A DNA stretch of 64,000 nt from Streptomyces mobaraensis NBRC 13819 = DSM 40847 (GTDB lineage Bacteria > Actinomycetota > Actinomycetes > Streptomycetales > Streptomycetaceae). Each line of letters starts with the position of its first letter. Positions within the stretch are counted from its first letter, which is position 1. The DNA lies in NCBI RefSeq assembly GCF_017916255.1, contig NZ_CP072827.1, positions 4,861,501 through 4,925,500 of the forward strand. Reading direction: 5' to 3'. The translations under genes were made by a program, and so were the position numbers. Below, in pieces: positions 1 through 64,000 of the stretch. Under the pieces are notes generated by a model. The model worked only from the letters and a program-made list of their open reading frames with translations. It had not been told where the DNA came from and made no database searches.

Positions 1-138
1 GCCTGGGTATCCGGCGCTCGTCAAGTGCGCGCCCGCGGTGCCCAGTATGGTGGTGGCGCCGCCGAGCCCCCCTGACCTTGGGCATGGGCGACCCCGGAGA
101 GGTCGGAGGGCGGCGGAGAATAACCGGGAGAACCTGCT

Positions 139-3100
139 TTGAGCCGAGAATCTGACAGTCCGTCCTCCGGTCCCCAGGGCCGCGGTGGCGCCGCGTATCC
201 GTCGGGGACTCAGCCCTACGGGTCCGCGGGCGACGGCGGGCCGGCCACCGGACGCAAGCCGGACGCGCCGAAGACCGAGACCACGCTGACCACGCGGATC
301 CGTATCAACATCCCGGGTTCGCGTCCCATCCCGCCGGTGGTCATGCGCACGCCCGTGGGCGACGAGGCGCAGGCCGGCGAGACCGCCGAGGCGTCCGAGG
401 CCGCGCGGGGCGCCGCGCGGCAGCGCGAGGCGGACGAGCGTCCGCAGGCCGCCGCGTCCGCCCGGCGGCCCGAGCCGCCCACCGCCGCCCCGGCCCCCGA
501 GCCGGAGCGCCCGGCCGAGAAGACCAGCGACTGGTTCGCGCCCCGCAAGCCGGCCGGCGGTTCCACGCCGCCCGGCGGCTCCCCCGCGGCCGGCGCCAAC
601 GGCCTGCCCCGCCGCAACCCGGCGCCGCGTGGCGCGGTGCCCGGTACGGGTGCCGACGCCGGTACGGGCGCGGTGCCCGGCATACCGCGCGACCTCGCCG
701 GCGGCGGTGCCGCCCCGCACCCGCCGCTGCCCGGCGACCCGTCGACGACGGGTGCCGTGCCGCGCGCGGGCGCCCCGGGCGCGCCCGGCGTCCACGGCGG
801 GCAGGGCGGACGGAACGGCCGGCCCGGCCAGAACGGCCAGAACGGCCAGGCCGGCCAGGGCGGTCAGGGCGGTCAGGGCGGTCAGGGCGGTCAGGGCGGT
901 AGCCCGTGGCCCGGCGGCCCCGGCACGTCCGGCGACCCCTTCGGTGGCGCCCCGTCCCCGTACCCGCAGGGCCGGCAGTCGCAGCAGCCCCAGCAGTCGC
1001 ACCCGACGCAGCAGATGCAGCAGATGCCCGGGGGCGGCAACGCCTCCTGGCCGGGTGACCCCGCGACGACCGGTGCCGGGCCCGTCCCCGGCGACCCGTT
1101 CGCGAGTCCGGCGCAGGCCCAGGGGGCGCACCCGGGCATGGGCGGCGGCCACCAGGCCCAGGGGGGCCTCCCCGGTCAGGCGTACGGCCAGGGCCCCGGC
1201 CAGGGCGGCGCGCCGTGGCCCGGCGGCCCGGAGACCACGGGTGCCATGCCCGTACCCGGCGACCCGTCCGTCACCGGCGCCACGCCGCTGCCCAACGACC
1301 CCTTCGACACCACCCCGGCCACCGGGGGAGCGCCCTGGACCGCCGACGCGCTGACCGGCAACGCCCCGTCGCGCCCCGGCGGCCCCCAGGCCCCCGGCGG
1401 TACGCCGTGGAGCGGGCCCGGCGCCGCCGCGCCGAACGGACCCGGCGCCCCGGAGACCACCCAGCAGTTCCCGGCACCGCCGTTCCCCGGCCAGGGCCAG
1501 GCCGGTCCGGGGAGCCAGGCCGGTCAGGGGCAGGGCCCCCGCCTGCCGTTCCCCGTCGGCAACCGGACGGACACCCCGCACGAGGGCTTCCCCGTGGTGC
1601 CGCCGCCCGTGGGGCAGTCCCCGGTCGTGCCGCCGCCCGGGCCCGGGTCCGCGCAGCAGCAGAAGAAGCAGAACCAGAAGCAGGGCAAGAAGAAGAAGGG
1701 CGCCAAGGGCGCTCCTCCGGCGGGTCAGCAGTTCGGCCGGCAGCCCGGCGGGCAGCACCCGGGCCCGCAGGTGCCGCCGCCCGGCGTCCCGGGCTCCGTC
1801 CCGCCGCCGCCCGGCGCCATGCGCCCGAACCCGGCCGCGGAGACGCTGGTCAGCGGCATGCCGCCGGTCCCCGCGCCGGGCGGGCACAACGCGCCGGGCG
1901 GGCACAACGCGCCGGGCGGGCACAACGCGCCCGGTGGCCACAACGCGCCGGGCGGGCAGAACGCCCCCGGCGGCCCCAAGGCCCCCGGTGGGCAGAACGC
2001 CCCGGGCGGCCGGAAGAAGCCGGCCGGGCAGCAGTCCCAGGGCAGCGGCCCCAAGGCCCCGGCCGGGCAGCAGGCCCAGGGTGCCCCCAAGGCCCCCGGC
2101 GGCCCGAAGCCGCCGCTCGACAGCGGCGCGCCCCGCGTCGCCGTGCCCAAGCCGCCGGTCGACAGCGGTGCCCCGCGCATCGCCGTGCCGAAGCCCAAGA
2201 CGGGCGCGGCGGCGGCCGGCCAGGGCGGCCCGTCGGTGCCCGGGCCCGGCGGCGGCCCCGCCGTGCCCAAGCCCGGTGGTCCGTCGGTCCCCAAGCCGCC
2301 GGGCGTGGTCCAGGGCACTCCGCCGAGCGCCCCGAAGCCCCCCGCCAAGGCCGCCGCGAAGAGTGCGCCCAAGAAGCCCAAGAAGAAGGGCCGCAACAAG
2401 CTGGTGCTGCTGGCCGGCGGCGTGGTCGTGCTCGCCGGTGTCGCCTACGGCGCCGGCCTGGTGATGAACCACTCCGACGTCCCCCAGGGCACCACCGTCC
2501 TCGGCGTCGACATCGGCGGCAGCTCCAAGGAGCAGGCCGTGCAGAAGCTCGACGCCAAGGTCGGCGACCGCGCCACCGCGCCGCTGAAGGTGACCATCGG
2601 CGACAAGAAGGTGGACCTGAAGCCGTCCGTGGCCGGGCTGTCCATCGACACCCAGGAGACCGTCCGCTCGGTCTCCGGCCGGGACTACAACCCCGTCACC
2701 GTCGTCGGCTCCCTCGTGGGCAGCGGCAAGACGGCCCGGCCGACGGTGACCGTCGACGAGGAGAAGGTCGCCGCCGCGCTCAGGACCCTCGCGGGCGAGA
2801 CCGGCGGCGCCAAGGACGGAACGATCCGCTTCGTCCCCGGCAAGGCCGTCCCGGTCTACGGCAAGCCGTACCAGGGCGTGGACGTCGACAAGGGCGTCCA
2901 GGCCGTGGCCGACGCGTACCGTCAGCGCGTCGAGACCGGCAAGGACGTCCCCGTGACGCTGCCGACCACCAGCCGGCAGCCGAAGGTGTCCAACGCCGAG
3001 GTCGACCGGATGATGAAGGAGTTCGCCGAGCCGGCGATGTCCGACCGGGTCACCATCCAGACCGACCCGGCGCACCGCGTCCAGTTCGGCCCGGCCTTCT

Positions 3101-3333
3101 CGCTGCCGAAGATCCTCACGGTCAAGGAGGTCGGCGGCAAGCTGGTCGAGAACTACAACCTCGAAGCGATCAAGTCGCTGTACGGCAAGAGCTTCGACGG
3201 CGTGCTGATCATGCGGGGCAACGGAAGCAGGACGCCGGTCACCCCGCAGGACGTCGCCGGGGCGCTCGGCAAGGCGCTGCGCGGCAAGACGCCGGCCGAG
3301 CGGCTGGTCGTCATCAAGACGAACGTCGGCTGA
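139..3333 (+). CDS. Giant disordered single-pass membrane protein with peptidoglycan-binding-type ectodomain
   Basis: The 1064-aa product starts at TTG 139, with GGGAG about 8 nt upstream. Residues 1 to about 745 are low-complexity Pro/Gly/Gln/Ala sequence with runs of GGQ and of a GHNAPG hexapeptide, so I read them as a disordered cytoplasmic region. A Lys-rich stretch ([10 protein letters not shown]) precedes one hydrophobic segment at about 755-775. The remaining ~290 residues are a folded, presumably extracellular part with two repeated 'G..V.G.DIGG..KEQA...L' type modules, resembling the peptidoglycan-binding domain found in VanW/YkuD-associated proteins (PF12229-like). I see no L,D-transpeptidase Cys motif, so enzymatic activity is not supported. 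A role in envelope anchoring or sensing is inference. A hairpin follows the stop. Confidence 0.75.
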
Positions 3334-3350
3334 CACCCGGCACGTCGTCA

Positions 3351-3388
3351 GGGGTCCCCGTTCCGGTCACCGGCACGGGGGCCCCTTC
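3351..3388 (+). terminator. Hairpin terminator after the disordered membrane protein gene
   Basis: Arms at 3351-3361 and 3375-3385 pair over 10 of 11 positions, with a 13-nt loop and a short TT(C) tail. It lies 18 nt past the stop at 3333. Confidence 0.6.
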
Positions 3389-3429
3389 CCATATCGCCCG
3401 TACCGCGCCTCCCCCGGGTAAGGCGGGGA

Positions 3430-3445
3430 CATGACATCTGTCATG
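3430..3445. promoter_or_regulatory. Perfect palindrome CATGACA-TC-TGTCATG, candidate response-regulator operator
   Basis: The two 7-nt arms are perfectly complementary around a 2-nt spacer. The site centres 65 nt before the ATG at 3503, where a CAGGAT hexamer 6 nt before the ATG could serve as a leaderless -10 box. That distance suits an activator of the NarL/DesR type, and the operon is followed by just such a two-component pair. The link is inference. Confidence 0.5.
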
Positions 3446-3502
3446 CCGAGCGCACGACGCCCGACACTGCCCCGCGCGCCGCCGCCCGGCCAGGATGGTC
3501 CC

Positions 3503-4462
3503 ATGACCATCACCGCAGGGACGTTCACGGGGGACAGCCGGCGCGCGGGAGCCGTTCCCGCCGTCAGCTTCACGAACGTCAACAAGAGCTACGGCGCCGT
3601 ACGGGCCGTGGCCGATCTCGATCTCCAGCTCTACCCGGGCGAGACCGTCGCCCTCCTCGGCCCCAACGGCGCCGGCAAGTCCACCACCCTGGACCTCCTC
3701 CTCGGCCTGGGCCAGCCCGACTCCGGCACGGTCGAGCTCTTCGGCACCACCCCGCAGCGCGCGCTCGAACAGGGCAAGGTCGGCGCGATGCTGCAGAGCG
3801 GCGGCCTGATGGAGGACGTCCGCGTCCGGGAGCTGGTGCGGCTCGCCTGCGACCTGCACCCGCGCGCGTACCCGGTCGACCGGGTCATGGAGCAGGCGGG
3901 CATCACCGAGATCGCGGACCGGCTGGTCAACAAGCTCTCCGGCGGCCAGGAGCAGCGGGTGCGCTTCGCACTCGCGACGGCCGGCGAGAACGACCTGATC
4001 GTCCTCGACGAGCCGACGACGGGCATGGACGTCACCTCCCGCCAGACGTTCTGGGGCGCCATGCGCCGCCAGGCAGACGAGGGCCGGGCCGTCCTCTTCG
4101 CCACCCACTACCTGGAGGAGGCCGACGCGATCGCCGACCGCGTCATCGTCCTCCACCGCGGCCGGATCCTCGCGGACGGCTCCGCGGCCGAGATCAAGGC
4201 CAAGGCCGGCGCCCGCCGGATCGTCTTCGACCTCGACGGACAGATCCCCCAGGACGCCCTGCGCTCCCTGCCGATGCTGGCCGCCCTGGAGGTCTCCGGC
4301 CGCACCGTCCGGATCCAGTCCCACGACGCCGACGCCACCGTGCACGCGCTGTACGGGCTCGGGCTCTACCCGCGCAACCTGGAGGTCGCGGGCCTCGGCC
4401 TGGAGCAGGCATTCATCGCCATCACCGACGCCGCCACCGCCGGGGAGGCGGTCTCCGCATGA
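3503..4462 (+). CDS. ABC-2 type exporter, ATP-binding subunit
   Basis: The 319-aa cytoplasmic ATPase drives the permease encoded next. Visible motifs are Walker A GPNGAGKST, the signature LSGGQEQR, Walker B LIVLDEPTTG and the switch histidine in FATHYLEEA. The C-terminal ~70 residues form the extra domain usual in drug- or lipid-exporting ABC-2 ATPases. An in-frame ATG lies at 3431, but that would run through the operator palindrome. ATG 3503, with AGGA upstream, fits the family N-terminus ('...VNKSYGAVRAV'). The gene overlaps the permease by 4 nt (ATGA), so the two are translationally coupled. A downstream histidine kinase and response regulator make this an ABC/two-component cluster of the LnrJK-LnrLMN or DesKR kind, usually responding to membrane-active compounds. 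The substrate is unknown. Confidence 0.9.
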   Translation: MTITAGTFTGDSRRAGAVPAVSFTNVNKSYGAVRAVADLDLQLYPGETVALLGPNGAGKSTTLDLLLGLGQPDSGTVELFGTTPQRALEQGKVGAMLQSGGLMEDVRVRELVRLACDLHPRAYPVDRVMEQAGITEIADRLVNKLSGGQEQRVRFALATAGENDLIVLDEPTTGMDVTSRQTFWGAMRRQADEGRAVLFATHYLEEADAIADRVIVLHRGRILADGSAAEIKAKAGARRIVFDLDGQIPQDALRSLPMLAALEVSGRTVRIQSHDADATVHALYGLGLYPRNLEVAGLGLEQAFIAITDAATAGEAVSA

Positions 4463-5199
4463 ACACCCTGATCCGGCTGGAAGTCTCGCGCACCCTGCGC
4501 AACAAGAAGTTCATGTTCTTCTCCGTCCTCTACCCGGCGGCGCTCTACCTGCTGATCGCGTCCGGGGCGAAGAGTGACGAGAAGCTGGGCGACACCGGGC
4601 TGACCTTCCCGGTGCTGTACATGGTCTCCATGGCCACCTTCGGCGCCATCACGGCCGTCCTGATCGGCAACGCCGAGCGCATCGCCAAGGAGCGCGAGAA
4701 GGGCTGGGTGCGCCAGCTGCGGCTGACCTCGCTGCCGGGCCGCGGCTATGTGACCGCGAAGATCGCCTCGGCCGCCGTGGTCTCCCTGCCGGGCATCCTC
4801 GTGGTGTTCGCCATCGCCGCCGCGGCCAAGGGCGTCCGCCTGGAGCCCTGGCAGTGGCTCGCCCTGACCGGTTCCATCTGGGCCGGCAGCTGCGTCTTCG
4901 CGGCGCTCGGCGTGGCCATCGGCTACCTGGCCACCGGTGACGCCGTCCGTCCCATCGTGATGATCGTCTACTTCGGCCTGGCCGCCCTCGGCGGTCTGTG
5001 GATGCCGTCCGCGACCTTCCCGCACTGGCTGCAGAAGATCGCCGAGTACGTCCCGACCCACGCCTACGCCGGTCTCGGCCAGGCCATCGAGCGCGGCGAC
5101 GCGCCGGGCGCCCGGGACGTCCTGCTGCTCGTCGGCTACCTGGTGCTGTTCAGCGGCGCCGCGGCCTGGCTGTACCGCAAGGACACCCACAAGGCGTGA
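4459..5199 (+). CDS. ABC-2 type exporter, membrane permease
   Basis: The 246-aa protein has about six hydrophobic segments in ABC-2 permease order. It has a cytosolic N-terminus (MNTLIRLEVSRTLRNKKF), a charged loop with 'AKEREKGWVRQLRLTSLPG' typical of ABC-2 transporters, and a final helix ending WLYRKDTHKA. It overlaps the ATPase stop by 4 nt. It presumably forms the transmembrane half of a heteromeric exporter. A strong GC hairpin follows the stop, separating it from the histidine-kinase gene. Confidence 0.88.
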   Translation: MNTLIRLEVSRTLRNKKFMFFSVLYPAALYLLIASGAKSDEKLGDTGLTFPVLYMVSMATFGAITAVLIGNAERIAKEREKGWVRQLRLTSLPGRGYVTAKIASAAVVSLPGILVVFAIAAAAKGVRLEPWQWLALTGSIWAGSCVFAALGVAIGYLATGDAVRPIVMIVYFGLAALGGLWMPSATFPHWLQKIAEYVPTHAYAGLGQAIERGDAPGARDVLLLVGYLVLFSGAAAWLYRKDTHKA

Positions 5200-5207
5200 G
5201 CGGGCAC

Positions 5208-5231
5208 GGACCCCCGGGCCCCCGGGGGTCC
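5208..5231 (+). terminator. Perfect GC hairpin between exporter and histidine kinase
   Basis: Two 11-nt arms (5208-5218 and 5221-5231) are perfectly complementary around a 2-nt loop, with no U-tract. It could act as a terminator or attenuator, leaving the kinase dependent on its own start. A CAGACT hexamer lies 7 nt before ATG 5250, so leaderless initiation is possible. Confidence 0.5.
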
Positions 5232-5249
5232 TGCGGCAGACTCGAGGGC

Positions 5250-6458
5250 ATGGACGGAAACGGTGACATGATGATCGGCAGGGCCCCGGAGAACCGGCGG
5301 CAGTTCCTGGTCAAGTCGTGCTGGACCGTCTTGTACCTCACCTATCTGGTGTACGCGGTCGCCGACCTCACCGGCGGCCGGCACTCGCCCACCGCCATGG
5401 CGTTCGGCTGGTGCGGGCTCTCCGTCTTCCTCGCCGGCTACCTCTACCTGCTCTTCGGCCCCCGGTCGGGCGACGGCCCCCACCGGGGGCGGCTGGGCGT
5501 CCTGGCCGGGCTGTACGTCCTGTCCCTGCTCATGGTGGTGACGCTCGGCGGCCCCTGGCTCACCCTGCTGGTCTACGTCTCCATCTCCAGCGCCGTCATG
5601 CTGCCGGTCCGCCAGGCGGCCCGGGCCATCGCCGTGAACGCCGCCACCGTCCTGGGCCTCGGCCTGCTCGGCGGCCACGCGGACAGCGGCCTGTTCATGG
5701 TGCTGACGGCCACCCTGCTCGGCGGCGGGGCGATGACGGCCGTCGTCCAGATGGGCCGCACCATGCGCGAGCTCCGCGAGGCCCGGGCCGCCGTCGCCCA
5801 GCTCGCCGCCAACGAGGAGCGCCTCCGCCTCGCCCGCGACCTGCACGACCTGCTCGGCCACTCCCTCTCCCTCATCACCCTCAAGAGCGAGCTCGCCGGC
5901 CGGATGCTGCCGGACCGCCCCGAGCAGGCCGCCCAGCAGGTCGCCGACATCGAACGCGTCAGCCGGCAGGCCCTCGTCGACGTCCGCGAGGCCGTCACCG
6001 GCTTCCGCCGTCCCACCCTGGAGGGCGAACTCGCCGGTGCCCGCACGGCCCTCGCCGCCGCCGGCATCACCGTCGACCTCACCCGGGCCGGCACCGGCCA
6101 CCCCGACCTCGCCCCCGACGCCGAGGGCGCCCTGGCCTGGGCGCTCCGCGAGGCCGTCACCAACACCGTCCGGCACAGCGGCGCCCACCGCTGCGAGGTC
6201 TCCCTCGCCGAGAGCGGCGACGAACTCCGCCTCACCGTCACCGACGACGGCCGGGGCCCCCAATGCCCGCACGGCAACGGCCTCACCGGCCTCGCCGAAC
6301 GCCTCGCCCTCGCCGACGGCCGCCTGGAGACCGGCCCCGGCCCCCGCGGCGGCTTCCGCCTCAGCGCCTGCGTCCCTTTGGTCCGTGCGGAGTCGAAAAC
6401 CGAGGGCCCGGCGGAGCGGCCGGACAGCGCCTCCCCCGTGGCCGGCTCCCACCCGTGA
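5250..6458 (+). CDS. DesK/NarL-family sensor histidine kinase
   Basis: The 402-aa protein has five or six N-terminal transmembrane helices (about residues 22-165) and a coiled linker. A HisKA_3 dimerisation box RDLHDLLGHSLS follows, with the phospho-accepting His at residue 199. The GHKL ATPase has the N-box 'REAVTNTVRHSGA', G1 'DDGRG' and a Gly-rich G2. The last ~25 residues are polar. The start is ATG 5250; an upstream reading frame overlaps the permease and is not needed. It should phosphorylate the response regulator whose gene begins 59 nt downstream, but that gene is now cut by the mobile element, so kinase and regulator are 8.5 kb apart. Insertion leaves the kinase coding region intact. 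Confidence 0.9.
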   Translation: MDGNGDMMIGRAPENRRQFLVKSCWTVLYLTYLVYAVADLTGGRHSPTAMAFGWCGLSVFLAGYLYLLFGPRSGDGPHRGRLGVLAGLYVLSLLMVVTLGGPWLTLLVYVSISSAVMLPVRQAARAIAVNAATVLGLGLLGGHADSGLFMVLTATLLGGGAMTAVVQMGRTMRELREARAAVAQLAANEERLRLARDLHDLLGHSLSLITLKSELAGRMLPDRPEQAAQQVADIERVSRQALVDVREAVTGFRRPTLEGELAGARTALAAAGITVDLTRAGTGHPDLAPDAEGALAWALREAVTNTVRHSGAHRCEVSLAESGDELRLTVTDDGRGPQCPHGNGLTGLAERLALADGRLETGPGPRGGFRLSACVPLVRAESKTEGPAERPDSASPVAGSHP

Positions 6459-6505
6459 GCCGCCCCTAACCTGCACCGACGCACCGCGCGCCCCCGGCCG
6501 CCCCC

Positions 6506-6511
6506 TACCCT
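6506..6511 (+). promoter_or_regulatory. TACCCT -10 box for leaderless transcription of the native response-regulator start
   Basis: TACCCT lies 6 nt before ATG 6518, the usual spacing for leaderless Streptomyces transcripts, and there is no Shine-Dalgarno sequence. After insertion this host promoter reads through a 21-codon stub towards the integrase gene. The same TACCCT box is found 7 nt before the start codon supplied by the element at the other junction. Confidence 0.55.
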
Positions 6512-6517
6512 GACGGC

Positions 6518-6583
6518 ATGAGCGAAACCTCCGCCGAGCCGTCCGTCCCCCGGGTCCGCGTCCTCCTCGCCGAGGAGGAGTAA
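6518..6583 (+). pseudogene. 5' stub of the response-regulator gene, severed by element insertion
   Basis: ATG 6518 opens a 21-residue frame reading MSETSAEPSVPRVRVLLAEE and then hits TAA just inside the element. The segment RVRVLLAE is the receiver-domain beta-1 strand and acidic pocket of a NarL-type response regulator. The gene resumes with RVLLAEDQSMVRE at the other end of the element (14974 onward). The stub retains the host promoter and start codon but no functional domain. Confidence 0.85.
6560..6576 (+). repeat. Left attachment-site core (attL), 17 bp
   Basis: GTCCTCCTCGCCGAGGA is present identically at 14977-14993. To its left is host response-regulator sequence, to its right element sequence leading into the integrase gene. 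The core encodes Val-Leu-Leu-Ala-Glu of the receiver domain. Confidence 0.88.
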
Positions 6584-6681
6584 CCCCTTGCGGACCTAGG
6601 GTCTGACCTGCGCCTTTCTGATGTGGGAACCGTTGCGCTCTAGGCGCCCCCAAGGGGATACGCCTACCGGGAGCACGAATC

Positions 6682-8280
6682 ATGTCTGTTGAGCACGTCT
6701 GCACTATCTGCGGGAAGAGCGAGCCGAACGCTGTAGACCTCTACACGCGCAAGTCGAAGCGCTTGAGGGAAGATGACCACCGCCGCGAGCAAAGCACCGA
6801 CGCACAGTGTGAGCAGGGGCATCGCTGGGCGCACCGCAACGGGTACGCGGTGCGGAAGGTCTGGCGGGACATCCAGAGCGCGTTCAAGGACGTCAAGCGG
6901 TCCGACTTCGACCGTGCGCTGCGCGCCCTGGCCAACGGCGAGGTTCCGGCGCTGTGGGCGTACGCGATCGACCGGTTCAGCCGCAAGGGAGCCGATGACC
7001 TTCTGAAGGTCATCGGCAAGGCACGCGTCATCTTCGACATGGATGGTCTCGACTCCAACGAGACGCGTGACCGTCGCTGGATCATCAACCGGGCCGAAGA
7101 GGCACGGGAGAGCAGCGAGAACCTTTCCAAGCGGGTCAGGGACACCAAGGAAGCACAGCGCGACGCTGGGCTTTGGGTGGCCGGTCGCGCCCCGTTCGGA
7201 TACGTCGTCTCCCGCGATCGCGTCCTGACGCCGGACGAAGAGCCGTACATCTGCCACGTGGCGACGCGGACGGAGTGGACCCGTGCCGCACTTCTGCGGG
7301 AGATGTTCCGCAGGATTGCGGAGGACGGCGACTCTACGCGTGAGGTCTGCCGCTGGCTCGACGGCATGGGCGTCCCGTCCCCCGGCGGAAGCTCCTGGGG
7401 GTACGCGTACGTCCACCGCATGACCCGGAACCCTGCCTTCTCCGGGTGGCAAGTGATTCAGATTCGCCCGGGGCATCCGGAGGCCTATCGCAACAGCAAG
7501 GGCCAGAAGGTTCGCCTCAAGGGCAAGGCTCTGGTCACCTCCGAGATGCAGCGCAAGGCGCAAGAGACGCTGACGGGCGGCAATCTCATCCCGCTTGCCC
7601 ACCGGGCCCGGGATACACGGCGCAAGCACCTGCTTACGGACCTGATGCGGTGCGAGGGGTGCGGCCGGTCGATGTCCATGGGTGGCGCGTCGTACAAGTG
7701 CCAGGCCGCAACGGGAGGCACCGGATGCAAAGCAATCGCCTCCGTCAAGGTCGAGGCCATTGAGAACTTCGTCTTCAACGCCTGGTTGGCACGGCTGACC
7801 AACGCCGCTGAAGACGACCCGATCGTGATCGCCGTCTCCGAGCGCTGGACGGCCCGCGTGAGGCCGGAGGAGACGGCAGAAGAGCAGACCGCTCGCGCTG
7901 CTCTGCGCACCGCTGAGGCCGGTTTGAAGCGGCTCCTCGACGACCGGCAGGCAGGCGTCTACGACGGCGCGGCAGCGCGGTACTTTGGCCCTCTGCTGCG
8001 GGATGCGAACAAGGCTGTCGAAGCCGCCCGAGAAGAGGTCAATCACTACTCGCACGGGGGCACTGTCACGTTGCCGTTTGAAAGTGTGGAACACGAGACC
8101 CTCACGGCCACATGGGATGCGGCGGACCTGCCCAAGAAGCGTGACCTCCTCCGCCTTGCCATAGAGCGCATAACGGTCCGCAAGGCTCCGCGCCAGGGCG
8201 CCCGTTTCAACGGTCACGAACGGCTGGTCATCGAGTGGGCTCAGCCTGCCCAGCAAGAGGACTTCGCAGAGGCCGCGTAA
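6682..8280 (+). CDS. Large serine recombinase (integrase)
   Basis: The 532-aa protein should catalyse integration and, with a directionality factor, excision. The N-terminal resolvase domain contains YTRKSK with Ser25 as likely nucleophile, and the conserved arginine motif AIDRFSRKG. The recombinase domain spans about 190-310. A zinc ribbon follows with Cys324, Cys327, Cys340 and Cys349, then a coiled-coil-containing C-terminal DNA-binding region. The ATG at 6682 lies about 100 bp inside attL, the usual position for an integrase next to its att site. Unusual is a short N-terminal extension before the catalytic strand that carries its own C-x-x-C (Cys7, Cys10). No excisionase is evident; the small proteins at 9278-9879 or 12524-13400 are candidates. 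Confidence 0.95.
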   Translation: MSVEHVCTICGKSEPNAVDLYTRKSKRLREDDHRREQSTDAQCEQGHRWAHRNGYAVRKVWRDIQSAFKDVKRSDFDRALRALANGEVPALWAYAIDRFSRKGADDLLKVIGKARVIFDMDGLDSNETRDRRWIINRAEEARESSENLSKRVRDTKEAQRDAGLWVAGRAPFGYVVSRDRVLTPDEEPYICHVATRTEWTRAALLREMFRRIAEDGDSTREVCRWLDGMGVPSPGGSSWGYAYVHRMTRNPAFSGWQVIQIRPGHPEAYRNSKGQKVRLKGKALVTSEMQRKAQETLTGGNLIPLAHRARDTRRKHLLTDLMRCEGCGRSMSMGGASYKCQAATGGTGCKAIASVKVEAIENFVFNAWLARLTNAAEDDPIVIAVSERWTARVRPEETAEEQTARAALRTAEAGLKRLLDDRQAGVYDGAAARYFGPLLRDANKAVEAAREEVNHYSHGGTVTLPFESVEHETLTATWDAADLPKKRDLLRLAIERITVRKAPRQGARFNGHERLVIEWAQPAQQEDFAEAA

Positions 8281-8300
8281 GCCCGCCTGAGCGCCTATCA

Positions 8301-8336
8301 GCCCCACCTCTCCACTCCCGGAGGGGTGGGGCTTTT
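8301..8336 (+). terminator. Rho-independent terminator of the integrase gene
   Basis: The arms GCCCCACCTCT and AGGGGTGGGGC pair around a 10-nt loop and are followed by TTTTC, 20 nt past the integrase stop. Confidence 0.85.
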
Positions 8337-8474
8337 CGTATGCCTACAGCAGCCCATGCGGGGCAGGAAGGGCCTACCGGTAGCCAAGCCACCCGAGGGG
8401 CCCGCTGTCAGCGGAGAGAGCGTGACGAAGCACGATAGCCCTCGCCGATCCGCCAAGCCGATGACCTGCTAGAA

Positions 8475-8567
8475 GTGGCGAAGTGACGTTTTAGAGGTAG
8501 GTCCATGTATCCCCATAGAGCGCCTATAGGGAAAACAAGGCTCGCCTTCAAACCGCCACTTCGCCAC
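8475..8567. repeat. Inverted-repeat module 1 of the element control region
   Basis: Outer arms at 8475-8492 and 8550-8567 match at 16 of 18 positions. The enclosed stretch holds GCCTATAGGGAAAAC at 8522-8536, shared with modules 2 and 3. Confidence 0.75.
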
Positions 8568-8620
8568 CCTGGCAGCCACACAGGGGCGCGCGACAGTGCG
8601 AGGGTCCCGATCTGCGAAAC

Positions 8621-8713
8621 CTGACGGTATGACGGTTTGGAACCCCGCTTTGGTTTCCCCTGTAGAACCTGTAGGGGAAAACGAGAACGGCCTTCGTTCC
8701 GTCATTTCGTCAG
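8621..8713. repeat. Inverted-repeat module 2 of the element control region
   Basis: Outer arms at 8621-8635 and 8699-8713 match at 13 of 15 positions. The enclosed core ACCTGTAGGGGAAAAC is at 8667-8682, and an inner TTTCCCCT/AGGGGAAA pairing gives a nested hairpin. The arm sequence differs from modules 1 and 3; only the core is conserved. Confidence 0.75.
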
Positions 8714-8859
8714 GGTGCAGCTATCCGTCAGGCGTCAACGTCCAGACGTGACCGACATCACGGCCACGCGGGCGACGCGTGGACCGACGGCAGAGAACCC
8801 TTGCGCTCCAGTAGCCATGGGGGCGCCGCATAGGGGCCAACCCGCCGACGGCGATCGGA

Positions 8860-8954
8860 GTGCGGTGGAACGGTGATTCTTGGCTTTTTCTGGAATGCCT
8901 TAAGAAACCTATAGGGAAAACAGAATCGCCCTCCGAATCGCCGTTTCACCGCAC
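8860..8954. repeat. Inverted-repeat module 3 of the element control region
   Basis: Outer arms at 8860-8878 and 8936-8954 match at 17 of 19 positions. The enclosed core ACCTATAGGGAAAAC is at 8907-8921. Total length (95 bp) is nearly the same as modules 1 and 2 (93 bp each). Confidence 0.75.
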
Positions 8955-9052
8955 CGTGACGGGCATCACTCGGTGGGATGCGGAAAGCGATGGAAACGGT
9001 GCCGCTCCAGGCAACCCTCACGCTCTAGCAAGGGCAGAGAGCGGAGTATGAT

Positions 9053-9074
9053 CACCGCATCATGTGATGCGGTG
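9053..9074. promoter_or_regulatory. 22-bp inverted repeat, candidate operator
   Basis: The arms CACCGCATCA and TGATGCGGTG are perfect reverse complements around TG. The size suits a dimeric repressor such as the XRE protein encoded at 11153, but nothing else supports that pairing. Confidence 0.4.
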
Positions 9075-9202
9075 CCCCTCCTAGCTGTCGCGGCATTCGA
9101 GCCCGACGCTATAAGGCAGTTGACGCCCGTGCAGGGGCGACCCTTGATCCTTCGGCGAATCACATTGAGCGCACTTCGATACCGCCCAATTCGTCGAACC
9201 GT

Positions 9203-9244
9203 CCCCCTTACCGTTACGTGCTGCACCACGTTCCGGTAAGGGGG
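9203..9244 (+). promoter_or_regulatory. Long stem-loop just upstream of the structural genes
   Basis: Arms at 9203-9220 and 9227-9244 match at 16 of 18 positions with a 6-nt loop, followed by ATTTCTCG. It ends 20 nt before the ribosome-binding site of the next gene. It could be a terminator closing the control region or a leader structure. Confidence 0.55.
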
Positions 9245-9277
9245 ATTTCTCGTACCTAGAATCAGGAGGTGCCAGGC

Positions 9278-9508
9278 TTGACAGGGATTCGTACAACCAA
9301 CTTGAAGACGCTTCAGGCTCATTGCGCCGAAGTCAAGAGGATCGAGCATCGCATTGCCGCCGCCCGAAAGTGCCGCCGCGAACTCATCGAAACGTACGGC
9401 ACTGGCACCGTAGACGCCCGCGAAGGTGGCCGCCCCCTCACCATACAAATCCGTGAGGACGCTAAGAAGCTGGGTGACGTGTGGGACAAGTTCTTCGAGG
9501 GCATGTAA
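9278..9508 (+). CDS. Small element protein of unknown function (76 aa)
   Basis: The start is set at TTG 9278 because AGGAGG lies at 9264-9269, 8 nt upstream; a GTG at 9269 would sit on the Shine-Dalgarno itself. The product is basic and helical in its first half (LKTLQAHCAEVKRIEHRI), then has a short strand-like stretch (GRPLTIQIREDAKK) and an acidic C-terminus. Its stop overlaps the next ATG (TAATG), so it is co-translated with the 123-aa protein and probably with the capsid gene. I recognise no family. Position in phages would suit a head-assembly or decoration role, but this is only context. Confidence 0.7.
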   Translation: MTGIRTTNLKTLQAHCAEVKRIEHRIAAARKCRRELIETYGTGTVDAREGGRPLTIQIREDAKKLGDVWDKFFEGM

Positions 9509-9879
9509 TGCCAGACAACGACCCGGGAAGTCTCAACGCCGCCCAACTCGCTGCGCAGCATTCACCGGAAGAGCTCGCCCGCATGGTCGTCAGCCATCGG
9601 CGCCAGGCAGTATCGGCCCGACAGCATGCGCGCCGGGAGCAAGACAAGGCGTTGGCGGCAATGAAGGACGCGGCGGAGCAGTCCGCAAAGGCTGCCGGTC
9701 TGACCAGCAGGGGAAGTCAACGCCCGCCCAGCCCAAAGGAGTTGGCGGCAGAGATCCGGTTGCACGTATTCAACGAACTGCCCGTGCCGGACGACCTGAA
9801 GCGCATGTTCTCTCGACTTCAGCTCGCGCAGATGAGCCCACAGCAACGCGCCGACTACGAGGCCGGACGCCAGCGTTAA
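9508..9879 (+). CDS. Helical charged protein, possible capsid scaffold (123 aa)
   Basis: ATG 9508 overlaps the preceding stop by one base. The first ~65 residues are predicted helix, rich in Ala, Gln, Arg and Glu ('SPEELARMVVSHRRQAVSAR', then 'REQDKALAAMKDAAEQSAKA'). A flexible Gly/Ser/Pro linker and a second helical segment (SPKELAAEIRLHVFNELP...LKRMFSRLQLAQMSPQQRADY) follow. A small, highly helical, charged protein encoded directly before a major capsid gene is the classic place and composition of a phage scaffolding protein. No sequence family is recognised, so the function is inferred from position and composition only. Confidence 0.72.
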   Translation: MPDNDPGSLNAAQLAAQHSPEELARMVVSHRRQAVSARQHARREQDKALAAMKDAAEQSAKAAGLTSRGSQRPPSPKELAAEIRLHVFNELPVPDDLKRMFSRLQLAQMSPQQRADYEAGRQR

Positions 9880-9900
9880 CCACGACAGAAAGGGCTACCC

Positions 9901-10761
9901 ATGACTAATAAGATTCAGATTGACCAGGTAGCAACTGCCGCCCTGGGGCTGCTTTCGTACCAGTCCGTGCTTGGTGCCACTGTCCACCGTGACGCCGAAG
10001 CGGAGTTTGAAGGTGGCCGAGGATCGGTTGTAGGTGTTCGCCTGCCGAAGCAGCGGACCGCTAAGAACTACACGGGCACCACCGAGTACGTTGACGTAGA
10101 GGAAGGCATCGCGCACGTCAAGCTGACCGACGAGCCGACCGACGCCGCAAAGCTTGGCACTCGCGATCTGTCCCTTGATATCCGCGACTTTGGCGGACAG
10201 GTCCTCATGCCACAGCTCGACGCGGTTTCTCGCTACATCGAGAAGAACCTGGCCACGCTCATGAACACGCAGAGCGAATCGGCGGATGCTGTGGTCATTG
10301 ACCCGGCCGCCCCACTCAAGGCAATTGCCGCAGCCTCTGCCGAGTTCGTCCGGCGCGAGATCGACCCGGGGGACCGTTTCCTAGCTGTAGGCCCTGACGT
10401 GTACGGGGCCCTGCTGGACGTCGAACAGCTTCAGCGCGTGGACGCGTCGGGAGATGATTCGATGCTTTCGCGCGCCGAGATCGGGACGCTGTTCAACTTC
10501 CGCGTCATCGTCTCGCCCCTTCTGACGGGGGCCATCGCTTACCACACGACGGCTTTTGCGCTGGCGAATCGGTCACCGAACGCCAACGAGGGTGCAGGCA
10601 AGTCGAGTTCGCAGACGTTCAACGGTTACGCAATTCGTGCGACGCTCGATTACTCCGCTGACGTCAAGTCGGATGTTTCTATCGTTGACTCGCTTTGTGG
10701 TTCAACGATTCTTGATCCGAATCGGATGATTGCGTTCAAGCTCAAGGCGAGCAAGCGCTAA
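9901..10761 (+). CDS. P22-coat-like major capsid protein
   Basis: The 286-aa protein begins at ATG 9901, 7 nt after GAAAGGG. The pattern fits P22 coat-like HK97-fold shell proteins: an N-terminal helix, 'LGATVHRDAEAEFEGGRG', a strand 'GSVVGVRLPK', 'VEEGIAHVKLTDEP', and the spine-helix segment 'DLSLDIRDFGGQVLMPQLDA' then 'VSRYIEKNLATLM'. A late 'FNFRVIVSPLL' and an ADVKSDVSIVDS-type C-terminal strand follow. It is much shorter than P22 gp5 (430 aa), consistent with loss of the inserted domain. GC content is clearly lower than the chromosome. No portal, protease or terminase accompanies it. Capsid formation for a satellite packaged by a helper phage is the favoured reading; a relic or an interference capsid is the alternative. 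Confidence 0.8.
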   Translation: MTNKIQIDQVATAALGLLSYQSVLGATVHRDAEAEFEGGRGSVVGVRLPKQRTAKNYTGTTEYVDVEEGIAHVKLTDEPTDAAKLGTRDLSLDIRDFGGQVLMPQLDAVSRYIEKNLATLMNTQSESADAVVIDPAAPLKAIAAASAEFVRREIDPGDRFLAVGPDVYGALLDVEQLQRVDASGDDSMLSRAEIGTLFNFRVIVSPLLTGAIAYHTTAFALANRSPNANEGAGKSSSQTFNGYAIRATLDYSADVKSDVSIVDSLCGSTILDPNRMIAFKLKASKR

Positions 10762-10815
10762 GCCGCTCACTCAAAGCGCATTCGGTATTTTCCGTTCGCT
10801 GAGGGTGGGCACTGA

Positions 10816-10883
10816 CCCCCTGCGGCTCCGACCCGAGCCGGGGGCCAATAGCGCGCCCGTCCGTGTACGGGTCTGGGGTTTTT
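10816..10883 (+). terminator. Tandem hairpins with T-tract after the capsid gene
   Basis: A GC stem with arms ending GGCTC (10824-10828) and GAGCC (10835-10839) is followed by a CCCGT (10856-10860)/ACGGG (10867-10871) hairpin and a T5 run at 10879-10883. Confidence 0.6.
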
Positions 10884-11036
10884 CGTCCTGGCCCCTCGCG
10901 GGGCGGGGTACGGGAGGGCCTGAGCGCGAGCAGGGCCAGCCCGCCTGCGTATCAAAGGTGACCCCTTCGCCGGCTCGGGGTGCCTGACGTCCAACTCCCA
11001 TGCCAGAACAGGGGAGTTGACCTCCTTCGGTTCCAT

Positions 11037-11079
11037 GGCCCCGCACCTTCCCCTGTCAGGGTGGATGCGGGGCCTTCTG
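11037..11079 (+). terminator. Hairpin terminator upstream of the XRE regulator gene
   Basis: Perfect 9-nt arms GGCCCCGCA (11037-11045) and TGCGGGGCC (11066-11074) are followed by TTCTG. It probably insulates the regulator/RiPP-like half of the element from capsid transcription. Confidence 0.6.
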
Positions 11080-11152
11080 CGTGTCCGGGACTGCTGGCCG
11101 GGCGTACGCTGGATGGACGAGAGCACGACACCACACGCATTAGGCGGGGATC

Positions 11153-12400
11153 ATGAGCGCTCTAGGGGAGAACGTCAGGAAGCACCGGCGGCTACGGGGT
11201 CTGACTCAGGAACAGTTGGCCTACGCGGCTGGCCTCGCTCCCTCCACCGTCGCCAAGCTGGAACAGGGCGGAAACGTCCGCATCGAAACCCTTCACATTC
11301 TGGCTCGCGCGCTGCATGTGAAGACCTCTCAACTCATGGCGTCCGACACGCCGGAACCTGTCCGAGGCGAAGACTCGACGCGCGTTGGACTCGCCGAATT
11401 GCGGAGCGCCCTTACTCCGCCCCTGGGAATCATCAACAGTGGGAGCGAAAGGCCCAACGAGGAACCAAACCTCCCCGCACTGCTGGACGTGATCCGTACC
11501 GGGTCGGCGGCATACGATTCAGATAACTTCGGTTCTGTGGCTGGCAAGATGCCTCAGATCATCCGAGACGCCAATTCCGCTGTCGCCTACTTCGACAACG
11601 GAGAGGAGCGCACAGAGGCGTTGTCTGCCCGTGCAGAGGCGTACTTGTTGGGCGGCCGGTACCTCACGCAAGTTCGGCAATATGACCTCGCCTATCACGC
11701 GCTGTCCGGGGCCATTCAGGACGCACAAGCAGTACGAGACATGGATACCGCTGGCTATGCCGTGGTGATCATGTCGTGGCTTCTGTTGAGGCAAGGGCGT
11801 TTCGATGACGCGGAGCGCGCTGCCATTGAAACGGCGGATCACCTGGAGCCGCGAATCTCGAAAGCTCCCCCGGAAAGGCTCGCAGTCTGGGGCTGGCTTG
11901 CCCTGCAAGCGGCTGCCGCTGCTGTTCGCAACAACCGTCCCGACGACAGTGCGGAAGCTCGCCGGATTGCCGAGTCTGCCGCTGCTGCCCTGGGAAGGCA
12001 TCCCGACACTCGTCACCGATTCGGACGGTTCGACACCACCGTTGCCGGAATGAAGGGGCTGGAGGATGAGTTGATCTCGGAGAACGGCGACCCTTACCGC
12101 GTGATTGACGAATCCACCGGAAAGGCCCGGTTCTCGGATCACGCCATGAAGGCGGCCCGCATTGCTGAGACGGACAAGGAATGGAACAGGCATCGGCTCA
12201 CAGTGGCGACGGCGTTCGTCAAGGTCGGTGAACACGACAAGGCGCTCGACCGGCTGACGGCCGTGGACTACGCCAACCCGCAGTGGCTCCGCCATCAGCG
12301 CATGGCACAGGACGTGATGACGGCAATCGTCCAGCGCCGTAAGCGCAGGCTCACCGCCGAGATGCGTGCCATGGCCGCCCACCTGGGCGTGCTGGGTTAG
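11153..12400 (+). CDS. XRE-family HTH regulator with TPR-like C-terminal domain
   Basis: The 415-aa protein starts at ATG 11153 with GGGGA just upstream. Residues 5-60 are a Cro/C1-type helix-turn-helix (LRGLTQEQLAYAAGLAPSTV, then AKLEQGG). Residues ~100-400 are all-helical with TPR-like pairs (AEAYLLGGRYLTQVRQYDLA, later RIAETDKEWNRHRLTVATAF). Such HTH-TPR proteins in Streptomyces often act as signal-responsive regulators near small-peptide or accessory loci. It may control the capsid half, the small-gene half, or both. A hairpin-forming repeat (GGTAGTT 12415-12421 / AACTACC 12440-12446) just downstream could be a binding site or terminator. Confidence 0.87.
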   Translation: MSALGENVRKHRRLRGLTQEQLAYAAGLAPSTVAKLEQGGNVRIETLHILARALHVKTSQLMASDTPEPVRGEDSTRVGLAELRSALTPPLGIINSGSERPNEEPNLPALLDVIRTGSAAYDSDNFGSVAGKMPQIIRDANSAVAYFDNGEERTEALSARAEAYLLGGRYLTQVRQYDLAYHALSGAIQDAQAVRDMDTAGYAVVIMSWLLLRQGRFDDAERAAIETADHLEPRISKAPPERLAVWGWLALQAAAAAVRNNRPDDSAEARRIAESAAAALGRHPDTRHRFGRFDTTVAGMKGLEDELISENGDPYRVIDESTGKARFSDHAMKAARIAETDKEWNRHRLTVATAFVKVGEHDKALDRLTAVDYANPQWLRHQRMAQDVMTAIVQRRKRRLTAEMRAMAAHLGVLG

Positions 12401-12523
12401 CTACTGCGGAGCGCGGTAGTTCCGGGCGATCAAGCCTCCAACTACCGTGCTGCGACGCTGGATTGACTCGTTCTGTGGCCATAGCTTCGCGGTATCCCGA
12501 AGTCGAGCAGGCCAGGGGTCAAG

Positions 12524-12886
12524 ATGGTTCACAGAACGGAAGCCGATCATCAGCGCAGGCGCGACCTCGCCGACGATGTGGCGGGGGTTGCGCGCTTGCT
12601 GCCCTGGGTGACGGATGACGGTCGACCCTGCTACCTCGCGACCGATGGCGCGGGGTGGCTGTCGGCGCTGGCCGACAACACGGAAGCCGTACAACTCGCC
12701 TTGGGTGCCGAGTTGTTGGAGCGCGTCAACGCGACGATGGGCGCCCCGAAGCTGTCGGACGGGGAACTGCGTTACCTGGTGGCCCGCCTGTACGAGGCTC
12801 TCGGCGACGCGCTGAGGGTCGCCGAGAGCCGGGGCAAACGTCTGCCGGGGGTGGACGCTGACGGCGGCGGGGAGGGGCAAGCATGA
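12524..12886 (+). CDS. Small element protein of unknown function (120 aa)
   Basis: From ATG 12524, preceded by a weak AGGGG, it encodes a soluble, mostly helical acidic protein: a helical N-terminus, a short stretch 'VTDDGRPCYLATDGAG', then long helices with 'LSDGELRYLVARLYEALGDA'. The first of three genes in an overlapping string (ATGA with the next). I recognise no family. The cluster sits between the XRE regulator and the peptide/methyltransferase pair and is probably one transcription unit with them. Confidence 0.75.
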   Translation: MVHRTEADHQRRRDLADDVAGVARLLPWVTDDGRPCYLATDGAGWLSALADNTEAVQLALGAELLERVNATMGAPKLSDGELRYLVARLYEALGDALRVAESRGKRLPGVDADGGGEGQA

Positions 12887-13089
12887 CCTTGGAGCCTGCC
12901 CCCGTGGAGGGATGCAAGGTCTGCGCACACTGCGCGAACTGGCGTAGGGCGTACCGTACGGGGGTCGGTACTTCTGACGGGTACGCGAACCTCTCGGCGG
13001 CGTCTGACTGCAACATGGAGATCCGCAACCACCCCCACCAGCCGCGCAAGGTCGCGCTCCCGATCAGGCCCCCGGCGGTGACCGCGTGA
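12883..13089 (+). CDS. Small Cys-rich protein, probable zinc binder (68 aa)
   Basis: ATG 12883 overlaps the upstream stop (ATGA) and its own stop overlaps the next GTG (GTGA). The motif GCKVCAHCANWRR gives Cys-x2-Cys-x2-Cys in the first 20 residues, and another Cys lies in 'SDCNMEIRNHPH' beside several His. This suggests a small treble-clef or zinc-ribbon-like fold. Proteins of this kind recur beside XRE regulators in streptomycete accessory loci. Function unknown. Confidence 0.7.
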   Translation: MTLEPAPVEGCKVCAHCANWRRAYRTGVGTSDGYANLSAASDCNMEIRNHPHQPRKVALPIRPPAVTA

Positions 13090-13400
13090 GCCGACAGACG
13101 TTCAAGTTCGCCGACTGGACGACTACCCCGGACCCGAAGGCGTCCGCCACGTACTCCGTCTTCTGCCGGGACAGCCTGAACGGGGCCGACGACGACCGCA
13201 ACGAGGACGCCGAGCCGTGTGGGTGGTCGTTCAGCGTTCTGGACGACAAGGCCGAGGCCGACAAGCAGCAAAAGGCCCACGTTGAGGATGCGGGACACCG
13301 GTTCTTCGTGGAGGTCTCCACGTGCCCCACGGTCGTCACGCCCCCGCCGGGATCGGTCCTGGCGGGCCGCCTCGCCCGGCTGGAACGGGCGACCCGGTGA
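13086..13400 (+). CDS. Small protein resembling the DUF7848 group (104 aa)
   Basis: GTG 13086 overlaps the preceding stop by 4 nt. The protein begins SRQTFKFADWTTTPD and contains 'YSVFCRDSLN' and 'AEPCGWSFSV', whose two Cys plus 'DAGHRFFVEVST' suggest a small metal-binding beta domain; this pattern resembles DUF7848 proteins of Streptomyces. It ends with a charged helix. It is the last gene of the overlapping trio, 132 bp before the peptide gene. Function unknown. Confidence 0.7.
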   Translation: MSRQTFKFADWTTTPDPKASATYSVFCRDSLNGADDDRNEDAEPCGWSFSVLDDKAEADKQQKAHVEDAGHRFFVEVSTCPTVVTPPPGSVLAGRLARLERATR

Positions 13401-13532
13401 CGGCACCGGTAATCGTCCGCAGAGGCCATCGACGGCCGACCTAGACCCCCGCTTGGCCGCACGCCCCTCATTCCCGTGAAGCGGAGACGGCCGGACGGGT
13501 TATCCCAGCACCATCGACAACGGAGGTACGAC

Positions 13533-13673
13533 ATGCAAAAGCACGCGTGGTGGCTGACCATGGCCGATGGCAACCCGCAGGACGACAGCGACTCGGGCAA
13601 CAAGCACGGCGGGGGCGGTTCGGACGAGGGTGGCAACACCAACGACGGCAAGGACCCGGCGGACGGCAAGTGA
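13533..13673 (+). CDS. 46-aa Asp/Gly-rich peptide, candidate RiPP precursor (imiditide-like)
   Basis: The start ATG 13533 is preceded by a strong GGAGG at 13522-13526. The peptide opens with MQKHAWWLTMADGN and ends NDGKDPADGK. It has 10 Gly, 8 Asp and 1 Glu in 46 residues, and three Asp-Gly pairs (D12-G13, D38-G39, D44-G45). Asp-Gly is the preferred sequence for aspartimide formation. Its stop overlaps the GTG start of a PIMT-like methyltransferase (GTGA), so the two are translationally coupled. That arrangement is known from imiditides, peptides whose only class-defining change is methyltransferase-driven aspartimide. No lanthionine, ATP-grasp or other maturase is nearby. Which Asp would be modified, and any cleavage site, cannot be read from sequence. 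Confidence 0.7.
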   Translation: MQKHAWWLTMADGNPQDDSDSGNKHGGGGSDEGGNTNDGKDPADGK

Positions 13674-14842
13674 CCGAGCGCACCGCGAAGGAGGTGGGCC
13701 CTCAGGGGCTCGCCTCCGTGCTCATGGAAAAGGGAGCCCTCACGAGCGCTTGGCTCCCTGCGTTCGAGGCGGTACCGCGTCACGCGTTCATGCCGAATGC
13801 GATCTGGCCCGGTCGCGCTGGCATGAACCGGCAGAGTGACCGCGTGATCCGCAGCGAGGAACCTGACGTGTGGTGGGAGGCCGTCTACCGGGACGCGCCG
13901 ATCACGACGCAATGGGATGACGGCGCGTACACCGGAACCGGCAAGGGCAAGTCCCCTACCTCTTCCAACTCCATGCCCACGATGGTGTTTTCGATGCTGG
14001 ACGCGCTCAGCGTCGAGGACGGGAACACCGTGTTGGAGGTCGGCACCGGTACCGGGTGGAACGCTGCCCTGCTGTCTCACCGGCTGGGCGCTGAGAACGT
14101 CGTCAGCGTCGAGGTGGACGAGGCCAGCGCGGAGGACGCGCGTACCCGCCTGAACCTCGCGGGGCTCCGTCCGCTGGTGCACGTCGGCGACGGGGCGCAG
14201 GGGTACCCGGAGCGGGCCCCGTACGACCGGCTGATCGCTACGTGCTCCATCGGCAGCGTGCCCCCGGCATGGCGGGAGCAGGTGAAGCCAGGCGGGGTGA
14301 TCGTGACCCCGTGGGGGCCGACGTACGGCGGGGAGGCGGTAGCGCGTCTCACGGTCGCTGAGGACGGTTCGGCGTCCGGCCCGTTCGTGGGGTCGTCGGC
14401 GTTCATGCGGATGCGTGCTCAGCGGGTCCAGCGTCAGCACGTCCGTGAGTACCTGGGCGGGCGGAAGTGGCCAGCGGACGGCGTGCAGTCCATGACATCA
14501 CTGTCCCCGGACGACGTGGGTGACTGGCACGTCATGTTCGCGATCGGGGTACAGGTGCCCGACGCGTTCCCGTGGATGGAGTCGTACGACGACGGCTCTT
14601 ACACGCTGTGGCTGCGGGACACGGCCGTCACGTCGTGGGCGACCGCTGACTACGTGCCGGGGAAGGACGAGTTCGAGGTCTACCAGTCCGGTCCCCGGAA
14701 CCTCTGGGATGAGGTGCTGGTGGCCTACCGCTGGTGGGACAAGCAGGGGCAGCCCGGGTTCGAGCGGTTCGGGCTGACCGTGGACGGCGACGGCGAGCGC
14801 GTGTGGCTCGACTCTCCGGACAACCCCGTGTCGGCACCGTAG
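13670..14842 (+). CDS. Protein-L-isoaspartate-O-methyltransferase-like enzyme paired with the 46-aa peptide
   Basis: The 390-aa product starts at GTG 13670, overlapping the peptide stop by 4 nt; a longer upstream frame would run through the peptide gene. The N-terminal ~230 residues show the PIMT pattern: 'PRHAFMP' near residue 40, the substrate/SAM loop 'SPTSSNSMPTMVFSMLDAL', motif I 'VLEVGTGTGWNAALL', and a 'VSVEVDE' acidic strand end. A ~160-residue C-terminal extension with many Trp/Tyr (WWDKQGQPGFERF) is absent from housekeeping PIMT (about 210-220 aa). It does occur in RiPP-modifying homologues (OlvS, imiditide and graspetide methyltransferases). The likely reaction is SAM-dependent methylation of an Asp side chain in the peptide, followed by spontaneous aspartimide formation. 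That is inference from family and pairing. Confidence 0.85.
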   Translation: MTERTAKEVGPQGLASVLMEKGALTSAWLPAFEAVPRHAFMPNAIWPGRAGMNRQSDRVIRSEEPDVWWEAVYRDAPITTQWDDGAYTGTGKGKSPTSSNSMPTMVFSMLDALSVEDGNTVLEVGTGTGWNAALLSHRLGAENVVSVEVDEASAEDARTRLNLAGLRPLVHVGDGAQGYPERAPYDRLIATCSIGSVPPAWREQVKPGGVIVTPWGPTYGGEAVARLTVAEDGSASGPFVGSSAFMRMRAQRVQRQHVREYLGGRKWPADGVQSMTSLSPDDVGDWHVMFAIGVQVPDAFPWMESYDDGSYTLWLRDTAVTSWATADYVPGKDEFEVYQSGPRNLWDEVLVAYRWWDKQGQPGFERFGLTVDGDGERVWLDSPDNPVSAP

Positions 14843-14921
14843 CCGCGCAGGCGTGCGACCGTGCCCCCTCGGCCCCGCCTGTGCGCTGTACCGATGCGCA
14901 TGGGCGGGGCTTCGCCGTGTC

Positions 14922-14927
14922 TACCCT
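14922..14927 (+). promoter_or_regulatory. Element-borne TACCCT -10 box for leaderless response-regulator transcription
   Basis: TACCCT ends 7 nt before ATG 14935, with no Shine-Dalgarno between. It copies the arrangement at the native start (TACCCT 6506-6511, 6 nt before ATG 6518). Confidence 0.5.
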
Positions 14928-14934
14928 GGCCCGT

Positions 14935-15573
14935 ATGACTGACGCCCCCGACCAGCCGCCCGTAAGATGTGTAAGAGTCCTCCTCGCCGAGGACCAGTCC
15001 ATGGTCCGCGAGGCGCTCGCGGCGCTGCTGGACCTGGAGGGCGACATCGAGGTCGTCGCGCAGGTGGCGCGGGGGGACGAGGTGGTGGAGGCGGCCCGGC
15101 GGGCGCGGCCCGACGTGGCGCTGCTGGACATCGAGATGCCCGGGATGACGGGCCTGGAGGCGGCGGCGCTGCTGGGGCGGGAGGTGCCGGAGGTACGGAT
15201 CGTCATCCTCACGACGTTCGGCCGCCCCGGCTATCTGCGCCGGGCGATGGAGGCGGGCGCGTCCGCCTTCCTGGTCAAGGACGCCCCGGCGGCCCAGCTG
15301 GCGGACGCCGTGCGCCGGGTGCTGCGCGGCGAGCGCGTCATCGACCCGGCCCTCGCGGCGGCGGCCCTCGCCGCGGGGGCGGACCCGCTGACCGAGCGCG
15401 AACGGTCGGTGCTGCGCGCCTCTGCCGACGGTTCGACCAACGCCGAACTGGCGAAGCGGCTCCACCTGTCGCACGGGACCGTCCGCAACTACCTGTCGAC
15501 GGCGATCCAGAAGACGGGCGCGCGGAACCGGGCCGACGCGGTGCGCATCGCGCGGGAGAAGGGGTGGCTCTGA
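14935..15573 (+). CDS. NarL/DesR-family response regulator with element-supplied 5' end
   Basis: The 212-aa protein has a receiver domain (acidic pair Glu19-Asp20, phospho-acceptor Asp65 in VALLDIEMPGMTG, conserved Lys in FLVKD) and a LuxR-type HTH (LTERERSVLRASADGSTNAE ... HLSHGTVRNYLS). Everything from codon 15 (within attR, 14977) is host sequence; codons 1-14 (MTDAPDQPPVRCVR) come from the mobile element. They replace the native MSETSAEPSVPRVR encoded at 6518. The reading frame is exactly restored, so the regulator is probably functional. It pairs with the kinase at 5250-6458 and probably controls the exporter operon at 3503, but it is now transcribed from element DNA downstream of the methyltransferase gene. 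Confidence 0.93.
   Translation: MTDAPDQPPVRCVRVLLAEDQSMVREALAALLDLEGDIEVVAQVARGDEVVEAARRARPDVALLDIEMPGMTGLEAAALLGREVPEVRIVILTTFGRPGYLRRAMEAGASAFLVKDAPAAQLADAVRRVLRGERVIDPALAAAALAAGADPLTERERSVLRASADGSTNAELAKRLHLSHGTVRNYLSTAIQKTGARNRADAVRIAREKGWL
14977..14993 (+). repeat. Right attachment-site core (attR), 17 bp
   Basis: Identical to the core at 6560-6576. Left of it is element sequence with a GTAAGA-TGT-GTAAGA direct repeat; right of it is the host response-regulator gene (GGACCAGTCC onward). Confidence 0.88.
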
Positions 15574-15599
15574 GCGCGTGATACGCACCGCCGCGGCCG

Positions 15600-16433
15600 T
15601 CAGTTGAGCAGCGCCCGCGCCGCCAGCGCCTGCCGGCGCACCGCCTCCGCCGTCTCCGGCTCCACCGGGGCGATCACCTCGGCGTACTCCTCCAGTTCCC
15701 GCGCCCCGCGCGCGAACTCCCCGCGCTCGACCAGGAGTTCGGCGTGCTCGTGGCGGAGTCGCGCCGGGTGGCTGGGGAGCAGCAGGGAGAGTTCCACGGC
15801 CCAGAGCCGGACGCCGCCGCGCTCGGGGCGGGCCGCCGCCCAGGCGCGGATGTTGTTGAGGACGCGGAGGACGATCTCCAGCGGCTCGGCCGGCGAGAAC
15901 GCGGCGGGCGGTACCGGGGTGCCGGTGGCGCCGGCGACGAGCAGCCCCGCCTCCTCCTCTGACAGCGTCCGACCGCCCTCGAACGGGTCGGCGAGCACAT
16001 GCCGCCCTTCCGGGGTGCCGAAGCCGACGACGAAGTGGCCGGGCAGCGCCACCCCGTACACCGGCGCCCCGGCCCGCCGGGCCACCTCCAGCCACACCAC
16101 GGACAGCAGGATCGGCAGCCCCCGGCGCCGCTCCAGCACCGAGGTGAGGAGGGAGGACTCCAGCCGCCGGTAGTCGGCGGGCGTCCCGTGGAAGCCGCAG
16201 CGTTCGCCGAGCAGCTCCGCGAGGGCCGCCGCCCAGCGCTCCGGCTCGGCGTGCCGGCCGAGCGCCGGCAGCATTCCGGCGAGGCGGTCCAGCTCCATCT
16301 GGGCCGCGTCGAGCTCCCGTTCGCCGAGCCCGGGATCGGCCTCGGCGGCGATGAGCAGGCACAGCAGCGCCAGGTCGGGCCGCTCGTCACGGGCCGCTTC
16401 GGCGAACCGCCGCCGGCCGCTGGTCTCGGTCAT
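15600..16433 (-). CDS. Transglutaminase-like / SirB1-family protein
   Basis: The 277-aa protein starts at ATG 16433 (MTETSGRRRFAEAARDERPD); a GTG at 16535 is possible but adds a low-complexity tail. The central part 'ESSLLTSVLERRRGLPILLS' then 'VVWLEVARRAG' and 'ALPGHFVVGF' matches the SirB1/transglutaminase-like N-terminal domain. The C-terminal half is helical and TPR-like. SirB1-type proteins are widespread, conserved and of unknown biochemical role. The gene is convergent with the response regulator, 26 bp apart. Confidence 0.82.
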   Translation of the reverse strand: MTETSGRRRFAEAARDERPDLALLCLLIAAEADPGLGERELDAAQMELDRLAGMLPALGRHAEPERWAAALAELLGERCGFHGTPADYRRLESSLLTSVLERRRGLPILLSVVWLEVARRAGAPVYGVALPGHFVVGFGTPEGRHVLADPFEGGRTLSEEEAGLLVAGATGTPVPPAAFSPAEPLEIVLRVLNNIRAWAAARPERGGVRLWAVELSLLLPSHPARLRHEHAELLVERGEFARGARELEEYAEVIAPVEPETAEAVRRQALAARALLN

Positions 16434-16544
16434 TCCGGCCTTCCCCAGGTCATGAGGGCCGGCCGCGCGGTGTCCGCGCGCCGCCCGCCGCCCTCCACGC
16501 TTCCCATGGTGATCCCTCCGCGGCGGCCCCCGCACGCCCGCCGC

Positions 16545-17528
16545 TCACCGCTCCGGCTCGCGACGGTAGTGGTAGGCGTGGTGCGTCGTGAAGCCGAGCC
16601 GGTCGTAGAGCGCCAGCGCGCCCGCGTTGCCGGTCTCGACCTGGAGGTACGCGGCCGAGGCGCCCTCGTCCAGCGCCCGCCGCGCCAGCGCGGCCATCAC
16701 CAGCGTCGCCAGCCCCTGCCGCCGGTGCTCGGGGGAGACCTCCAGGGCGGCGAACCCGGCCCACCGGCCGTCCACCACACAGCGCCCGATGGCGGCGCCG
16801 GGGACGCTCGCGCACCACACGGACGGCCCGCCGGCCAGCACCGCGCGGGCGGCGTCGGGGTTCTCGACGCGCCCGTACGCGTCCAGCCACGCCTCGTCGG
16901 GCTCGCGGCCGAGCAGCACCCGGTCGACGTCCGCCACCGCGTCCGCGACCGGCGCCAGGGCGGCCGTCCGCATCAGGGCGTACCGCTCGCCGGTCCAGCC
17001 GCGCGCGGCCAGCTCGGCGTCGAGCCGTTCGTCCTCCGCCGGGTCGCCGGTGGTGACCTGGACGCGCGCCGGGAGGCCGCGCTCGTGGTACCAGGCGGTG
17101 ACCCGGTCCAGCGCCTCCGGCAGCGGCAGCCCGGAACGGCCCAGGGGGAGCGCCGAGTTGGCGCGGGCGGTGAAGCCGCCGGCCGCGCGGAGCGTCCAGT
17201 CGCCCAGCCGCCCGGTCTCGAGGGCCGGCCAGCCGCGCGCGGCGACCTCCTGGAGCTCGCGCAGGGTCGCGGCCGGGCCGCGCCGCCGCGCGGGAGCGGC
17301 CGGGACGACCTTGCCCGCGACGAGCGCGTCCTCCGCGACCTCGACCGTCCGCCCGTCGCGACGTGTGATCCGCAACACACCGTCCGCCCAGGAGTCGAGC
17401 GTTCCGACGGCGTCGGCGAACCGTTCCGGGGAACGGGTACGGTCGTTCAGCGCCCGCACCGAGACCCTTTTTCCCACATCTTCGGAACTGATCCGTATTT
17501 CCAGCCGTCCGCCCGTGGTGAATTCCAC
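16545..17528 (-). CDS. GNAT-family N-acetyltransferase with N-terminal SH3-like domain
   Basis: The 327-aa protein begins at GTG 17528. Residues ~8-75 look like a small all-beta domain (LEIRISSEDVGKRVSVRAL...) as in mycobacterial Rv0428c-type GNAT proteins. Acetyl-CoA-binding motif A is clear near the C-terminus: 'VSPEHRRQGLATLVMAALAR', followed by 'ETGNAGALALYDRLGF', the usual GNAT ending. Substrate unknown. It is divergent from the ferredoxin gene with 114 bp between, which must hold both promoters. Confidence 0.85.
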   Translation of the reverse strand: MEFTTGGRLEIRISSEDVGKRVSVRALNDRTRSPERFADAVGTLDSWADGVLRITRRDGRTVEVAEDALVAGKVVPAAPARRRGPAATLRELQEVAARGWPALETGRLGDWTLRAAGGFTARANSALPLGRSGLPLPEALDRVTAWYHERGLPARVQVTTGDPAEDERLDAELAARGWTGERYALMRTAALAPVADAVADVDRVLLGREPDEAWLDAYGRVENPDAARAVLAGGPSVWCASVPGAAIGRCVVDGRWAGFAALEVSPEHRRQGLATLVMAALARRALDEGASAAYLQVETGNAGALALYDRLGFTTHHAYHYRREPER

Positions 17529-17642
17529 AGCTCTCCCAGCCCCTCCTGTTCGTGATGAGCCCCGGAACGGAGATACTAGGTGTGGGCATCGACGACGCCG
17601 CGCTCCCGCGCGAGATGACCCCTACCGAGGAGGAACGACAGC

Positions 17643-17963
17643 GTGACCTACGTCATCGCGCAGCCTTGTGTCGACGTGAAGGACAAGGCGTGCATCGAGG
17701 AGTGCCCCGTCGACTGCATCTACGAGGGCTCCCGGTCCTTGTACATCCACCCGGACGAATGTGTCGACTGTGGCGCCTGTGAGCCGGTCTGCCCGGTGGA
17801 AGCGATCTTCTACGAGGACGACACCCCGGACGAGTGGAAGGACTACTACAAGGCGAACGTCGAGTTCTTCGACGAGCTCGGCTCGCCGGGCGGCGCCTCC
17901 AAGCTGGGGCTGATCGAGCGGGACCACCCGTTCATCGCCGCGCTGCCGCCGCAGAACCAGTGA
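17643..17963 (+). CDS. fdxA: 7Fe ferredoxin
   Basis: The 106-aa ferredoxin starts at GTG 17643 with GAGGA a few nt upstream. It contains CVDVKDKACIEECPVDCIYEG and the second cluster motif CVDCGACEPVCPVEAI, the Cys spacing of actinobacterial [3Fe-4S][4Fe-4S] electron carriers. It is followed by the aminotransferase dapC, the same order as fdxC-dapC in mycobacteria. A terminator-like hairpin (17986-18016) separates the two. Confidence 0.95.
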   Translation: MTYVIAQPCVDVKDKACIEECPVDCIYEGSRSLYIHPDECVDCGACEPVCPVEAIFYEDDTPDEWKDYYKANVEFFDELGSPGGASKLGLIERDHPFIAALPPQNQ

Positions 17964-17985
17964 GCTGCCCCTAGGCACCGCACCC

Positions 17986-18016
17986 GGCCCCGTACAGCCC
18001 GCCGCCGTACGGGGCC
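17986..18016 (+). terminator. Perfect hairpin between fdxA and dapC
   Basis: The arms GGCCCCGTAC (17986-17995) and GTACGGGGCC (18007-18016) pair perfectly around 11 nt; no T-run. Confidence 0.6.
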
Positions 18017-18081
18017 GCGGCATTCCCGTTTCCCGCCCGTTTCAAGGACCACCCCCAGCGCAAGAGAGCGAGCAGCCCAGC

Positions 18082-19203
18082 GTGACCGCAGTCTCCTCCC
18101 GCCTCCCCGTCTTCCCCTGGGACCGCCTGGAGCCCTACAAGGCCACGGCCGCCGCGCACCCCGACGGCATCGTGGACCTCTCCGTGGGCACGCCGGTGGA
18201 CCCGGTCCCGGCCCTGGTCCGCCGGGCCCTCGCCGAGGCGGCGGACAGCCCCGGCTATCCGACGGTCTGGGGCACGGCCGCGCTGCGCGACGCGCTCACC
18301 GGCTGGACGGAGCGTCGGCTGGGCGCCCGCGGGATGGCGCACGAGAACGTGCTGCCGGTGGTCGGCTCCAAGGAACTGGTCGCCTGGCTGCCCACCCAGC
18401 TCGGCCTCGGGGCGGGCGACAAGGTCGCGTACCCGCGGCTCGCCTACCCGACGTACGAGGTGGGCGCGCGGCTGGTGGGCGCCGAGCCGGTGGTCTACGA
18501 CGCCGGGACCTTCACGTCCGACGCCGCCGTCGCGGAGCTCGACCCGGCCGGCCTCAGGCTGCTCTGGCTGAACTCGCCGTCGAACCCCACCGGCCGTGTC
18601 ATGTCGGCCGACGAACTGCGCCGCGCGGTCGCCTGGGCCCGCGAGCACGGCGTCCTGCTCGTCAGTGACGAGTGCTACCTGGAGCTGGGCTGGGAGACCG
18701 AGCCGGTCTCCGTCCTCCACCCGGACGTCTGCGGGGGCTCGTACGACGGGATCGTCGCCGTCCACTCGCTGTCCAAGCGCTCCAACCTGGCCGGCTACCG
18801 GGCCGCGTTCCTCGCCGGTGACGCGGGCGTGCTCGGCGAGCTGCTGCGGATCCGCAAGCACGGCGGGATGATGGTCGCCGCCCCGGTGCAGGCCGCCACG
18901 GTGGCCGCGCTCGGCGACACCGCGCACGTCACCGAGCAGCGGGCGCGCTACGCCCGCCGCCGGGCCGCCCTGCGGGCCGCCTTCGAGGGCGCGGGGTTCC
19001 GCATCGAGCACAGCGAGGCGTCGCTGTACCTGTGGGCCACCCGGGACGAGCCGTGCTGGGACACCGTCGGGGACCTGTCGAAGCTCGGCATTCTCGTGGC
19101 GCCCGGTGAGTTCTACGGCGCGGCGGGCGAGCGCTTCGTGCGGATCGCCTTCACCGCGACCGACGAGCGGGTGGAGGCGGCCGTCCGCCGCCTGGCGGGC
19201 TGA
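18082..19203 (+). CDS. dapC: N-succinyldiaminopimelate aminotransferase
   Basis: The 373-aa class-I PLP aminotransferase starts at GTG 18082. It begins 'LPVFPWDRLEPYKATAAAHP', typical of actinobacterial DapC, and shows 'WLNSPSNPTGRVM', 'VSDECYLELGW' and the PLP-lysine segment 'HSLSKRSNLAGYRAAF'. It transaminates N-succinyl-2-amino-6-oxopimelate in lysine/diaminopimelate synthesis, needed for peptidoglycan. The partner desuccinylase dapE is at 21217. A perfect 36-bp hairpin follows the stop. Confidence 0.92.
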   Translation: MTAVSSRLPVFPWDRLEPYKATAAAHPDGIVDLSVGTPVDPVPALVRRALAEAADSPGYPTVWGTAALRDALTGWTERRLGARGMAHENVLPVVGSKELVAWLPTQLGLGAGDKVAYPRLAYPTYEVGARLVGAEPVVYDAGTFTSDAAVAELDPAGLRLLWLNSPSNPTGRVMSADELRRAVAWAREHGVLLVSDECYLELGWETEPVSVLHPDVCGGSYDGIVAVHSLSKRSNLAGYRAAFLAGDAGVLGELLRIRKHGGMMVAAPVQAATVAALGDTAHVTEQRARYARRRAALRAAFEGAGFRIEHSEASLYLWATRDEPCWDTVGDLSKLGILVAPGEFYGAAGERFVRIAFTATDERVEAAVRRLAG

Positions 19204-19221
19204 CCCGCCGGCCGCCGCACG

Positions 19222-19257
19222 CGCGAAGGGCCCGGGAGGTCTCCCGGGCCCTTCGCG
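19222..19257. terminator. Bidirectional hairpin terminator between convergent genes
   Basis: Perfect 17-nt arms (19222-19238 and 19241-19257) flank a 2-nt loop, lying between dapC (+) and the secreted-protein gene (-). Confidence 0.85.
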
Positions 19258-19359
19258 TGCCGGACGGACGGCCGGCGGTGGTGCCGTCCGGTCCGCGGGC
19301 CGGTGGACGCGGCCCCGGACCGGAGCGGCGACCGGGTCGCCGCGTACGGTCCGGCAGGT

Positions 19360-19806
19360 TCAGCCGCCGAGCGGCAGGGACTTGGTCACGCCGCCGCCGA
19401 GCTGGTCGGTGGGCAGGCCCTTGCCGACCGCGCCGCCCTTGCCCACGGTCTTGGCCGCGCCGCCGACCGTCGAACCGGCGGTGCCCGCCAGGTGGCCCGC
19501 GGTCTTCTGGCCGGACTTCAGGGTGGCCTTGCCGGTGGTGCTGGTGGTGCCCAGCGCCTTCTTGGCGGCGGGCAGGGCGGTGTGCACGACCTTGTTGCCC
19601 GCGTCCGTCGTCACCCCGTCGGCCGTCTTGGAGACCGTGTCGACGTGGTTGCCCACCTGGGTGGCGTCCACCGCGGTCAGACCGCCCAGCTCGGGGGCCT
19701 TGAGCGCGTCCGCGCTCGCCGCGCCGGCCGCGCCGACGACGGGGGCGGTGCCCGCCGCGACGAGCAGGGCGACCTGGGCGATCCGACGCGTGAGGGGGAG
19801 GGACAT
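19360..19806 (-). CDS. Small secreted protein, Gly/Thr/Lys-rich
   Basis: The 148-aa product starts at ATG 19806, with GGAG upstream. It has a Sec signal peptide: RR in the n-region, a hydrophobic core AQVALLVAAGTAPVVGAAGA, and a probable cut after ASA at about residue 33. The mature part has no cysteine and is built of short Gly/Thr/Lys/Ala segments with repeated 'GKATLKSGQKTAGHLAG'-like text. I know of no function for it; similar small secreted proteins are common in Streptomyces. Confidence 0.78.
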   Translation of the reverse strand: MSLPLTRRIAQVALLVAAGTAPVVGAAGAASADALKAPELGGLTAVDATQVGNHVDTVSKTADGVTTDAGNKVVHTALPAAKKALGTTSTTGKATLKSGQKTAGHLAGTAGSTVGGAAKTVGKGGAVGKGLPTDQLGGGVTKSLPLGG

Positions 19807-20131
19807 GTTGCTCCTTCGACGGTGTGCTTCGACGGGTGTGACTGTCGTTCGCTGTCCGGCGTGCGGACGCAGTGACTACCGCCCGAGCCCTCCGAAGGTT
19901 GCGGTGGCCAAGCGTAAAGAGTTGGTAATGCGTCGCATTATCAGTTCTGTGAACAATCGGGCAAACCAGTCGGCCTTCCGGGGGCGGGAAAAGACCGACG
20001 ATCCTCTGTTCACCAGCGGCGCGACGCGGAATCGACGCGTCGGGCGGCGGCGTATACCCCGCCCTCCCGGGCGACAACCTTCCGTTCCGGCGGATGCCCC
20101 CGACGGGGGCACGCTCGTACTGCTGAGCGGT
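19807..20131. other. Intergenic region (325 bp) with a palindromic site
   Basis: It holds the promoter and leader of the secreted-protein gene (transcribed leftwards). At 19926-19940 there is a perfect 15-bp palindrome TAATGCG-T-CGCATTA, AT-rich against its surroundings and so a plausible operator. No gene is seen. Confidence 0.5.
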
Positions 20132-21049
20132 CTACTGGGCGGTGGTGATCCGGACGGCCGACGAGCCCTCGCCGGCGCGGCCCGTCTCCGTACGCCAGCC
20201 GGCCCGGGACTCCTCGGCGGTCCACACCCGGCCGTCGAACGCCACCCGGGTGACGCGCAGCTCGGCCGCGTTCGCCACCGCCCAGGACGCCAGCTCCCAG
20301 CCGCGCCGCCGCGGCCCGTCCTCCGTCGCCGCCGTCCGCACCGGCCGGGGCGGGACGGTCACCGTGTGGGACGCCGCGGCGCCCCGCCGCCCGGCGGTCT
20401 CCGCGGCCGGCAGCACCTCCGCGCCGAAGTCCCGCCGCAGCTTCGCCCGGAGCGCCGCGGGGTCGCCGGGCTTGCCGTCGCTGGGGCTGGTCGCGCAGCT
20501 GAACGCGGCCGGGATCCGCCCGGTCAGCGCCGCCGCCAGCAGCGAGGCCCCCGGCTCGTGCTTCGCGTACGCCTGCGGGAACCCGCTGCGCTGCACCTTC
20601 TGCGCCGCCACCGTGAGCGGCAGCCGCGAGTAGCCCGGCACCTGGACGAGGTGCTCGTAGAAGGAACCCGACGCGTAGACCGGATCGGTGATCTGACGGG
20701 CCGTGCCCCAGCCCTGCGTCGGCCGCTGCTGGAACAGGCCCTGTGAATCCCGGTCGCCGTGGTGGATGTTGCGCAGCCCCGACTCCTGCATCGCGGTGGC
20801 CAGGGCGATCGTCACGGCCCGCTCCGGCAGCCCGCGCGAGGTGCCCACGGCGGTGATGGCCGAGGCGTTGCCGGCCTGCTCCGGGTCGAGCGAGTACGAC
20901 TCCCCGTCCACGCGCACGGTGCAGCGGGGGGCGCCCGGGCCGGCCGTCAGGTAGTGCGCCACCAGGTATCCGGCCAGCGCCAGCAGCACTCCGCAGGCGG
21001 CCCCGACGCGCAGCAGTCGGCCGCGGCGGACAGCGAAGATCGGGGGCAT
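20132..21049 (-). CDS. Membrane-anchored lysozyme-like protein
   Basis: The 305-aa protein starts at ATG 21049 ([16 protein letters not shown]); a GTG at 21058 is the alternative. TAACGT lies 7 nt before ATG 21049, so a leaderless start fits best. A transmembrane helix at ~15-36 is followed by an extracytoplasmic part with '[20 protein letters not shown]' and '[13 protein letters not shown]', the Glu and 'SQGLFQ' pattern of lysozyme/transglycosylase-like folds. The C-terminal third is Arg/Pro/Ala-rich, ending in a small beta-like segment. Muralytic activity is suggested, not shown. Confidence 0.78.
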
Positions 21050-21203
21050 GCGGCCCACGTTACTTGACGGGACGGGTGGCGGGCCGCTTCGCCCGGACGC
21101 GGTGTCAGGGCGGACGGGCCACGGACGGAGGGGACGATTCCGGTGCGGGCCGGTTCCGGGCGGGCGGTCCGCCCGGGCCGGGCCGGTCCCCGGGGCTCCG
21201 GGT

Positions 21204-21209
21204 TAGAGT
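21204..21209 (+). promoter_or_regulatory. TAGAGT -10 box, leaderless dapE
   Basis: TAGAGT ends 7 nt before ATG 21217, and no Shine-Dalgarno precedes that ATG. Confidence 0.5.
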
Positions 21210-21216
21210 CGCCTGC

Positions 21217-22299
21217 ATGGACCACGCCGCCGCACTCGACCTGTCCCTCGACGCCGCCGCGCTCACCGCGCGCCTCGTCGACTTCCCGTCGGTCAGCGGT
21301 ACGGAGGGACCGCTCGCCGACGCCATCGAGCGGGCCCTGCGCGACCTCCCGCACCTCACCGTGGACCGGCACGGAAACAACGTCGTCGCCCGCACCAACC
21401 TCGGCCGCGCCGAACGCGTCGTCCTCGCCGGGCACATCGACACCGTGCCCATCGCCGACAACGTCCCGTCCCGGCTGGACGATGACGGTGTGCTCTGGGG
21501 CTGCGGCACCAGCGACATGAAGTCCGGCGTCGCGGTCCAGCTGCGCATCGCGGCGACCGTCCCCGAACCCAACCGCGACCTCACCTTCGTCTTCTACGAC
21601 AACGAGGAGGTCTCCGCCGACCTCAACGGCCTCGGGCACGTCGCCAAGGCCCACCCGGACTGGCTGGCGGGCGACTTCGCCGTCCTCCTCGAACCCTCCG
21701 ACGGCGAGGTGGAGGGCGGCTGCCAGGGCACCCTGCGGGTGATCCTGCGCGTCCAGGGCGAGCGCGCCCACTCCGCGCGGAGCTGGATGGGCTCCAACGC
21801 GATCCACGCCGCCGCGCCGATCCTGGCCCGGCTGGCCTCCTACGAGCCGCGCCGGCCCGTCATCGACGGCCTCCAGTACCACGAGGGCCTCAACGCCGTC
21901 CGCATCGGCGGCGGGGTGGCCAACAACGTGATCCCCGACGAGTGCACCGTGACGGTGAACTACCGCTACGCGCCGGACCGCACCGAGCACGAGGCGATCG
22001 CGCACGTCCTTGAGGTGTTCGAGGGCTGCGGCGTCACCGAGGTGACGATCGACGACCACTCGGGCGGCGCCCTGCCCGGCCTCTCGCACCCGGCCGCGGC
22101 GGCCTTCATGGAGGCGGTGGGCGGCCGGGCGCGGCCCAAGTTCGGCTGGACCGACGTGTCCCGGTTCGCCGCCCTCGGGGTGCCCGCCGTCAACTACGGT
22201 CCCGGCGACCCGTTGTACGCGCACAAGCGGGACGAGCACGTGGCGGTGGCACGGATCCACCAGTGCGAGGAGCGGCTGCGGGCCTGGCTCACGGCCTGA
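21217..22299 (+). CDS. dapE: Succinyl-diaminopimelate desuccinylase
   Basis: The 360-aa M20-family zinc hydrolase starts at ATG 21217 ([16 protein letters not shown]); the leaderless promoter box supports this start over upstream in-frame codons. Metal and catalytic residues are visible in '[13 protein letters not shown]', 'CGTSDMKSG' and 'FYDNEEVS'. The C-terminal metal His lies in '[12 protein letters not shown]'. It removes succinate from N-succinyl-LL-diaminopimelate, the step after DapC (18082). The following gene, a LOG-type protein, keeps the order seen in mycobacteria (dapE-Rv1205). Confidence 0.95.
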
Positions 22300-22379
22300 T
22301 CCCACGCCGCCGGGGCACCCCGCTCGTCGCCCGTTGGGCCTACGCTGAACTGCACCAACGGCAGCGGAGGGAGCACGGA

Positions 22380-23129
22380 ATGGTCAATTCCGACGGGGCG
22401 CGCACGCGGCGGGAGCAGCGCCGGGGGCCGGTGCTGCGACGCCATGGGCAGATGCAGCAGGGCACCACGGACCAGCACCTGCTGGACACCCGGGGGACGG
22501 CGGACTGGGTGCACGAGGACCCGTTCCGGGTGCTGCGCATCCAGTCCGAGTTCGTCGAGGGCTTCGGCGCCCTCGCCGAACTGCCCCCGGCGATCAGTGT
22601 GTTCGGTTCCGCCCGGACCCGGCGGGACTCGCCGGAGTACGAGGCCGCGACCGCGATCGGCCGGGGCCTGGTCGAGGCCGGCTTCGCCGTGATCACCGGC
22701 GGCGGGCCCGGCGCGATGGAGGCGGCGAACAAGGGCGCGATGGAGGCGGGCGGCGTCTCCGTCGGCCTCGGCATCGAGCTGCCCTTCGAACAGGGCATCA
22801 ACCCCTATGTGAACCTGGGGGTCGACTTCCGCTACTTCTTCGTCCGCAAGACGATGTTCGTGAAGTACGCGAGCGGCTTCGTGGTGCTGCCGGGCGGGCT
22901 GGGGACGCTGGACGAGCTGTTCGAGGCGCTCACCCTGGTGCAGACGAAGAAGGTGACGCGGTTCCCGATCGTCCTCTTCGGCTCGGAGTACTGGAGCGGT
23001 CTGGTGCGGTGGATCGAGGACACGCTGGTGGCGGGGGGCAAGGTGGGGGCGCACGACCTCCAGCTGTTCCATGTGACGGACGACGTGGAGGAGGCCATCG
23101 CGCTGGTGACGAAGGAGGCGGGGGCGTAG
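22380..23129 (+). CDS. LOG-family (TIGR00730) Rossmann-fold protein, probable nucleotide phosphoribohydrolase
   Basis: The 249-aa protein starts at ATG 22380, preceded by GGAGG. Its hallmark is LPGGLGTLDELFEA (the PGGxGTxxE motif), with 'VFGSARTRR' and 'VITGGGPGAMEAANKGAMEA'. LOG enzymes release cytokinin-type or other bases from nucleoside 5'-monophosphates; M. tuberculosis Rv1205, in the same genomic context, makes cytokinins. A TACGCT box about 35 nt upstream could be its promoter. Confidence 0.92.
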   Translation: MVNSDGARTRREQRRGPVLRRHGQMQQGTTDQHLLDTRGTADWVHEDPFRVLRIQSEFVEGFGALAELPPAISVFGSARTRRDSPEYEAATAIGRGLVEAGFAVITGGGPGAMEAANKGAMEAGGVSVGLGIELPFEQGINPYVNLGVDFRYFFVRKTMFVKYASGFVVLPGGLGTLDELFEALTLVQTKKVTRFPIVLFGSEYWSGLVRWIEDTLVAGGKVGAHDLQLFHVTDDVEEAIALVTKEAGA

Positions 23130-23189
23130 GGGCCGGTGAGCAGGGGGCGCGGCCCTTCCGGTCCCGCGCCCCCGCCCCGCTCCGCGTGC

Positions 23190-23300
23190 TCCGCTACGCC
23201 GGCCCGCGGCGGCCTTTGCGCCGGTCCGCGCCGGCCGCTACGCCAATCTGTGCCGTCCTCTACGCCGGCCCGCGGCCGTCCTCTACGCCAGCCCGCGCCG
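23190..23300. repeat. Tandem repeat, about 22-bp period, five copies
   Basis: Copies centre on CTACGCCGGCCCGCGG-like units. The invariant ACGCC/GCGCC falls at 23196, 23218, 23240, 23262 and 23285, so spacing is 22, 22, 22 and 23. The last copy overlaps the folP-like stop codon (CTA at 23283). Confidence 0.7.
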
Positions 23301-24143
23301 GGCGACCGCCGGCTCCCGGTGGCCGGCGATGGACGCGACCATGTCCAGCACCTGCCGGGTCTCGGCCACCTCGTGCACCCGGTACACCTGGGCGCCGAGC
23401 CAGGCGGACACCGCGGTCGTGGCGAGCGTCCCGATGAGCCGCTCCTTGACCGGGCGGTCCAGGGTCTCGCCGACGAAGTCCTTGTTGGACAGCGAGACCA
23501 GCACCGGCCAGCCGGTCTCCGTCATCTCGCCCAGCCGCCGGGTGGCCTCCAGCGAGTGGCGGGTGTTCTTCCCGAAGTCGTGCCCGGGGTCGATCAGGAT
23601 GCCGTCGCGCCGCACGCCGAGGGCGGCGGCTCGTTCGGCCAGTCCCACGGTGACCCGCAGGATGTCCGCCATCACGTCCTCGTACGCGGTCCGGTGCGGC
23701 CGGGTGCGCGGCGCGACGCCGCCCGCATGGGTGCAGACCAGACCGGCGCCGTACCGGGCGGCGACCTCGGCCAGCCGGGGGTCGAACCCGCCCCACGCGT
23801 CGTTCAGCAGGTCCGCACCGGCCTCGCAGACCGCCTCGCCGACCTCGTGCCGCCAGGTGTCCACGCTGATCACGACATCCGGGTGGCGGCGGCGCACCTC
23901 GGCGACGAAGCCGACGGTCCGCCGGGCCTCCTCCTCGGCCGTCACCTCCTCGCCGGGACCGGCCTTCACCCCGCCGATGTCGATGATCGCGGCGCCCTCG
24001 GCCACCGCCTGCTCGACCCGGGCCAGCGCGGGCTCGTCCTGGAAGGTGGCCCCCCGGTCGTAGAACGAGTCCGGCGTCCGGTTGACGATTGCCATGATCA
24101 CCGGCTCGTGGGCCCCGAACTCGCGTCGTCCCAGCCGCAGCAT
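23283..24143 (-). CDS. Dihydropteroate-synthase-like protein (FolP2-type paralogue)
   Basis: The 286-aa protein starts at ATG 24143 (MLRLGRREFGAHEP); longer upstream frames read through DNA used by the divergent gene. It has the DHPS signature 'AIVNRTPDSFYDRG', 'DILIDPG'-type text (GILIDPGHDFGKN) and the TIM-barrel tail 'VYRVHEVAE'. The loop that binds p-aminobenzoate in true DHPS (STRPGA) is replaced by 'IGGVKAGPGEEV'. The same change marks mycobacterial FolP2 (Rv1207), which lies in the same gene order and does not function as a normal DHPS. So this is most likely FolP2-like with an unassigned role, not the folate-pathway enzyme. Confidence 0.87.
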   Translation of the reverse strand: MLRLGRREFGAHEPVIMAIVNRTPDSFYDRGATFQDEPALARVEQAVAEGAAIIDIGGVKAGPGEEVTAEEEARRTVGFVAEVRRRHPDVVISVDTWRHEVGEAVCEAGADLLNDAWGGFDPRLAEVAARYGAGLVCTHAGGVAPRTRPHRTAYEDVMADILRVTVGLAERAAALGVRRDGILIDPGHDFGKNTRHSLEATRRLGEMTETGWPVLVSLSNKDFVGETLDRPVKERLIGTLATTAVSAWLGAQVYRVHEVAETRQVLDMVASIAGHREPAVARRGLA

Positions 24144-24273
24144 TCTTCCCGCACTCCCTCTCCGTGGTCCGTGAGCGACCTTAACCGTCGGTGGGGCCGT
24201 AGTGGACATGGCACGATCGGGGAGGACGGGTCGACCGACGGAATCCGTCCGCAGGCACCCCGGGGAGAGGCTC

Positions 24274-24720
24274 GTGTTCTGGTTCTTGCTCATCGCGCTG
24301 GTCGTGGTGGTCGCCGCGGTCACGCTCGCCGTGCTGAGCGGCCACGACGGCGTGCTGCCCGAGGCGGAGCCGGACCGCACCGCCTGGGCGCTGCCCCCGG
24401 ACCGGCCGCTGGCCCGCGCGGACGTCGACGGCCTGCGGCTCCCGGTGGCCGTGCGCGGCTACCGCATGACCGACACCGACGACGTCCTGGACCGCCTCGC
24501 CGCCGAACTGGCGGAGCGCGACGCGCGCATCGCCGAACTGGAGGCGGCCCTGGCGGGGACCCGCGCGGAGGCGCGGGGCGCGGTCAGGGACAGGCCGGTC
24601 GCGGACAAGACGGTCGTCGCGGACAAGGCGGTCACGGACGGGCCTGTCGCGGACGCGCCTGTCACGGACGGGGCGGAAGGCCGGACGACGGCCGGGAACG
24701 ACGAGGGGGAGCGGCCGTGA
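24274..24720 (+). CDS. Membrane-anchored protein with DivIVA-like segment (148 aa)
   Basis: The start is placed at GTG 24274 because GGGGAGAGG sits 3-4 nt upstream and the first residues then form a transmembrane helix (VFWFLLIALVVVVAAVTLAV). GTG 24202 and ATG 24208 would add 22-24 basic residues. A cytoplasmic part has 'VRGYRMTDTDDVLDRLAAEL', the DivIVA-domain-like pattern, followed by a short coiled coil. A degenerate Asp/Val/Thr-rich repeat (VADKTVVADKAV, VTDGPVADAPVTDGA) forms the tail. It corresponds in position to Rv1209. Overlaps the tag start by 4 nt. Confidence 0.8.
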   Translation: MFWFLLIALVVVVAAVTLAVLSGHDGVLPEAEPDRTAWALPPDRPLARADVDGLRLPVAVRGYRMTDTDDVLDRLAAELAERDARIAELEAALAGTRAEARGAVRDRPVADKTVVADKAVTDGPVADAPVTDGAEGRTTAGNDEGERP

Positions 24721-25304
24721 CCGACGGCGTGGTGATCGGGCCGGACGGCCAGGCGCGGTGCCCGTGGGGGCTGGAGGACGCGTCCCGGGAGGACTACCGC
24801 CGCTACCACGACACCGAATGGGGTGTTCCGGTCCGCGGCGACGACGCCCTGTTCGAACGGATATGCCTGGAAGCGTTCCAGTCCGGCCTCTCCTGGCTGA
24901 CGATCCTCCGCCGCCGCGAGGGCTTCCGCGCCGCCTTCGCCGGCTTCTCCATCGCCAAGGTCGCGGCCTTCACGGAAGCGGACGCGGAACGGCTGCTCGC
25001 CGACCCCAGGATCATCCGCAACCGCGCCAAGATCGGCGCCGCGCTGGCGAACGCGAAGGTGGCCGCGGAGTGGGCGCCCGGCGAGCTGACCTCGCTGGTC
25101 TGGTCCTTCGCCCCGGACGCCGGGACCCGCCCCGTACCCCACACGGCGGCGGACGTGCCACCGCTGACACCGGAGTCGACGGCGCTGTCGAAGGAACTCA
25201 AGAGGCGGGGGTTCCGGTTCGTGGGGCCGACGACGGCCTATGCGCTGATGCAGGCGTGCGGGCTGGTGAACGATCACTTGGCCGGGTGCCATGTGAGGGG
25301 GTGA
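24717..25304 (+). CDS. tag: DNA-3-methyladenine glycosylase I
   Basis: The 195-aa protein starts at GTG 24717, overlapping the upstream stop (GTGA). The Tag family pattern is complete: 'RCPWG' with the first zinc Cys, 'YHDTEWGVPVRGDDALFERI', 'LEAFQSGLSWLTILRRR', 'GFRFVGPTTAYALMQACG' and 'NDHLAGCH' with the last Cys/His ligands. It excises 3-methyladenine from alkylated DNA. Tag follows folP2 and the Rv1209-like gene in mycobacteria too. Confidence 0.95.
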   Translation: MTDGVVIGPDGQARCPWGLEDASREDYRRYHDTEWGVPVRGDDALFERICLEAFQSGLSWLTILRRREGFRAAFAGFSIAKVAAFTEADAERLLADPRIIRNRAKIGAALANAKVAAEWAPGELTSLVWSFAPDAGTRPVPHTAADVPPLTPESTALSKELKRRGFRFVGPTTAYALMQACGLVNDHLAGCHVRG

Positions 25305-25312
25305 GGGGGGTG

Positions 25313-25507
25313 CCCCGGTCCCGCCCTTTCGCCGTTTCCTGAGGGCTGCGCCCCCGGCCCCCTTTTCGCGGCTTCGCCGCTCGTCCTCAAGCGCCGGACG
25401 GGCTGCAAGTCAGTCCGTCCGGCGCTTGAGGACAACCGCGCGGAGCGCGGTTTCGGGGGTGCGGGGGCTTGCCCCCCCGCAGAAACGGTGAAAGGGCGGG
25501 ACCGGGG
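25313..25507. repeat. Intergenic palindromic element, copy A
   Basis: Outer arms of 26 nt (25313-25338 and 25482-25507) match at 25 of 26 positions. They enclose further nested palindromes, including one around AGCGCCGGACGGGCTG. Related copies lie at 37905-38071 and 48707-48920, and a remnant at 63596-63770. It separates convergent tag and enoyl-CoA hydratase genes. Confidence 0.85.
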
Positions 25508-25512
25508 AACCC

Positions 25513-26313
25513 TCACCGCCCCACGAACCGGGGCCGCTCCTTCCGGAGAAACGCCTCCACCGCGGCCCGGTGATCCTCCGACCCGCCCACCCGGGTCTGG
25601 AGGACCTCCTCCACCGCCAACGTCTCCGCGAGCGAGTGATCCGCCCCGAACGCCAACGCCTGCTTGATCGCGGCGAACGTCAGCGTCGGCCCCTCCGCCA
25701 GCCGCCGCGCGACGGCGGTCGCCTCGGCGAGCAGTTCGCCGGGGGGCACCACCTTGTGCGCGATCCCCAGCTCGAGCGCCTCAGCCGCGGAAACGTTCCG
25801 CGGGAAAAGCAGGAGGTCCATGGCCCGGCTGTGCCCCACCAGACGCGGCAGCGTCCAGGAGACCCCGGAGTCCCCGGTGAGGGCCACCCCGGCGAAGGCG
25901 GTGTTGAAGGAGGCCGTGTCGGCGACGATCCGGTAGTCGGCGGCGAAGGCGAAGCCCGCGCCGGCCCCGGCGGCGACCCCGTTCACCCCGGCGACGACCG
26001 GCTTGGGCATCTCGGCGAGGGCGAGGGTGATGGGGGAGTAGTGCTCCTTGACCGTCTCCCACGTCCGCGCGGTGCCGTGCTCCCGGTCGGCGGCCAGCGA
26101 GGCGGTGTGCTCCTTGAGGTCCTGGCCCACGCAGAAGGCGCGGCCGGAGCCGGTGAGCAGGACGGCGCGGACGGCGTCGTCCTCGGCAGCCCGCCGGACG
26201 GCGTCGCGGAGGGCCACCTTGGTGGCGGTGTCCAGCGCGTTCATGGCGTCGGGCCGGTTCACGGTGATCGTCGCGAGCCCGTCGGCCACCTCGTACAGCA
26301 CGGTGTCGGCCAT
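25513..26313 (-). CDS. Enoyl-CoA hydratase/isomerase family protein
   Basis: The 266-aa crotonase-fold enzyme starts at ATG 26313. The oxyanion-hole segments are 'GSGRAFCVGQDLKEH' and 'NGVAAGAGAGFAFAADYRI', with 'FAGVALTGDSGVSWTLPRLV' and 'RNVSAAEALELGI' after them. The position of the usual first catalytic Glu (from ECH) holds an Ala-Gly run and the second region has Asp-Ser, as in isomerase/PaaG-type members. A delta-isomerase-like or phenylacetate-type activity is therefore as likely as hydration. No pathway partner is adjacent. Confidence 0.88.
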   Translation of the reverse strand: MADTVLYEVADGLATITVNRPDAMNALDTATKVALRDAVRRAAEDDAVRAVLLTGSGRAFCVGQDLKEHTASLAADREHGTARTWETVKEHYSPITLALAEMPKPVVAGVNGVAAGAGAGFAFAADYRIVADTASFNTAFAGVALTGDSGVSWTLPRLVGHSRAMDLLLFPRNVSAAEALELGIAHKVVPPGELLAEATAVARRLAEGPTLTFAAIKQALAFGADHSLAETLAVEEVLQTRVGGSEDHRAAVEAFLRKERPRFVGR

Positions 26314-26642
26314 GGTGCGTCCCTCCCTCGGAATGACTGCGGTCAGCGGTCAGCTTGCCGCAGACGGCCGTGAAGCACAGGGGGCCGGCATGTGACCTGC
26401 GTCAAAGAAGTCAAGGAATCGTTCCTCTGTGCGGGTGCGCAGGTACCGAGCAGGCACCGGGCAATCGCCGAATTGGGTGGTTTTGCCGGAGCGTGTTGCC
26501 GAAGGGATGCCGACCGATGTTGGTCATTGGGTCGCGCGATGCGGGATAATGGCCTGGAAGCAATGTGTTCGATGCCGGTGACACGTGCCCTTCGGAGGGG
26601 TCGTCGGCTGACGATGAGCTGGTTTCAGGAAGGGGAACGAGC
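26314..26642. other. Intergenic region upstream of the DUF3117 gene (329 bp)
   Basis: Less GC-rich than its surroundings. It contains a promoter-like pair at 26520-26550 and the GGAAGGGGAA ribosome-binding region before ATG 26643. No other gene is visible. Confidence 0.55.
26520..26550 (+). promoter_or_regulatory. Promoter-like TTGGTC-19 nt-GATAAT before the DUF3117 gene
   Basis: TTGGTC (26520-26525) and GATAAT (26545-26550) resemble vegetative -35 and -10 boxes with slightly long spacing. Transcription would start about 80 nt before ATG 26643. Confidence 0.45.
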
Positions 26643-26810
26643 ATGGCGGCCATGAAGCCGCGGACGGGCGACGGCCCGCTCGAGGTGACCAAGGAGGGGC
26701 GGGGCATCGTCATGCGGGTTCCGCTCGAAGGCGGCGGTCGTCTCGTCGTCGAGCTGACCCCGGACGAGGCGGCGGCTCTTGCCGACGCCCTGAAGAACGT
26801 CGTCGTCTGA
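26643..26810 (+). CDS. DUF3117 small conserved protein (55 aa)
   Basis: It starts at ATG 26643 with GGAAGGGG upstream and reads MAAMKPRTGDGPLEVTKEGR, then RGIVMRVPLEGGGRLVVEL and a final acidic helix TPDEAAALADALKNV. It is one of the most conserved small proteins of actinobacteria (Rv1211 in M. tuberculosis, same neighbourhood). Function unknown. A GC hairpin terminator follows. Confidence 0.93.
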   Translation: MAAMKPRTGDGPLEVTKEGRGIVMRVPLEGGGRLVVELTPDEAAALADALKNVVV

Positions 26811-26840
26811 CACCCGGACCGCGGGTCTTTCGCTGACTTC

Positions 26841-26886
26841 CCCTGCCCCGGCAGCCGGTACGCCCGGCCGTCGGGGCAGGGTCTTC
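26841..26886 (+). terminator. Hairpin terminator after the DUF3117 gene
   Basis: The arms CCCTGCCCCG (26841-26850) and CGGGGCAGGG (26872-26881) are perfect complements, followed by TCTTCT. Confidence 0.75.
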
Positions 26887-27055
26887 TCATATTCCGGACA
26901 GTTTCCGGACGAATTCCGGAGGTCCTCGATCCGGCCGACCGCCGATGGCCGGAAAGCGGCGGTCGACGCGTCGGGGGAGCCGCCGGCCGGACTGCCGGAC
27001 CGTCGTGCGATCCGCCGGACCGCCGCGCGGACCGGCGGTCACCCCGAGGGCCCCG

Positions 27056-27700
27056 TCAGCCCCGCCGGGCGGCGCACAGCAGCCCGTCGCCCACCGGCAG
27101 CAGCGACGGCAGCAGCACCGCCGACTCCCGGACCACCCTCAGCAGTTCGCGCAGCCGCAGCACCTCCGCCGGCTGGGCGGCCGAGTCCACCGTCCGGCCG
27201 TCCGCGAAGACGCCCTCGAAGCAGACCACCCCGCCGGGGCGCAGCAGGCGCAACGATTCCGCTAGGTAGTCGAGGTACTCCAGCCGGTCGCCGTCGCAGA
27301 ACACCAGGTCGTACCCGCCGTCCGCCAGTCGCGGCAGCACCTCCAGCGCGCGGCCGGGGATGAACCGGGCGCGGTTGCCCGCGAAGCCGGCGGCGCGGAA
27401 CGCCTGCCGGGCGAACTGCTGGCACTCGGGATCGCTGTCCACGGTGGTGAGGACGCCGTCCGGCCGCATGCCGTGCAGGAGGTGCAGGCCGGAGACGCCG
27501 GTGCCGGTGCCGATCTCCGCGACGGCCTTGGCGTCCACCGCGGCGGCCAGCAGGCGCAGCGCGGAGCCGGTGCCGGACGACACCGAGCGGAGCCCCGCCT
27601 CGTGGGCCCGGTCGCGTGCCCAGAGCAGTGCCGGGTCCTCGATGTGCTCGACGCCGTACGCATCGGCGAACGCCCAGCTCGTCTGCCGGTTGCCGGTAAT
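27056..27700 (-). CDS. SAM-dependent O-methyltransferase, apparent ATT start
   Basis: The 214-aa class-I methyltransferase has motif I 'VAEIGTGTGVSGLHLL', an acidic strand 'LTTVDSDPECQQ' and 'YDLVFCDGDRLEYLDYL', as in the catechol/CoA O-methyltransferase group. It corresponds to Rv1220c, which is divergent from sigE in mycobacteria as here. The conserved N-terminus TGNRQTSWAFADAYG lies upstream of the first normal start codon (GTG 27583), and no ATG, GTG or TTG precedes it nearby in frame. AGGAGAGG sits a few nt before ATT 27700. I therefore set the start at ATT; GTG 27583 would delete 39 conserved residues. Confidence 0.85.
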   Translation of the reverse strand: MTGNRQTSWAFADAYGVEHIEDPALLWARDRAHEAGLRSVSSGTGSALRLLAAAVDAKAVAEIGTGTGVSGLHLLHGMRPDGVLTTVDSDPECQQFARQAFRAAGFAGNRARFIPGRALEVLPRLADGGYDLVFCDGDRLEYLDYLAESLRLLRPGGVVCFEGVFADGRTVDSAAQPAEVLRLRELLRVVRESAVLLPSLLPVGDGLLCAARRG

Positions 27701-27909
27701 GGCCCTCTCCTGTCCCCATGTGTCGACGCAACGGTGACTGTATCCGCTGCTGTCGGGAACCCGCAGATGGGACCATGCGTTGACGGGGTGTGAGGCGGTG
27801 CGGGAGGAGGGGAGTGGGCGGTCGGCGACCTCGGGTGGGGGGCCGGACCGCGGACCAATCCCAAAAGCAGGTCAAAATTCCTTATCCGGAGCTAACGGGC
27901 GAGGTGGAT

Positions 27910-28683
27910 ATGGTAGGGGCTCCACTGGACACCACCAGAGCCGACAGGGGAGGTGCGGCTTCGAACGGTGACCGCCGGGGAGTGCTGAGGCGCTTCCGCC
28001 GGTCCGCCGCGGAGCCGAAATCCGTGACCGACACCGCTGACCGTTCCGCCGCCCGCAAGACCGCGACCGCGACGTTCGCCACCGACGCGGACGCGCCGGC
28101 GTGGACTCCGCCCACCTGGGAGGAGATCGTCAGCACGCACAGCGCACGGGTCTACCGCCTCGCCTACCGTCTGACGGGGAATCAGCACGACGCCGAGGAC
28201 CTGACCCAGGAGGTCTTCGTCCGGGTCTTCCGTTCGCTGTCCACGTACACGCCGGGGACGTTCGAGGGCTGGCTGCACCGCATCACCACCAACCTGTTCC
28301 TCGACATGGTCCGCCGCCGCCAGCGCATCCGGTTCGACGCCCTGGGCGACGACGCGGCCGAGCGGCTCCCCAGCCGCGAGCCCTCTCCTCAGCAGCACTT
28401 CAACGACACGCACTTCGACGCGGACGTACAGCAGGCGCTGGACACGCTGGCGCCCGAGTTCCGCGCCGCGGTGGTCCTCTGCGACATCGAGGGCCTCTCC
28501 TACGAGGAGATCGCGGCGACCCTCGGGGTGAAGCTCGGCACCGTCCGCAGCCGCATCCACCGTGGCCGTTCTCATCTGCGCAAGGCGCTGCGGCACCGCT
28601 CGCCCTCCGCCCGCGCCGAGCAGCGGGCCCTGGCCGGGGCGGCCCCCGGCGCCCGGCTGAGTGGGGAGGTCGGGATCGCGTGA
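27910..28683 (+). CDS. sigE: ECF sigma factor, SigE-type
   Basis: The 257-aa protein starts at ATG 27910 with GAGG 6 nt upstream. An N-terminal ~75-residue polar extension precedes sigma-2 ('[20 protein letters not shown]', '[10 protein letters not shown]', '[20 protein letters not shown]') and sigma-4 ('[20 protein letters not shown]', '[16 protein letters not shown]'). By family and the order sigE-anti-sigma-htrA-tatB it matches mycobacterial SigE (Rv1221), which responds to envelope stress. Its stop overlaps the GTG of the anti-sigma gene (GTGA), coupling the pair. Confidence 0.93.
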
Positions 28684-29459
28684 CCGGTTCAGGCGGTCAG
28701 TCCCCCGCCGAGATCCATCTCGGCGACCGCCTCGCGGCCCTGGTCGACGGGGAGTTGGGACACGATGCGCGGGAGCGGGTGCTCGCCCACCTGGCCACCT
28801 GCTGGACCTGCAAGGCGGAGGCCGACGCTCAGCGTCGGCTCAAAAGCGTGTTCGCGGAGGCGGCGCCGCCGCAGCTCTCGGAGGGGCTGCTGGCCCGGCT
28901 CCAGAGCCTGCCGGCGATGGGCCCGGACGGCCCCGCGGGACCGCGTCAGCCGGGGGCGCCGACGGACGGCGGCCCCGGTGGCACCGACCGCGAGGACGGC
29001 CTCGGCCCGCGGGCGGACGCGTTCGCCCTCCTGCCGACGGGCGCCCTGACGGCCCGTGACCGCGGCTTCCGCGTCCACGAGGTGGGACGGAGCCCGTCGC
29101 GCGGCCGGCGGTTCGCCTTTGCGGCGGCCGGGGCCGTCACGATAGCCGCCTTCGCCCTGGTCGGCGCCGAGCCGCTGCGGACCGCCGTGGAGGCGCCGCG
29201 GGCCCGACCCGAGAACCCCAGAGTGTCCCACCCGCTCAACCCGCTCGCCCTGTCCGCGCCCGGCGGCGCCGGTGAGGGCCGCCGGGCGGACCGGGGCCGC
29301 TCGGGCGGTCCCCGCCCGCCCGCGCCGGACTCCGGGCGCGCGGGGGCCGCCCGGCCGCCCGCGACCCGGGCCGCGCTGGTGATACCGCCCGCCCTGCCCG
29401 TCGCCGTCCCCTTCCGGATGCCCCGGCAGGCGGTCGGTAACCCCGGGTACGCCCGCTGA
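28680..29459 (+). CDS. rseA: Zinc-binding anti-sigma factor (RseA-like), membrane-anchored
   Basis: The 259-aa protein starts at GTG 28680. The N-terminal ZAS domain has the H-x3-C-x2-C motif in [13 protein letters not shown] hydrophobic segment at ~145-162 ([19 protein letters not shown]) anchors it. The outer ~95 residues are Pro/Arg/Ala-rich and end in a Pro-rich stretch. It should bind and inhibit the adjacent SigE until stress or reduction releases it. It corresponds to Rv1222. Confidence 0.9.
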
Positions 29460-29577
29460 TGCGCACCTGACAGGCCGGGTACCCTGCTCGCGCCCATCGG
29501 CACCTGGTTGAATCGCCGGTGGGCCGGGCATCCCGCTGGATGCCACGGCTCGTGGACGCATCGTGGGGGGAGCAGAG

Positions 29578-32328
29578 ATGAACGAGGGCAAGGCGGGCGA
29601 GGCACCGGTGCCGCCGACCGGCCGGGACGGCTCCCCGACGGACGCGACCGGGCACCCGGCGCGAGCCGGCACGCCGCTGCACGACCCGGACCCGTACGGG
29701 ACGCCCCCCTACGGCCGCCCGGGCCCCTGGGCCCCGGCCCCGCCGGTCCAGCACCCCACGGGCGCCACCCCGCCCCCGGCCACGGCCGCCTGGCCGTACT
29801 CGACCCTCGACGGCCAGCCCCAGGCCCGGTGCACGCCCCCGGCAGGCATCGCGGTGCCGCCCGCGGGCTACCCGGCGGGCGCGCCGCAGGACGCCGTGCC
29901 CCCGGGCTACGCCGCGCCCCAGCCCGCGCGACCCGCGTCACAGCCTTCCTCGGCCGCCCCGGCCCCGAGCCAGGACGCCTCCCACTCCCCGGCGGCCCCC
30001 GGCCCGACCGGACCCCCCGCCACCCGCCCGCCGGCCCCCGCGCCCACCCCGGGCACGAACGAGAACCCGCCCATGCCTGCCTCCCCGCCTCCGGGCACCA
30101 CCCCGGAGGACCGCTCGTACGAGTCCGGCCCCGCCGCGCCCGACGACCGAACGCCGCCGTCCGCCTCCGCCCCGCAGGCCCCCGCCGTACCCGGCCGTCC
30201 GGCCGCCGTCGCGGCGCCGTCGGGCGACGTCCCGGCTGCCCCCGCCCCGGCGGACCGCCCGTCCGAGCCCAGCTCCGGCGCGCCCGACGACCGAACGCCG
30301 CCGTCCGCCTCCGCCCCGCAGGCCCCCGCCGTACCCGGCCGTCCGGCCGCCGTCGCGGCGCCGTCGGGCGACGCCCCGGCTGCCCCCGCCCCGGCGGACC
30401 GCCCGTCCGAGCCCAGCTCCGGCGCGCCCGACTCGTACGCCCTGAGGCCGCCCGCCAGGCCCGAGCGAGCCGCGAGCCTGCCCGGGGACGGTGCGCGGCA
30501 CCGTTCCGCGCCGGCGACGGACGTGTCCGAGCCCGACCCGGCGACCGGCGCGGCCGGCCGGTCCGCCGCGGCTCAGCTGCCGCACATCCCGGCCGAACCG
30601 GCCTCGCCCGCCCCGACGGCACCCGGCCCGGCCGGAACCGTGCCGGGCGCCTCGGAGCCGTCCACCGCGGCCCCCCAGGCGCCGGACCGGTCCGCCCCCG
30701 GTGCGCGGCCCTCCCGTCCCGTGGAAGGCGCCCCCGCGCCCTCCTCGTCGGCGAACGACGACCCTCACACGACCACCACGGCGGGCCACGTGACCGAACC
30801 CGCGTCCGGCGGGCAGCCGTCGGCCGACCGGGGCCGTCCCTCCGGGGACGCGCCGGATGTGGACGCGTGGGGCGGCAGTGACGCGCGGCGTTCGGCCGCG
30901 CCCGCGCCGGGCGAGCAGGCGTCCGTCCCGGGCCAGCAGGGTGCCGGCCCGCAGGTCGGCGGGGAGGCGCGGTATCCGCACCCGTACGCCCCGGTGGCCG
31001 CCGAGGCCGCTGCCGGGCAGCAGCCCGGCGGGGGTGTGCCGCATCCGCCTGGGCCCGCCCAGGGCGGCGCCCCCGCCGCGCCACACCCGTACGCCCCCGC
31101 GCCCGCCCCCCTCGGGTACGGGCCCGGAGCGCCGGCGGGGCCCGTCGGGCCCTGGCAGTACGACCCGTGGGCCGGCGGCGCTGCCGGGAGCCGACCGCCG
31201 GAGGGGACGGCGGCCGGGAAGCCGGTCAGCCGGTCCCGGCTGGTCGCCGGCGCGCTCGTCGTGGCACTCGTGGCCGGTGGGATCGGCGGCGGGATCGGGG
31301 CGTGGCTGGAGCGGGACGGCGGCCCGGGGCACCGGGTGACGCTGCCCCAGGCGCCCGCCGACAAGTCCGACCGCGACCCGGGAAGCATCGCGGGTATCGC
31401 CGCCCGCGCCCTGCCCGGCGTCGTCACCCTGCATGTGCGCGGCAGCGGCGGCCAGGGCACCGGCACCGGCTTCGTCCTGGACGGCAAGGGCCACATCCTC
31501 ACCAACAACCACGTCGTCGAGCCCGCCGGCAGCGGCGGCGAGATACAGGTGACGTTCAACGGCGGCCAGACCGCCAAGGCCACCGTCGTCGGCCGGGACA
31601 GCGGCTACGACCTGGCCGTCGTCAAGGTCAAGGGCGTCTCCGGGCTCACCCCGCTGCCGCTGGGCAACTCGGACTCGGTGCACGTCGGCGACTCGGTCGT
31701 CGCCATCGGCGCCCCCTTCGACCTGGCCGGCACCGTCACCACCGGCATCATCAGCGCCAAGGCGCGCCCGATCACCGCCGGCGGCAAGAAGGGGGACGGC
31801 ACCGACGTCAGCTACGTCGACGCCCTCCAGACGGACGCCCCGATCAACCCGGGCAACTCCGGTGGCCCCCTCGTGGACTCCCGCGGCCGGGTCATCGGCA
31901 TCAACAGCGCCATCCGCTCGGCCGGCGGCTCGTCGGAGTCGGGCGGCCAGGGCGGGAGCATAGGTCTCGGCTTCGCCATCCCGATCAACCAGGCCAAGCG
32001 GGTCGCCGAGGAGCTGATCAACACCGGCCGGGCCACCCACCCGGTGATAGGTGTGTCACTCGACATGGAGTACCAGGGTGACGGCGCCCGGGTGAACCCC
32101 AAGGGCGGCAACGGCACCCCCGTGACCCCGGGCGGCCCGGCCGACAAGGCGGGCATCGCGCCCGGCGACGTCATCAAAAAGGTCGACGACGTGCCCGTCC
32201 GCAGTGGTCAGGAACTCATCGTCAAGATCCGCAGCCACCGTCCGGGCGACCGCCTCACCCTCACCGTCGAGCGCGACGGCAAGGAGCGGACGGTCCGGAT
32301 GACCCTCGGGACGGCCAGTTCGAGCTGA
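29578..32328 (+). CDS. htrA: HtrA/DegP-type serine protease with long disordered N-terminus and PDZ domain
   Basis: The 916-aa protein starts at ATG 29578 after GGGGGAG. About 550 residues of Pro/Ala/Gly-rich cytoplasmic sequence come first, including a 48-aa tandem duplication (30136-30423). A transmembrane helix at ~553-575 follows. The protease domain carries the triad His645 (TNNHVV), Asp678 (YDLAVVKV) and Ser761 (NPGNSGGPLVD). The C-terminus is a PDZ domain ('GGPADKAGIAPGDVIKKVDD'). It degrades or refolds damaged envelope proteins; in mycobacteria the corresponding gene (Rv1223) follows sigE-rseA. A TACCCT box at 29478-29483 could give a separate promoter. Confidence 0.93.
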   Translation: MNEGKAGEAPVPPTGRDGSPTDATGHPARAGTPLHDPDPYGTPPYGRPGPWAPAPPVQHPTGATPPPATAAWPYSTLDGQPQARCTPPAGIAVPPAGYPAGAPQDAVPPGYAAPQPARPASQPSSAAPAPSQDASHSPAAPGPTGPPATRPPAPAPTPGTNENPPMPASPPPGTTPEDRSYESGPAAPDDRTPPSASAPQAPAVPGRPAAVAAPSGDVPAAPAPADRPSEPSSGAPDDRTPPSASAPQAPAVPGRPAAVAAPSGDAPAAPAPADRPSEPSSGAPDSYALRPPARPERAASLPGDGARHRSAPATDVSEPDPATGAAGRSAAAQLPHIPAEPASPAPTAPGPAGTVPGASEPSTAAPQAPDRSAPGARPSRPVEGAPAPSSSANDDPHTTTTAGHVTEPASGGQPSADRGRPSGDAPDVDAWGGSDARRSAAPAPGEQASVPGQQGAGPQVGGEARYPHPYAPVAAEAAAGQQPGGGVPHPPGPAQGGAPAAPHPYAPAPAPLGYGPGAPAGPVGPWQYDPWAGGAAGSRPPEGTAAGKPVSRSRLVAGALVVALVAGGIGGGIGAWLERDGGPGHRVTLPQAPADKSDRDPGSIAGIAARALPGVVTLHVRGSGGQGTGTGFVLDGKGHILTNNHVVEPAGSGGEIQVTFNGGQTAKATVVGRDSGYDLAVVKVKGVSGLTPLPLGNSDSVHVGDSVVAIGAPFDLAGTVTTGIISAKARPITAGGKKGDGTDVSYVDALQTDAPINPGNSGGPLVDSRGRVIGINSAIRSAGGSSESGGQGGSIGLGFAIPINQAKRVAEELINTGRATHPVIGVSLDMEYQGDGARVNPKGGNGTPVTPGGPADKAGIAPGDVIKKVDDVPVRSGQELIVKIRSHRPGDRLTLTVERDGKERTVRMTLGTASSS
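30136..30423 (+). repeat. Tandem 144-bp duplication inside htrA
   Basis: Two adjacent 144-bp copies (30136-30279 and 30280-30423) differ at a single base (GTC/GCC, Val/Ala). They add 48 residues in frame to the disordered N-terminal region. Confidence 0.9.
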
Positions 32329-32434
32329 CCCTTGGCCCGATGTTGGCCCGGCCGTCTCCCGCGGTGCCCGCCGGGCCAGGTACCGTGAGAGGCGGCCTGA
32401 ACCCCTGGGCCGCCCACGCATCAAGGAGCTGCAG

Positions 32435-32869
32435 GTGCTCGACATAGGACTTCCCGAGCTGATCGCGCTCGTCGTCCTCGCTCTGCTCATTTTCGGTCCG
32501 GACAAACTGCCGAAGATGATCCAGGACGTGTCGCGCACCCTGCGCAAGCTGCGGCAGTTCTCGGAGAGCGCCAAGGAGGACATCCGGTCCGAGTTGGGGC
32601 CCGAGTTCAAGGACTTCGAGTTCGAGGACCTCAACCCGCGCACCTTCGTCCGCAAGCACGTCCTCGACAAGGACGAGCTCGGGCTGAAGGAGATCCGCAA
32701 CGGCTTCGACTTCCGCTCGGAGATGTCCGAGCTGTCCGGGGTCACCGACCCCGAGCCGGCCGCCCCGCACTCCTCCGGCGGCCCGGACCTGGTCAAGAAG
32801 CCGGACCTGCTCAAGAAGGGGCCCATCCAGCCGGGCGAGCGACCTCCGTTCGACTCCGACGCCACCTGA
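32435..32869 (+). CDS. tatB: Twin-arginine translocase subunit TatB
   Basis: The 144-aa protein starts at GTG 32435 after AAGGAG. It has the short N-terminal membrane helix (LDIGLPELIALVVLALLIFG), the hinge 'FGPDKLPKMIQD', an amphipathic helix (VSRTLRKLRQFSESAKEDI) and an acidic, Lys-containing tail. It works with TatA and TatC, encoded elsewhere, to export folded proteins. It lies directly after htrA as in Rv1223-Rv1224. Confidence 0.95.
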   Translation: MLDIGLPELIALVVLALLIFGPDKLPKMIQDVSRTLRKLRQFSESAKEDIRSELGPEFKDFEFEDLNPRTFVRKHVLDKDELGLKEIRNGFDFRSEMSELSGVTDPEPAAPHSSGGPDLVKKPDLLKKGPIQPGERPPFDSDAT

Positions 32870-32984
32870 GCCACGCCTGCGGTGCCCCATTGACGCGGGT
32901 GGCTATCCTCCCCTTGTCCGGGTCGACGGCGCTCGCCGGAGCGGCAGGCCGGGCACGACGGGGCAACGAGGAGGCGCCGCGCAG

Positions 32985-33767
32985 ATGGAGACCACCAGTC
33001 GGGCAGTGACGGCCGGAGCGCCCGCCGGGGAGGCCCTCCCCGGGGGACCGGACGAGCCGGAGCGGGCACCCGGCGACCGGCGACCGCTCGACGGCTACCT
33101 CCAGGCGGCGTTCCCCTGGTACGGGCTGGACGCCACGTTCACCGGACGGCGCTGGCTGCTGCAGGTCGGCACGGCCGCCGACGGCACGGTGGAGCACGGC
33201 GCGACGGGCCACGGCGCGGAGCCCACACTGCGCTCGGGACGCCCCGGGCGGCCCACCAAACCCGACCGGTTCGACAAGGCCGGCACCCTCTCCGACGGAC
33301 AGCGCTTCGCGGTCGTCGTGACCGTCGCCAGCCGCCCGGTGCGCCGCAGCGCCGACGGCACGGGCGTGCTGGAGGCCACCTCCGTCTCCTCGGCGGCCTG
33401 GCTCGCCGGCGCCGGTCTCCTCGCCTGCACCTGGCCCGCCCGCATGGAGCGGGCCCTGCGGCAGAACTGGCTCGACCAGCAGACGGCCCTCGCCTGGGAG
33501 CTGGCCGACCACCTGGACGAGGCCCCCTGGACCACGCTCTCGCTGCCGGTCGACGGGGTCTCCGCCGACTTCCGCTACCGCGAGTCCGAGTACGGCTGGG
33601 TCCTCGCCGGCTCCGCCCCGCACGCCTGCGGCCACGGTGGCGACGGCGGCTCCTGCGGAACCGGGGGCTGCGCCGGCGGGGTGCACATCGGCGCGTACGG
33701 GCGCGGGATGAGCGCCTACGGCATGGGCTTCGCGGTCATCGAGGACATCGCGTCGTACACGGACTGA
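32985..33767 (+). CDS. Conserved hypothetical protein with Cys/Gly/His-rich segment (260 aa)
   Basis: Starts at ATG 32985. The central region is soluble alpha/beta, with 'ERALRQNWLDQQTALAWELA', and the C-terminal part has 'SAPHACGHGGDGGSCGTGGC', a His/Cys-rich loop that could bind metal. I recognise no family. It stands between tatB and convergent mrp and may be in the tatB operon (115 bp gap). Confidence 0.75.
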   Translation: METTSRAVTAGAPAGEALPGGPDEPERAPGDRRPLDGYLQAAFPWYGLDATFTGRRWLLQVGTAADGTVEHGATGHGAEPTLRSGRPGRPTKPDRFDKAGTLSDGQRFAVVVTVASRPVRRSADGTGVLEATSVSSAAWLAGAGLLACTWPARMERALRQNWLDQQTALAWELADHLDEAPWTTLSLPVDGVSADFRYRESEYGWVLAGSAPHACGHGGDGGSCGTGGCAGGVHIGAYGRGMSAYGMGFAVIEDIASYTD

Positions 33768-33848
33768 GGCCCGGTACGGACCGCCGTCCGGGCGGGCGCC
33801 CGCACCCGCCCCGACCGCCCGCCGGCCCGCCCGCGAAGGAGCCGCCGC

Positions 33849-35006
33849 TCAGAACTTGTTGCGCGGCGTGATCCCCAGCGACAGCCCCGACAGCCCCCGC
33901 TGCCGCCCGCCCAGCTTGCCCGCGATGGCGCGCAGCGCGCTGCCGGCCGGCGAGTCGGGGTCGGACAGGACGACGGGCTTGCCCTCGTCGCCGCCCTCGC
34001 GCAGCCGGACGTCGATCGGGATCGAGCCCAGCACGGGAACGGTGGCACCGGTGGTGCGGGTGAGGCCGTCGGCGACGAGCTGCCCGCCGCCGGTGCCGAA
34101 GACGTCGACCATCTCGTCGCAGTGCGGACAGGGCAGCCCGGACATGTTCTCCACGACGCCGACGATCTTCTGATGGGTCTGGACGGCGATGGAACCGGCC
34201 CGCTCGGCGACCTCGGCGGCGGCCTGCTGAGGCGTCGTCACCACCAGGATCTCCGCGTTGGGCACCAGCTGGGCGACCGAGATGGCGATGTCGCCGGTGC
34301 CCGGCGGCAGGTCGAGGAGGAGGACGTCGAGGTCGCCCCAGTAGACGTCGGCGAGGAACTGCTGGAGCGCGCGGTGCAGCATCGGGCCGCGCCAGACGAC
34401 CGGTGCGTTGCCGGGCGTGAACATGCCGATGGAGATGACCTTCACACCGTTCGCCGACGGCGGCATGATCATGTTCTCGACCTGGGTGGGGCGGCCCTCG
34501 GCGCCCAGCATGCGCGGGACGGAGTGGCCGTAGATGTCCGCGTCCACGACGCCGACCTTCAGCCCGTCGGCCGCCATCGCCGCCGCCAGGTTGACCGTCA
34601 CGGAGGACTTGCCGACGCCGCCCTTGCCGGACGCCACCGCGTAGACCCGGGTCAGCGAGCCGGGCTTGGCGAACGGCACCTCGCGCTCCGCGACCCCGCC
34701 GCGCAGCGTGGCGGCCAGCTCGCGCCGCTGCTCGTCGCCCATCACGTCCAGCTCGACCGTCACACTGGTGACACCCGCCACACCCGCGACCGCCGTACGC
34801 ACGTTCTCCGTGATCGTCTCCCGCATCGGGCAGCCGGCCACCGTCAGGTAGACCGCCACCGCGACCGAGCCGTCCGCCGCGATGTCGACGGATTTCACCA
34901 TGCCCAGGTCGGTGATGGGCCGGTGGATCTCGGGGTCGTTCACCGTCGCGAGCGCGGCGCGCACCGCCTCTTCGGCGGGGACGGTGACAGGGGTCTCGGT
35001 AGCCAT
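33849..35006 (-). CDS. mrp: Mrp/NBP35-family Fe-S cluster carrier ATPase
   Basis: The 385-aa protein starts at ATG 35006. An N-terminal MIP18/DUF59 domain (residues ~8-100, with 'VNDPEIHRPITDLGMVKSVD' and the Cys in 'VAGCPMRETI') is fused to a ParA-type P-loop ATPase. The ATPase has a deviant Walker A GKGGVGKSSV, 'DADIYGHSVPRML', 'LDLPPGTGD' and the CxxC 'MSGLPCPHCDEM' that binds the bridging cluster. It delivers Fe-S clusters to apo-enzymes. Rv1229c is the mycobacterial equivalent in the same order. Confidence 0.95.
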   Translation of the reverse strand: MATETPVTVPAEEAVRAALATVNDPEIHRPITDLGMVKSVDIAADGSVAVAVYLTVAGCPMRETITENVRTAVAGVAGVTSVTVELDVMGDEQRRELAATLRGGVAEREVPFAKPGSLTRVYAVASGKGGVGKSSVTVNLAAAMAADGLKVGVVDADIYGHSVPRMLGAEGRPTQVENMIMPPSANGVKVISIGMFTPGNAPVVWRGPMLHRALQQFLADVYWGDLDVLLLDLPPGTGDIAISVAQLVPNAEILVVTTPQQAAAEVAERAGSIAVQTHQKIVGVVENMSGLPCPHCDEMVDVFGTGGGQLVADGLTRTTGATVPVLGSIPIDVRLREGGDEGKPVVLSDPDSPAGSALRAIAGKLGGRQRGLSGLSLGITPRNKF

Positions 35007-35048
35007 GTCCTGATGGTACGGCGGACCACCGACAGCGGGGTAAGGCCG

Positions 35049-35624
35049 TCAGCGGTCGCGTTCCTCACTCTCCTCCGGGAATACCCGGCGCTGTTCCAGC
35101 TCCTTGATCAGGTCCTGGAACTCCGAGCGGATCCAGTCCCGCGTCGCCACCTCGCCGAGCCCCATCCGCAGCGCGGCGATCTCCCGCGTCAGGTACTCGG
35201 TGTCGGCGATGGACCGCTCGTTCTGCTCCCGGTCCTGTTCGAGGTTGACGCGGTCGCGGTCGTCCTGCCGGTTCTGCGCCAGCAGGATCAGCGGGGCGGC
35301 GTAGGACGCCTGGAGGGAGAGCATCAGGGTGAGGAAGATGAACGGGTAGCGGTCGAAGCGCAGATGGCCGGGGGCGGTGGTGTTCCACACCACCCACAGC
35401 ACGATGACGACCGACATCCAGACGATGAACCGGCCGGTGCCCAGGAAGCGGGCGATCTCCTCCGAGGTCCGGCCGAACGCCTCCGGGTCGTACTCCGGCA
35501 GCCAGCGGCGCCGCTTCTGCTGCGGCTGGTCCAGCCGGACGCGCTGGGCCGCGGGAGCGGCGGCGGATCGTTCCTTCGCCCGCTCGCGCGACGGACCGTG
35601 CTCACGGCCCCGGTCACTTCCCAT
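35049..35624 (-). CDS. DUF1003 integral membrane protein
   Basis: The 191-aa protein has the family signature: 'RTSEEIARFLGTGRFIVWMS' leading into a first helix (VVIVLWVVWN), 'FDRYPFIFLTLMLSLQASYA' for the second, then 'APLILLAQNRQDDRDRVNLE' and a coiled C-terminus. Its start at 35624 overlaps the end of the upstream MgtE-like gene by 11 nt. Function is unknown; neighbouring genes suggest a link to divalent-metal homeostasis. Confidence 0.88.
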   Translation of the reverse strand: MGSDRGREHGPSRERAKERSAAAPAAQRVRLDQPQQKRRRWLPEYDPEAFGRTSEEIARFLGTGRFIVWMSVVIVLWVVWNTTAPGHLRFDRYPFIFLTLMLSLQASYAAPLILLAQNRQDDRDRVNLEQDREQNERSIADTEYLTREIAALRMGLGEVATRDWIRSEFQDLIKELEQRRVFPEESEERDR

Positions 35625-36942
35625 CCCTCGCCTCCCCCGGCTCGTTCGTTCCGCCCGACGCGTCCGTCTCCTCCATCGCGCTCATACCCAGGGCCCCCTG
35701 GTGCAGTTCCGTCTCCCGCCAGTCGTCCGGCAGCAGATGGTCCAGCACGTCGTCCACGGTGACCGCGCCCAGCAGCGAGCCGCCGGCGTCCACCACGGGC
35801 GCCGCCACCATGTTGTACGTCGCCAGGTAGCTGGTCACGGCGGGCAGCGGGGTGTCCGGCGGCAGCGGGCGCAGATCCGTGTCGGTGATCGAGCCGACGA
35901 GCGTGAACGGCGGGTCGCGCAGCAGCCGCTGGAAGTGGACGGTCCCCAGGTACTTGCCGGTGGGCGTCTCGTCGGGCGGCCGGCAGACGTACACCTGCGC
36001 GGCGAGCGCGGGGGAGAGGTCGGGGTTGCGGACCCGGGCGAGGGCGTCCGCGACGGTGGCGTCCGGCCGCAGCACGATCGGCTCGGTCGTCATCAGACCG
36101 CCCGCCGTCCGCTCCTCGTACGCCAGCAGCCGGCGCACGTCCGCCGCGTCCCCCGGCTGCATCAGGGTGAGCAGCCGCTCCTTGTCCTCCTCGGGCAGCT
36201 CGGAGAGCAGGTCGGCGGCGTCGTCGGGGTCCATCGCCTCCAGGACGTCGGCCGCGCGCTCCTCCTTCAGCTTGCCGAGGATCTCGATCTGGTCGTCCTC
36301 CGGCAGCTCCTCCAGGACGTCCGCGAGCCGGTCGTCGTCGAGGGCGGCGGCCACCTCGGCGCGCCGTTTGGGGGACAGGTGGTGCAGGACGCTGGCGAGG
36401 TCGGCGGGGCGCAGCTGCTCGAAGGTGGCCAGCAGGCTGGCGGCGCCCTGCCCGTGCTCCTCCAGGGAGAAGCCGCTGACGGCCGACCACTCGACGGTCA
36501 GGGTCTCCCCCTTCCGGCGCAGCGCCCCGCCCTTGCCCCGGCGGACGAAGACCTTGTCGATCTCCCACTCGCGGCGGGCGTGGAGCTGGGTGATCGACAC
36601 GTCGAGGACGGTGACCTCGTCCCCGGTGGCGACGAGCCGCACCCGGCGGTCCAGCAGCTCGCCCAGGACCAGGGTCTCGGTGGGACGCTGTTCGAAGCGC
36701 CGCATGTTGACGACGCCGGTGGTGACGACCTGGCCGGACTCCACGCCCGTCACCCGGGTCATCGGCAGGAAGATGACGCGCCGGCTGACGACCTCGACGA
36801 CCAGCCCCAGCACGCGCGGCGGGCGGGCGCCGACCCGGAGCATCGCCACCACGTCGCGGACCCGGCCGACCCGGTCGCCGTTCGGGTCGAAGACGGCCAC
36901 GCCGGACAGGTGCGACACGAACACGCGGACGCTCGCCGCCAC
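35614..36942 (-). CDS. MgtE N-terminal/CBS-domain protein with PRC-barrel-like start, lacks transport helices
   Basis: The 442-aa protein begins at GTG 36942, with GGAGGAGG 8 nt upstream (GTG 36960 is possible). Residues ~5-75 form a PRC-barrel-like domain (VFVSHLSGVAVFDPNGDRVG). The MgtE N domain follows ('ADLASVLHHLSPKRRAEVAA', with repeated 'DDAADLLSELPEED'-type helices), then two CBS domains ending 'VTVDDVLDHLLPDDW'. The MgtE membrane domain is absent, so this is a soluble regulatory-type relative (like Rv1232c), probably acting with the DUF1003 membrane protein. Confidence 0.88.
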   Translation of the reverse strand: MAASVRVFVSHLSGVAVFDPNGDRVGRVRDVVAMLRVGARPPRVLGLVVEVVSRRVIFLPMTRVTGVESGQVVTTGVVNMRRFEQRPTETLVLGELLDRRVRLVATGDEVTVLDVSITQLHARREWEIDKVFVRRGKGGALRRKGETLTVEWSAVSGFSLEEHGQGAASLLATFEQLRPADLASVLHHLSPKRRAEVAAALDDDRLADVLEELPEDDQIEILGKLKEERAADVLEAMDPDDAADLLSELPEEDKERLLTLMQPGDAADVRRLLAYEERTAGGLMTTEPIVLRPDATVADALARVRNPDLSPALAAQVYVCRPPDETPTGKYLGTVHFQRLLRDPPFTLVGSITDTDLRPLPPDTPLPAVTSYLATYNMVAAPVVDAGGSLLGAVTVDDVLDHLLPDDWRETELHQGALGMSAMEETDASGGTNEPGEARDGK

Positions 36943-37096
36943 GCCGCACACCTCCTCCACCGGCCGCCCCCGGCCGCTGTCCGGTTCAGGCTAACGTGAC
37001 CGGCCGCGCCGTGCCGCTCCGCGCCGGGGGAGGGGTCCGGGACGCGAGGGGCGCGAGTACGCTGCCGTATCCGGCGCTGACAGGAGGCAGGAGCAG

Positions 37097-37900
37097 GTGC
37101 GAACCCGGAACGCGGCTCTCGTGGGGGCCCTGTGCGTGGGGCTGTCCATGGGCCTGGTGGCCTGCGGAGGCGAGGAGGACCCGGACGCGGGCACCAACGG
37201 CGTGGGCAAGCTCAAGGCGGCGGCGATCCAGGAGCGGGCCCGGGACGCCGCCCGCGGCGCCGGCGCCGTCCACCTGTCCGGCAACGTCGTCAGCCAGGGC
37301 CGCACCTACCGGATCGACGTCCGGCTGAAACAGGACGGCGGCAGCGGCAAGGTCACCTCCGGGGACGTCGCCTTCGAACTGCTGCGCGTCGGCGAGGAGC
37401 TGTTCGTCAAGGGGGACGCGGCGTTCTGGGCCCGCGGCGGAACGGGCGCCCGCCCCGGCGGCGGCGCGGACCCGGTCCCGGCGCCGGGTGCCGGGGCCTC
37501 CGGCAAGAAGGGCAAGGGCGACCTCGTGACGGCGGCCCAGAAACTCAACGGCAAGTACGTCAAGGTCCCCTCCGGCGACCCCGCCTACCGGCAACTGCGC
37601 GGCTTCACCGACAAGAACACCCTGCTCGACGGCCTCCTCGGCCTCCACGGCAAGCTCCTCCGCGGGGACCACGGAACGGTCGGGAGCACACGCTCCATCC
37701 GCCTCACGGCGGGTGACGCGCAGGGTTCCGGCGGCGTCCTGGACGTCTCCCTCGACGGGACGCCGTATCCGTTGCGCCTCCGCCGGGCGGGGGGCGCGGG
37801 GGAGGTGGACTTCGCGGAGTGGGGGAAGGAGTTCCCGCTGCGGGTGCCGGAGAAGGGGCAGACGCTGGATTACGGGAAGCGGCTGCCTGCCGGGGGGTGA
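37097..37900 (+). CDS. Secreted lipoprotein (LppX/LprG-like beta fold possible)
   Basis: The 267-aa protein starts at GTG 37097 after GGAG. It has a lipoprotein signal peptide with lipobox LVAC (Cys at residue ~23) followed by acidic residues. The mature part has 'GAGAVHLSGNVVSQGRTYRI' and 'LKQDGGSGKVTSGDVAFELL', then 'LFVKGDAAFW', a pattern like the DUF6612 and LppX/LprAFG proteins. A Gly/Pro linker is inserted at ~115-140. Lipid or glycolipid carriage is only a possibility. Confidence 0.82.
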   Translation: MRTRNAALVGALCVGLSMGLVACGGEEDPDAGTNGVGKLKAAAIQERARDAARGAGAVHLSGNVVSQGRTYRIDVRLKQDGGSGKVTSGDVAFELLRVGEELFVKGDAAFWARGGTGARPGGGADPVPAPGAGASGKKGKGDLVTAAQKLNGKYVKVPSGDPAYRQLRGFTDKNTLLDGLLGLHGKLLRGDHGTVGSTRSIRLTAGDAQGSGGVLDVSLDGTPYPLRLRRAGGAGEVDFAEWGKEFPLRVPEKGQTLDYGKRLPAGG

Positions 37901-37904
37901 GGTG

Positions 37905-38071
37905 CCCCGGTCCCGCCCTTTCGCCGTTTCCTGGGGCTGCGCCCCAGACCCCGCTTTTCGCGGCTTCGCCGCTCGCCCTCAAGCGCCGGACGGGCTGAAT
38001 ATCAGCCCGTCCGGCGCTCGGGGGTGCGGGGGCTGGCCCCCGCAAGAAACGGTGAAAGGGCGGGACCGGGG
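37905..38071. repeat. Intergenic palindromic element, copy B
   Basis: Outer 26-nt arms at 37905-37930 and 38046-38071 are the same sequences as in copy A, again between two convergent genes. The inner palindrome is shorter than in copy A. Confidence 0.85.
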
Positions 38072-38091
38072 CAAAGCCCCCCGCAGGGGCC

Positions 38092-38595
38092 TCAGCCGCG
38101 GCGCCCCCGCCGCAGCAGCCGCGGCAACCCCGCCGGCATCGCCCGCCGCGTGGTGGCGGGAGTGGGCAGCGGCACGGCCGCGAGCGAACCGTCGGGGAGG
38201 GAAGCGGTCGCCCCCGTGGGGAGCAGGCGGAGCACCCGGCACTCCCGCGCCCACCGCTCGGCGATCGTCTCCGCGTCCGGCGCGTTCAGCCGCTTGCCCT
38301 TGAGTTCGCCGACCGCGGCGGTCCACTCCTCGCCGTCGGGGGCGAGTTCGGTGACCGCGGCGGTCCATTCGACGAGCCGGCCGCCCTTGTCCTTGCTGCG
38401 GACCGTCACCGAGGCGGTGCCGCCGTCGACCAGGCCGAGGCCGTCGAGCGGCTGCTCGCCGGGGCCGCCGACGACGAGGGCCGCGCCCTCGTGCCAGACG
38501 TGCCACAGGGCCCGGCTGGGCCCGGTGGGGCCCTGCACCCAGATCAGGCCCGACTTCTTGGCAGCCTCTTCGATCAGCGCCCGCGTCTCCGTCAT
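38092..38595 (-). CDS. Conserved hypothetical protein (167 aa), possible split-barrel fold
   Basis: The start is ATG 38595. It contains 'EEAAKKSGLIWVQGPTGPSR', 'LWHVWHEGAALVVGGPGEQP' and 'VTVRSKDKGGRLVEW', alternating strands resembling a flavin/F420-binding split barrel. The C-terminus is Pro/Arg-rich. I do not recognise a characterised family. Divergent from the EamA transporter with 91 bp between. Confidence 0.7.
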   Translation of the reverse strand: MTETRALIEEAAKKSGLIWVQGPTGPSRALWHVWHEGAALVVGGPGEQPLDGLGLVDGGTASVTVRSKDKGGRLVEWTAAVTELAPDGEEWTAAVGELKGKRLNAPDAETIAERWARECRVLRLLPTGATASLPDGSLAAVPLPTPATTRRAMPAGLPRLLRRGRRG

Positions 38596-38686
38596 GCGCC
38601 CAACTCTAGGGCCACGCGCCGGTTCGTCCCTCCGTGCGCCGATAATGACGGTTACCCTGAGCGATGTTGCGGCCTAGGCTTGGGGC

Positions 38687-39688
38687 GTGAGCGATTCCTG
38701 CACCGAGCGGTCGGCCCCCACCGCGGTCGACACGACACCGCTTCCTGCGGCGCGGCCCGCCACCGCGCGGGCGGCAGCGTCCCTGATGTCCCTCGACCTG
38801 GTCCTGCTGCTGGTCGCCGTCGCCGGGCTCGCCCTGTCCGCGCCGCTGATCGCCCACATCACGGCCGTCCCCGCGCTCGCCATCGCCTTCTGGCGCAACG
38901 CCATGGCGGTGAGCGTGCTCACCCCGGTCGCCCTGCTGCGGCACCGCGCCGCGCTGCGCGCCATGAACCGCCGGGCGGTGCTGCTGTCCGTCGCCGCCGG
39001 GGCCCTGCTCGCGCTGCACTTCGGCGTGTGGCTGCCGAGCCTCGGCATGACCTCGGTCGCCTCTTCGACCGCGCTGGTCACCACCACCCCGATATGGACG
39101 ATGATCCTGCTCCGGCTGCGCGGCCGGCGGCAGCCCGCCGTGGCGTGGGCGGGCACGGCCCTGGCCTTCCTCGGCGTCGTGATACTCACCGGCGTGGACC
39201 TCTCCAGTTCGCCGCGCGCCCTGGCCGGGGACGGCCTCGCGCTGGCGGGCGGCATGGCGGCGGCGGGGTACGTCCTGCTGGGCGCGGAGGTGCGGCGGAC
39301 GGTGGCCACCGTCCCGTACACCCTCGTCTGCTACGCGACGACGACCGTCGCCCTGCTCGCGGCCTGCCTGATATCCGGCGCCTCCCTCGGCCCGTACGAC
39401 GGCGGGGCCTGGACGCAGCTGGTGCTGCTGACGGTCACCGCGCAGCTGCTCGGCCACTCGCTGATCAACCGGGTGGTGAAGAGCCTCGGTCCGTCCGTCA
39501 CCTCGACCGCGATCCTGCTGGAGACCCCGGGCGCGGCGCTGATCGCGGCGCTCTGGCTGGGGCAGCTGCCGCCGGCCGCGTCCTACCCGGCGCTCGCGGT
39601 GATCCTGGCGGGCCTGGCCCTGGTGATCGTCGCCGAGCGCGCGGAACGGGGGGAGCGGCGGCCGGCTAGAGCCAGCCGTTCCGCTTGA
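38687..39688 (+). CDS. EamA/DMT-family transporter
   Basis: The 333-aa protein from GTG 38687 has ten predicted membrane segments in two EamA repeats ('PALAIAFWRNAMAVSVLTPV', 'TALVTTTPIWTMILLRLRGR', 'STAILLETPGAALIAALWLG'). TAGGCT lies 6 nt before the GTG, which indicates a leaderless transcript. Substrate unknown (metabolite exporter). Its last 23 nt overlap the end of the convergent corA gene. Confidence 0.88.
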   Translation: MSDSCTERSAPTAVDTTPLPAARPATARAAASLMSLDLVLLLVAVAGLALSAPLIAHITAVPALAIAFWRNAMAVSVLTPVALLRHRAALRAMNRRAVLLSVAAGALLALHFGVWLPSLGMTSVASSTALVTTTPIWTMILLRLRGRRQPAVAWAGTALAFLGVVILTGVDLSSSPRALAGDGLALAGGMAAAGYVLLGAEVRRTVATVPYTLVCYATTTVALLAACLISGASLGPYDGGAWTQLVLLTVTAQLLGHSLINRVVKSLGPSVTSTAILLETPGAALIAALWLGQLPPAASYPALAVILAGLALVIVAERAERGERRPARASRSA

Positions 39689-40772
39689 AGCCGCGGTGGA
39701 TCGACACACAGATCGCGACGGTGACGATCATGACCATGGGGTAGCCGTACTTCCACTTCAGCTCCGGCATGTGGGTGAAGTTCATGCCGTAGATACCCGC
39801 GATCATCGTCGGCACCGCGAAGATCGCCGCCCAGGACGTGATCTTGCGCATGTCCTCGTTCTGCGCGACGGACGCCTGCGCGAGGTTGGCCTGGAGGATC
39901 GAGTTGAGCAGGTCGTCGAAGGCCACCACCTGCTCGTGCACCCGGGCGAGGTGGTCGGCGACGTCCCGGAAGTACTTCTGGATGTCCGGGTCGACCAGCC
40001 GCATCGGCCGCTCGCTCAGCAGCTGCATCGGCCGCATCAGCGGGGTCACCGCCCGCTTGAACTCCAGTACCTCCCGCTTCAGCTGGTAGATCCGGCCCGC
40101 GTCACCGCCTCGCGAGGAGCCCTTGCTGGGGGCGGAGAAGACGTCGATCTCGACCTCGTCGATGTCGTCCTGCACCGCGTCCGCGACCGCTATGTAGCCG
40201 TCCACGACCTGGTCGGCGATGGCGTGCAGCACCGCCGAGGGGCCCTTGGCCAGCAGCGGCGGGTCCTGCTCCAGCCGGTGCCGCAGGGCGCGCAACGAGC
40301 CCTGGCCGCCGTGCCGGACGGTGATGATGAAGTCCTCGCCGGTGAAGCACATCACCTCACCGGTCTCCACCACCTCGCTGGTCGCGGTGAGTTCGGCGTG
40401 CTCGACGTAGTGGATCGTCTTGAAGACGGTGAACAGGGTGTCGTCGTACCGCTCCAGCTTGGGCCGCTGGTGGGCGTGGACGGCGTCCTCCACCGCGAGC
40501 GGGTGCAGGTTGAACTCGCGCGCGATGCCCGCGAACTCCTGCTCCGTCGGCTCGTGCAGGCCGATCCAGGCGAAACCGCCCTCGGCGCGGACGCGCCGCA
40601 TGGCCTCGGCGGGGCCGCAGGGGGCGCTGGCCCGCATCCCCTCGCGGTAGACGGCGCAGTCCACCACGGCGGTGCTGCTGGACGCGTCGCGGGTGGCGTC
40701 GTACTCGTACGGGGTCCCGCCGCGGCGCAGGGCGGGGCGGACGGCGGCGCGCAGGTCACGGATCATCGACAT
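39666..40772 (-). CDS. corA: CorA-family magnesium/cobalt transporter
   Basis: The 368-aa protein is assigned to ATG 40772 (MSMIRDLRAAVRPALRRG) because GGAG lies 6 nt upstream; ATG 40784 adds four residues. The soluble funnel domain includes 'FAWIGLHEPTEQEFAGIARE' and 'HPLAVEDAVHAHQRPK'. The C-terminus has two membrane helices with the selectivity motif IYGMNFTHMPEL. It imports Mg2+ (or Co2+/Ni2+) at the plasma membrane. Rv1239c is the matching mycobacterial gene. The convergent overlap with the EamA gene is 23 bp. Confidence 0.95.
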   Translation of the reverse strand: MSMIRDLRAAVRPALRRGGTPYEYDATRDASSSTAVVDCAVYREGMRASAPCGPAEAMRRVRAEGGFAWIGLHEPTEQEFAGIAREFNLHPLAVEDAVHAHQRPKLERYDDTLFTVFKTIHYVEHAELTATSEVVETGEVMCFTGEDFIITVRHGGQGSLRALRHRLEQDPPLLAKGPSAVLHAIADQVVDGYIAVADAVQDDIDEVEIDVFSAPSKGSSRGGDAGRIYQLKREVLEFKRAVTPLMRPMQLLSERPMRLVDPDIQKYFRDVADHLARVHEQVVAFDDLLNSILQANLAQASVAQNEDMRKITSWAAIFAVPTMIAGIYGMNFTHMPELKWKYGYPMVMIVTVAICVSIHRGFKRNGWL

Positions 40773-41259
40773 GGCTGGCTCCATTCACGGGCCGGCCGCC
40801 GGTCGGGGCGCGGGGGCAACACAGCCCGGAACGGGGACGTGAGGGCCTGTGGAGACGGGGTACGGACACAGGCGTACGTCCACGAAGCGGGCCGCGCTTC
40901 GCGCGCCGCGCGAGAACGGCGGCAGTTCGCGGAGAACTTCGCTGAAGACTTGCAGGAGGGCGTAAGGCAGCGTTCTTCCGCCAAGAGCCGCGGGCGCGAA
41001 GGGACTTCCGGCAGCCGGTACGGGAATCCGGCGGTGGAAGGCGTCAGATCACACGGATCACAGGACGCGCGTCCGGAGCGGAGAGACGGGAGAACTGTCG
41101 GTACTGCACGGTCGACTAGGATCCACCGCAGCCCCACCTCCTCCGGCCGGTCCCCGCTGAGGGACGGACGTAACTCCCTGACCAGAGGCCAAGGCTAGCA
41201 GGCGCCCGGGACGTCAAGCCCCCGCTTTGCCTGTTCGATACGCGTTCTATGCTCGGCGC
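40773..41259. other. Divergent intergenic region between corA and a SUFU-domain gene (487 bp)
   Basis: No gene is supported. On the minus strand TTGACG (about 41215) lies upstream of TAGCCT, a possible corA promoter giving a leader of more than 400 nt, long enough for leader control of a Mg transporter. I could not match a known Mg-sensing riboswitch. On the plus strand TATGCT (41248-41253) lies 6 nt before ATG 41260. Confidence 0.5.
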
Positions 41260-41859
41260 ATGTCAGACGTTCTCGCCCGGGTCGAGGCCGGACTCCGCTC
41301 CGCCTTCGGGGAACCGGACGCCCGCGCCGCGGTGACCTTCCTCGGCGCCGACCGCATCGAGGTCCTCCGCTTCCCGGTCCCGGCCGCCGACGGCGCCGAC
41401 GCCGTCCGGTACGCCACCCTCGGCATGTCCGCCCAGCCCATGGCCGACCCGACGTCCCCGCTCGCCGATCCGGTGCGCGGGCCGCGCGCCGAGCTGCTCC
41501 TCACCGTCCGCCCCGGCCGCGCCGACACCGACAAGGTGCTCCGCCCGCTCGCCGTCCTCGCCGCCTCCCCGCAGGTGGAGGGCCTGGTCGTGGCCCCGGG
41601 CGCGTCCCTGGACACCGGCGGGCCGCTGTGGCCGGGCGCCCCCTTCACCGCCGTCCTCGTCGGCGAGCCCGGCGGACTGGTCGCGGACCTGGCGCTCGAC
41701 GAGCCGATGGACCCCGTCCGCTTCCTCCCGCTGCTGCCCATGACGCCCAACGAGGCCGCCTGGAAGCGCGTCCACGGCGCGGGGGCCCTCCAGGAGCGCT
41801 GGCTGCGGCACGGTACGGACCTGCGGGACCCGCTGCGCAAGGGCGTTCCGCTCGACTGA
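41260..41859 (+). CDS. Suppressor-of-fused (SUFU) domain protein
   Basis: The 199-aa protein begins at ATG 41260, the TATGCT box 6 nt upstream indicating a leaderless start; an upstream in-frame start would lie inside the promoter. It has the bacterial SUFU pattern: 'VEAGLRSAFGEPDARAAVTF', 'TLGMSAQPM', 'PRAELLLTVRPGR', 'LPLLPMTPNEAAWKR' and 'GAGALQERW'. Family function in bacteria is unclear; some are toxin-immunity-like. Confidence 0.85.
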   Translation: MSDVLARVEAGLRSAFGEPDARAAVTFLGADRIEVLRFPVPAADGADAVRYATLGMSAQPMADPTSPLADPVRGPRAELLLTVRPGRADTDKVLRPLAVLAASPQVEGLVVAPGASLDTGGPLWPGAPFTAVLVGEPGGLVADLALDEPMDPVRFLPLLPMTPNEAAWKRVHGAGALQERWLRHGTDLRDPLRKGVPLD

Positions 41860-41937
41860 GGCGGCCCCCGCAGGGCGGCACTCCGGAAGGGTGATCGTCC
41901 TTGACGCGACGGCGCCCTCGGAGGACCGTTGGAACCT

Positions 41938-42579
41938 ATGAGGGGCGAACCCAGTTGCCCGAAGTGCGGTGGCCGGGTGCGTGCGCCCGGTCTCTTCGCC
42001 GACTCCTGGCAATGCGCAGTGCACGGCAGTGTGCACCCTCTGCAACCCGTGGTCCCGCCGAGCGTCGAGGCGCTGGCCGTCGTCGTCGGCCGGGCTCGGG
42101 TCCCCGTCTGGATGCCCTGGCCGCTGCCGGTCGGCTGGCTGTTCACCGGCGTCGTCTGCGCCGGTGACGACCGCAGCGGCGGCCGGGCCACCGCCGTCGC
42201 CTGCTCGGGGCCCGGCCCGCTCGGCGGCCCCGGCGAGCTGCTGCTGGTCGCCGAGGAACTGGGTGTCGGGCTGGGCGCCCGGTACGCCGGCATCGACGGC
42301 CCCGACCCCGGCACCCGGCTGAGCGTCGACGGGCCCCCGGCCGCCAAGGTCCTCGCGGCGGGCCGCCCCACCCCCCTGTGGCACGTCTCCGGCGTCCCCG
42401 GCGACCGGGCCGTCTTCGCCGGCGAGGCGTGCGGGCTCTGGCTGTGGGCCATCGTCTGGCCCGAGCGGTCGGGGCTGCTGATGTACGACGAACTGGTCCT
42501 CACCGACCTGCGGGACGCCGGCGCGGAGGTGGACCTGCTGCCCTGCGGGGCGCTCTCCCCTTGGATCGTCTCGCCCTGA
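41938..42579 (+). CDS. Zinc-ribbon conserved protein (DUF6758-like, 213 aa)
   Basis: The start is set at ATG 41938 (MRGEPSCPKCGGRVRAPG); TTG 41929 behind GGAGG is an alternative adding three residues. A CPKC pair and the downstream 'DSWQCAVHG' Cys/His give a zinc ribbon in the first 35 residues. The rest is an unassigned alpha/beta domain with 'GLWLWAIVWPERSGLLMYDE' near the end. Conserved in Streptomyces, function unknown. Probably co-transcribed with the SUFU gene. Confidence 0.8.
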   Translation: MRGEPSCPKCGGRVRAPGLFADSWQCAVHGSVHPLQPVVPPSVEALAVVVGRARVPVWMPWPLPVGWLFTGVVCAGDDRSGGRATAVACSGPGPLGGPGELLLVAEELGVGLGARYAGIDGPDPGTRLSVDGPPAAKVLAAGRPTPLWHVSGVPGDRAVFAGEACGLWLWAIVWPERSGLLMYDELVLTDLRDAGAEVDLLPCGALSPWIVSP

Positions 42580-42584
42580 GCGGG

Positions 42585-42696
42585 AGCCGCGCTCCCTGGG
42601 AGCCGTGCTGCCTGAAAGCCGTGCTTCTCGAGAGCCGCGCTTCCTGAGAACCGCAGTTCGCGAGGGCCTCGCTCCGCGAGATTCGCACCCCTTCCG
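42585..42696. repeat. Minisatellite with exact 16-bp period, six to seven copies
   Basis: Units start at 42585, 42601, 42617, 42633, 42649, 42665 and a degenerate one at 42681; the consensus is about AGCCGCGCTTCCTGAG. It starts 6 nt after the zinc-ribbon gene stop. Confidence 0.8.
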
Positions 42697-42861
42697 AGAG
42701 CCGCACTGGACAAACCGTCGCGTCCACCGCTCCCGGGGTTCCGGATCGGACCGGCCGGTGGGTGAGCGGACGCCCGTTATCCTGAACCGGTTCCGTCCGT
42801 AGCTTGATGCTGACCGGTTCGCTCCGTTCAGTTCTCGTCCGTTCGCTGGGAGGCCCGAGTC

Positions 42862-43722
42862 GTGCGCATCGACCTGCACACCCACTCGACGGCCTCCGAC
42901 GGTACGGACACCCCCGCCGAGCTGGTGCGCAACGCCGTCGCGGCGGGTCTGGACGTCGTCGCGCTGACCGACCACGACGGCGTCGGCGGGCACGCGGAGG
43001 CCATCGCGGCGCTCCCGCCGGGCCTCACCCTCGTCACCGGCGCGGAGCTCTCCTGCCGCCTCGGCGGCGCCGACGGCGTCGGGGTGCACATGCTGGCGTA
43101 CCTCTTCGACCCGGCGGAGCCGGAGTTCGCCGCCGCGCGCGAGCTGGTCCGCGACGGGCGCGAGCCCCGCGCCCGCGCCATGGTGGCCCGGCTGCGCGAA
43201 CTCGGCGTGCCGATCACCTGGGAGCGGGTCGCCGAACTGGCCCAGGGCGCCGTCGGACGGCCGCACGTGGCGACGGCCATGGTCGAGCTCGGGGTGATCG
43301 ACACCGTCTCGGACGCGTTCACGCCCGAGTGGATCGGCAACGGCGGGCGCGCCTACGCGGACAAGCACGAGTTCGACCCGTTCGACGCGGTCCGCCTGGT
43401 CAAGGCCGCCGGCGGGGTCACCGTCCTCGCCCACCCGATGGCCGTCAAGCGGGGCGTCTGCGTCCCCGAGGACGCGATAGCCGAGCTGGCCGCGGCCGGA
43501 CTCGACGGCATCGAGGTCGACCACATGGACCACGACGCCCCCACCCGCGCCCGGCTGCGCGGCCTCGCCGCCGACCTCTCCCTGCTGCCCACGGGTTCCA
43601 GCGACTACCACGGCCGCAACAAGACCTGTGAACTCGGCGAGTTCACCACCGATCCCGAGATCTACGGCGAGATCACGCGCCGCGCGACGGGCGCGTTCCC
43701 CGTCCCGGGCGCGGGCGGCTGA
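42862..43722 (+). CDS. PHP-domain phosphoesterase (TrpH/RnaAM-like)
   Basis: The 286-aa protein starts at GTG 42862 with GGGAGG upstream. The metal-binding His/Asp set is visible: 'RIDLHTHSTASDGTDTPAEL', 'ALTDHDGVGGH', 'TGAELSCR', 'VLAHPM', 'GIEVDHMDHD' and 'TGSSDYHGRNK'. This matches TrpH/RnaAM-type PHP proteins, which have 3',5'-nucleotide phosphatase or RNA 5'-exonuclease activity. The exact substrate is not determinable here. Confidence 0.9.
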   Translation: MRIDLHTHSTASDGTDTPAELVRNAVAAGLDVVALTDHDGVGGHAEAIAALPPGLTLVTGAELSCRLGGADGVGVHMLAYLFDPAEPEFAAARELVRDGREPRARAMVARLRELGVPITWERVAELAQGAVGRPHVATAMVELGVIDTVSDAFTPEWIGNGGRAYADKHEFDPFDAVRLVKAAGGVTVLAHPMAVKRGVCVPEDAIAELAAAGLDGIEVDHMDHDAPTRARLRGLAADLSLLPTGSSDYHGRNKTCELGEFTTDPEIYGEITRRATGAFPVPGAGG

Positions 43723-43951
43723 GCCCACACCACCCCGGAAGGCCCTCCGCGCGGGCCGGGCGCTCCTGACGGCGCCCGGGCTTCCGCGCGCATCCGTGCG
43801 CCGTACGACGTCGGCGCGCCACCATCCTCCCTTCCACGCGCCGCCCTTTCGTCCCCTTCGCTTCTGCGACGACCCCCTTCCGCCCCCCGCGACGGCCGCC
43901 CGCGCGTCGCCCTGTTCCCTCCGACCGGCACCACACCGCAAGGCCCTCACT

Positions 43952-44557
43952 GTGTTCGACTTCGCTGTCTTCGGCTCGCTCTTCCTCACCCTGTTCGTGA
44001 TCATGGATCCGCCCGGGATCACGCCGATCTTCCTCGCCCTGTCCTCGGGCCGGCCCGCCAAGGTCCAGCGCCGGATGGCCTGGCAGGCGGCGGCGGTGGC
44101 CTTCGGCGTCATCACCGTCTTCGGCCTCTGCGGCCAGCAGATCCTGGACTACCTGCACATCACCACCCCGGCCCTGATGATCGCGGGCGGTCTGCTCCTG
44201 CTGCTCATCGCGCTCGACCTGCTCACCGGGAAGTCGGAGGAGCCCACGCAGACCAAGGACGTCAACGTCGCGCTGGTGCCGCTGGGCATGCCGCTGCTGG
44301 CCGGGCCCGGTGCGATCGTCTCGGTGATCCTCGCCGTGCAGCACGCCGACTCGTTCGCCGCCCAGGTCTCGGTGTGGACCGCCATCGCCGCCATGCACGT
44401 GGTGCTGTGGCTGGTGATGCGCTACTCGCTGCTGATCATCAAGGTGATCAAGGACGGCGGTGTGGTGCTCGTCACCCGGCTCGCGGGCATGATGCTCTCC
44501 GCGCTCGCCGTGCAGCAGATCATCAACGGCGTCTCCCAGGTGATCCACAACTGGTGA
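43952..44557 (+). CDS. MarC-family integral membrane protein
   Basis: The 201-aa protein begins at GTG 43952; upstream in-frame codons cross the previous gene. Six membrane segments, with 'FVIMDPPGITPIFLALSSGR', 'GGLLLLLIALDLLTGK', 'GMPLLAGPGAIVSVILAVQH' and a final 'LAVQQIINGV', all typical of MarC/UPF0056. Function unresolved; the proteins are not drug pumps despite the name. Confidence 0.92.
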   Translation: MFDFAVFGSLFLTLFVIMDPPGITPIFLALSSGRPAKVQRRMAWQAAAVAFGVITVFGLCGQQILDYLHITTPALMIAGGLLLLLIALDLLTGKSEEPTQTKDVNVALVPLGMPLLAGPGAIVSVILAVQHADSFAAQVSVWTAIAAMHVVLWLVMRYSLLIIKVIKDGGVVLVTRLAGMMLSALAVQQIINGVSQVIHNW

Positions 44558-44626
44558 CCGACCCGGCGGCCCCCCTCCCGTGAACCCCCGCGCGGGCGGC
44601 CGGAGTACGCCCCTGTGAACGCGAAG

Positions 44627-44657
44627 CGCCCCCGTACGGACGGTCCGTGCGGGGGCG
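44627..44657. terminator. Bidirectional hairpin terminator
   Basis: 14-nt arms (44627-44640 and 44644-44657) match at 13 of 14 positions with a 3-nt loop, between marC (+) and the 50-aa gene (-). Confidence 0.8.
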
Positions 44658-44700
44658 TTCCGCGTCCGGCGGCTGCCGGACGTGCGTACTCTTCAGCCTG

Positions 44701-44853
44701 TCACCGGGTCGCGGTGTCGGCCGGGCGGATGTAGATGCGCTGGCCGATCGAGGCGGCCTGCTGCACGATCCGGTTGACGGAGGCGGCGTCCACGACGGTG
44801 CTGTCGAGGGCGGTGCCGTCGACGTCGTCCAGGCGCATGATCTCGAAGCGCAC
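44701..44853 (-). CDS. Small conserved protein of unknown function (50 aa)
   Basis: The start is set at GTG 44853 because GGGAG lies 6 nt upstream; the product reads MRFEIMRLDDVDGTALDS and ends IGQRIYIRPADTATR. It has one long helix (VVDAASVNRIVQQAA). Similar small proteins occur in other Streptomyces as far as I can recall; no function is known. Confidence 0.7.
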   Translation of the reverse strand: MRFEIMRLDDVDGTALDSTVVDAASVNRIVQQAASIGQRIYIRPADTATR

Positions 44854-44999
44854 AGGCTTCTCCCTTCGTCTGATCCTCCTGAGGAGAACTTGCGAGAACA
44901 GGAAGCGGCGCCGCCACTCTGCGGCGCGTTCCGAAACTGTCCAACGAGGTGCTGTCTGCAAACATTCCCTACGCTAAAGAAATTTTTATCATGACTAAT

Positions 45000-45011
45000 T
45001 ACCGACCGGTA
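45000..45011. promoter_or_regulatory. TACCG-AC-CGGTA palindrome, candidate TetR-type operator
   Basis: It lies at the edge of an unusually AT-rich stretch (about 44975-45000), 27 nt before ATG 45039. The shape resembles TetR-family half-sites. Confidence 0.4.
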
Positions 45012-45038
45012 GTGCTTTAGAGCGAGCGAGCCCCCCAC

Positions 45039-45965
45039 ATGACCGAAGAACGCCCCGAAGCGCCCGGCCTGACCGAGGTCGTCGCCGGTATCGAGCGCAC
45101 CAACGAACTGCTCACCCGCGTCCTCGCCGAGGTCGCCACCACCCCCGCCACCCACGCCGTCTTCGTCGACGCCGGCTACGCCTACGCCGCCGCCGGCCGC
45201 CTCGTCGTCGGCAGCGAGGACCGGCGCGCCATCGAGCTCGACGCCGAGGGCCTGATCGAGGCGTTCATCGACAAGGCGCGGACGATCTTCCCGGACAGCC
45301 GGCTGCTGCGCGTCTACTGGTACGACGGCGCCCGCCGCCGCATCCACACCACCGAGCAGCAGGCCATCGCCGAGCTCCCCGACGTCAAGGTCCGGCTCGG
45401 CAACCTCAACGCCCACAACCAGCAGAAGGGCGTCGACTCCCTGATCCGCACCGACCTGGAGACCCTGGCCCGGCACCGCGCGATCAGCGACGCCGTGCTC
45501 GTCGGCGGCGACGAGGACCTGGTCTCCGCCGTCGAGGCCGCGCAGGGATACGGCGCCCGCGTCCACCTCTGGGGCATCGAGGCCCCGGGCGGACGCAACC
45601 AGGCGGACCCGCTGCTCTGGGAGGTCGACAGCCGGCGCACCTTCGACCGGGACTTCTGCGAGCCCTATGTGACCCGGCGGACCGCCCCCGAGCCGCCCGT
45701 CGAGGCCCCGGCGCACCGGGGGACGGTCCCGGACCGCGACGAGGTGCGGTTCGTCGGCGCCCGGGTTGCCTCCGAGTGGCTCGGCGCGCGGGGGCCGGAC
45801 GCCCTGGCCGAGCTCCTCCCCGGCCACCCCTACCTTCCCGGCGCCGTCGACCAGGAGCTGCTGGTGGCCGCGGAGGCGCTGCTCGGCCTGTCCCTCCGCG
45901 GCCACGCGGACCTGCGCCGGGCGCTGCGCGACGGCTTCTGGGACCACCTCCAGATGAGGTTCTGA
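45039..45965 (+). CDS. NYN-domain (PIN-like) ribonuclease-type protein
   Basis: The 308-aa protein has the NYN fold: 'HAVFVDAGYAYAAAGRLVVG' with the first Asp, 'LLRVYWYDGARRR', 'NQQKGVDSLIRTDLETLARH' and 'SDAVLVGGDEDLVSAVEAAQ' giving the acidic pocket. A ~90-aa C-terminal helical domain follows. These are putative single-strand RNA nucleases; partners unknown. The AT-rich promoter region and palindrome upstream suggest regulated expression. Confidence 0.88.
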   Translation: MTEERPEAPGLTEVVAGIERTNELLTRVLAEVATTPATHAVFVDAGYAYAAAGRLVVGSEDRRAIELDAEGLIEAFIDKARTIFPDSRLLRVYWYDGARRRIHTTEQQAIAELPDVKVRLGNLNAHNQQKGVDSLIRTDLETLARHRAISDAVLVGGDEDLVSAVEAAQGYGARVHLWGIEAPGGRNQADPLLWEVDSRRTFDRDFCEPYVTRRTAPEPPVEAPAHRGTVPDRDEVRFVGARVASEWLGARGPDALAELLPGHPYLPGAVDQELLVAAEALLGLSLRGHADLRRALRDGFWDHLQMRF

Positions 45966-46163
45966 GGCACGGATGAAGCGGACGGGGATGGAGTGACGGA
46001 ACGGGGGCATACGCCGGGGGGAAGAACTGCGCGTGGGACGCGCGTGCCGGAATGCGCACCGGAGGACCGAGTGGAACCCTTGCTACGGGTGGGTCGCGGC
46101 CCGACGCGCGCCGGCCGCCCGTCACCGCTGGAGTACCGGACAAGAGAAACGAGGCGATCGGCC

Positions 46164-46940
46164 ATGTCGGCTTCCGAGCGCGCGGGGCCGGGGACGCCCT
46201 GCTGGGTGAGCCTGTTGACCGGCGACCTCGGCGCGGCGCAGCGGTTCTACGGCGCGGTGCTCGGCTGGACCTTCCGGCAGGGTTCGCTGGGCGAGGACTT
46301 CTGCGTGGCGCTCTCCGGCGGCCGGCCGGTCGCCGGGCTGGGCAACGTCGCCCGCCGGATGGGCGTCGCCGTCCACTGGAGCAGCTACTTCGCCGTGGAC
46401 GACGCGGACACGGCCGCCGCGCGGGTCCGCGAGCGCGGCGGCACCGTCGCCGTCGGCCCGCTCGCCTTCGGCGGCGGCCGGGCCGTGCTGGCCGCCGACC
46501 CGGACGGCGCCGTCTTCGGCTTCTGGGAAGGGCGGGTCCTGCGCGACTGGAGCATCGGCAGCGGCGCCGCCCCCGCCTGGCTGGAGCTGCGCACCCGCGA
46601 CTGTTTCGACGCCGCCCTCTTCTACGGCGGCGTCTTCCAGTGGGACAGCCAGGAGACGGACGTGCGCTACGAGGACGACGTGGTGATGATCCGGGTGGCC
46701 GGCCAGACGGTGGCCTGCCTGCGCGGCGGCGCCGTCGAGGCGGCCCCCGACCCGAAGGTCCGGCCGCGCTGGCACGTCTACTTCCGGGTGGACAACGTGG
46801 AGAAGGCCGTCGCCGCCGCCCAGGCGGCCGGCGGCTCGGTCGTCGCGGAGCCGGGCGTCTCCCGGGTCGGGCCCGAGGCGACCCTCTGCGACCCGGAGGG
46901 CGGCATCTTCACGGTCACCGAGGCGGCTCGGGGCTGCTGA
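46164..46940 (+). CDS. VOC/glyoxalase-fold protein with two domains
   Basis: The 258-aa protein starts at ATG 46164 with GAGG about 9 nt upstream. It is a duplicated vicinal-oxygen-chelate fold: 'GTPCWVSLLTGDLGAAQRFY' and 'GAVLGW' for domain 1, then 'PAWLELRTRDCFDAALFYGG', 'VFQW' and 'TLCDPEGGIFTV' for domain 2. This matches the Streptomyces 'hydroxylase'/bleomycin-resistance-like VOC group. Substrate unknown. Its 3' end overlaps the convergent hydrolase gene by 26 nt. Confidence 0.88.
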   Translation: MSASERAGPGTPCWVSLLTGDLGAAQRFYGAVLGWTFRQGSLGEDFCVALSGGRPVAGLGNVARRMGVAVHWSSYFAVDDADTAAARVRERGGTVAVGPLAFGGGRAVLAADPDGAVFGFWEGRVLRDWSIGSGAAPAWLELRTRDCFDAALFYGGVFQWDSQETDVRYEDDVVMIRVAGQTVACLRGGAVEAAPDPKVRPRWHVYFRVDNVEKAVAAAQAAGGSVVAEPGVSRVGPEATLCDPEGGIFTVTEAARGC

Positions 46941-47844
46941 CCGCTGATGGGGCGGTCGCCGACGCGGAAGTGGGCGAGAGGGAGGACCAGAACTCCAGGA
47001 GCCGGGCGGCCGTGGCCCCCGGCTCCTCCGCGTTCGGCGAGTGCCCCGCGCCCGCGATCCGCACACGCCGCGCGGACAGCTCCTCCGCCATGGCGTCCAG
47101 CTCCGGCACCGGCCAGGCGTAGTCCTCCGCGCCGGAGACCACGCACAGCGGGAGCGGCAGCCGGGCCAGCTCCGCGACCCGGTCCGGCTCCTCCATCAAC
47201 TGCCGTGCGGTCGTGGTCAGTTGGACGGGGTGGGTGGCCAGCCAGCGGCGGTGCAGGAAAGCGCCGTGCTCCGTCGGCAGGATGCTCTCCTCCGGATCGC
47301 CGCCCTGCTCGGCGTCGAGCCGCCGCATCTCCCGCCACACCTCCTCCATGCTCATCCCCAGCCCCTCGAGAGCGTGGATCAGCAGCCGGGTGCGCTCCTG
47401 CTGCCCGGCGGAGACCGGCCCCCGGCCGCTGCTCATCAGCGTGAGCGAACGGAACGGGCGCGGGTCGCGGAGCGCGGCCGCCCGGACGATCAGCCCGCCG
47501 AGGGAGTGGCCGAGCAGATGCACCGGGCCGTCGCCGAGCGCGGCGGCCTGCGCCAGCACGTCGAGCGCCAGCTCCTCCCGCCCGTAGGCCGACGCGTCGT
47601 CGGGCCCGGGAGACTCGAACTGCCCCCGCCCGTCCACCGCGACGGCCCGCAACCCGCCCTCGGCGAGGGGCTCCAGCAGCGCGATGAAGTCCTCCTTGCT
47701 CCCCGTGAACCCCGGCACCAGCAGCACCGTTCCGCGGTGCGTGCCCGCCGGCCGGGCGTCGTGGACGGCGAACTCCCCGCGCGCGGTGGCGAGCCGGTAC
47801 GCGCGGGCACCGGGGGGCAAGGTGAGGAACGGTGGCCTGCTCAT
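46915..47844 (-). CDS. Alpha/beta-hydrolase
   Basis: The 309-aa protein starts at ATG 47844. The nucleophile elbow is GHSLGG, the oxyanion region 'LVPGFTGSKEDF' and 'VDGRGQFESPG', and the catalytic His is in 'GAGHSPNAEEP'. Belongs to the general esterase/haloperoxidase-like class. No neighbour indicates a substrate. It is divergent from the SDR gene with 67 bp between. Confidence 0.9.
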   Translation of the reverse strand: MSRPPFLTLPPGARAYRLATARGEFAVHDARPAGTHRGTVLLVPGFTGSKEDFIALLEPLAEGGLRAVAVDGRGQFESPGPDDASAYGREELALDVLAQAAALGDGPVHLLGHSLGGLIVRAAALRDPRPFRSLTLMSSGRGPVSAGQQERTRLLIHALEGLGMSMEEVWREMRRLDAEQGGDPEESILPTEHGAFLHRRWLATHPVQLTTTARQLMEEPDRVAELARLPLPLCVVSGAEDYAWPVPELDAMAEELSARRVRIAGAGHSPNAEEPGATAARLLEFWSSLSPTSASATAPSAVSSPEPPR

Positions 47845-47911
47845 GGTCCGAGGCTAATGCGACGTCCGATGGCCGCCGGTCCCGGGCATCTTGGACGAAG
47901 AAGATCGAACC

Positions 47912-48682
47912 ATGCAGAACACAGTGAACAACGCAGTCGTTCCCGGCGAGTTCGACGGCCAGGCCGTCCTCGTCACCGGCGGCGGCAGGGGCATCGGCCG
48001 CGCCGTCGTCCTCCGGCTGGCGGCGGGCGGCGCGGACGTCGCCTTGACCTACCTGTCCGACGAGCGGGCCGCGGCCGACGTCGTCGCCGACGTGAAGGCA
48101 CTCGGCCGACGCGCCCTCGCCCTCCGCGCCGACGCGGCGGACGCCACGGCGGTACGCGGCGCGGTGGACGCGGTCGTCTCGGAGTTCGGACGGCTCGACG
48201 TCCTCGTCAACAACGCGGGCGTGGGCGCTCTCGGCCCGATCGGCGAGCTGACCGAGGAGGACGTCGACCGGGTCCTGTCCGTGAACGTCCGCGGGGTCTA
48301 CCTGGCCACCCAGGCGGCCGTCCGGCACCTCGGCGCGGGTGGGCGCGTCATCATGATCGGAAGCTGTATGACACAGCACGTGCCGTTCCCCGGCGGCACG
48401 CTCTACGCCACCAGCAAGGCGGCTCTCATCGGGCTCACCAAGTCCCTGGCCAGGGAGCTCGGCCCTGCCGGGGTCACCGTCAACATCGTCCACCCCGGTC
48501 CTGTCGACACCGACATGAATCCGGCGGACGGGCCGTTCGCCGAGGCGCAGGCGGGGGCGACGGCTCTTGGCAGGTACGCGCGGCCGGAGGAGGTCGCGGC
48601 GACGGTCGCCCACCTGGCGGCGCCTTCGGCCGGGTACGTGACGGGGGCGTCGGTGGCGGTGGACGGGGGGCTGGCGGCGTAG
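47912..48682 (+). CDS. Short-chain dehydrogenase/reductase
   Basis: The 256-aa protein starts at ATG 47912. It has the Rossmann motif 'VTGGGRGIGRAVV', 'NNAGVGALG', the catalytic Ser region 'IGSCMTQHVPFPGG' with YATSK, and the C-terminal 'GYVTGASVAVDGG' typical of FabG-like enzymes. The cofactor is probably NADP(H). Substrate not determinable. Confidence 0.92.
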   Translation: MQNTVNNAVVPGEFDGQAVLVTGGGRGIGRAVVLRLAAGGADVALTYLSDERAAADVVADVKALGRRALALRADAADATAVRGAVDAVVSEFGRLDVLVNNAGVGALGPIGELTEEDVDRVLSVNVRGVYLATQAAVRHLGAGGRVIMIGSCMTQHVPFPGGTLYATSKAALIGLTKSLARELGPAGVTVNIVHPGPVDTDMNPADGPFAEAQAGATALGRYARPEEVAATVAHLAAPSAGYVTGASVAVDGGLAA

Positions 48683-48706
48683 CGAGCGCGCCTGCGGCGG
48701 GCTGTG

Positions 48707-48920
48707 CCCCGGTCCCGCCCCTTCGCCGATTCCTGGGGCTGCGCCCCCAGACCCCCCCTTTTCGCGGCTTCGCCGCTCGTCCTCAAACGCCGGACGGGCT
48801 GAATTCAGCCCGTCCGGCGTTTGAGGACAGCGCCCGCAGGGCGCTTCGGGGGTGCGGGGGCTCGCCCCCGCAAGAAACGGTGAATGGGGGTGCCCCCTCT
48901 GGGGGAGGGTCCGGGGCGAA
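48707..48920. repeat. Intergenic palindromic element, copy C
   Basis: Begins with the same CCCCGGTCCCGCCC arm as copies A and B and contains the AAACGCCGGACGGGCTGAA / TTCAGCCCGTCCGGCGTTT palindrome. The right arm is divergent. It lies between the convergent SDR and helicase genes. Confidence 0.8.
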
Positions 48921-48924
48921 CCCC

Positions 48925-51900
48925 TTAGCCCACGACCTCCGCCTCGGACACCGCCACGGCGGCGGCCTTCTTGGTCGTGCGGGTCCGCTTCGGCTTCACC
49001 TCGGCCTCACCCTCCGCCGCGGGAGCGGCGACAGCCTTCCTGGCCGTCCGCGTCCGCTTCGGCTTGGCCTCGGCCTCGGTCTCGGCCTCCGCGACCGGCG
49101 CCGCGGCAGCCTTCTTGGTGGCGCGAGCCCGCTTCGGCTTGGCCTCCGCTCCGGCCTCGCCTTCGACGACCGGCGCGGCAGCGGCCTTCTTCGCCGTCCG
49201 CGTCCGCTTCGGCTTGGCCGGCTCCTCCGCCGCGGCGGTCTGCTCCGGCTCGGCGGCCGCGGTGTCGACGGCCTTCACCGCACGCTTGCGCGTCCGCTTG
49301 ACGGGTGCGGCCGCCGCCTCGTCCTCCGCCGGTACGGCGGCGGTCTTCTTGGCGACGCGCGTGCGCTTCACGGGCGCGGCGGCCTCAGCGGTCTCCGCGG
49401 CCTCAGCGGTCTCGACGGCCGCTTCGGCGCGCTTGACGGTCCGGCGCGTGCGCTTCACGGGCGCGGCGGCCTCAGGGGCCTCCGCGGCCTCAGGGGCCTC
49501 CGCGGCCTCAGCGGTCTCGACGGCCGGAGCCGCCTCCGCGCGCTTGACGGTCCGACGGGCCCGCTTCACCGGCGCGGCGGCTTCGGCGACCTCGGCCGCC
49601 TCGGCGGCCGGTGCCTCCGGCGCGTCCGCGCCCAGGGTGGTGACGGCCCGCTTGGCGACCCGTCGAGTGCGCTTCGCCGGCGCGGCCGGCGCGTCATCGA
49701 CGGTCGGTGCCGCCGGAGCGGTGGTCTGCTCCACCGCCGGGGCGGCCTCCGCGCCGAGCGTGGTGACGGACCGCGTGGCGACGCGTCGAGTGCGCTTCGC
49801 CGGGGCGGCCGGCGCGGCCGGTGCCTCGGCGACCGGCTCGGCGACCGGCTCCGCCGCCGGGGCGGCGTCCGCGCCGAGGGAGGTGACCGTGCGGGTGACG
49901 ATCCGCCGGGCCCGCTTCGCGGGAGCGGCCTCCGTGCCGGCGGCCGGGGCCTGCTCCGCGGCACGCTCCTGGCGCGCCGGAGCCGTGGCCGCCGGCACCT
50001 CGACCGGCGCGGCGGAAACCGCGGCCTTGGCCTTGGCCTTCGCCTCGGCGGCGGCCCGAGCGGCCGCCTGGACGCGCAGCAGGGCGGTCTCGACGGTCTC
50101 GAACTCGCCTTCCGGCACGGCCGTGGCCGGTGCCGCGTAACGCGGACGCGCGGTACGGCCGGCCCCCGCGGACACGGCCTGCGACGGCAGCGACGTGCCC
50201 TCCTGCCGGGGCGCGGCGGACCGGGTACGGCGGCGCGGCCGGGCCGGGGCCTCCGGCTCGGGGGCCGGAGCCGTGGCCACGGATGCCTTGGAAACCGTCG
50301 CGGTGGACGCCTTGGCCACAGAAGCCGTCTCGACCGCGGGAGCCGCCGGAGCCGTCTTGGTGGCCGCCGGAGTCTCCGCCGCGGCCTGCCGGTTCTCCAC
50401 GGGAGCCACCGGGGCCGTTGCGGCGGCCGGAGCGGCGGCCGGAGCGGCCTGGGCCGCCGACGCCGCCGCCGGGGCCGCGCCGCGCGTACGGCGACGGCGG
50501 CGCGGACGCGCGGGCGTCTCGGGAGCCGTCGTGGCCGGAGCCGTCACGGAAACGGGGCTCTCCGGCACGGCCGCCTCTGCGGCCTCTGCGGCCTCCGGGG
50601 CGACGAAAGTCGGCGCGGTGGCCGTCGCCGCGGCCTCCACCGCCGCGCCCGAGCGTGTCCGGCGGCGCTGGCGCGGCGTACGGGTGCGCTCGGCGCGCTC
50701 GTCGGCGGCCTCCCGCTCGCCACGGTCACCACGGTCACCGCGGGAGCCACGGCCGTCCCGGCCGTCGCGGTCGCCCCGGGCGTCCTTGGAGCCGCGGCCC
50801 CGGCCCGCCCCGCGGCCGCCCGTCTCGCCGAGGTCCTCGATCTCCTCGGCCTCCAGACCGGCCAGGGTCCGCTGCGAACGCGGCAGGATGCCCTTGGTGC
50901 CGGCGGGGATGCCCAGCGCCTCGTAGAGGTGCGCGGAGGTGGAGTACGTCTCCTCCGGCTCGTCGAAGGGCAGCTCGAGCGCCTTGTTGATGAGCTTCCA
51001 GCGCGGGACGTCGTCCCAGTCGACCAGCGTCACGGCCGTACCGGACTTGCCCGCGCGGCCGGTGCGGCCGACGCGGTGCAGGTAGGTCTTCTCGTCCTCG
51101 GGCGTCTGGTAGTTGACGACGTGCGTGACGTTGTCGACGTCGATGCCGCGCGCGGCGACGTCGGTGCAGACCAGCACGTCGACCTTGCCGTTGCGGAACG
51201 CGCGCAGCGCCTGCTCGCGGGCGCCCTGGCCGAGGTCGCCGTGGACCGCGCCGGCGGCGAAGCCGCGGCGGGTGAGCTGCTCGGAGATGTCGGCGGCGGT
51301 CCGCTTCGTCCGGCAGAAGATCATCGCGCGGTCGCGGCCCTCCGCCTGGAGGATGCGGGCGACCATCTCCGGCTTGTCCATGTTGTGGGCGCGGAAGACG
51401 TGCTGCGCGATGTTGGCGTGCGTCTGGCGGCCGTCGTCGTCCGGCGAGGTGGCGCGGATGTGCGTGGGCTGCGACATGTAGCGGCGGGCCAGCGAGATGA
51501 CCGCGCCCGGCATGGTCGCCGAGAAGAGCATGGTCTGCCGCTTGGCCGGCAGCATGGTGATGATGCGCTCGACGTCGGGCAGGAAGCCCAGGTCGAGCAT
51601 CTCGTCGGCCTCGTCCAGCACCAGCGCCTTGACGTGCGCCAGGCTCAGCTTCTTCTGGCCGGCGAGGTCGAGGAGCCGCCCGGGGGTGCCGACGACGACG
51701 TCGCAGCCGGCCTTGAGCGCCTCGACCTGCGGCTCGTACGCCCGGCCGCCGTAGATCGCCTGGACGCGCACATTGCGCACCTTGCCGGCGGTGAGCAGGT
51801 CGTTGGTGACCTGCTGGCAGAGCTCACGGGTGGGGACGACGACGAGGGCCTGCGGGGCGTCGGTCAGCTGCTCGGGCTTGGCCCGGCCCGCCTCGACGTC

Positions 51901-52125
51901 GGCGGGGACGACGACGCGCTCCAGCAGGGGGAGGCCGAAACCGAGGGTCTTGCCCGTGCCGGTCTTGGCCTGGCCGATGACGTCGGAGCCGGAGAGGGCG
52001 ACCGGGAGCGTCATCTCCTGGATCGGGAAGGGGTGGAGGATGCCGACGGCGTCGAGCGCCTCGGCGGTCTCGGGGAGGATCCCGAGTTCTCGGAACGTGG
52101 TCTTCTGGGTGTCCGGGGTATTCAG
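48925..52125 (-). CDS. DEAD-box RNA helicase (RhlE-like) with long Lys/Arg-Ala-rich tail
   Basis: The ~1066-aa protein has the Q motif FPIQEMTLPVAL (Gln36), Walker A AKTGTGKT (Lys59), PTRELC, 'LDEADEMLDLGF', 'FSATMPG', 'MIFCRTKRTAADI', 'CTDVAARGIDVD' and 'HRVGRTGRAGKSG'. Helicase domains end near residue 425. The remaining ~640 residues are low-complexity, with repeats such as KRTRRVATRSVTTLGA and PKRTRTAKKAAAAP, resembling histone-H1/HU-type basic tails. I set the start at CTG 52125, with AGAGG 7 nt upstream; no ATG/GTG/TTG lies in frame until a GTG about 45 codons further upstream. It corresponds to Rv3211 in the conserved block and is probably involved in cold-stress or ribosome-related RNA remodelling. 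Confidence 0.9.
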   Translation of the reverse strand: MNTPDTQKTTFRELGILPETAEALDAVGILHPFPIQEMTLPVALSGSDVIGQAKTGTGKTLGFGLPLLERVVVPADVEAGRAKPEQLTDAPQALVVVPTRELCQQVTNDLLTAGKVRNVRVQAIYGGRAYEPQVEALKAGCDVVVGTPGRLLDLAGQKKLSLAHVKALVLDEADEMLDLGFLPDVERIITMLPAKRQTMLFSATMPGAVISLARRYMSQPTHIRATSPDDDGRQTHANIAQHVFRAHNMDKPEMVARILQAEGRDRAMIFCRTKRTAADISEQLTRRGFAAGAVHGDLGQGAREQALRAFRNGKVDVLVCTDVAARGIDVDNVTHVVNYQTPEDEKTYLHRVGRTGRAGKSGTAVTLVDWDDVPRWKLINKALELPFDEPEETYSTSAHLYEALGIPAGTKGILPRSQRTLAGLEAEEIEDLGETGGRGAGRGRGSKDARGDRDGRDGRGSRGDRGDRGEREAADERAERTRTPRQRRRTRSGAAVEAAATATAPTFVAPEAAEAAEAAVPESPVSVTAPATTAPETPARPRRRRRTRGAAPAAASAAQAAPAAAPAAATAPVAPVENRQAAAETPAATKTAPAAPAVETASVAKASTATVSKASVATAPAPEPEAPARPRRRTRSAAPRQEGTSLPSQAVSAGAGRTARPRYAAPATAVPEGEFETVETALLRVQAAARAAAEAKAKAKAAVSAAPVEVPAATAPARQERAAEQAPAAGTEAAPAKRARRIVTRTVTSLGADAAPAAEPVAEPVAEAPAAPAAPAKRTRRVATRSVTTLGAEAAPAVEQTTAPAAPTVDDAPAAPAKRTRRVAKRAVTTLGADAPEAPAAEAAEVAEAAAPVKRARRTVKRAEAAPAVETAEAAEAPEAAEAPEAAAPVKRTRRTVKRAEAAVETAEAAETAEAAAPVKRTRVAKKTAAVPAEDEAAAAPVKRTRKRAVKAVDTAAAEPEQTAAAEEPAKPKRTRTAKKAAAAPVVEGEAGAEAKPKRARATKKAAAAPVAEAETEAEAKPKRTRTARKAVAAPAAEGEAEVKPKRTRTTKKAAAVAVSEAEVVG

Positions 52126-52565
52126 GGTGCTGCCTCTTCTGTGAGACGCGGCACGCGGCGGCGAAGGGGGTCGTACGAGGAGTCCGTACGTACCGCGCCG
52201 TCGTACTCGTTCCGGCGGGGAGCCGGATGGCGCGGGACCACTGCCTTCGCGCGAGCACACGTGCTGCGAGCGGATCCCTCCTGGTGTGCGGACGACTCGT
52301 TCGCACCGCGTGGAGGGCGGTCGGTCGGGTGGAAGCCGATCGGGCCACCGACCGGGCATCCGCTGGCGCTCCGAGGACTCACTCCCGGAGGAACCTGCAT
52401 GGAGACGGCCAGTCGAACGCACGCCATGCTCGGCGTACTCGGCGGGCCGTATAGCACTCTACCCCGGAACCGCGCATACGCGCCCGGGCCATTCGTCCCT
52501 GACCTCGTGGACGCCTGGCTGACCAGGGGCTTCCGTCTCCGGCGGAGCGGGCTAAGGTTCCGTTC
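52126..52565. other. Divergent region between helicase and ferritin-like genes (440 bp)
   Basis: It holds the helicase leader and promoter, and a TAAGGT box (52553-52558) for the gene at 52566. A leader of this length is common for cold-inducible helicases. No gene is supported. Confidence 0.5.
52553..52558 (+). promoter_or_regulatory. TAAGGT -10 box, leaderless ferritin-like gene
   Basis: Ends 7 nt before ATG 52566 and no Shine-Dalgarno intervenes. Confidence 0.5.
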
Positions 52566-53312
52566 ATGGAGACGTCCGACAAGGCAGCGGCGGCCATGGG
52601 CCCCGCCGAGGAACTCACCGGAATCGCCGCCCAGGACTGGGCCCAGGCATCCGCCGACCCCCGTTACCGGGCCGCGGTCGTGGACCTGCTCGGGGCGCTC
52701 GCCTACGGCGAGCTGGCCGCCTTCGAGCGGCTGGCGGAGGACGCCAAGCTGGCGCCGACGCTGGGTGACAAGGCGGAGCTGGCCAAGATGGCCGCCGCCG
52801 AGTTCCAGCACTTCCAGCGGCTGCGCGACCGGCTCGCGGCGATCGACGTCGAGCCGACCGCGGCGATGGAGCCGTTCGCCGCCGCGCTGGACGAGTTCCA
52901 CGGCCAGACGGCCCCCTCCGACTGGCTGGAGGGCCTGGTCAAGGCGTACGTGGGCGACTCGATCGCCAGCGACTTCTACCGGGAGGTCGCGGCCCGGCTG
53001 GACTCCGACACCCGGGCGCTGGTGCTGACCGTCCTGGACGACACCGGGCACGCCACGTTCGCGGTCGAGAAGGTGCGCGCCGCGATCGAGGCCGAACCGC
53101 GGGTCGGCGGCCGGCTGGCGCTGTGGGCCCGGCGGCTGATGGGGGAGGCGCTGTCGCAGGCGCAGCGGGTCGTCGCCGACCGTGACGCCCTGTCGACGAT
53201 GCTGGTCGGCGGGGTGGCCGACGGCTTCGACCTCGCGGAGGTCGGGAAGATGTTCTCCCGGATCACCGAGGCGCACACCAAGCGGATGGCCGCGCTGGGG
53301 CTGGCCGCGTAG
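52566..53312 (+). CDS. Ferritin-like-fold protein (Rv3210c-type)
   Basis: The 248-aa all-helical protein contains the ferritin-like carboxylate/His pattern: 'ALAYGELAAFERLAEDAKLA', 'MAAAEFQHFQRLRDRL', 'AYVGDSIASDFYREVA' and 'VLDDTGHATFAVEKVRAAIE'. It resembles MiaE/ferritin-like hydroxylase proteins. Position beside the helicase matches the actinobacterial block. Di-iron chemistry is plausible but not proven. Confidence 0.85.
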   Translation: METSDKAAAAMGPAEELTGIAAQDWAQASADPRYRAAVVDLLGALAYGELAAFERLAEDAKLAPTLGDKAELAKMAAAEFQHFQRLRDRLAAIDVEPTAAMEPFAAALDEFHGQTAPSDWLEGLVKAYVGDSIASDFYREVAARLDSDTRALVLTVLDDTGHATFAVEKVRAAIEAEPRVGGRLALWARRLMGEALSQAQRVVADRDALSTMLVGGVADGFDLAEVGKMFSRITEAHTKRMAALGLAA

Positions 53313-53375
53313 GCGAGGCGGTCGGCACACGGCACACCGTCCCGTGACACCGGGGGCTCCGTCCGGCGGCCCGGC

Positions 53376-53654
53376 TCAGGCCGTGGCTGACCGGCGGGGC
53401 GGCCCGGCGGGACGCAGCAGCAGGGACAGCAGCGCGACCGCCACCACGAGCGAGGCCGCGAGCGTCGCGAGGACGTGACCGGGGCCCAGCACCGAGCGGG
53501 CCAGCAGCCCGCCGAACAGGCCGGCCACCGGCCCGGTGCCCAGCGTCAGGGTGCGGGAGCGGAACCGCCCGAAGCGGGCGGGCAGCCAGCGCAGGGCCCC
53601 GAGGGAGACGGCGAGGCCGATGAGGACCGAGCCGAGCGCTTCCCAGAGGATCAT
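53376..53654 (-). CDS. Small membrane protein (92 aa)
   Basis: ATG 53654 with GGAGGGG 8 nt upstream. Two or three hydrophobic segments ('ILWEALGSVLIGLAVSLGAL', 'TGPVAGLFGGLLARSVL', 'LATLAASLVVAVALLSLLL') and a basic C-terminus. I recognise no characterised family. Confidence 0.7.
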   Translation of the reverse strand: MILWEALGSVLIGLAVSLGALRWLPARFGRFRSRTLTLGTGPVAGLFGGLLARSVLGPGHVLATLAASLVVAVALLSLLLRPAGPPRRSATA

Positions 53655-53853
53655 CGTCGTTACCCCTCCCGTGCCACCGGTGGGCGGCAGGTGCAAATCG
53701 GTCGTAGCGGTCCTACCCCGGGGCCGCCCGCGGCAACCCTCGGGGCGGATCTCCCGTGGTGCTCCCGGGAGCGACTCCCATGGTTCTCCCCCGGAGCGCG
53801 CGGGGCGGTTCCCGACACGCTGACCGCCCCGCAGGGCGGCCGGGTACGACGAC

Positions 53854-53891
53854 GGGCGGGACCCCGGTGCCCGCGCACCGGGACCCCGCCC
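53854..53891 (-). terminator. Hairpin terminator after the DUF3107 gene
   Basis: 17-nt arms (53854-53870 and 53875-53891) match at 15 of 17 positions. Confidence 0.6.
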
Positions 53892-53903
53892 GCGCCTGGT
53901 GAA

Positions 53904-54131
53904 TCAGATGGTGGTGAAGCCGACCCGCCGGGTGGCGGGCTGGCCGATCTCCACGTAGGCCAGCCGGTCGGACGGGACCAGGACCTTGCGGCCGTGCTCG
54001 TCCGTCAGGCTGAGCAGCTGTGCCTTCCCGGCCAGCGCGTCGGCCACCGCGCGCTCGACCTCCTCGGCGGACTGACCGCTCTCCAGAACGATCTCGCGGG
54101 GCGCGTGCTGCACGCCGATCTTGACCTCCAC
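53904..54131 (-). CDS. DUF3107 small conserved protein (75 aa)
   Basis: The start is GTG 54131 (VEVKIGVQHAPREIVLESGQ) with GGAGGG about 9 nt upstream. The rest reads SAEEVERAVADALAG, then 'LVPSDRLAYVEIG'. It matches Rv3208A (TB9.4)-type proteins, which neighbour the TetR gene in many actinobacteria. Function unknown. Confidence 0.87.
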   Translation of the reverse strand: MEVKIGVQHAPREIVLESGQSAEEVERAVADALAGKAQLLSLTDEHGRKVLVPSDRLAYVEIGQPATRRVGFTTI

Positions 54132-54296
54132 GGCTACTGTCCCTCCGAAGGTGTGCGTCCCCCACGGCGTAGCCCCAGGGGAGGGGTGCGCGGACGCGCC
54201 GCGCCGTACGGTCCACACATTAGCCCGGCACGGGGGCGCGCCGGGCCCGCGCCCGCACGCTGGCAGCGAACACGCGCCCCGGCGGCGACGCGGAGG

Positions 54297-54938
54297 TCAG
54301 TGCTCGTTCTTCGGGAAACCGGCGATGCCGCGCCACGCCAGCGAGGTCAGCAGCTGGACCGCGGTGCCGCGCGGGACCGTGCTGCCGCTGGAGAGCCAGT
54401 AGCGGGCCACCACCTGGGAGACGCCGCCGAGGCCGACGGCCAGCAGCATGGCCTCCTCCTTGGCGAGGCCGGTGTCCTCGGCGATGACCTCGCTGATGGC
54501 CTCGGCGCAGGCCAGCGAGACCCGGTCGACGCGCTCGCGCACCGCGGGCTCGTTGGTGAGGTCGGACTCGAAGACCAGCCGGAAGGCGCCGCCCTCGTCC
54601 TCGACGTAGGCGAAGTAGGCGTCCATGGTGGCCGCCACCCGCTGCTTGTTGTCGGACGTCGACGCCAGCGCCGTGCGCACCGCCTGGAGCAGGTTGTCGC
54701 AGTGCTGGTCCAGCAGGGCCAGGTAGAGGTCCAGCTTGCCGGGGAAGTGCTGGTAGAGCACCGGCTTGCTGACGCCCGCGCGCTCGGCGATGTCGTCCAT
54801 GGCCGCGGCGTGGTAGCCCTGGGCCACGAAGACCTCCTGGGCGGCGCCCAGGAGCTGGTTGCGTCGGGCTCGGCGCGGCAGGCGCGTGCCTCGCGGGCGC
54901 GCCTCGGTCTGCTCGATGGCTGTCACGCCGCCTCCCAT
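54297..54938 (-). CDS. TetR-family transcriptional regulator
   Basis: The 213-aa protein is assigned to ATG 54938, with AGGA 6 nt upstream; GTG 54926 behind GGAGG is almost as good. The HTH region is 'LLGAAQEVFVAQGYHAAAMD', then DDIAERAGVSKPVLYQHFPG. The C-terminal ligand/dimerisation domain ends GIAGFPKNEH. It corresponds to Rv3208 in the conserved block. Targets unknown. Confidence 0.9.
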   Translation of the reverse strand: MGGGVTAIEQTEARPRGTRLPRRARRNQLLGAAQEVFVAQGYHAAAMDDIAERAGVSKPVLYQHFPGKLDLYLALLDQHCDNLLQAVRTALASTSDNKQRVAATMDAYFAYVEDEGGAFRLVFESDLTNEPAVRERVDRVSLACAEAISEVIAEDTGLAKEEAMLLAVGLGGVSQVVARYWLSSGSTVPRGTAVQLLTSLAWRGIAGFPKNEH

Positions 54939-55140
54939 GGTTGTTCCTGCACGGTGTGCACCGCGCCCGCCATCGTACTTTTGGGTAACCGCGCCGTGCG
55001 TGGCCGGAGGGGAGAATTTCACCAGACGGACGCTGTGGGAAGCCCACAAATGTCCGACAAATCGTGCGTTGCGGCGGTGGCGCGCGGCCGTCTCACGGCG
55101 CGGACGGCGCCCGGCGGGGCCTCGCGCGCCGCTCGCGCAC

Positions 55141-55200
55141 GCGCCGGTCCGGGGCGCGCCCGTCCGAGGCGTACCGGTACGAAGCGCGCCGGTCCGGAGC
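55141..55200. repeat. Minisatellite with exact 15-bp period, four copies
   Basis: Four 15-bp units fill 55141-55200 exactly: GCGCCGGTCCGGGGC, GCGCCCGTCCGAGGC, GTACCGGTACGAAGC, GCGCCGGTCCGGAGC. It lies between the TetR gene and the 77-aa gene. Confidence 0.8.
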
Positions 55201-55221
55201 GCCCCGGCGGCCGTCCTCGGT

Positions 55222-55455
55222 TCACCGGTAGTCGTCCTCGTCCAGCTCCACGACGCGGGCCTGCTCCGCGCGGTCCGCCTCGTTCGCGGTGCCCGGGTCG
55301 ATCGCGGTCAGCGGCTCGTCGCGCGCCGGGGCGAGGTCGGCGTGCTGCTCGGCGGCGTCCGCCTCCGGGGCCTCGACGCCGATCTCGGTCGCCACCGCCG
55401 CTTCGGTGTCGTCGAAGTCCTCGAAGGTGTCCGGGTTCGTCGGGTCGACAGGCAT
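55222..55455 (-). CDS. Small acidic protein (77 aa)
   Basis: ATG 55455 with AAGGAG 9 nt upstream. The sequence is very acidic (MPVDPTNPDTFEDFDDTEAA; later 'AEQHADLAPARDEP' and 'RVVELDEDDYR') with no Cys or aromatic core, so it is probably disordered. It is convergent with nothing and faces the 15-bp repeat. Function unknown. Confidence 0.68.
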   Translation of the reverse strand: MPVDPTNPDTFEDFDDTEAAVATEIGVEAPEADAAEQHADLAPARDEPLTAIDPGTANEADRAEQARVVELDEDDYR

Positions 55456-55654
55456 GCGGAAGGTCTCCTTCGTCCTCGTCCTCCGGGCGGTCCGCCCGGG
55501 GCCCGGCCTTCGCCGGCGTACCGGAACTCCTTCCCGTGGGAGCCGTCGCAAGTCCCTTCTTCCGAGCGTAGGAGACGCGGCTGTCCGCCGCCAGGCGATC
55601 CTGTGACGGCTGCCACAGACGATTCCGGCGTGATGCTCTCGTAACATTGCCCGC

Positions 55655-56659
55655 ATGTCGGAGACCGAGTCGCCGGTGGCACCGGGTGCCCCCGCCGTTC
55701 CCGTGGTGCCGCCCTCGCCCCTTCCGCCGTTCGGCGCGGGGGAGCGGCTGCGCACGGTGACCCTGCCCGGAGCGACGCTGACGGTGCGCTCCCGGCCGCC
55801 CGCCGTCTCGGACGGGCCGGCTCCGCCACCCGCCCTCTTCGTGCACGGCCTCGGCGGCTCCTCGCGGAACTGGTCCCCGCTGATGGCCCTGCTCGCGGAC
55901 GCCGTCGACGGCGAGGCGCTCGACCTCCCCGGCTTCGGCGACTCGCCGCCCCCGGACGACGGCGACCACTCGGTCACGGCCTGCGCCCGGGTGGTCATCC
56001 GCTACCTCGACGCCGCCGCCCGCGGCCCGGTGCACCTGTTCGGCAACTCGCTGGGCGGCGCGATCGTCACCCGCGTCGCGGCGGTCCGCCCCGACCTCGT
56101 CCGCACCCTGACGCTCGTCTCCCCCGCCCTGCCGGAGCTGCGCCCGCAGCGCACCGCGCTGCCCACCGGGCTGCTGGCCGTGCCGGGCGCTGTCTCCCTC
56201 TTCGCCCGCCTGACCAGGGACTGGACGGCCGAGGACCGCACGCGCGGCCTCCTCGCCCTCTGCTACGGGGACCCCGGGCGGGTGTCGCCGGAGGGGTTCG
56301 CCATGGCGGTCGAGGAGTTCGAGCGCCGGCTGGAGCTCCCCTACTTCTGGGACGTGATGGCGTGCTCGACCCGCGGCGTCGTGGACGCGTACACCCTCGG
56401 CGGGCAGCATTCGCTGTGGCGTCAGGCCGAGCGCGTCCTTGCCCCTACCCTGCTGGTGTACGGAACGAGCGACCGGCTCGTCTCGTACCGCATGGCCCGC
56501 CGGGCGAGCAAGGCGTTCCGCGACTCGCGGCTGCTGACGCTGCTGGGCACCGGCCATGTGGCGATGATGGAGGATCCGGACGCGGTGGCCCGTGCCTTCC
56601 GCGAACTCCTGGCGGACACCCTCACGACGTCGGAACGGAGCGCCACGCCCCGTGGGTAA
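55655..56659 (+). CDS. Alpha/beta-hydrolase
   Basis: The 334-aa protein starts at ATG 55655, with TAACAT 7 nt upstream indicating a leaderless transcript. The nucleophile elbow is 'LFGNSLGGAIVTRVAA', the HG dipeptide lies in 'VHGLGGSSRNW', 'LDLPGFGDSPPP' follows, and the catalytic His is in 'GTGHVAMMEDPDAV'. A Pro-rich N-terminus precedes. Its last 8 nt overlap the GTG of the next gene, so the two are probably one operon. Confidence 0.9.
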   Translation: MSETESPVAPGAPAVPVVPPSPLPPFGAGERLRTVTLPGATLTVRSRPPAVSDGPAPPPALFVHGLGGSSRNWSPLMALLADAVDGEALDLPGFGDSPPPDDGDHSVTACARVVIRYLDAAARGPVHLFGNSLGGAIVTRVAAVRPDLVRTLTLVSPALPELRPQRTALPTGLLAVPGAVSLFARLTRDWTAEDRTRGLLALCYGDPGRVSPEGFAMAVEEFERRLELPYFWDVMACSTRGVVDAYTLGGQHSLWRQAERVLAPTLLVYGTSDRLVSYRMARRASKAFRDSRLLTLLGTGHVAMMEDPDAVARAFRELLADTLTTSERSATPRG

Positions 56660-57842
56660 ACACAGCGCACGTGCCCCCCAGGCCCCTCAGGCCACCTCCG
56701 GGGGGCGTACGGAGGAGGCGCCGGAGGTCCCCGGCGCCCGGGAGGCCGTCCGGACCGCCGAGCGGCCCCTCGGCGGGGAGGACGACGGGCCGTCCGGTCG
56801 GCCGGAGCCCGTCGTGCGGTCCGCGCCGCGGGGTCCGGCCATCGGCTGGGGGGTCATCGGGCGGCAGGGCGGCCGGTCGGGGACCTCGGGTTCGTCGGGC
56901 GCCTCGGGTTCCGCGGGTGCTTCGGGTGCCTCTCGTCCGGCCGGGCGGTCCCGGACGGGCGGCGCGCGGCCGAAGGCGGCGCGGGTGCCGGAGCCGCGCC
57001 GGGGGAGCGGCGGGCGCGGGGACGCGCCCGGCGGCGGCGCGCACCGGGCCGCCGGCGGCAGAGGCCGCGCGGTCACCGGAGTGGCCGCGGCGGTGGTGAC
57101 GGCCGTGCTGGCCGTCTTCGTGGCCGGACAGGTCGAGGACGGTACGGAGAGCCGGGCGCAGGCGCAGACCCCGGACGCGCGGAACGGCGCGGGCGCCGCC
57201 TCGCGGTCCGACAGCCGGCCGACGCCCCGGCCCCCCGCTGCGCCGGTGACGTACGAGCAGAAGATGGCGAAGAAGTACCCCCTGGACCAGCGGATGCCGG
57301 CCTCGGGTGAATTCATGACCGTCGGAGGGCACGACAAAGCCCCCGGTAAGGGTGAAGTTCTTCGTTACCGCGTTGACGTCGAGAAGGGGCTGCCGCTTGA
57401 CGGCGGGCTCTTCGCCACCGCCGTGCACCGGACCCTCAACGACGACCGCAGCTGGGGCCACGGCGGCACCCGCACCTTCGAGCGGGTCTCCTCGGGCCGC
57501 GCGGACTTCGTGGTGACCCTGGCCAGCCCGGCGACCACCGCGAAGTGGTGTGCCAAGTCGGACCTGGACATCACCGTGGACAACGTCTCCTGCGACTCCG
57601 CGGCCACCGACCGCGTGATGATCAACGCCTACCGGTGGGCGCAGGGCGCCGAGACCTATGGCGACCGGATGTACGAGTACCGGCAGATGCTCATCAACCA
57701 CGAGGTCGGCCACCGCCTCGGCCACAACCACGAGTCCTGCGGCAAGGCGGGCGCCCCGGCGCCGGTGATGATGCAGCAGACCAAGTTCCTCACCACGGAC
57801 GGGGTGACCTGCAAGCCGAACGCCTGGCCGTTCCCCAAGTGA
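56652..57842 (+). CDS. DUF3152 protein, membrane-anchored metzincin-like peptidase
   Basis: The 396-aa protein starts at GTG 56652. An N-terminal disordered Pro/Gly/Ser/Arg-rich stretch (~135 aa) precedes one membrane helix (VTGVAAAVVTAVLAVFVAG). An extracytoplasmic domain follows, with 'LDQRMPASGEFMTVGG', two Cys pairs, and 'INHEVGHRLGHNHESC', an HExxHxxGxxH-type zinc site. Matches DUF3152 proteins such as Rv3207c, neighbours of the TetR/DUF3107 genes. Secreted-side zinc protease activity is inferred from the motif. Confidence 0.9.
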   Translation: MGKHSARAPQAPQATSGGRTEEAPEVPGAREAVRTAERPLGGEDDGPSGRPEPVVRSAPRGPAIGWGVIGRQGGRSGTSGSSGASGSAGASGASRPAGRSRTGGARPKAARVPEPRRGSGGRGDAPGGGAHRAAGGRGRAVTGVAAAVVTAVLAVFVAGQVEDGTESRAQAQTPDARNGAGAASRSDSRPTPRPPAAPVTYEQKMAKKYPLDQRMPASGEFMTVGGHDKAPGKGEVLRYRVDVEKGLPLDGGLFATAVHRTLNDDRSWGHGGTRTFERVSSGRADFVVTLASPATTAKWCAKSDLDITVDNVSCDSAATDRVMINAYRWAQGAETYGDRMYEYRQMLINHEVGHRLGHNHESCGKAGAPAPVMMQQTKFLTTDGVTCKPNAWPFPK

Positions 57843-57867
57843 TCATCTTCTCGGCATTCGGGACGTT

Positions 57868-57893
57868 CCGTCTCTGCCTGTGAGACGGCTTTG
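57868..57893 (+). terminator. Rho-independent-like terminator after the DUF3152 gene
   Basis: The arms CCGTCTC (57868-57874) and GAGACGG (57882-57888) are perfect complements, followed by CTTTG. Confidence 0.65.
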
Positions 57894-57926
57894 CCGTCAC
57901 TCGAAAGTTCGTCCAGTCTTCTGCGC

Positions 57927-58019
57927 ATGCCGCACCACCACACCTCCGCGAGCGCCGCCTTCGAGCTGGCGCTGATCGGTGTGGCCGTGCACGCGGTCGC
58001 CGACATCAGCTGTCGCTGA
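57927..58019 (+). CDS. Possible 30-aa peptide upstream of the peptide-transport operon
   Basis: ATG 57927 opens MPHHHTSASAAFELALIGVA and ends VHAVADISCR. The HHH start, a hydrophobic middle and a Cys-Arg end could be a leader peptide, but no Shine-Dalgarno or leaderless box precedes it. Weakly supported. Confidence 0.3.
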   Translation: MPHHHTSASAAFELALIGVAVHAVADISCR

Positions 58020-58189
58020 CACCGTCCCCCTCACCCCGCGCACTCCGCGCGACGCAGGCCGCGTCGCGCCCGCCGGGGGCGGTTCCGCGGCGCCGTGCGC
58101 CTTTTCCCACCGCCTTCCACGGGTGCCTCCGGTCCTGGATCCCCCCTCCGCACCCCTTTTCGAGCGCCCCCGTGAAAGGCCCGTCTGCC

Positions 58190-59905
58190 ATGCGTCCATC
58201 CTCCGTACCCCGCCGCCGCGTCGCCGTGGCCGCCCTCGTCGTAGCCGTCGTCACCGGGGCGGCGGCCTGCGGTCCCGAGAAGAAGGACGAGGCCGGGGGC
58301 TCCGACGGCGCGCCGGGCAAGGGCGGCACGCTCACCGTCCTCAACCGGCAGCCGCAGAAGCAGTTCGACCCGGCCCGGCTCTACACCTCCGGCGGTGGCA
58401 ACATCCCGTCCCTCGTCTTCCGCACCCTCACCACCCGCCACCGGGCCGGCGGCGCCGAGGGCACCAAGGTCGTCCCCGACCTCGCCACCGACACCGGCAG
58501 GCCCAGCGACGACGCCAAGGTGTGGACGTTCACGCTGAAGGACGGGCTCACGTACGAGGACGGCACGCCGATCACCAGCGCCGACGTCAAGTACGGCGTC
58601 GAGCGCTCGTTCGCCGCCGAACTCTCCGGCGGCGGGCCCTACTTGCGTGACTGGCTGGTCGGCGGGGACCACTACCAGGGCCCCTACAAGGAGAAGAAGG
58701 GCCTCGACTCCATCGAGACGCCCGACGCCAAGACGATCGTCTTCCACCTCCGCAAGTCCGAGGGCGACTTCCCCTACCTGGCCACCTCCACCCAGTTCGC
58801 GCCCGTCCCCAAGGCCAAGGACACCGGCACCAAGTACGCCGAACACCCGGTCTCCTCCGGCCCGTACAAGGTCGTCAGCAACATCAACGACGGCCAGCGG
58901 ATGCGGCTGGAGCGCAACCCCCACTGGTCGGAGGCCACCGACAAGGAGCGGCACGCCTACCCGGACGCCATCGACGTCCAGTCCGGGCTCGCCCCGGCGG
59001 TGATCAACCAGCGGCTGGCGACCGGCTCGGGAGCCGACGCCGCCGCCGTCACCACCGACACCAACCTGGGCCCGGCCGAACTCTCCCGGGTGAGCGGCGA
59101 CAAGGCACTCGCCGGCCGCGTCGGCACCGGCCACTTCGGCTACACGAACTACCTGGCCTTCAACCCCGAGGCCAAGCCCTTCGACGACCCCAAGGTGCGC
59201 CAGGCCGTCGCGTACGCCGTCAACCGGACGAGCGTGATCAACGCGGTCGGCGGCTCCTCGCTTGCCGAGCCGGCCACCACCTTCCTGCCGAACCAGAAGG
59301 CGTTCGGGTACACCCCGAGCGACCCCTTCCCGGCCGGCGCCACCGGCGATCCCGAGAAGGCCAAGGCCCTCCTGAAGGAGGCCGGGCACGCGGACGGGCT
59401 GGAGATCACCCTCACCCACTCCACCGCCCAGGGCGGCGACAGCGGCCCGGAGATCGCCACCGCCGTCCAGGAGGCCCTGGGCAAGGCCGGCATCAAGGTC
59501 AAGCTGGAGGGCCTGGAGGACAACGACTACGAGGACCGCACGCACAACGTCGACAAGCAGCCGGCCCTCTTCCTCGGCCACTGGGGAGCGGACTGGCCGT
59601 CCGGCGGCCCGTTCCTCGCGCCGGTCTTCGACGGCCGGCAGATCGTCAAGGACGGCTACAACTTCAACTCCGGCCGCCTGGACGACGCCAAGGTCAACGA
59701 CGAGATCGACGCCATCAACAAGATCACGGACCACTCCGCCGCCGCCGCGCGCTGGGGCGCCCTGGACCGGACGATCGGCGAACGGGCCCTCACCGTCCCG
59801 CTGTTCCACCCCGTCTACAAGCGCCTCTACGGCAAGGACGTGAAGAACGTCGTCATCAGCGACTGGACCGGCGTCCTCGACACCTCCCAGGTCGCGGTCA
59901 AGTGA
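58190..59905 (+). CDS. Oligopeptide ABC transporter, substrate-binding lipoprotein
   Basis: The 571-aa protein starts at ATG 58190 (GTG 58172 adds six residues). Its lipoprotein signal has the lipobox VTGAAAC. The family-5 extracellular solute-binding pattern is clear: 'GGTLTVLNRQPQKQFDPARL', 'WTFTLKDGLTYEDGTPITSA', 'DVKYGVERSF', 'VRQAVAYAVNR' and 'FLGHWGADWPSGGPFLAP'. First gene of a four-gene operon with 4-nt overlaps throughout. Likely imports oligopeptides. Confidence 0.94.
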   Translation: MRPSSVPRRRVAVAALVVAVVTGAAACGPEKKDEAGGSDGAPGKGGTLTVLNRQPQKQFDPARLYTSGGGNIPSLVFRTLTTRHRAGGAEGTKVVPDLATDTGRPSDDAKVWTFTLKDGLTYEDGTPITSADVKYGVERSFAAELSGGGPYLRDWLVGGDHYQGPYKEKKGLDSIETPDAKTIVFHLRKSEGDFPYLATSTQFAPVPKAKDTGTKYAEHPVSSGPYKVVSNINDGQRMRLERNPHWSEATDKERHAYPDAIDVQSGLAPAVINQRLATGSGADAAAVTTDTNLGPAELSRVSGDKALAGRVGTGHFGYTNYLAFNPEAKPFDDPKVRQAVAYAVNRTSVINAVGGSSLAEPATTFLPNQKAFGYTPSDPFPAGATGDPEKAKALLKEAGHADGLEITLTHSTAQGGDSGPEIATAVQEALGKAGIKVKLEGLEDNDYEDRTHNVDKQPALFLGHWGADWPSGGPFLAPVFDGRQIVKDGYNFNSGRLDDAKVNDEIDAINKITDHSAAAARWGALDRTIGERALTVPLFHPVYKRLYGKDVKNVVISDWTGVLDTSQVAVK

Positions 59906-60960
59906 CGGAGCTCCTCACCGCCGCCGCGCCGCCCGGGGCCACCGCCCCGGGCGACCCGGCTCGTACCGTCACCGGCGCCCGCCGGGTCTGGCGACGGCTG
60001 CGCGCCCACCGGGCCGCGCTGCCGGCCGCCGCCGTGCTGGCCCTGCTCGTCCTCCTCGCCCTCGCCGCGCCGCTGCTCGCCGCGCTGGAGGGCCAGGACG
60101 CCACCACGTACCACGACGGCCTCGTCGACTCCGCGCGCGGCGGCGTGCCGCTCGGCCCGTTCGGCGGCATCAGCGCCGACCACTGGCTCGGCGTCGAACC
60201 CGGCACCGGCCGCGACCTGTTCGTCCGGCTCCTCTACGGCGCCCGGGTCTCGCTGGCCGTCGCCGTCGGCGCGACGCTGGTCCAGGTCCTCGTCGGCGTC
60301 GCCGTGGGGCTGGCGGCCGCGCTCGGCAACCGCGTCGTGGACGGCATCCTCGGCCACCTCACCGACGTGATGGTCGCGTTGCCGATGCTGGTGTTCGCCA
60401 TCGCGCTGACGGCCGTCGTCCCCGCCGGCTTCCCCCGGCCCGCGCTGCTCGTCCTCGTCATCGGGCTGATCGCCTGGGGCGGGCTGGCCCGTGTCGTCCG
60501 CGCGCAGGCGCTGGCCCTGAAGAAGTTCGACCACGTCGCCGCCGCCCGGCTGACCGGCGCGTCGGAGTGGCGGATCGCCCGGCGGGAACTGCTGCCCGCG
60601 CTGGCCGCGCCCGTCATCACCTACGCGGCGATCCTGCTTCCCGCCAACATGATCATGGAGGCGGGCATGTCCTTCCTCGGCGTCGGCATCACCCCGCCGA
60701 CCCCCTCGTGGGGGCAGATGCTGTCCGCCGCGCAGACCTGGTTCCGCACCGATCCCCTCTACGTGGTCCTCCCCGCTCTGATGCTCTTCGTCACCACCTT
60801 CGCGTTCACCGTGCTCGGCGACGCGCTGCGCGGCGCGCTCGACCCGCGCCAGGCGTCCCGGCTGCGCGTCGGCCGCCGCGGGCGCGCGGCCCGGACGGGC
60901 TCCGGGACGGGCTCCGGGACGGGCTCCCAGGCGGACGTCCGGACGGGCGGTGCCGCGTGA
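59902..60960 (+). CDS. Oligopeptide ABC transporter permease (DppC-like)
   Basis: The 352-aa protein starts at GTG 59902, overlapping the binding-protein stop. Six membrane segments, with 'GRDLFVRLLYGARVSLAVAV', and the EAA motif 'HVAAARLTGASEWRIARREL'. The C-terminal 'GDALRGALDPR' is typical of DppC/OppC. The last ~30 residues repeat GSGTGSGTG. Confidence 0.93.
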   Translation: MTELLTAAAPPGATAPGDPARTVTGARRVWRRLRAHRAALPAAAVLALLVLLALAAPLLAALEGQDATTYHDGLVDSARGGVPLGPFGGISADHWLGVEPGTGRDLFVRLLYGARVSLAVAVGATLVQVLVGVAVGLAAALGNRVVDGILGHLTDVMVALPMLVFAIALTAVVPAGFPRPALLVLVIGLIAWGGLARVVRAQALALKKFDHVAAARLTGASEWRIARRELLPALAAPVITYAAILLPANMIMEAGMSFLGVGITPPTPSWGQMLSAAQTWFRTDPLYVVLPALMLFVTTFAFTVLGDALRGALDPRQASRLRVGRRGRAARTGSGTGSGTGSQADVRTGGAA

Positions 60961-61946
60961 CCGCCTACGTCCTGCGGCGCCTCCTCGGCGTGTTCGTCGT
61001 CCTCCTCGTCCTCTCCGCCGTCGTCTACGCGACCTTCTACCTCGCGCCCGGCGACCCCGCCCAGCTCGCCTGCGGCCCGCGCTGCGACCCCGCGCAGGTG
61101 CGGCAGGTGCGGGAGCAACTCGGCCTGGACGCGCCGCTGTACACCCAGTACTGGCACTTCCTCCAGGGGATCGTCACCGGCCACGACTACTCCACCGGCT
61201 CCGGTGTGCTGCACTGCGAGGCGCCCTGCCTGGGGCTGTCGTACCAGAGCGACCAGCAGGTCACCGACCTCATCGCCCGCGGCCTGCCCGCCACGGCGTC
61301 CCTCGCCACCGGCGCCATGGTGCTGTGGCTGCTGATCGGCGTCGGCACCGGGCTGCTGTCCGTCGTCCGCCGCGGTGGCGCCGTCGAACGGCTGCTGACC
61401 TGGCTGACGCTGGCCGGGACCGCGACGCCCGTCTTCATCACCGGACTCGGGCTGCTGATGCTGTTCTGCGCCTACCTGGAGTGGCTGCCGTTCCCCTCCT
61501 ACGTACCGCTGACCGACGACCCCGAGCAGTGGGCCTGGAACATGCTGCTGCCCTGGCTGGCGCTGGCCCTGCTGGAGGCCGCCAAGTACGCGCGGATGAC
61601 CAGGAGTTCCATGCTGGAGACGCTGGCCGAGGACCACGTCCGCACCTTCCGCGCCTACGGCGTCGCCGAGCGGGCGATCGTCGGACGGCACGCGCTGCGC
61701 GGCGCGCTGGCGCCCGTCATCGCGCTCACGGCCGCCGACTTCGGGTCGATGTTCGGCAACGCCATGCTGACCGAGGCGATGTTCGGGCTGCCCGGGATCG
61801 GCAAGCTGCTGGTGGACGCCACCAAGACGATCGACCTCCCGGTCGTCGTCGGCCTGGTGATGGTCACCGGCGCCGCCGTCGCGCTCGCCAACGTCGCGGC
61901 CGACCTGCTCTACGCCGTCGCCGACCGGAGGGTGGCCCTGCGATGA
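60957..61946 (+). CDS. Oligopeptide ABC transporter permease (DppB-like)
   Basis: The 329-aa protein from GTG 60957 (4-nt overlap) has 'TAYVLRRLLGVFVVLLVLSA' as its first helix. 'LAPGDPAQLACGPRCDPAQV' and the EAA loop 'LAEDHVRTFRAYGVAERAIV' follow. A small Cys-containing insert at ~80-92 is unusual (SGVLHCEAPCLGLSYQSDQQ). Confidence 0.93.
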   Translation: MTAYVLRRLLGVFVVLLVLSAVVYATFYLAPGDPAQLACGPRCDPAQVRQVREQLGLDAPLYTQYWHFLQGIVTGHDYSTGSGVLHCEAPCLGLSYQSDQQVTDLIARGLPATASLATGAMVLWLLIGVGTGLLSVVRRGGAVERLLTWLTLAGTATPVFITGLGLLMLFCAYLEWLPFPSYVPLTDDPEQWAWNMLLPWLALALLEAAKYARMTRSSMLETLAEDHVRTFRAYGVAERAIVGRHALRGALAPVIALTAADFGSMFGNAMLTEAMFGLPGIGKLLVDATKTIDLPVVVGLVMVTGAAVALANVAADLLYAVADRRVALR

Positions 61947-63598
61947 CCGTACGATCCGAAACCGCCGCGGACGCGCCACTGGTGTCCGTCGACCGCCTGT
62001 CCGTGGAGTTCCCCGCCGAGAACGGTCCCGTACGCGCCGTCCACGAGCTGTCCTTCACCCTGCCGCCCGGCGGCGCGCTCGGCATCGTCGGCGAGTCCGG
62101 CTCGGGCAAGAGCACCGCCGCGTACGCGCTCCTCGGCCTGCACCACGGGACGGGCGCCCGGCTCACCGGCTCGGTACGGGTCGCCGGGCACGACGTCACG
62201 GCGGCCGGTGAGGCGGAACTGCGGCGGTTGCGCGGCGCCACGGCCGCCATGGTCTTCCAGGACCCGCTCTCCTCCCTCGACCCCTACCAGGCCGTCGGCG
62301 ACCAGATCGCCGAGGTCTACCGCGTCCACCACCGGAACGCCTCCCGACGGGCCGCGCGGGCGCGGGCCGTGGAGGTGCTCGACCGGGTGGGCATCCCGGA
62401 CGCCGCCCGCCGCGCGCGCTCCCGGCCGCACGAGTTCAGCGGCGGCCAGCGGCAGCGCGCCCTGATCGCCATGGCCGTGGCCTGCGGGCCCCGGCTGCTG
62501 GTCGCCGACGAGCCGACGACCGCCCTCGACGTCACCGTCCAGGCGCAGATCCTCGCCCTGCTGCGGGAGCTGCGCGAGGAGACGGGCATGGGGCTCGTCC
62601 TCGTCACCCACGACCTGGGGGTGGCGGCGGGCGGCGTCGACGAGCTGCTGGTGATGAAGGACGGCCGCGCGGTCGAGCACGGGCCGGTGCGTACCGTCCT
62701 GGACACGCCGCGCGAGCCGTACACGCGCGCCCTGCTGGACGCCGTGCCGCGCGTGGAGGTACGGCGTGCGCCGGTGCCGCGTGAGGAACCGCCGGGGGAC
62801 GACTCCGTGCTGCTCGAAGCGGTCGGGCTGCGGCAGGAGTTCGGGCGCGGGCGGCGGGCCGTCACCGCCCTGGACGACGTGTCGCTGACCGTCCGGGCGG
62901 GGGAGACCGTCGGCGTCGTCGGCGAGTCCGGCAGCGGCAAGACGACGCTCGGCCGGGCGCTGGTCCGGCTGCTCGCCCCCACCGCGGGCGAGATCCGCTA
63001 CCGGGGGCGGGACATCGGTGCCCTGAACGACCGCGCGCTGCGGCCGTTCCGCAGTGAACTCCAGATGGTCTTCCAGGATCCCGTCTCCTCCCTCAACCCG
63101 CGCCGCAGCATCGGCGAGTCCATCGCCGACCCGCTGCGCGCGGCCGGCCGGCTGACGGACGCGCGGATCGTCGCCCGGGTACGGGACCTGCTCGACCGGG
63201 TGGGCCTCGACCCGGACGCCTACCACCGCTACCCGCACGAGTTCAGCGGCGGCCAGCGGCAGCGCGTGGGCATCGCCCGGGCCCTGGCGCCGGAACCCCG
63301 GCTGATCGTCTGCGACGAGCCGGTCTCGGCGCTGGACGTCACCACCCAGGCGCAGGTCGTCGCCCTGCTGGGCGAGTTGCAGCGCGAACTGGGCATCGCC
63401 CTCGTCTTCATCGCCCACGACCTCGCCGTCGTCCGGCAGGTCAGCGACCGCCTGGTGGTGATGCGCCACGGGGCGATCGTGGAGGAGGGCCCGGCGGACG
63501 CCGTGTACGACCGGCCGGAACACCCGTACACGCGGGGGTTGCTGGCGGCGGTGCCTCGGGTGGACGCGGTGGCCCGTACCAGCCCGGCCGGCGTTTGA
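61943..63598 (+). CDS. Fused double ATP-binding subunit of the oligopeptide transporter (DppD-DppF fusion)
   Basis: The 551-aa protein from ATG 61943 (4-nt overlap) carries two complete ABC ATPase units. Unit 1 has Walker [10 protein letters not shown], '[15 protein letters not shown]' and '[12 protein letters not shown]'. Unit 2 has GESGSGKTT, '[15 protein letters not shown]' and '[12 protein letters not shown]'. Both end with the C-terminal region '[12 protein letters not shown]' / '[12 protein letters not shown]' of the DppD/OppD type. Its stop (TGA in CCGGCGTTTGAGG) lies at the edge of a palindromic-element remnant. Confidence 0.94.
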
Positions 63599-63770
63599 GG
63601 CCGCCGAGCGGCGCGGGGAGCAGTGGCCGATCTCAGCGTGGCCTGCGTTTGATGCCGAGCGGCGCAGCCGCGACGAAGCGGGGGCGCGCGGGGGCGCAGC
63701 CCCTGCGAGAAACGGGAAGTGGGGTCCCCCCTCTGGGGGAGGGGCAGGGGCACAGCTCCGCAGGACAGCC
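63596..63770. repeat. Remnant of the intergenic palindromic element, copy D
   Basis: The GGCGTTTGAGG, GGCGCAGCC(GC) and GAGAAACGGGAA...GGGGTCCCCCCTCTGGGGG text matches parts of copy C. Only partial arms remain. Confidence 0.55.
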
Positions 63771-63780
63771 CCCGGGGACC

Positions 63781-63870
63781 CGCGCTGCCGGACGCTCGGG
63801 GCCTGGGCCTCGCGCTGCCGGACGCTCGGGGCCCGGACCCCGCGCTGCCGGACGCCCGGGGCCCCGGACG
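63781..63870. repeat. Minisatellite with exact 30-bp period, three copies
   Basis: Units start at 63781, 63811 and 63841, each opening CGCGCTGCCGGACG and then differing at a few positions. Confidence 0.8.
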
Positions 63871-63964
63871 CGACCACCCGCCCCACCAGGGCGAGAACCG
63901 TTCGCCCCGGCCAAGCGCCCATAACGTCCCCCAAAGAGGAAGGTCACGCCCGTTCACCCCTTCC

Positions 63965-63998
63965 GGTGGTGCGACGGACAACCGTCCGTCGCACCACC
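63965..63998. terminator. Perfect 15-nt-armed hairpin at window end
   Basis: Arms 63965-63979 and 63984-63998 are perfect reverse complements around a 4-nt loop; probably a bidirectional terminator between the transport operon and the next gene. Confidence 0.65.
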
Positions 63999-64000
63999 TC

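Follow-up and report, generated by a model that had tools for sequence, protein, structure and literature searches.

What does a methyltransferase gene of the PIMT kind do when a very small gene runs into its start, and when both are carried by an integrated element? The case in point lies in the 64,000-nucleotide stretch of Streptomyces mobaraensis DNA analysed here (the window). The original prediction was of an imiditide-type locus, in which a short Asp/Gly-rich peptide is the substrate of the enzyme. Imiditides are a recent class of RiPPs built on aspartimide, and their biological function was named the bigger challenge in a 2026 review (PMC13001092). We find it likely that the pair is a two-gene imiditide (type I pamtide) locus whose enzyme methylates an Asp of the peptide and so leads to aspartimide, a reading supported by genetics and homology because the pairing of peptide and enzyme is strict, because the clade of these enzymes stands beside enzymes with type I-like upstream peptides and because the WXXXGXP motif is present.

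The integrated element and its peptide/methyltransferase pair

The pair is found at the far end of an 8.4-kb element that is bounded by two att cores identical over 17 bp; the copies are spaced by 8417 bp and form part of a longer, diverged match. The features are as follows (window coordinates).

6560..6576, + strand: left att core, GTCCTCCTCGCCGAGGA, in the 5' part of a response-regulator-like gene with its old start at 6518
6682..8280, + strand: large serine integrase, 532 aa (PF07508, PF00239, phrog_95)
9901..10761, + strand: major capsid protein homologue, 286 aa (PF11651, 1.9e-9; phrog_283, 2.6e-34)
11153..12400, + strand: HTH regulator of the XRE family (415 aa, phrog_5823), which belongs to the conserved neighbourhood
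12524-12886, 12883-13089 and 13086-13400, + strand: three small ORFs between regulator and pair, the last a DUF7848 protein
13533..13673, + strand: putative precursor peptide gene, ATG 13533, TGA 13671-13673, 46 aa, rich in Gly, Asp, Asn and Ser
13584..13586, + strand: Asp18 codon; all 47 motif-bearing peptides have this Asp; second-choice candidate for the modified residue
13644..13646, + strand: Asp38 codon (NDG); the residue does not vary in the 18 rows of alignment A3; first-choice candidate for the modified residue
13670..14842, + strand: PIMT-like (PAMT-type) methyltransferase, GTG 13670, TAG 14840-14842, 390 aa
14977..14993, + strand: right att core, running on into the response-regulator-like gene

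To judge by the ORFs, the gene that the element splits is a response regulator of the LuxR type, and a histidine-kinase-like gene precedes it; in relatives L171-L175 the two genes adjoin each other, and the att site, in the same or a similar form, is uninterrupted. At the right junction (14935-14993) the element provides the response-regulator-like gene with a new in-frame ATG (14935) and a new N-terminus, and the old start is left behind as a 21-codon remnant (6518-6583). Integrase, att cores and the PF11651/phrog_283 gene together bear out the original prediction of a mobile element with a capsid gene beside the pair. The capsid homologue is 35% identical over 91% to Curtobacterium phage capsid proteins; no further capsid, packaging or tail gene was recognised among the ten element proteins scanned, and a lone capsid homologue on an element of 8.4 kb may denote a satellite, a remnant or some other use. 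It is not a regular companion of the pair, being found in 9 of 294 other genomes at 32-39% identity. The absence of another maturase, which had also been claimed, agrees with what we found: the locus has the two-gene make-up of the class, with no other primary maturase recognised by Pfam or NCBIfam in the nine other element proteins scanned. Nor was any protease or exporter family seen among the ten proteins scanned, and a match of 0.007 between the integrase and a bacteriocin model was taken as chance. A search at the pair turned up neither a sigma-70-like promoter nor a terminator.

A ribosome-binding site (GGAGG) stands just 5' of the ATG of the peptide ORF, the product of which is MQKHAWWLTMADGNPQDDSDSGNKHGGGGSDEGGNTNDGKDPADGK. 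The 46-aa Asp/Gly-rich peptide that had been predicted is thus present, as are its three Asp-Gly pairs (at D12, D38 and D44), and the predicted overlap between its stop and the start of the methyltransferase gene is exact, the four shared letters being GTGA. In the enzyme, the match to PF01135 (2.9e-29) covers residues 56-234 and so ends at residue 234 of 390, leaving about 155 residues towards the C-terminus, close to the extension of some 160 residues foreseen and beyond the 100 residues that mark membership of the class. The best NCBIfam match is TIGR04188 (ATP-grasp peptide maturase system methyltransferase), near full-length and with a score of 335 bits where the cut-off is 380; the phage methyltransferase family phrog_13505 matches residues 7-387 with 482 bits. 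The pimt model TIGR00080 gives 84.7 bits against a cut-off of 159.05, the enzyme having 390 aa and the model 216 positions; solved PIMTs were among the matches, and a profile search of solved structures aligned the catalytic part only (residues 83-221 with 1DL5). The WXXXGXP motif is found near the C-terminus as WDKQGQP (356-362), and 38 of 47 relatives hold its strict form. A PADLOC match to mad2 (7.6e-17, residues 103-218) was read as a shared methyltransferase fold.

Pairing and conservation of peptide and enzyme

The peptide family is encoded directly upstream of all 50 non-redundant methyltransferases that are at least 53% identical to the window enzyme, a set drawn from the genus sample and from loci of genome contigs, plasmids and phages; 47 peptides were assigned by motif, two are shortened (L026, L033) and one was assigned by eye (L056). 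Homologous methyltransferases without the peptide gene were looked for among these close homologues (at least 53%) and none was found, which leaves the imiditide reading unrefuted. In the genus sample, a methyltransferase search at 1e-60 gave matches in 137 of 392 genomes, and 38 of the 392 hold the 43 listed full-length places of at least 54% identity, with a fragment in G012 besides; all 43, the G012 fragment and a hand-picked 29 lower ones were read. When the peptide profile (A3) was run in the other direction, against 384 congeneric genomes, 44 matches were obtained, 40 beside an intact enzyme (including L046 of G329, an enzyme with a stop that was counted here) and four beside an enzyme that is frameshifted or partly deleted, so that every profile match in the 384 genomes had the enzyme, whole or as a remnant, next to it. 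At three of the 43 enzyme places there was no profile match: two are those of the shortened peptides, L026 and L033, and at the third, in G385, the peptide was read directly (L053). Peptide and enzyme distances co-vary across 46 pairs (Mantel r 0.61, with none of 2000 permutations as high). Among 396 genomes of the phylum sample the close form of the enzyme (1e-110) occurs in two, both of the window's genus, and Kitasatospora contributed one copy of the pair (L007).

Broken copies are of three kinds. The enzyme is damaged beside a peptide that looks intact in three (L046, L212, L213), both genes are damaged by one change in two (L214 and L215, where the peptide runs into what remains of the enzyme), and the peptide is shortened beside an intact enzyme in two (L033, and L026, which lacks D18 and HGGxG).

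The shortened peptides were left out of the 18-row, 47-peptide and 48-row sets on which the description of the peptide rests. Forty-seven precursors consist on average of 29.6% Gly, 12.8% Asp and 4.1% Pro, with the conserved Asp present, and have a mean net charge of -4.1. Eight positions are invariant in 18 representative peptides (D18, G22, H25, G26, G27, G29, G33, D38); in the 48-row alignment D18, G22, H25, G26, G27 and G29 remain so, with one further Gly on each side, and D38 stands at 90%. All 48 peptides have an Asp 13-16 residues from the histidine of HGGxG. The three Asp-Gly pairs do not hold up as a conserved feature, that place being taken by the HGGxG motif together with D18 and D38: towards the C-terminus, 42 of 47 relatives have (N/S)DG, and the other two pairs are less widespread. 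Six precursors (L040, L047, L051, L056, L066, L067) are without (N/S)DG and have DSGHSD or RDD(S/T) near the end; their enzymes lie near one another on the tree, where the absence amounts to two changes, and these peptides should be useful for locating the modified Asp.

A stretch of 24 aa anchored on the HGGxG histidine takes 21 protein forms and 47 DNA forms in 47 peptides; one protein form is common to 20 of the 47, and the DNA differs in all 47. Mean pS over this stretch is 0.45 and mean pN 0.19 (1081 pairs), the latter being inflated because indels were not corrected for. An earlier count, of 21 sequences sharing a single 24-aa core, had selected its rows by that same core and is therefore evidence of synonymous variety only. 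The peptide is conserved at the protein level, with synonymous change exceeding non-synonymous change, and, given pairing and conservation, its ORF is not a chance one.

The same chromosome has a second window-type pair (L017, L090; G000:C1:2700009-2701151) about 2.2 Mb away, with an enzyme 77% identical, beside a regulator that resembles PapayaSalad gp52 (48%) and with no listed serine recombinase close by. A third methyltransferase of this genome (L018; G000:C1:4607331-4608458), 36-37% identical, follows a graspetide-ATP-grasp-like ORF.

Mobile carriage and the regulatory neighbourhood

By tblastn the enzyme was found at a coverage of at least 80% in eight phage records under five phage names, the host being S. 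venezuelae. The peptide was read in the phages Alderaan and PapayaSalad and in IMG/VR contigs L110-L114, of which L113 and L114 were taken as the phages Ididsumtinwong and Austintatious, and L111 gives the same matches as the G367 prophage. Gene order in PapayaSalad is integrase, an opposed regulator, two small ORFs, a tRNA, the peptide (gp25) and the enzyme (gp24), followed by lysis genes on the other strand. Mobile carriage had been put forward as new; the carriage itself stands, and its being peculiar to the window does not, sequenced Streptomyces phages having the same kind of pair. In G367, matches to integrase, holin and tail families show the pair to be in a prophage, and a serine recombinase lies 36 kb from the pair. 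A scan of 22 genomes for PF07508 serine recombinases and tyrosine integrases placed a serine recombinase within 8 kb of a pair in G000, G206 and G048 and, in G039, a tyrosine integrase at 19 kb from one of the pairs; in the remaining genomes of the 22 there was none close to the pair among the matches listed. A linear Streptomyces plasmid carries a copy 79% identical. Around many other copies, the stretches read showed no sign of a mobile element. The pair occurs on phages, integrated elements, chromosomes and a plasmid.

Viral contigs (IMG/VR) gave no matches to a single-protein scan. An alignment scan gave 54 loci, five with the window peptide type, 18 with a PDG string, five with another G/P/D-rich string and 26 with none by pattern; on reading, the 18 PDG strings proved to be precursor-like in eight, within ATP-grasp-like ORFs in nine and neither in one. 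A tblastn search with the phage peptide had no matches, probably owing to the BLAST low-complexity filter. One contig (L122, IMG/VR 3300022903) has, upstream of 10001, a Gly/Asn/Asp-rich, Pro-poor peptide before a methyltransferase 43% identical, perhaps a further precursor type. Saccharomonospora phage PIS 136 (L013, 1764-3629) groups HTH_31 and DUF397 with a methyltransferase whose annotation is split in two.

An XRE-type HTH gene is present within 3.2 kb upstream of the pair at 38 of 39 loci or, since four of the loci repeat places already read, at 34 of 35 distinct places. The small HTH model behind this count was started from four regulators (window, PapayaSalad, Alderaan and L007) and went through one round of iteration on the same loci; a few of its matches are weak (L101, 2.9e-4), and eight further matches fall elsewhere in the same stretches. 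At loci of the PDG type the corresponding figure is 13 of 20 within about 4 kb, several of them weak; 12 of the 13 fall inside 3.2 kb. The regulators are of several kinds, so what is conserved is the association rather than any single gene. DUF397/DUF5753 XRE pairs are described beside PIMT-bearing graspetides (PMC13097080), and a figure legend places pcmt and hth genes on Frankia integrative elements (PMC3218068). The island at L164 (G048 contig 100, 2989-12274) holds an XRE regulator 84% identical to that of the window, a diverged pair, a serine recombinase and, between regulator and pair as in the window, DUF7848; at the threshold used it had no match to the window integrase or coat protein.

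Listings of openly accessible literature showed no report of a phage-borne imiditide. A word search of the main texts of PMC10787088 and PMC13001092 returned no occurrence of phage, mobile or regulator, and a like search of the main texts of two papers on Alderaan returned none of methyltransferase. Relative to the open texts, the Pro-poor precursor type (which PMC10787088 may list in its supplementary dataset), carriage by an 8.4-kb element and by Streptomyces phages, and the XRE association are new.

Proposed explanation and relation to known systems

Our working hypothesis builds on the observed genes, strict pairing, peptide conservation, enzyme homology and motif, and mobile carriage, and holds that the peptide is probably the substrate of the methyltransferase whose gene it overlaps. 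The peptide would be translated first and the enzyme by translational coupling through the GTGA overlap; the extra C-terminal domain of this PIMT relative would bind the substrate, and the enzyme, with SAM, would place a methyl ester on one Asp side chain of the otherwise unmodified peptide, most likely Asp38 (in NDG) and otherwise Asp18. Collapse of the ester would then give an aspartimide, which may last or be hydrolysed to isoaspartate.

Strict pairing and co-variation would be equally expected if the peptide were an obligate small partner of the enzyme (an activator, adaptor or decoy) and the target were the XRE regulator or a host or phage protein. The regulator is nearly always near the pair (38 of 39 loci), and a protein target, an FHA protein, has been suggested for another PAMT group (PMC10787088). 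We nevertheless think such a partnership improbable: the type I pair SpaA/SpaM modifies a linear peptide at a conserved Asp (PMC10787088), and two Asp positions are kept in a peptide that is otherwise Gly-rich. Mobile carriage, a peptide gene that comes first, overlapping genes and an XRE neighbour would also suit a toxin-antitoxin-like or addiction pair, in which free enzyme would do harm through wide methylation of Asp, the peptide would be a decoy and the regulator would control dosage. It has been pointed out that a promiscuous enzyme could be catastrophic (PMC13001092), and DUF397-XRE pairs were once predicted as toxin-antitoxin systems (PMC2701414). An addiction pair is very unlikely all the same, for the broken copies (three of the enzyme only, two of both, two of the peptide only) lend it no support and type I pairs have been expressed in E. 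coli as ordinary biosynthesis (PMC13001092). That the enzyme is of the housekeeping type, repairs isoaspartate and has a small ORF in front by coincidence is hardly credible, despite the PF01135 domain and the matches to solved PIMTs: nowhere in the sample did the peptide occur without the enzyme or a remnant of it, the C-terminal extension has about 155 residues, and the pimt score of 84.7 bits falls short of 159.05. Because the pairing is strict, the plain repair reading was rejected.

What the imiditide locus proposed above would do for its carriers is a separate matter. One rather doubtful suggestion is that a phage-borne RiPP is used inside the cell, regulator, peptide and methyltransferase forming a transferable module in which the peptide, bearing aspartimide or isoAsp, would bind a target as a ligand or modify it covalently; this might be the nearby XRE regulator (a prophage signal) or a target of incoming phages (superinfection immunity). 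Intracellular lanthipeptides, described as blocking phages in Streptomyces (PMC12360287), are the closest precedent that we found for a phage-related role. It seems that the aspartimide peptide class has a phage-carried branch. Its presence on isolated phages that grow on S. venezuelae offers a tractable genetic system for imiditide function, and concrete first hypotheses come from the XRE gene that is nearly always close by and from the two Asp residues that are kept.

The enzymes were placed on a tree of 92 rows (quick method, midpoint root for drawing only), on which the 51 window-type enzymes form one clade (SH-aLRT 99), as is in part expected because the type label was set by enzyme identity above 53%; the presence of a peptide for each of 50 enzymes is independent of these labels. 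The neighbouring branch comprises 32 enzymes, 30 labelled PDG and two other, with peptides that mostly have PDG in a G/P/D-rich sequence. Outside both lie L088 and L009 (PDG-or-PDP label) and six enzymes behind ATP-grasp-like ORFs. Among the 32 rows below 53% identity, 28 match the PDG-or-PDP pattern and three match none, 26 of the 32 holding PDG itself; the pattern label of one row, L076, is wrong. We read the PDG peptides as type I pamtide precursors by published description (PMC10787088, section 2.3) and not by a match to a named sequence, and the placement of the window enzyme is relative to uncharacterised look-alikes, SpaM and NmaM not being among the tree rows. Layout, extension, WXXXGXP, co-occurrence and tree position all favour the original imiditide assignment. 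The Gly and Asp content of the precursors fits as well; their low Pro content and negative charge speak against it, as do the TIGR04188 score below the cut-off, the lack of a protease or exporter family among the ten element proteins scanned and the two intact enzymes with shortened peptides. The finding is real and the class reading well founded, and the variant is worth naming for its precursor type, mobile carriage and regulator link; it constitutes a distinct clade with its own precursor signature, QDD-x4-G-x2-HGGxG, followed in most by (N/S)DG.

With canonical PIMT (pcm) the window enzyme has the catalytic domain in common. Canonical PIMT has a repair role and is not known to have a peptide partner or a C-terminal extension of this kind. 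The family of the graspetide-associated PIMTs (TIGR04188; graspimiditides) gives the best NCBIfam match over the full length, C-terminal domain included; unlike their clusters, the element has no ATP-grasp family among its ten proteins scanned, and on this ground, and because the enzyme is in a clade separate from the six ATP-grasp-linked enzymes, a graspetide methyltransferase was rejected. Among the known carriers are complete Streptomyces phages of Austintatiousvirus (PapayaSalad gp24, Alderaan HQ601_00033; phrog_13505), with full-length homologues at 55-57% identity, the same peptide family in front, a regulator near as in the window and, in PapayaSalad, an integrase near, the pair being annotated merely as a methyltransferase and a hypothetical protein.

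Imiditide clusters consist of a precursor and a PIMT homologue that acts on linear peptides (PMC13001092). NmaA/NmaM gives aspartimide and methylated species (PMC13001092), and SpaA/SpaM gives +14 and -18 Da species with hydrazine trapping, isoAsp being inferred there (PMC10787088). As in the published accounts of these imiditides or type I pamtides, the window pair has two genes, a linear precursor of about 45 aa, a Streptomyces host, a C-terminally extended PIMT homologue with WXXXGXP, a conserved Asp near Gly and no other maturase recognised among the element proteins scanned. A swap of charge between an acidic peptide and a basic enzyme was considered and dropped, whole C-terminal regions, and the precursors as well, being net negative in both groups; the first 45 residues of that region average +1.8 in the window clade and -1.2 in the PDG group. 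Imiditides are described as strongly positive (PMC13001092), whereas window-type precursors are net negative (mean -4.1), and the PDG precursors are also negative (mean -2.2). Published type I precursors contain 16.8% Pro (PMC10787088), in contrast to the 4.1% of the window type, which is rich in Asn, Ser, Asp and Gly and has HGGxG and two kept Asp residues. Unlike SpaA-SpaM and NmaA-NmaM, the window pair belongs to a separate enzyme clade and is carried by phages and by an 8.4-kb element.
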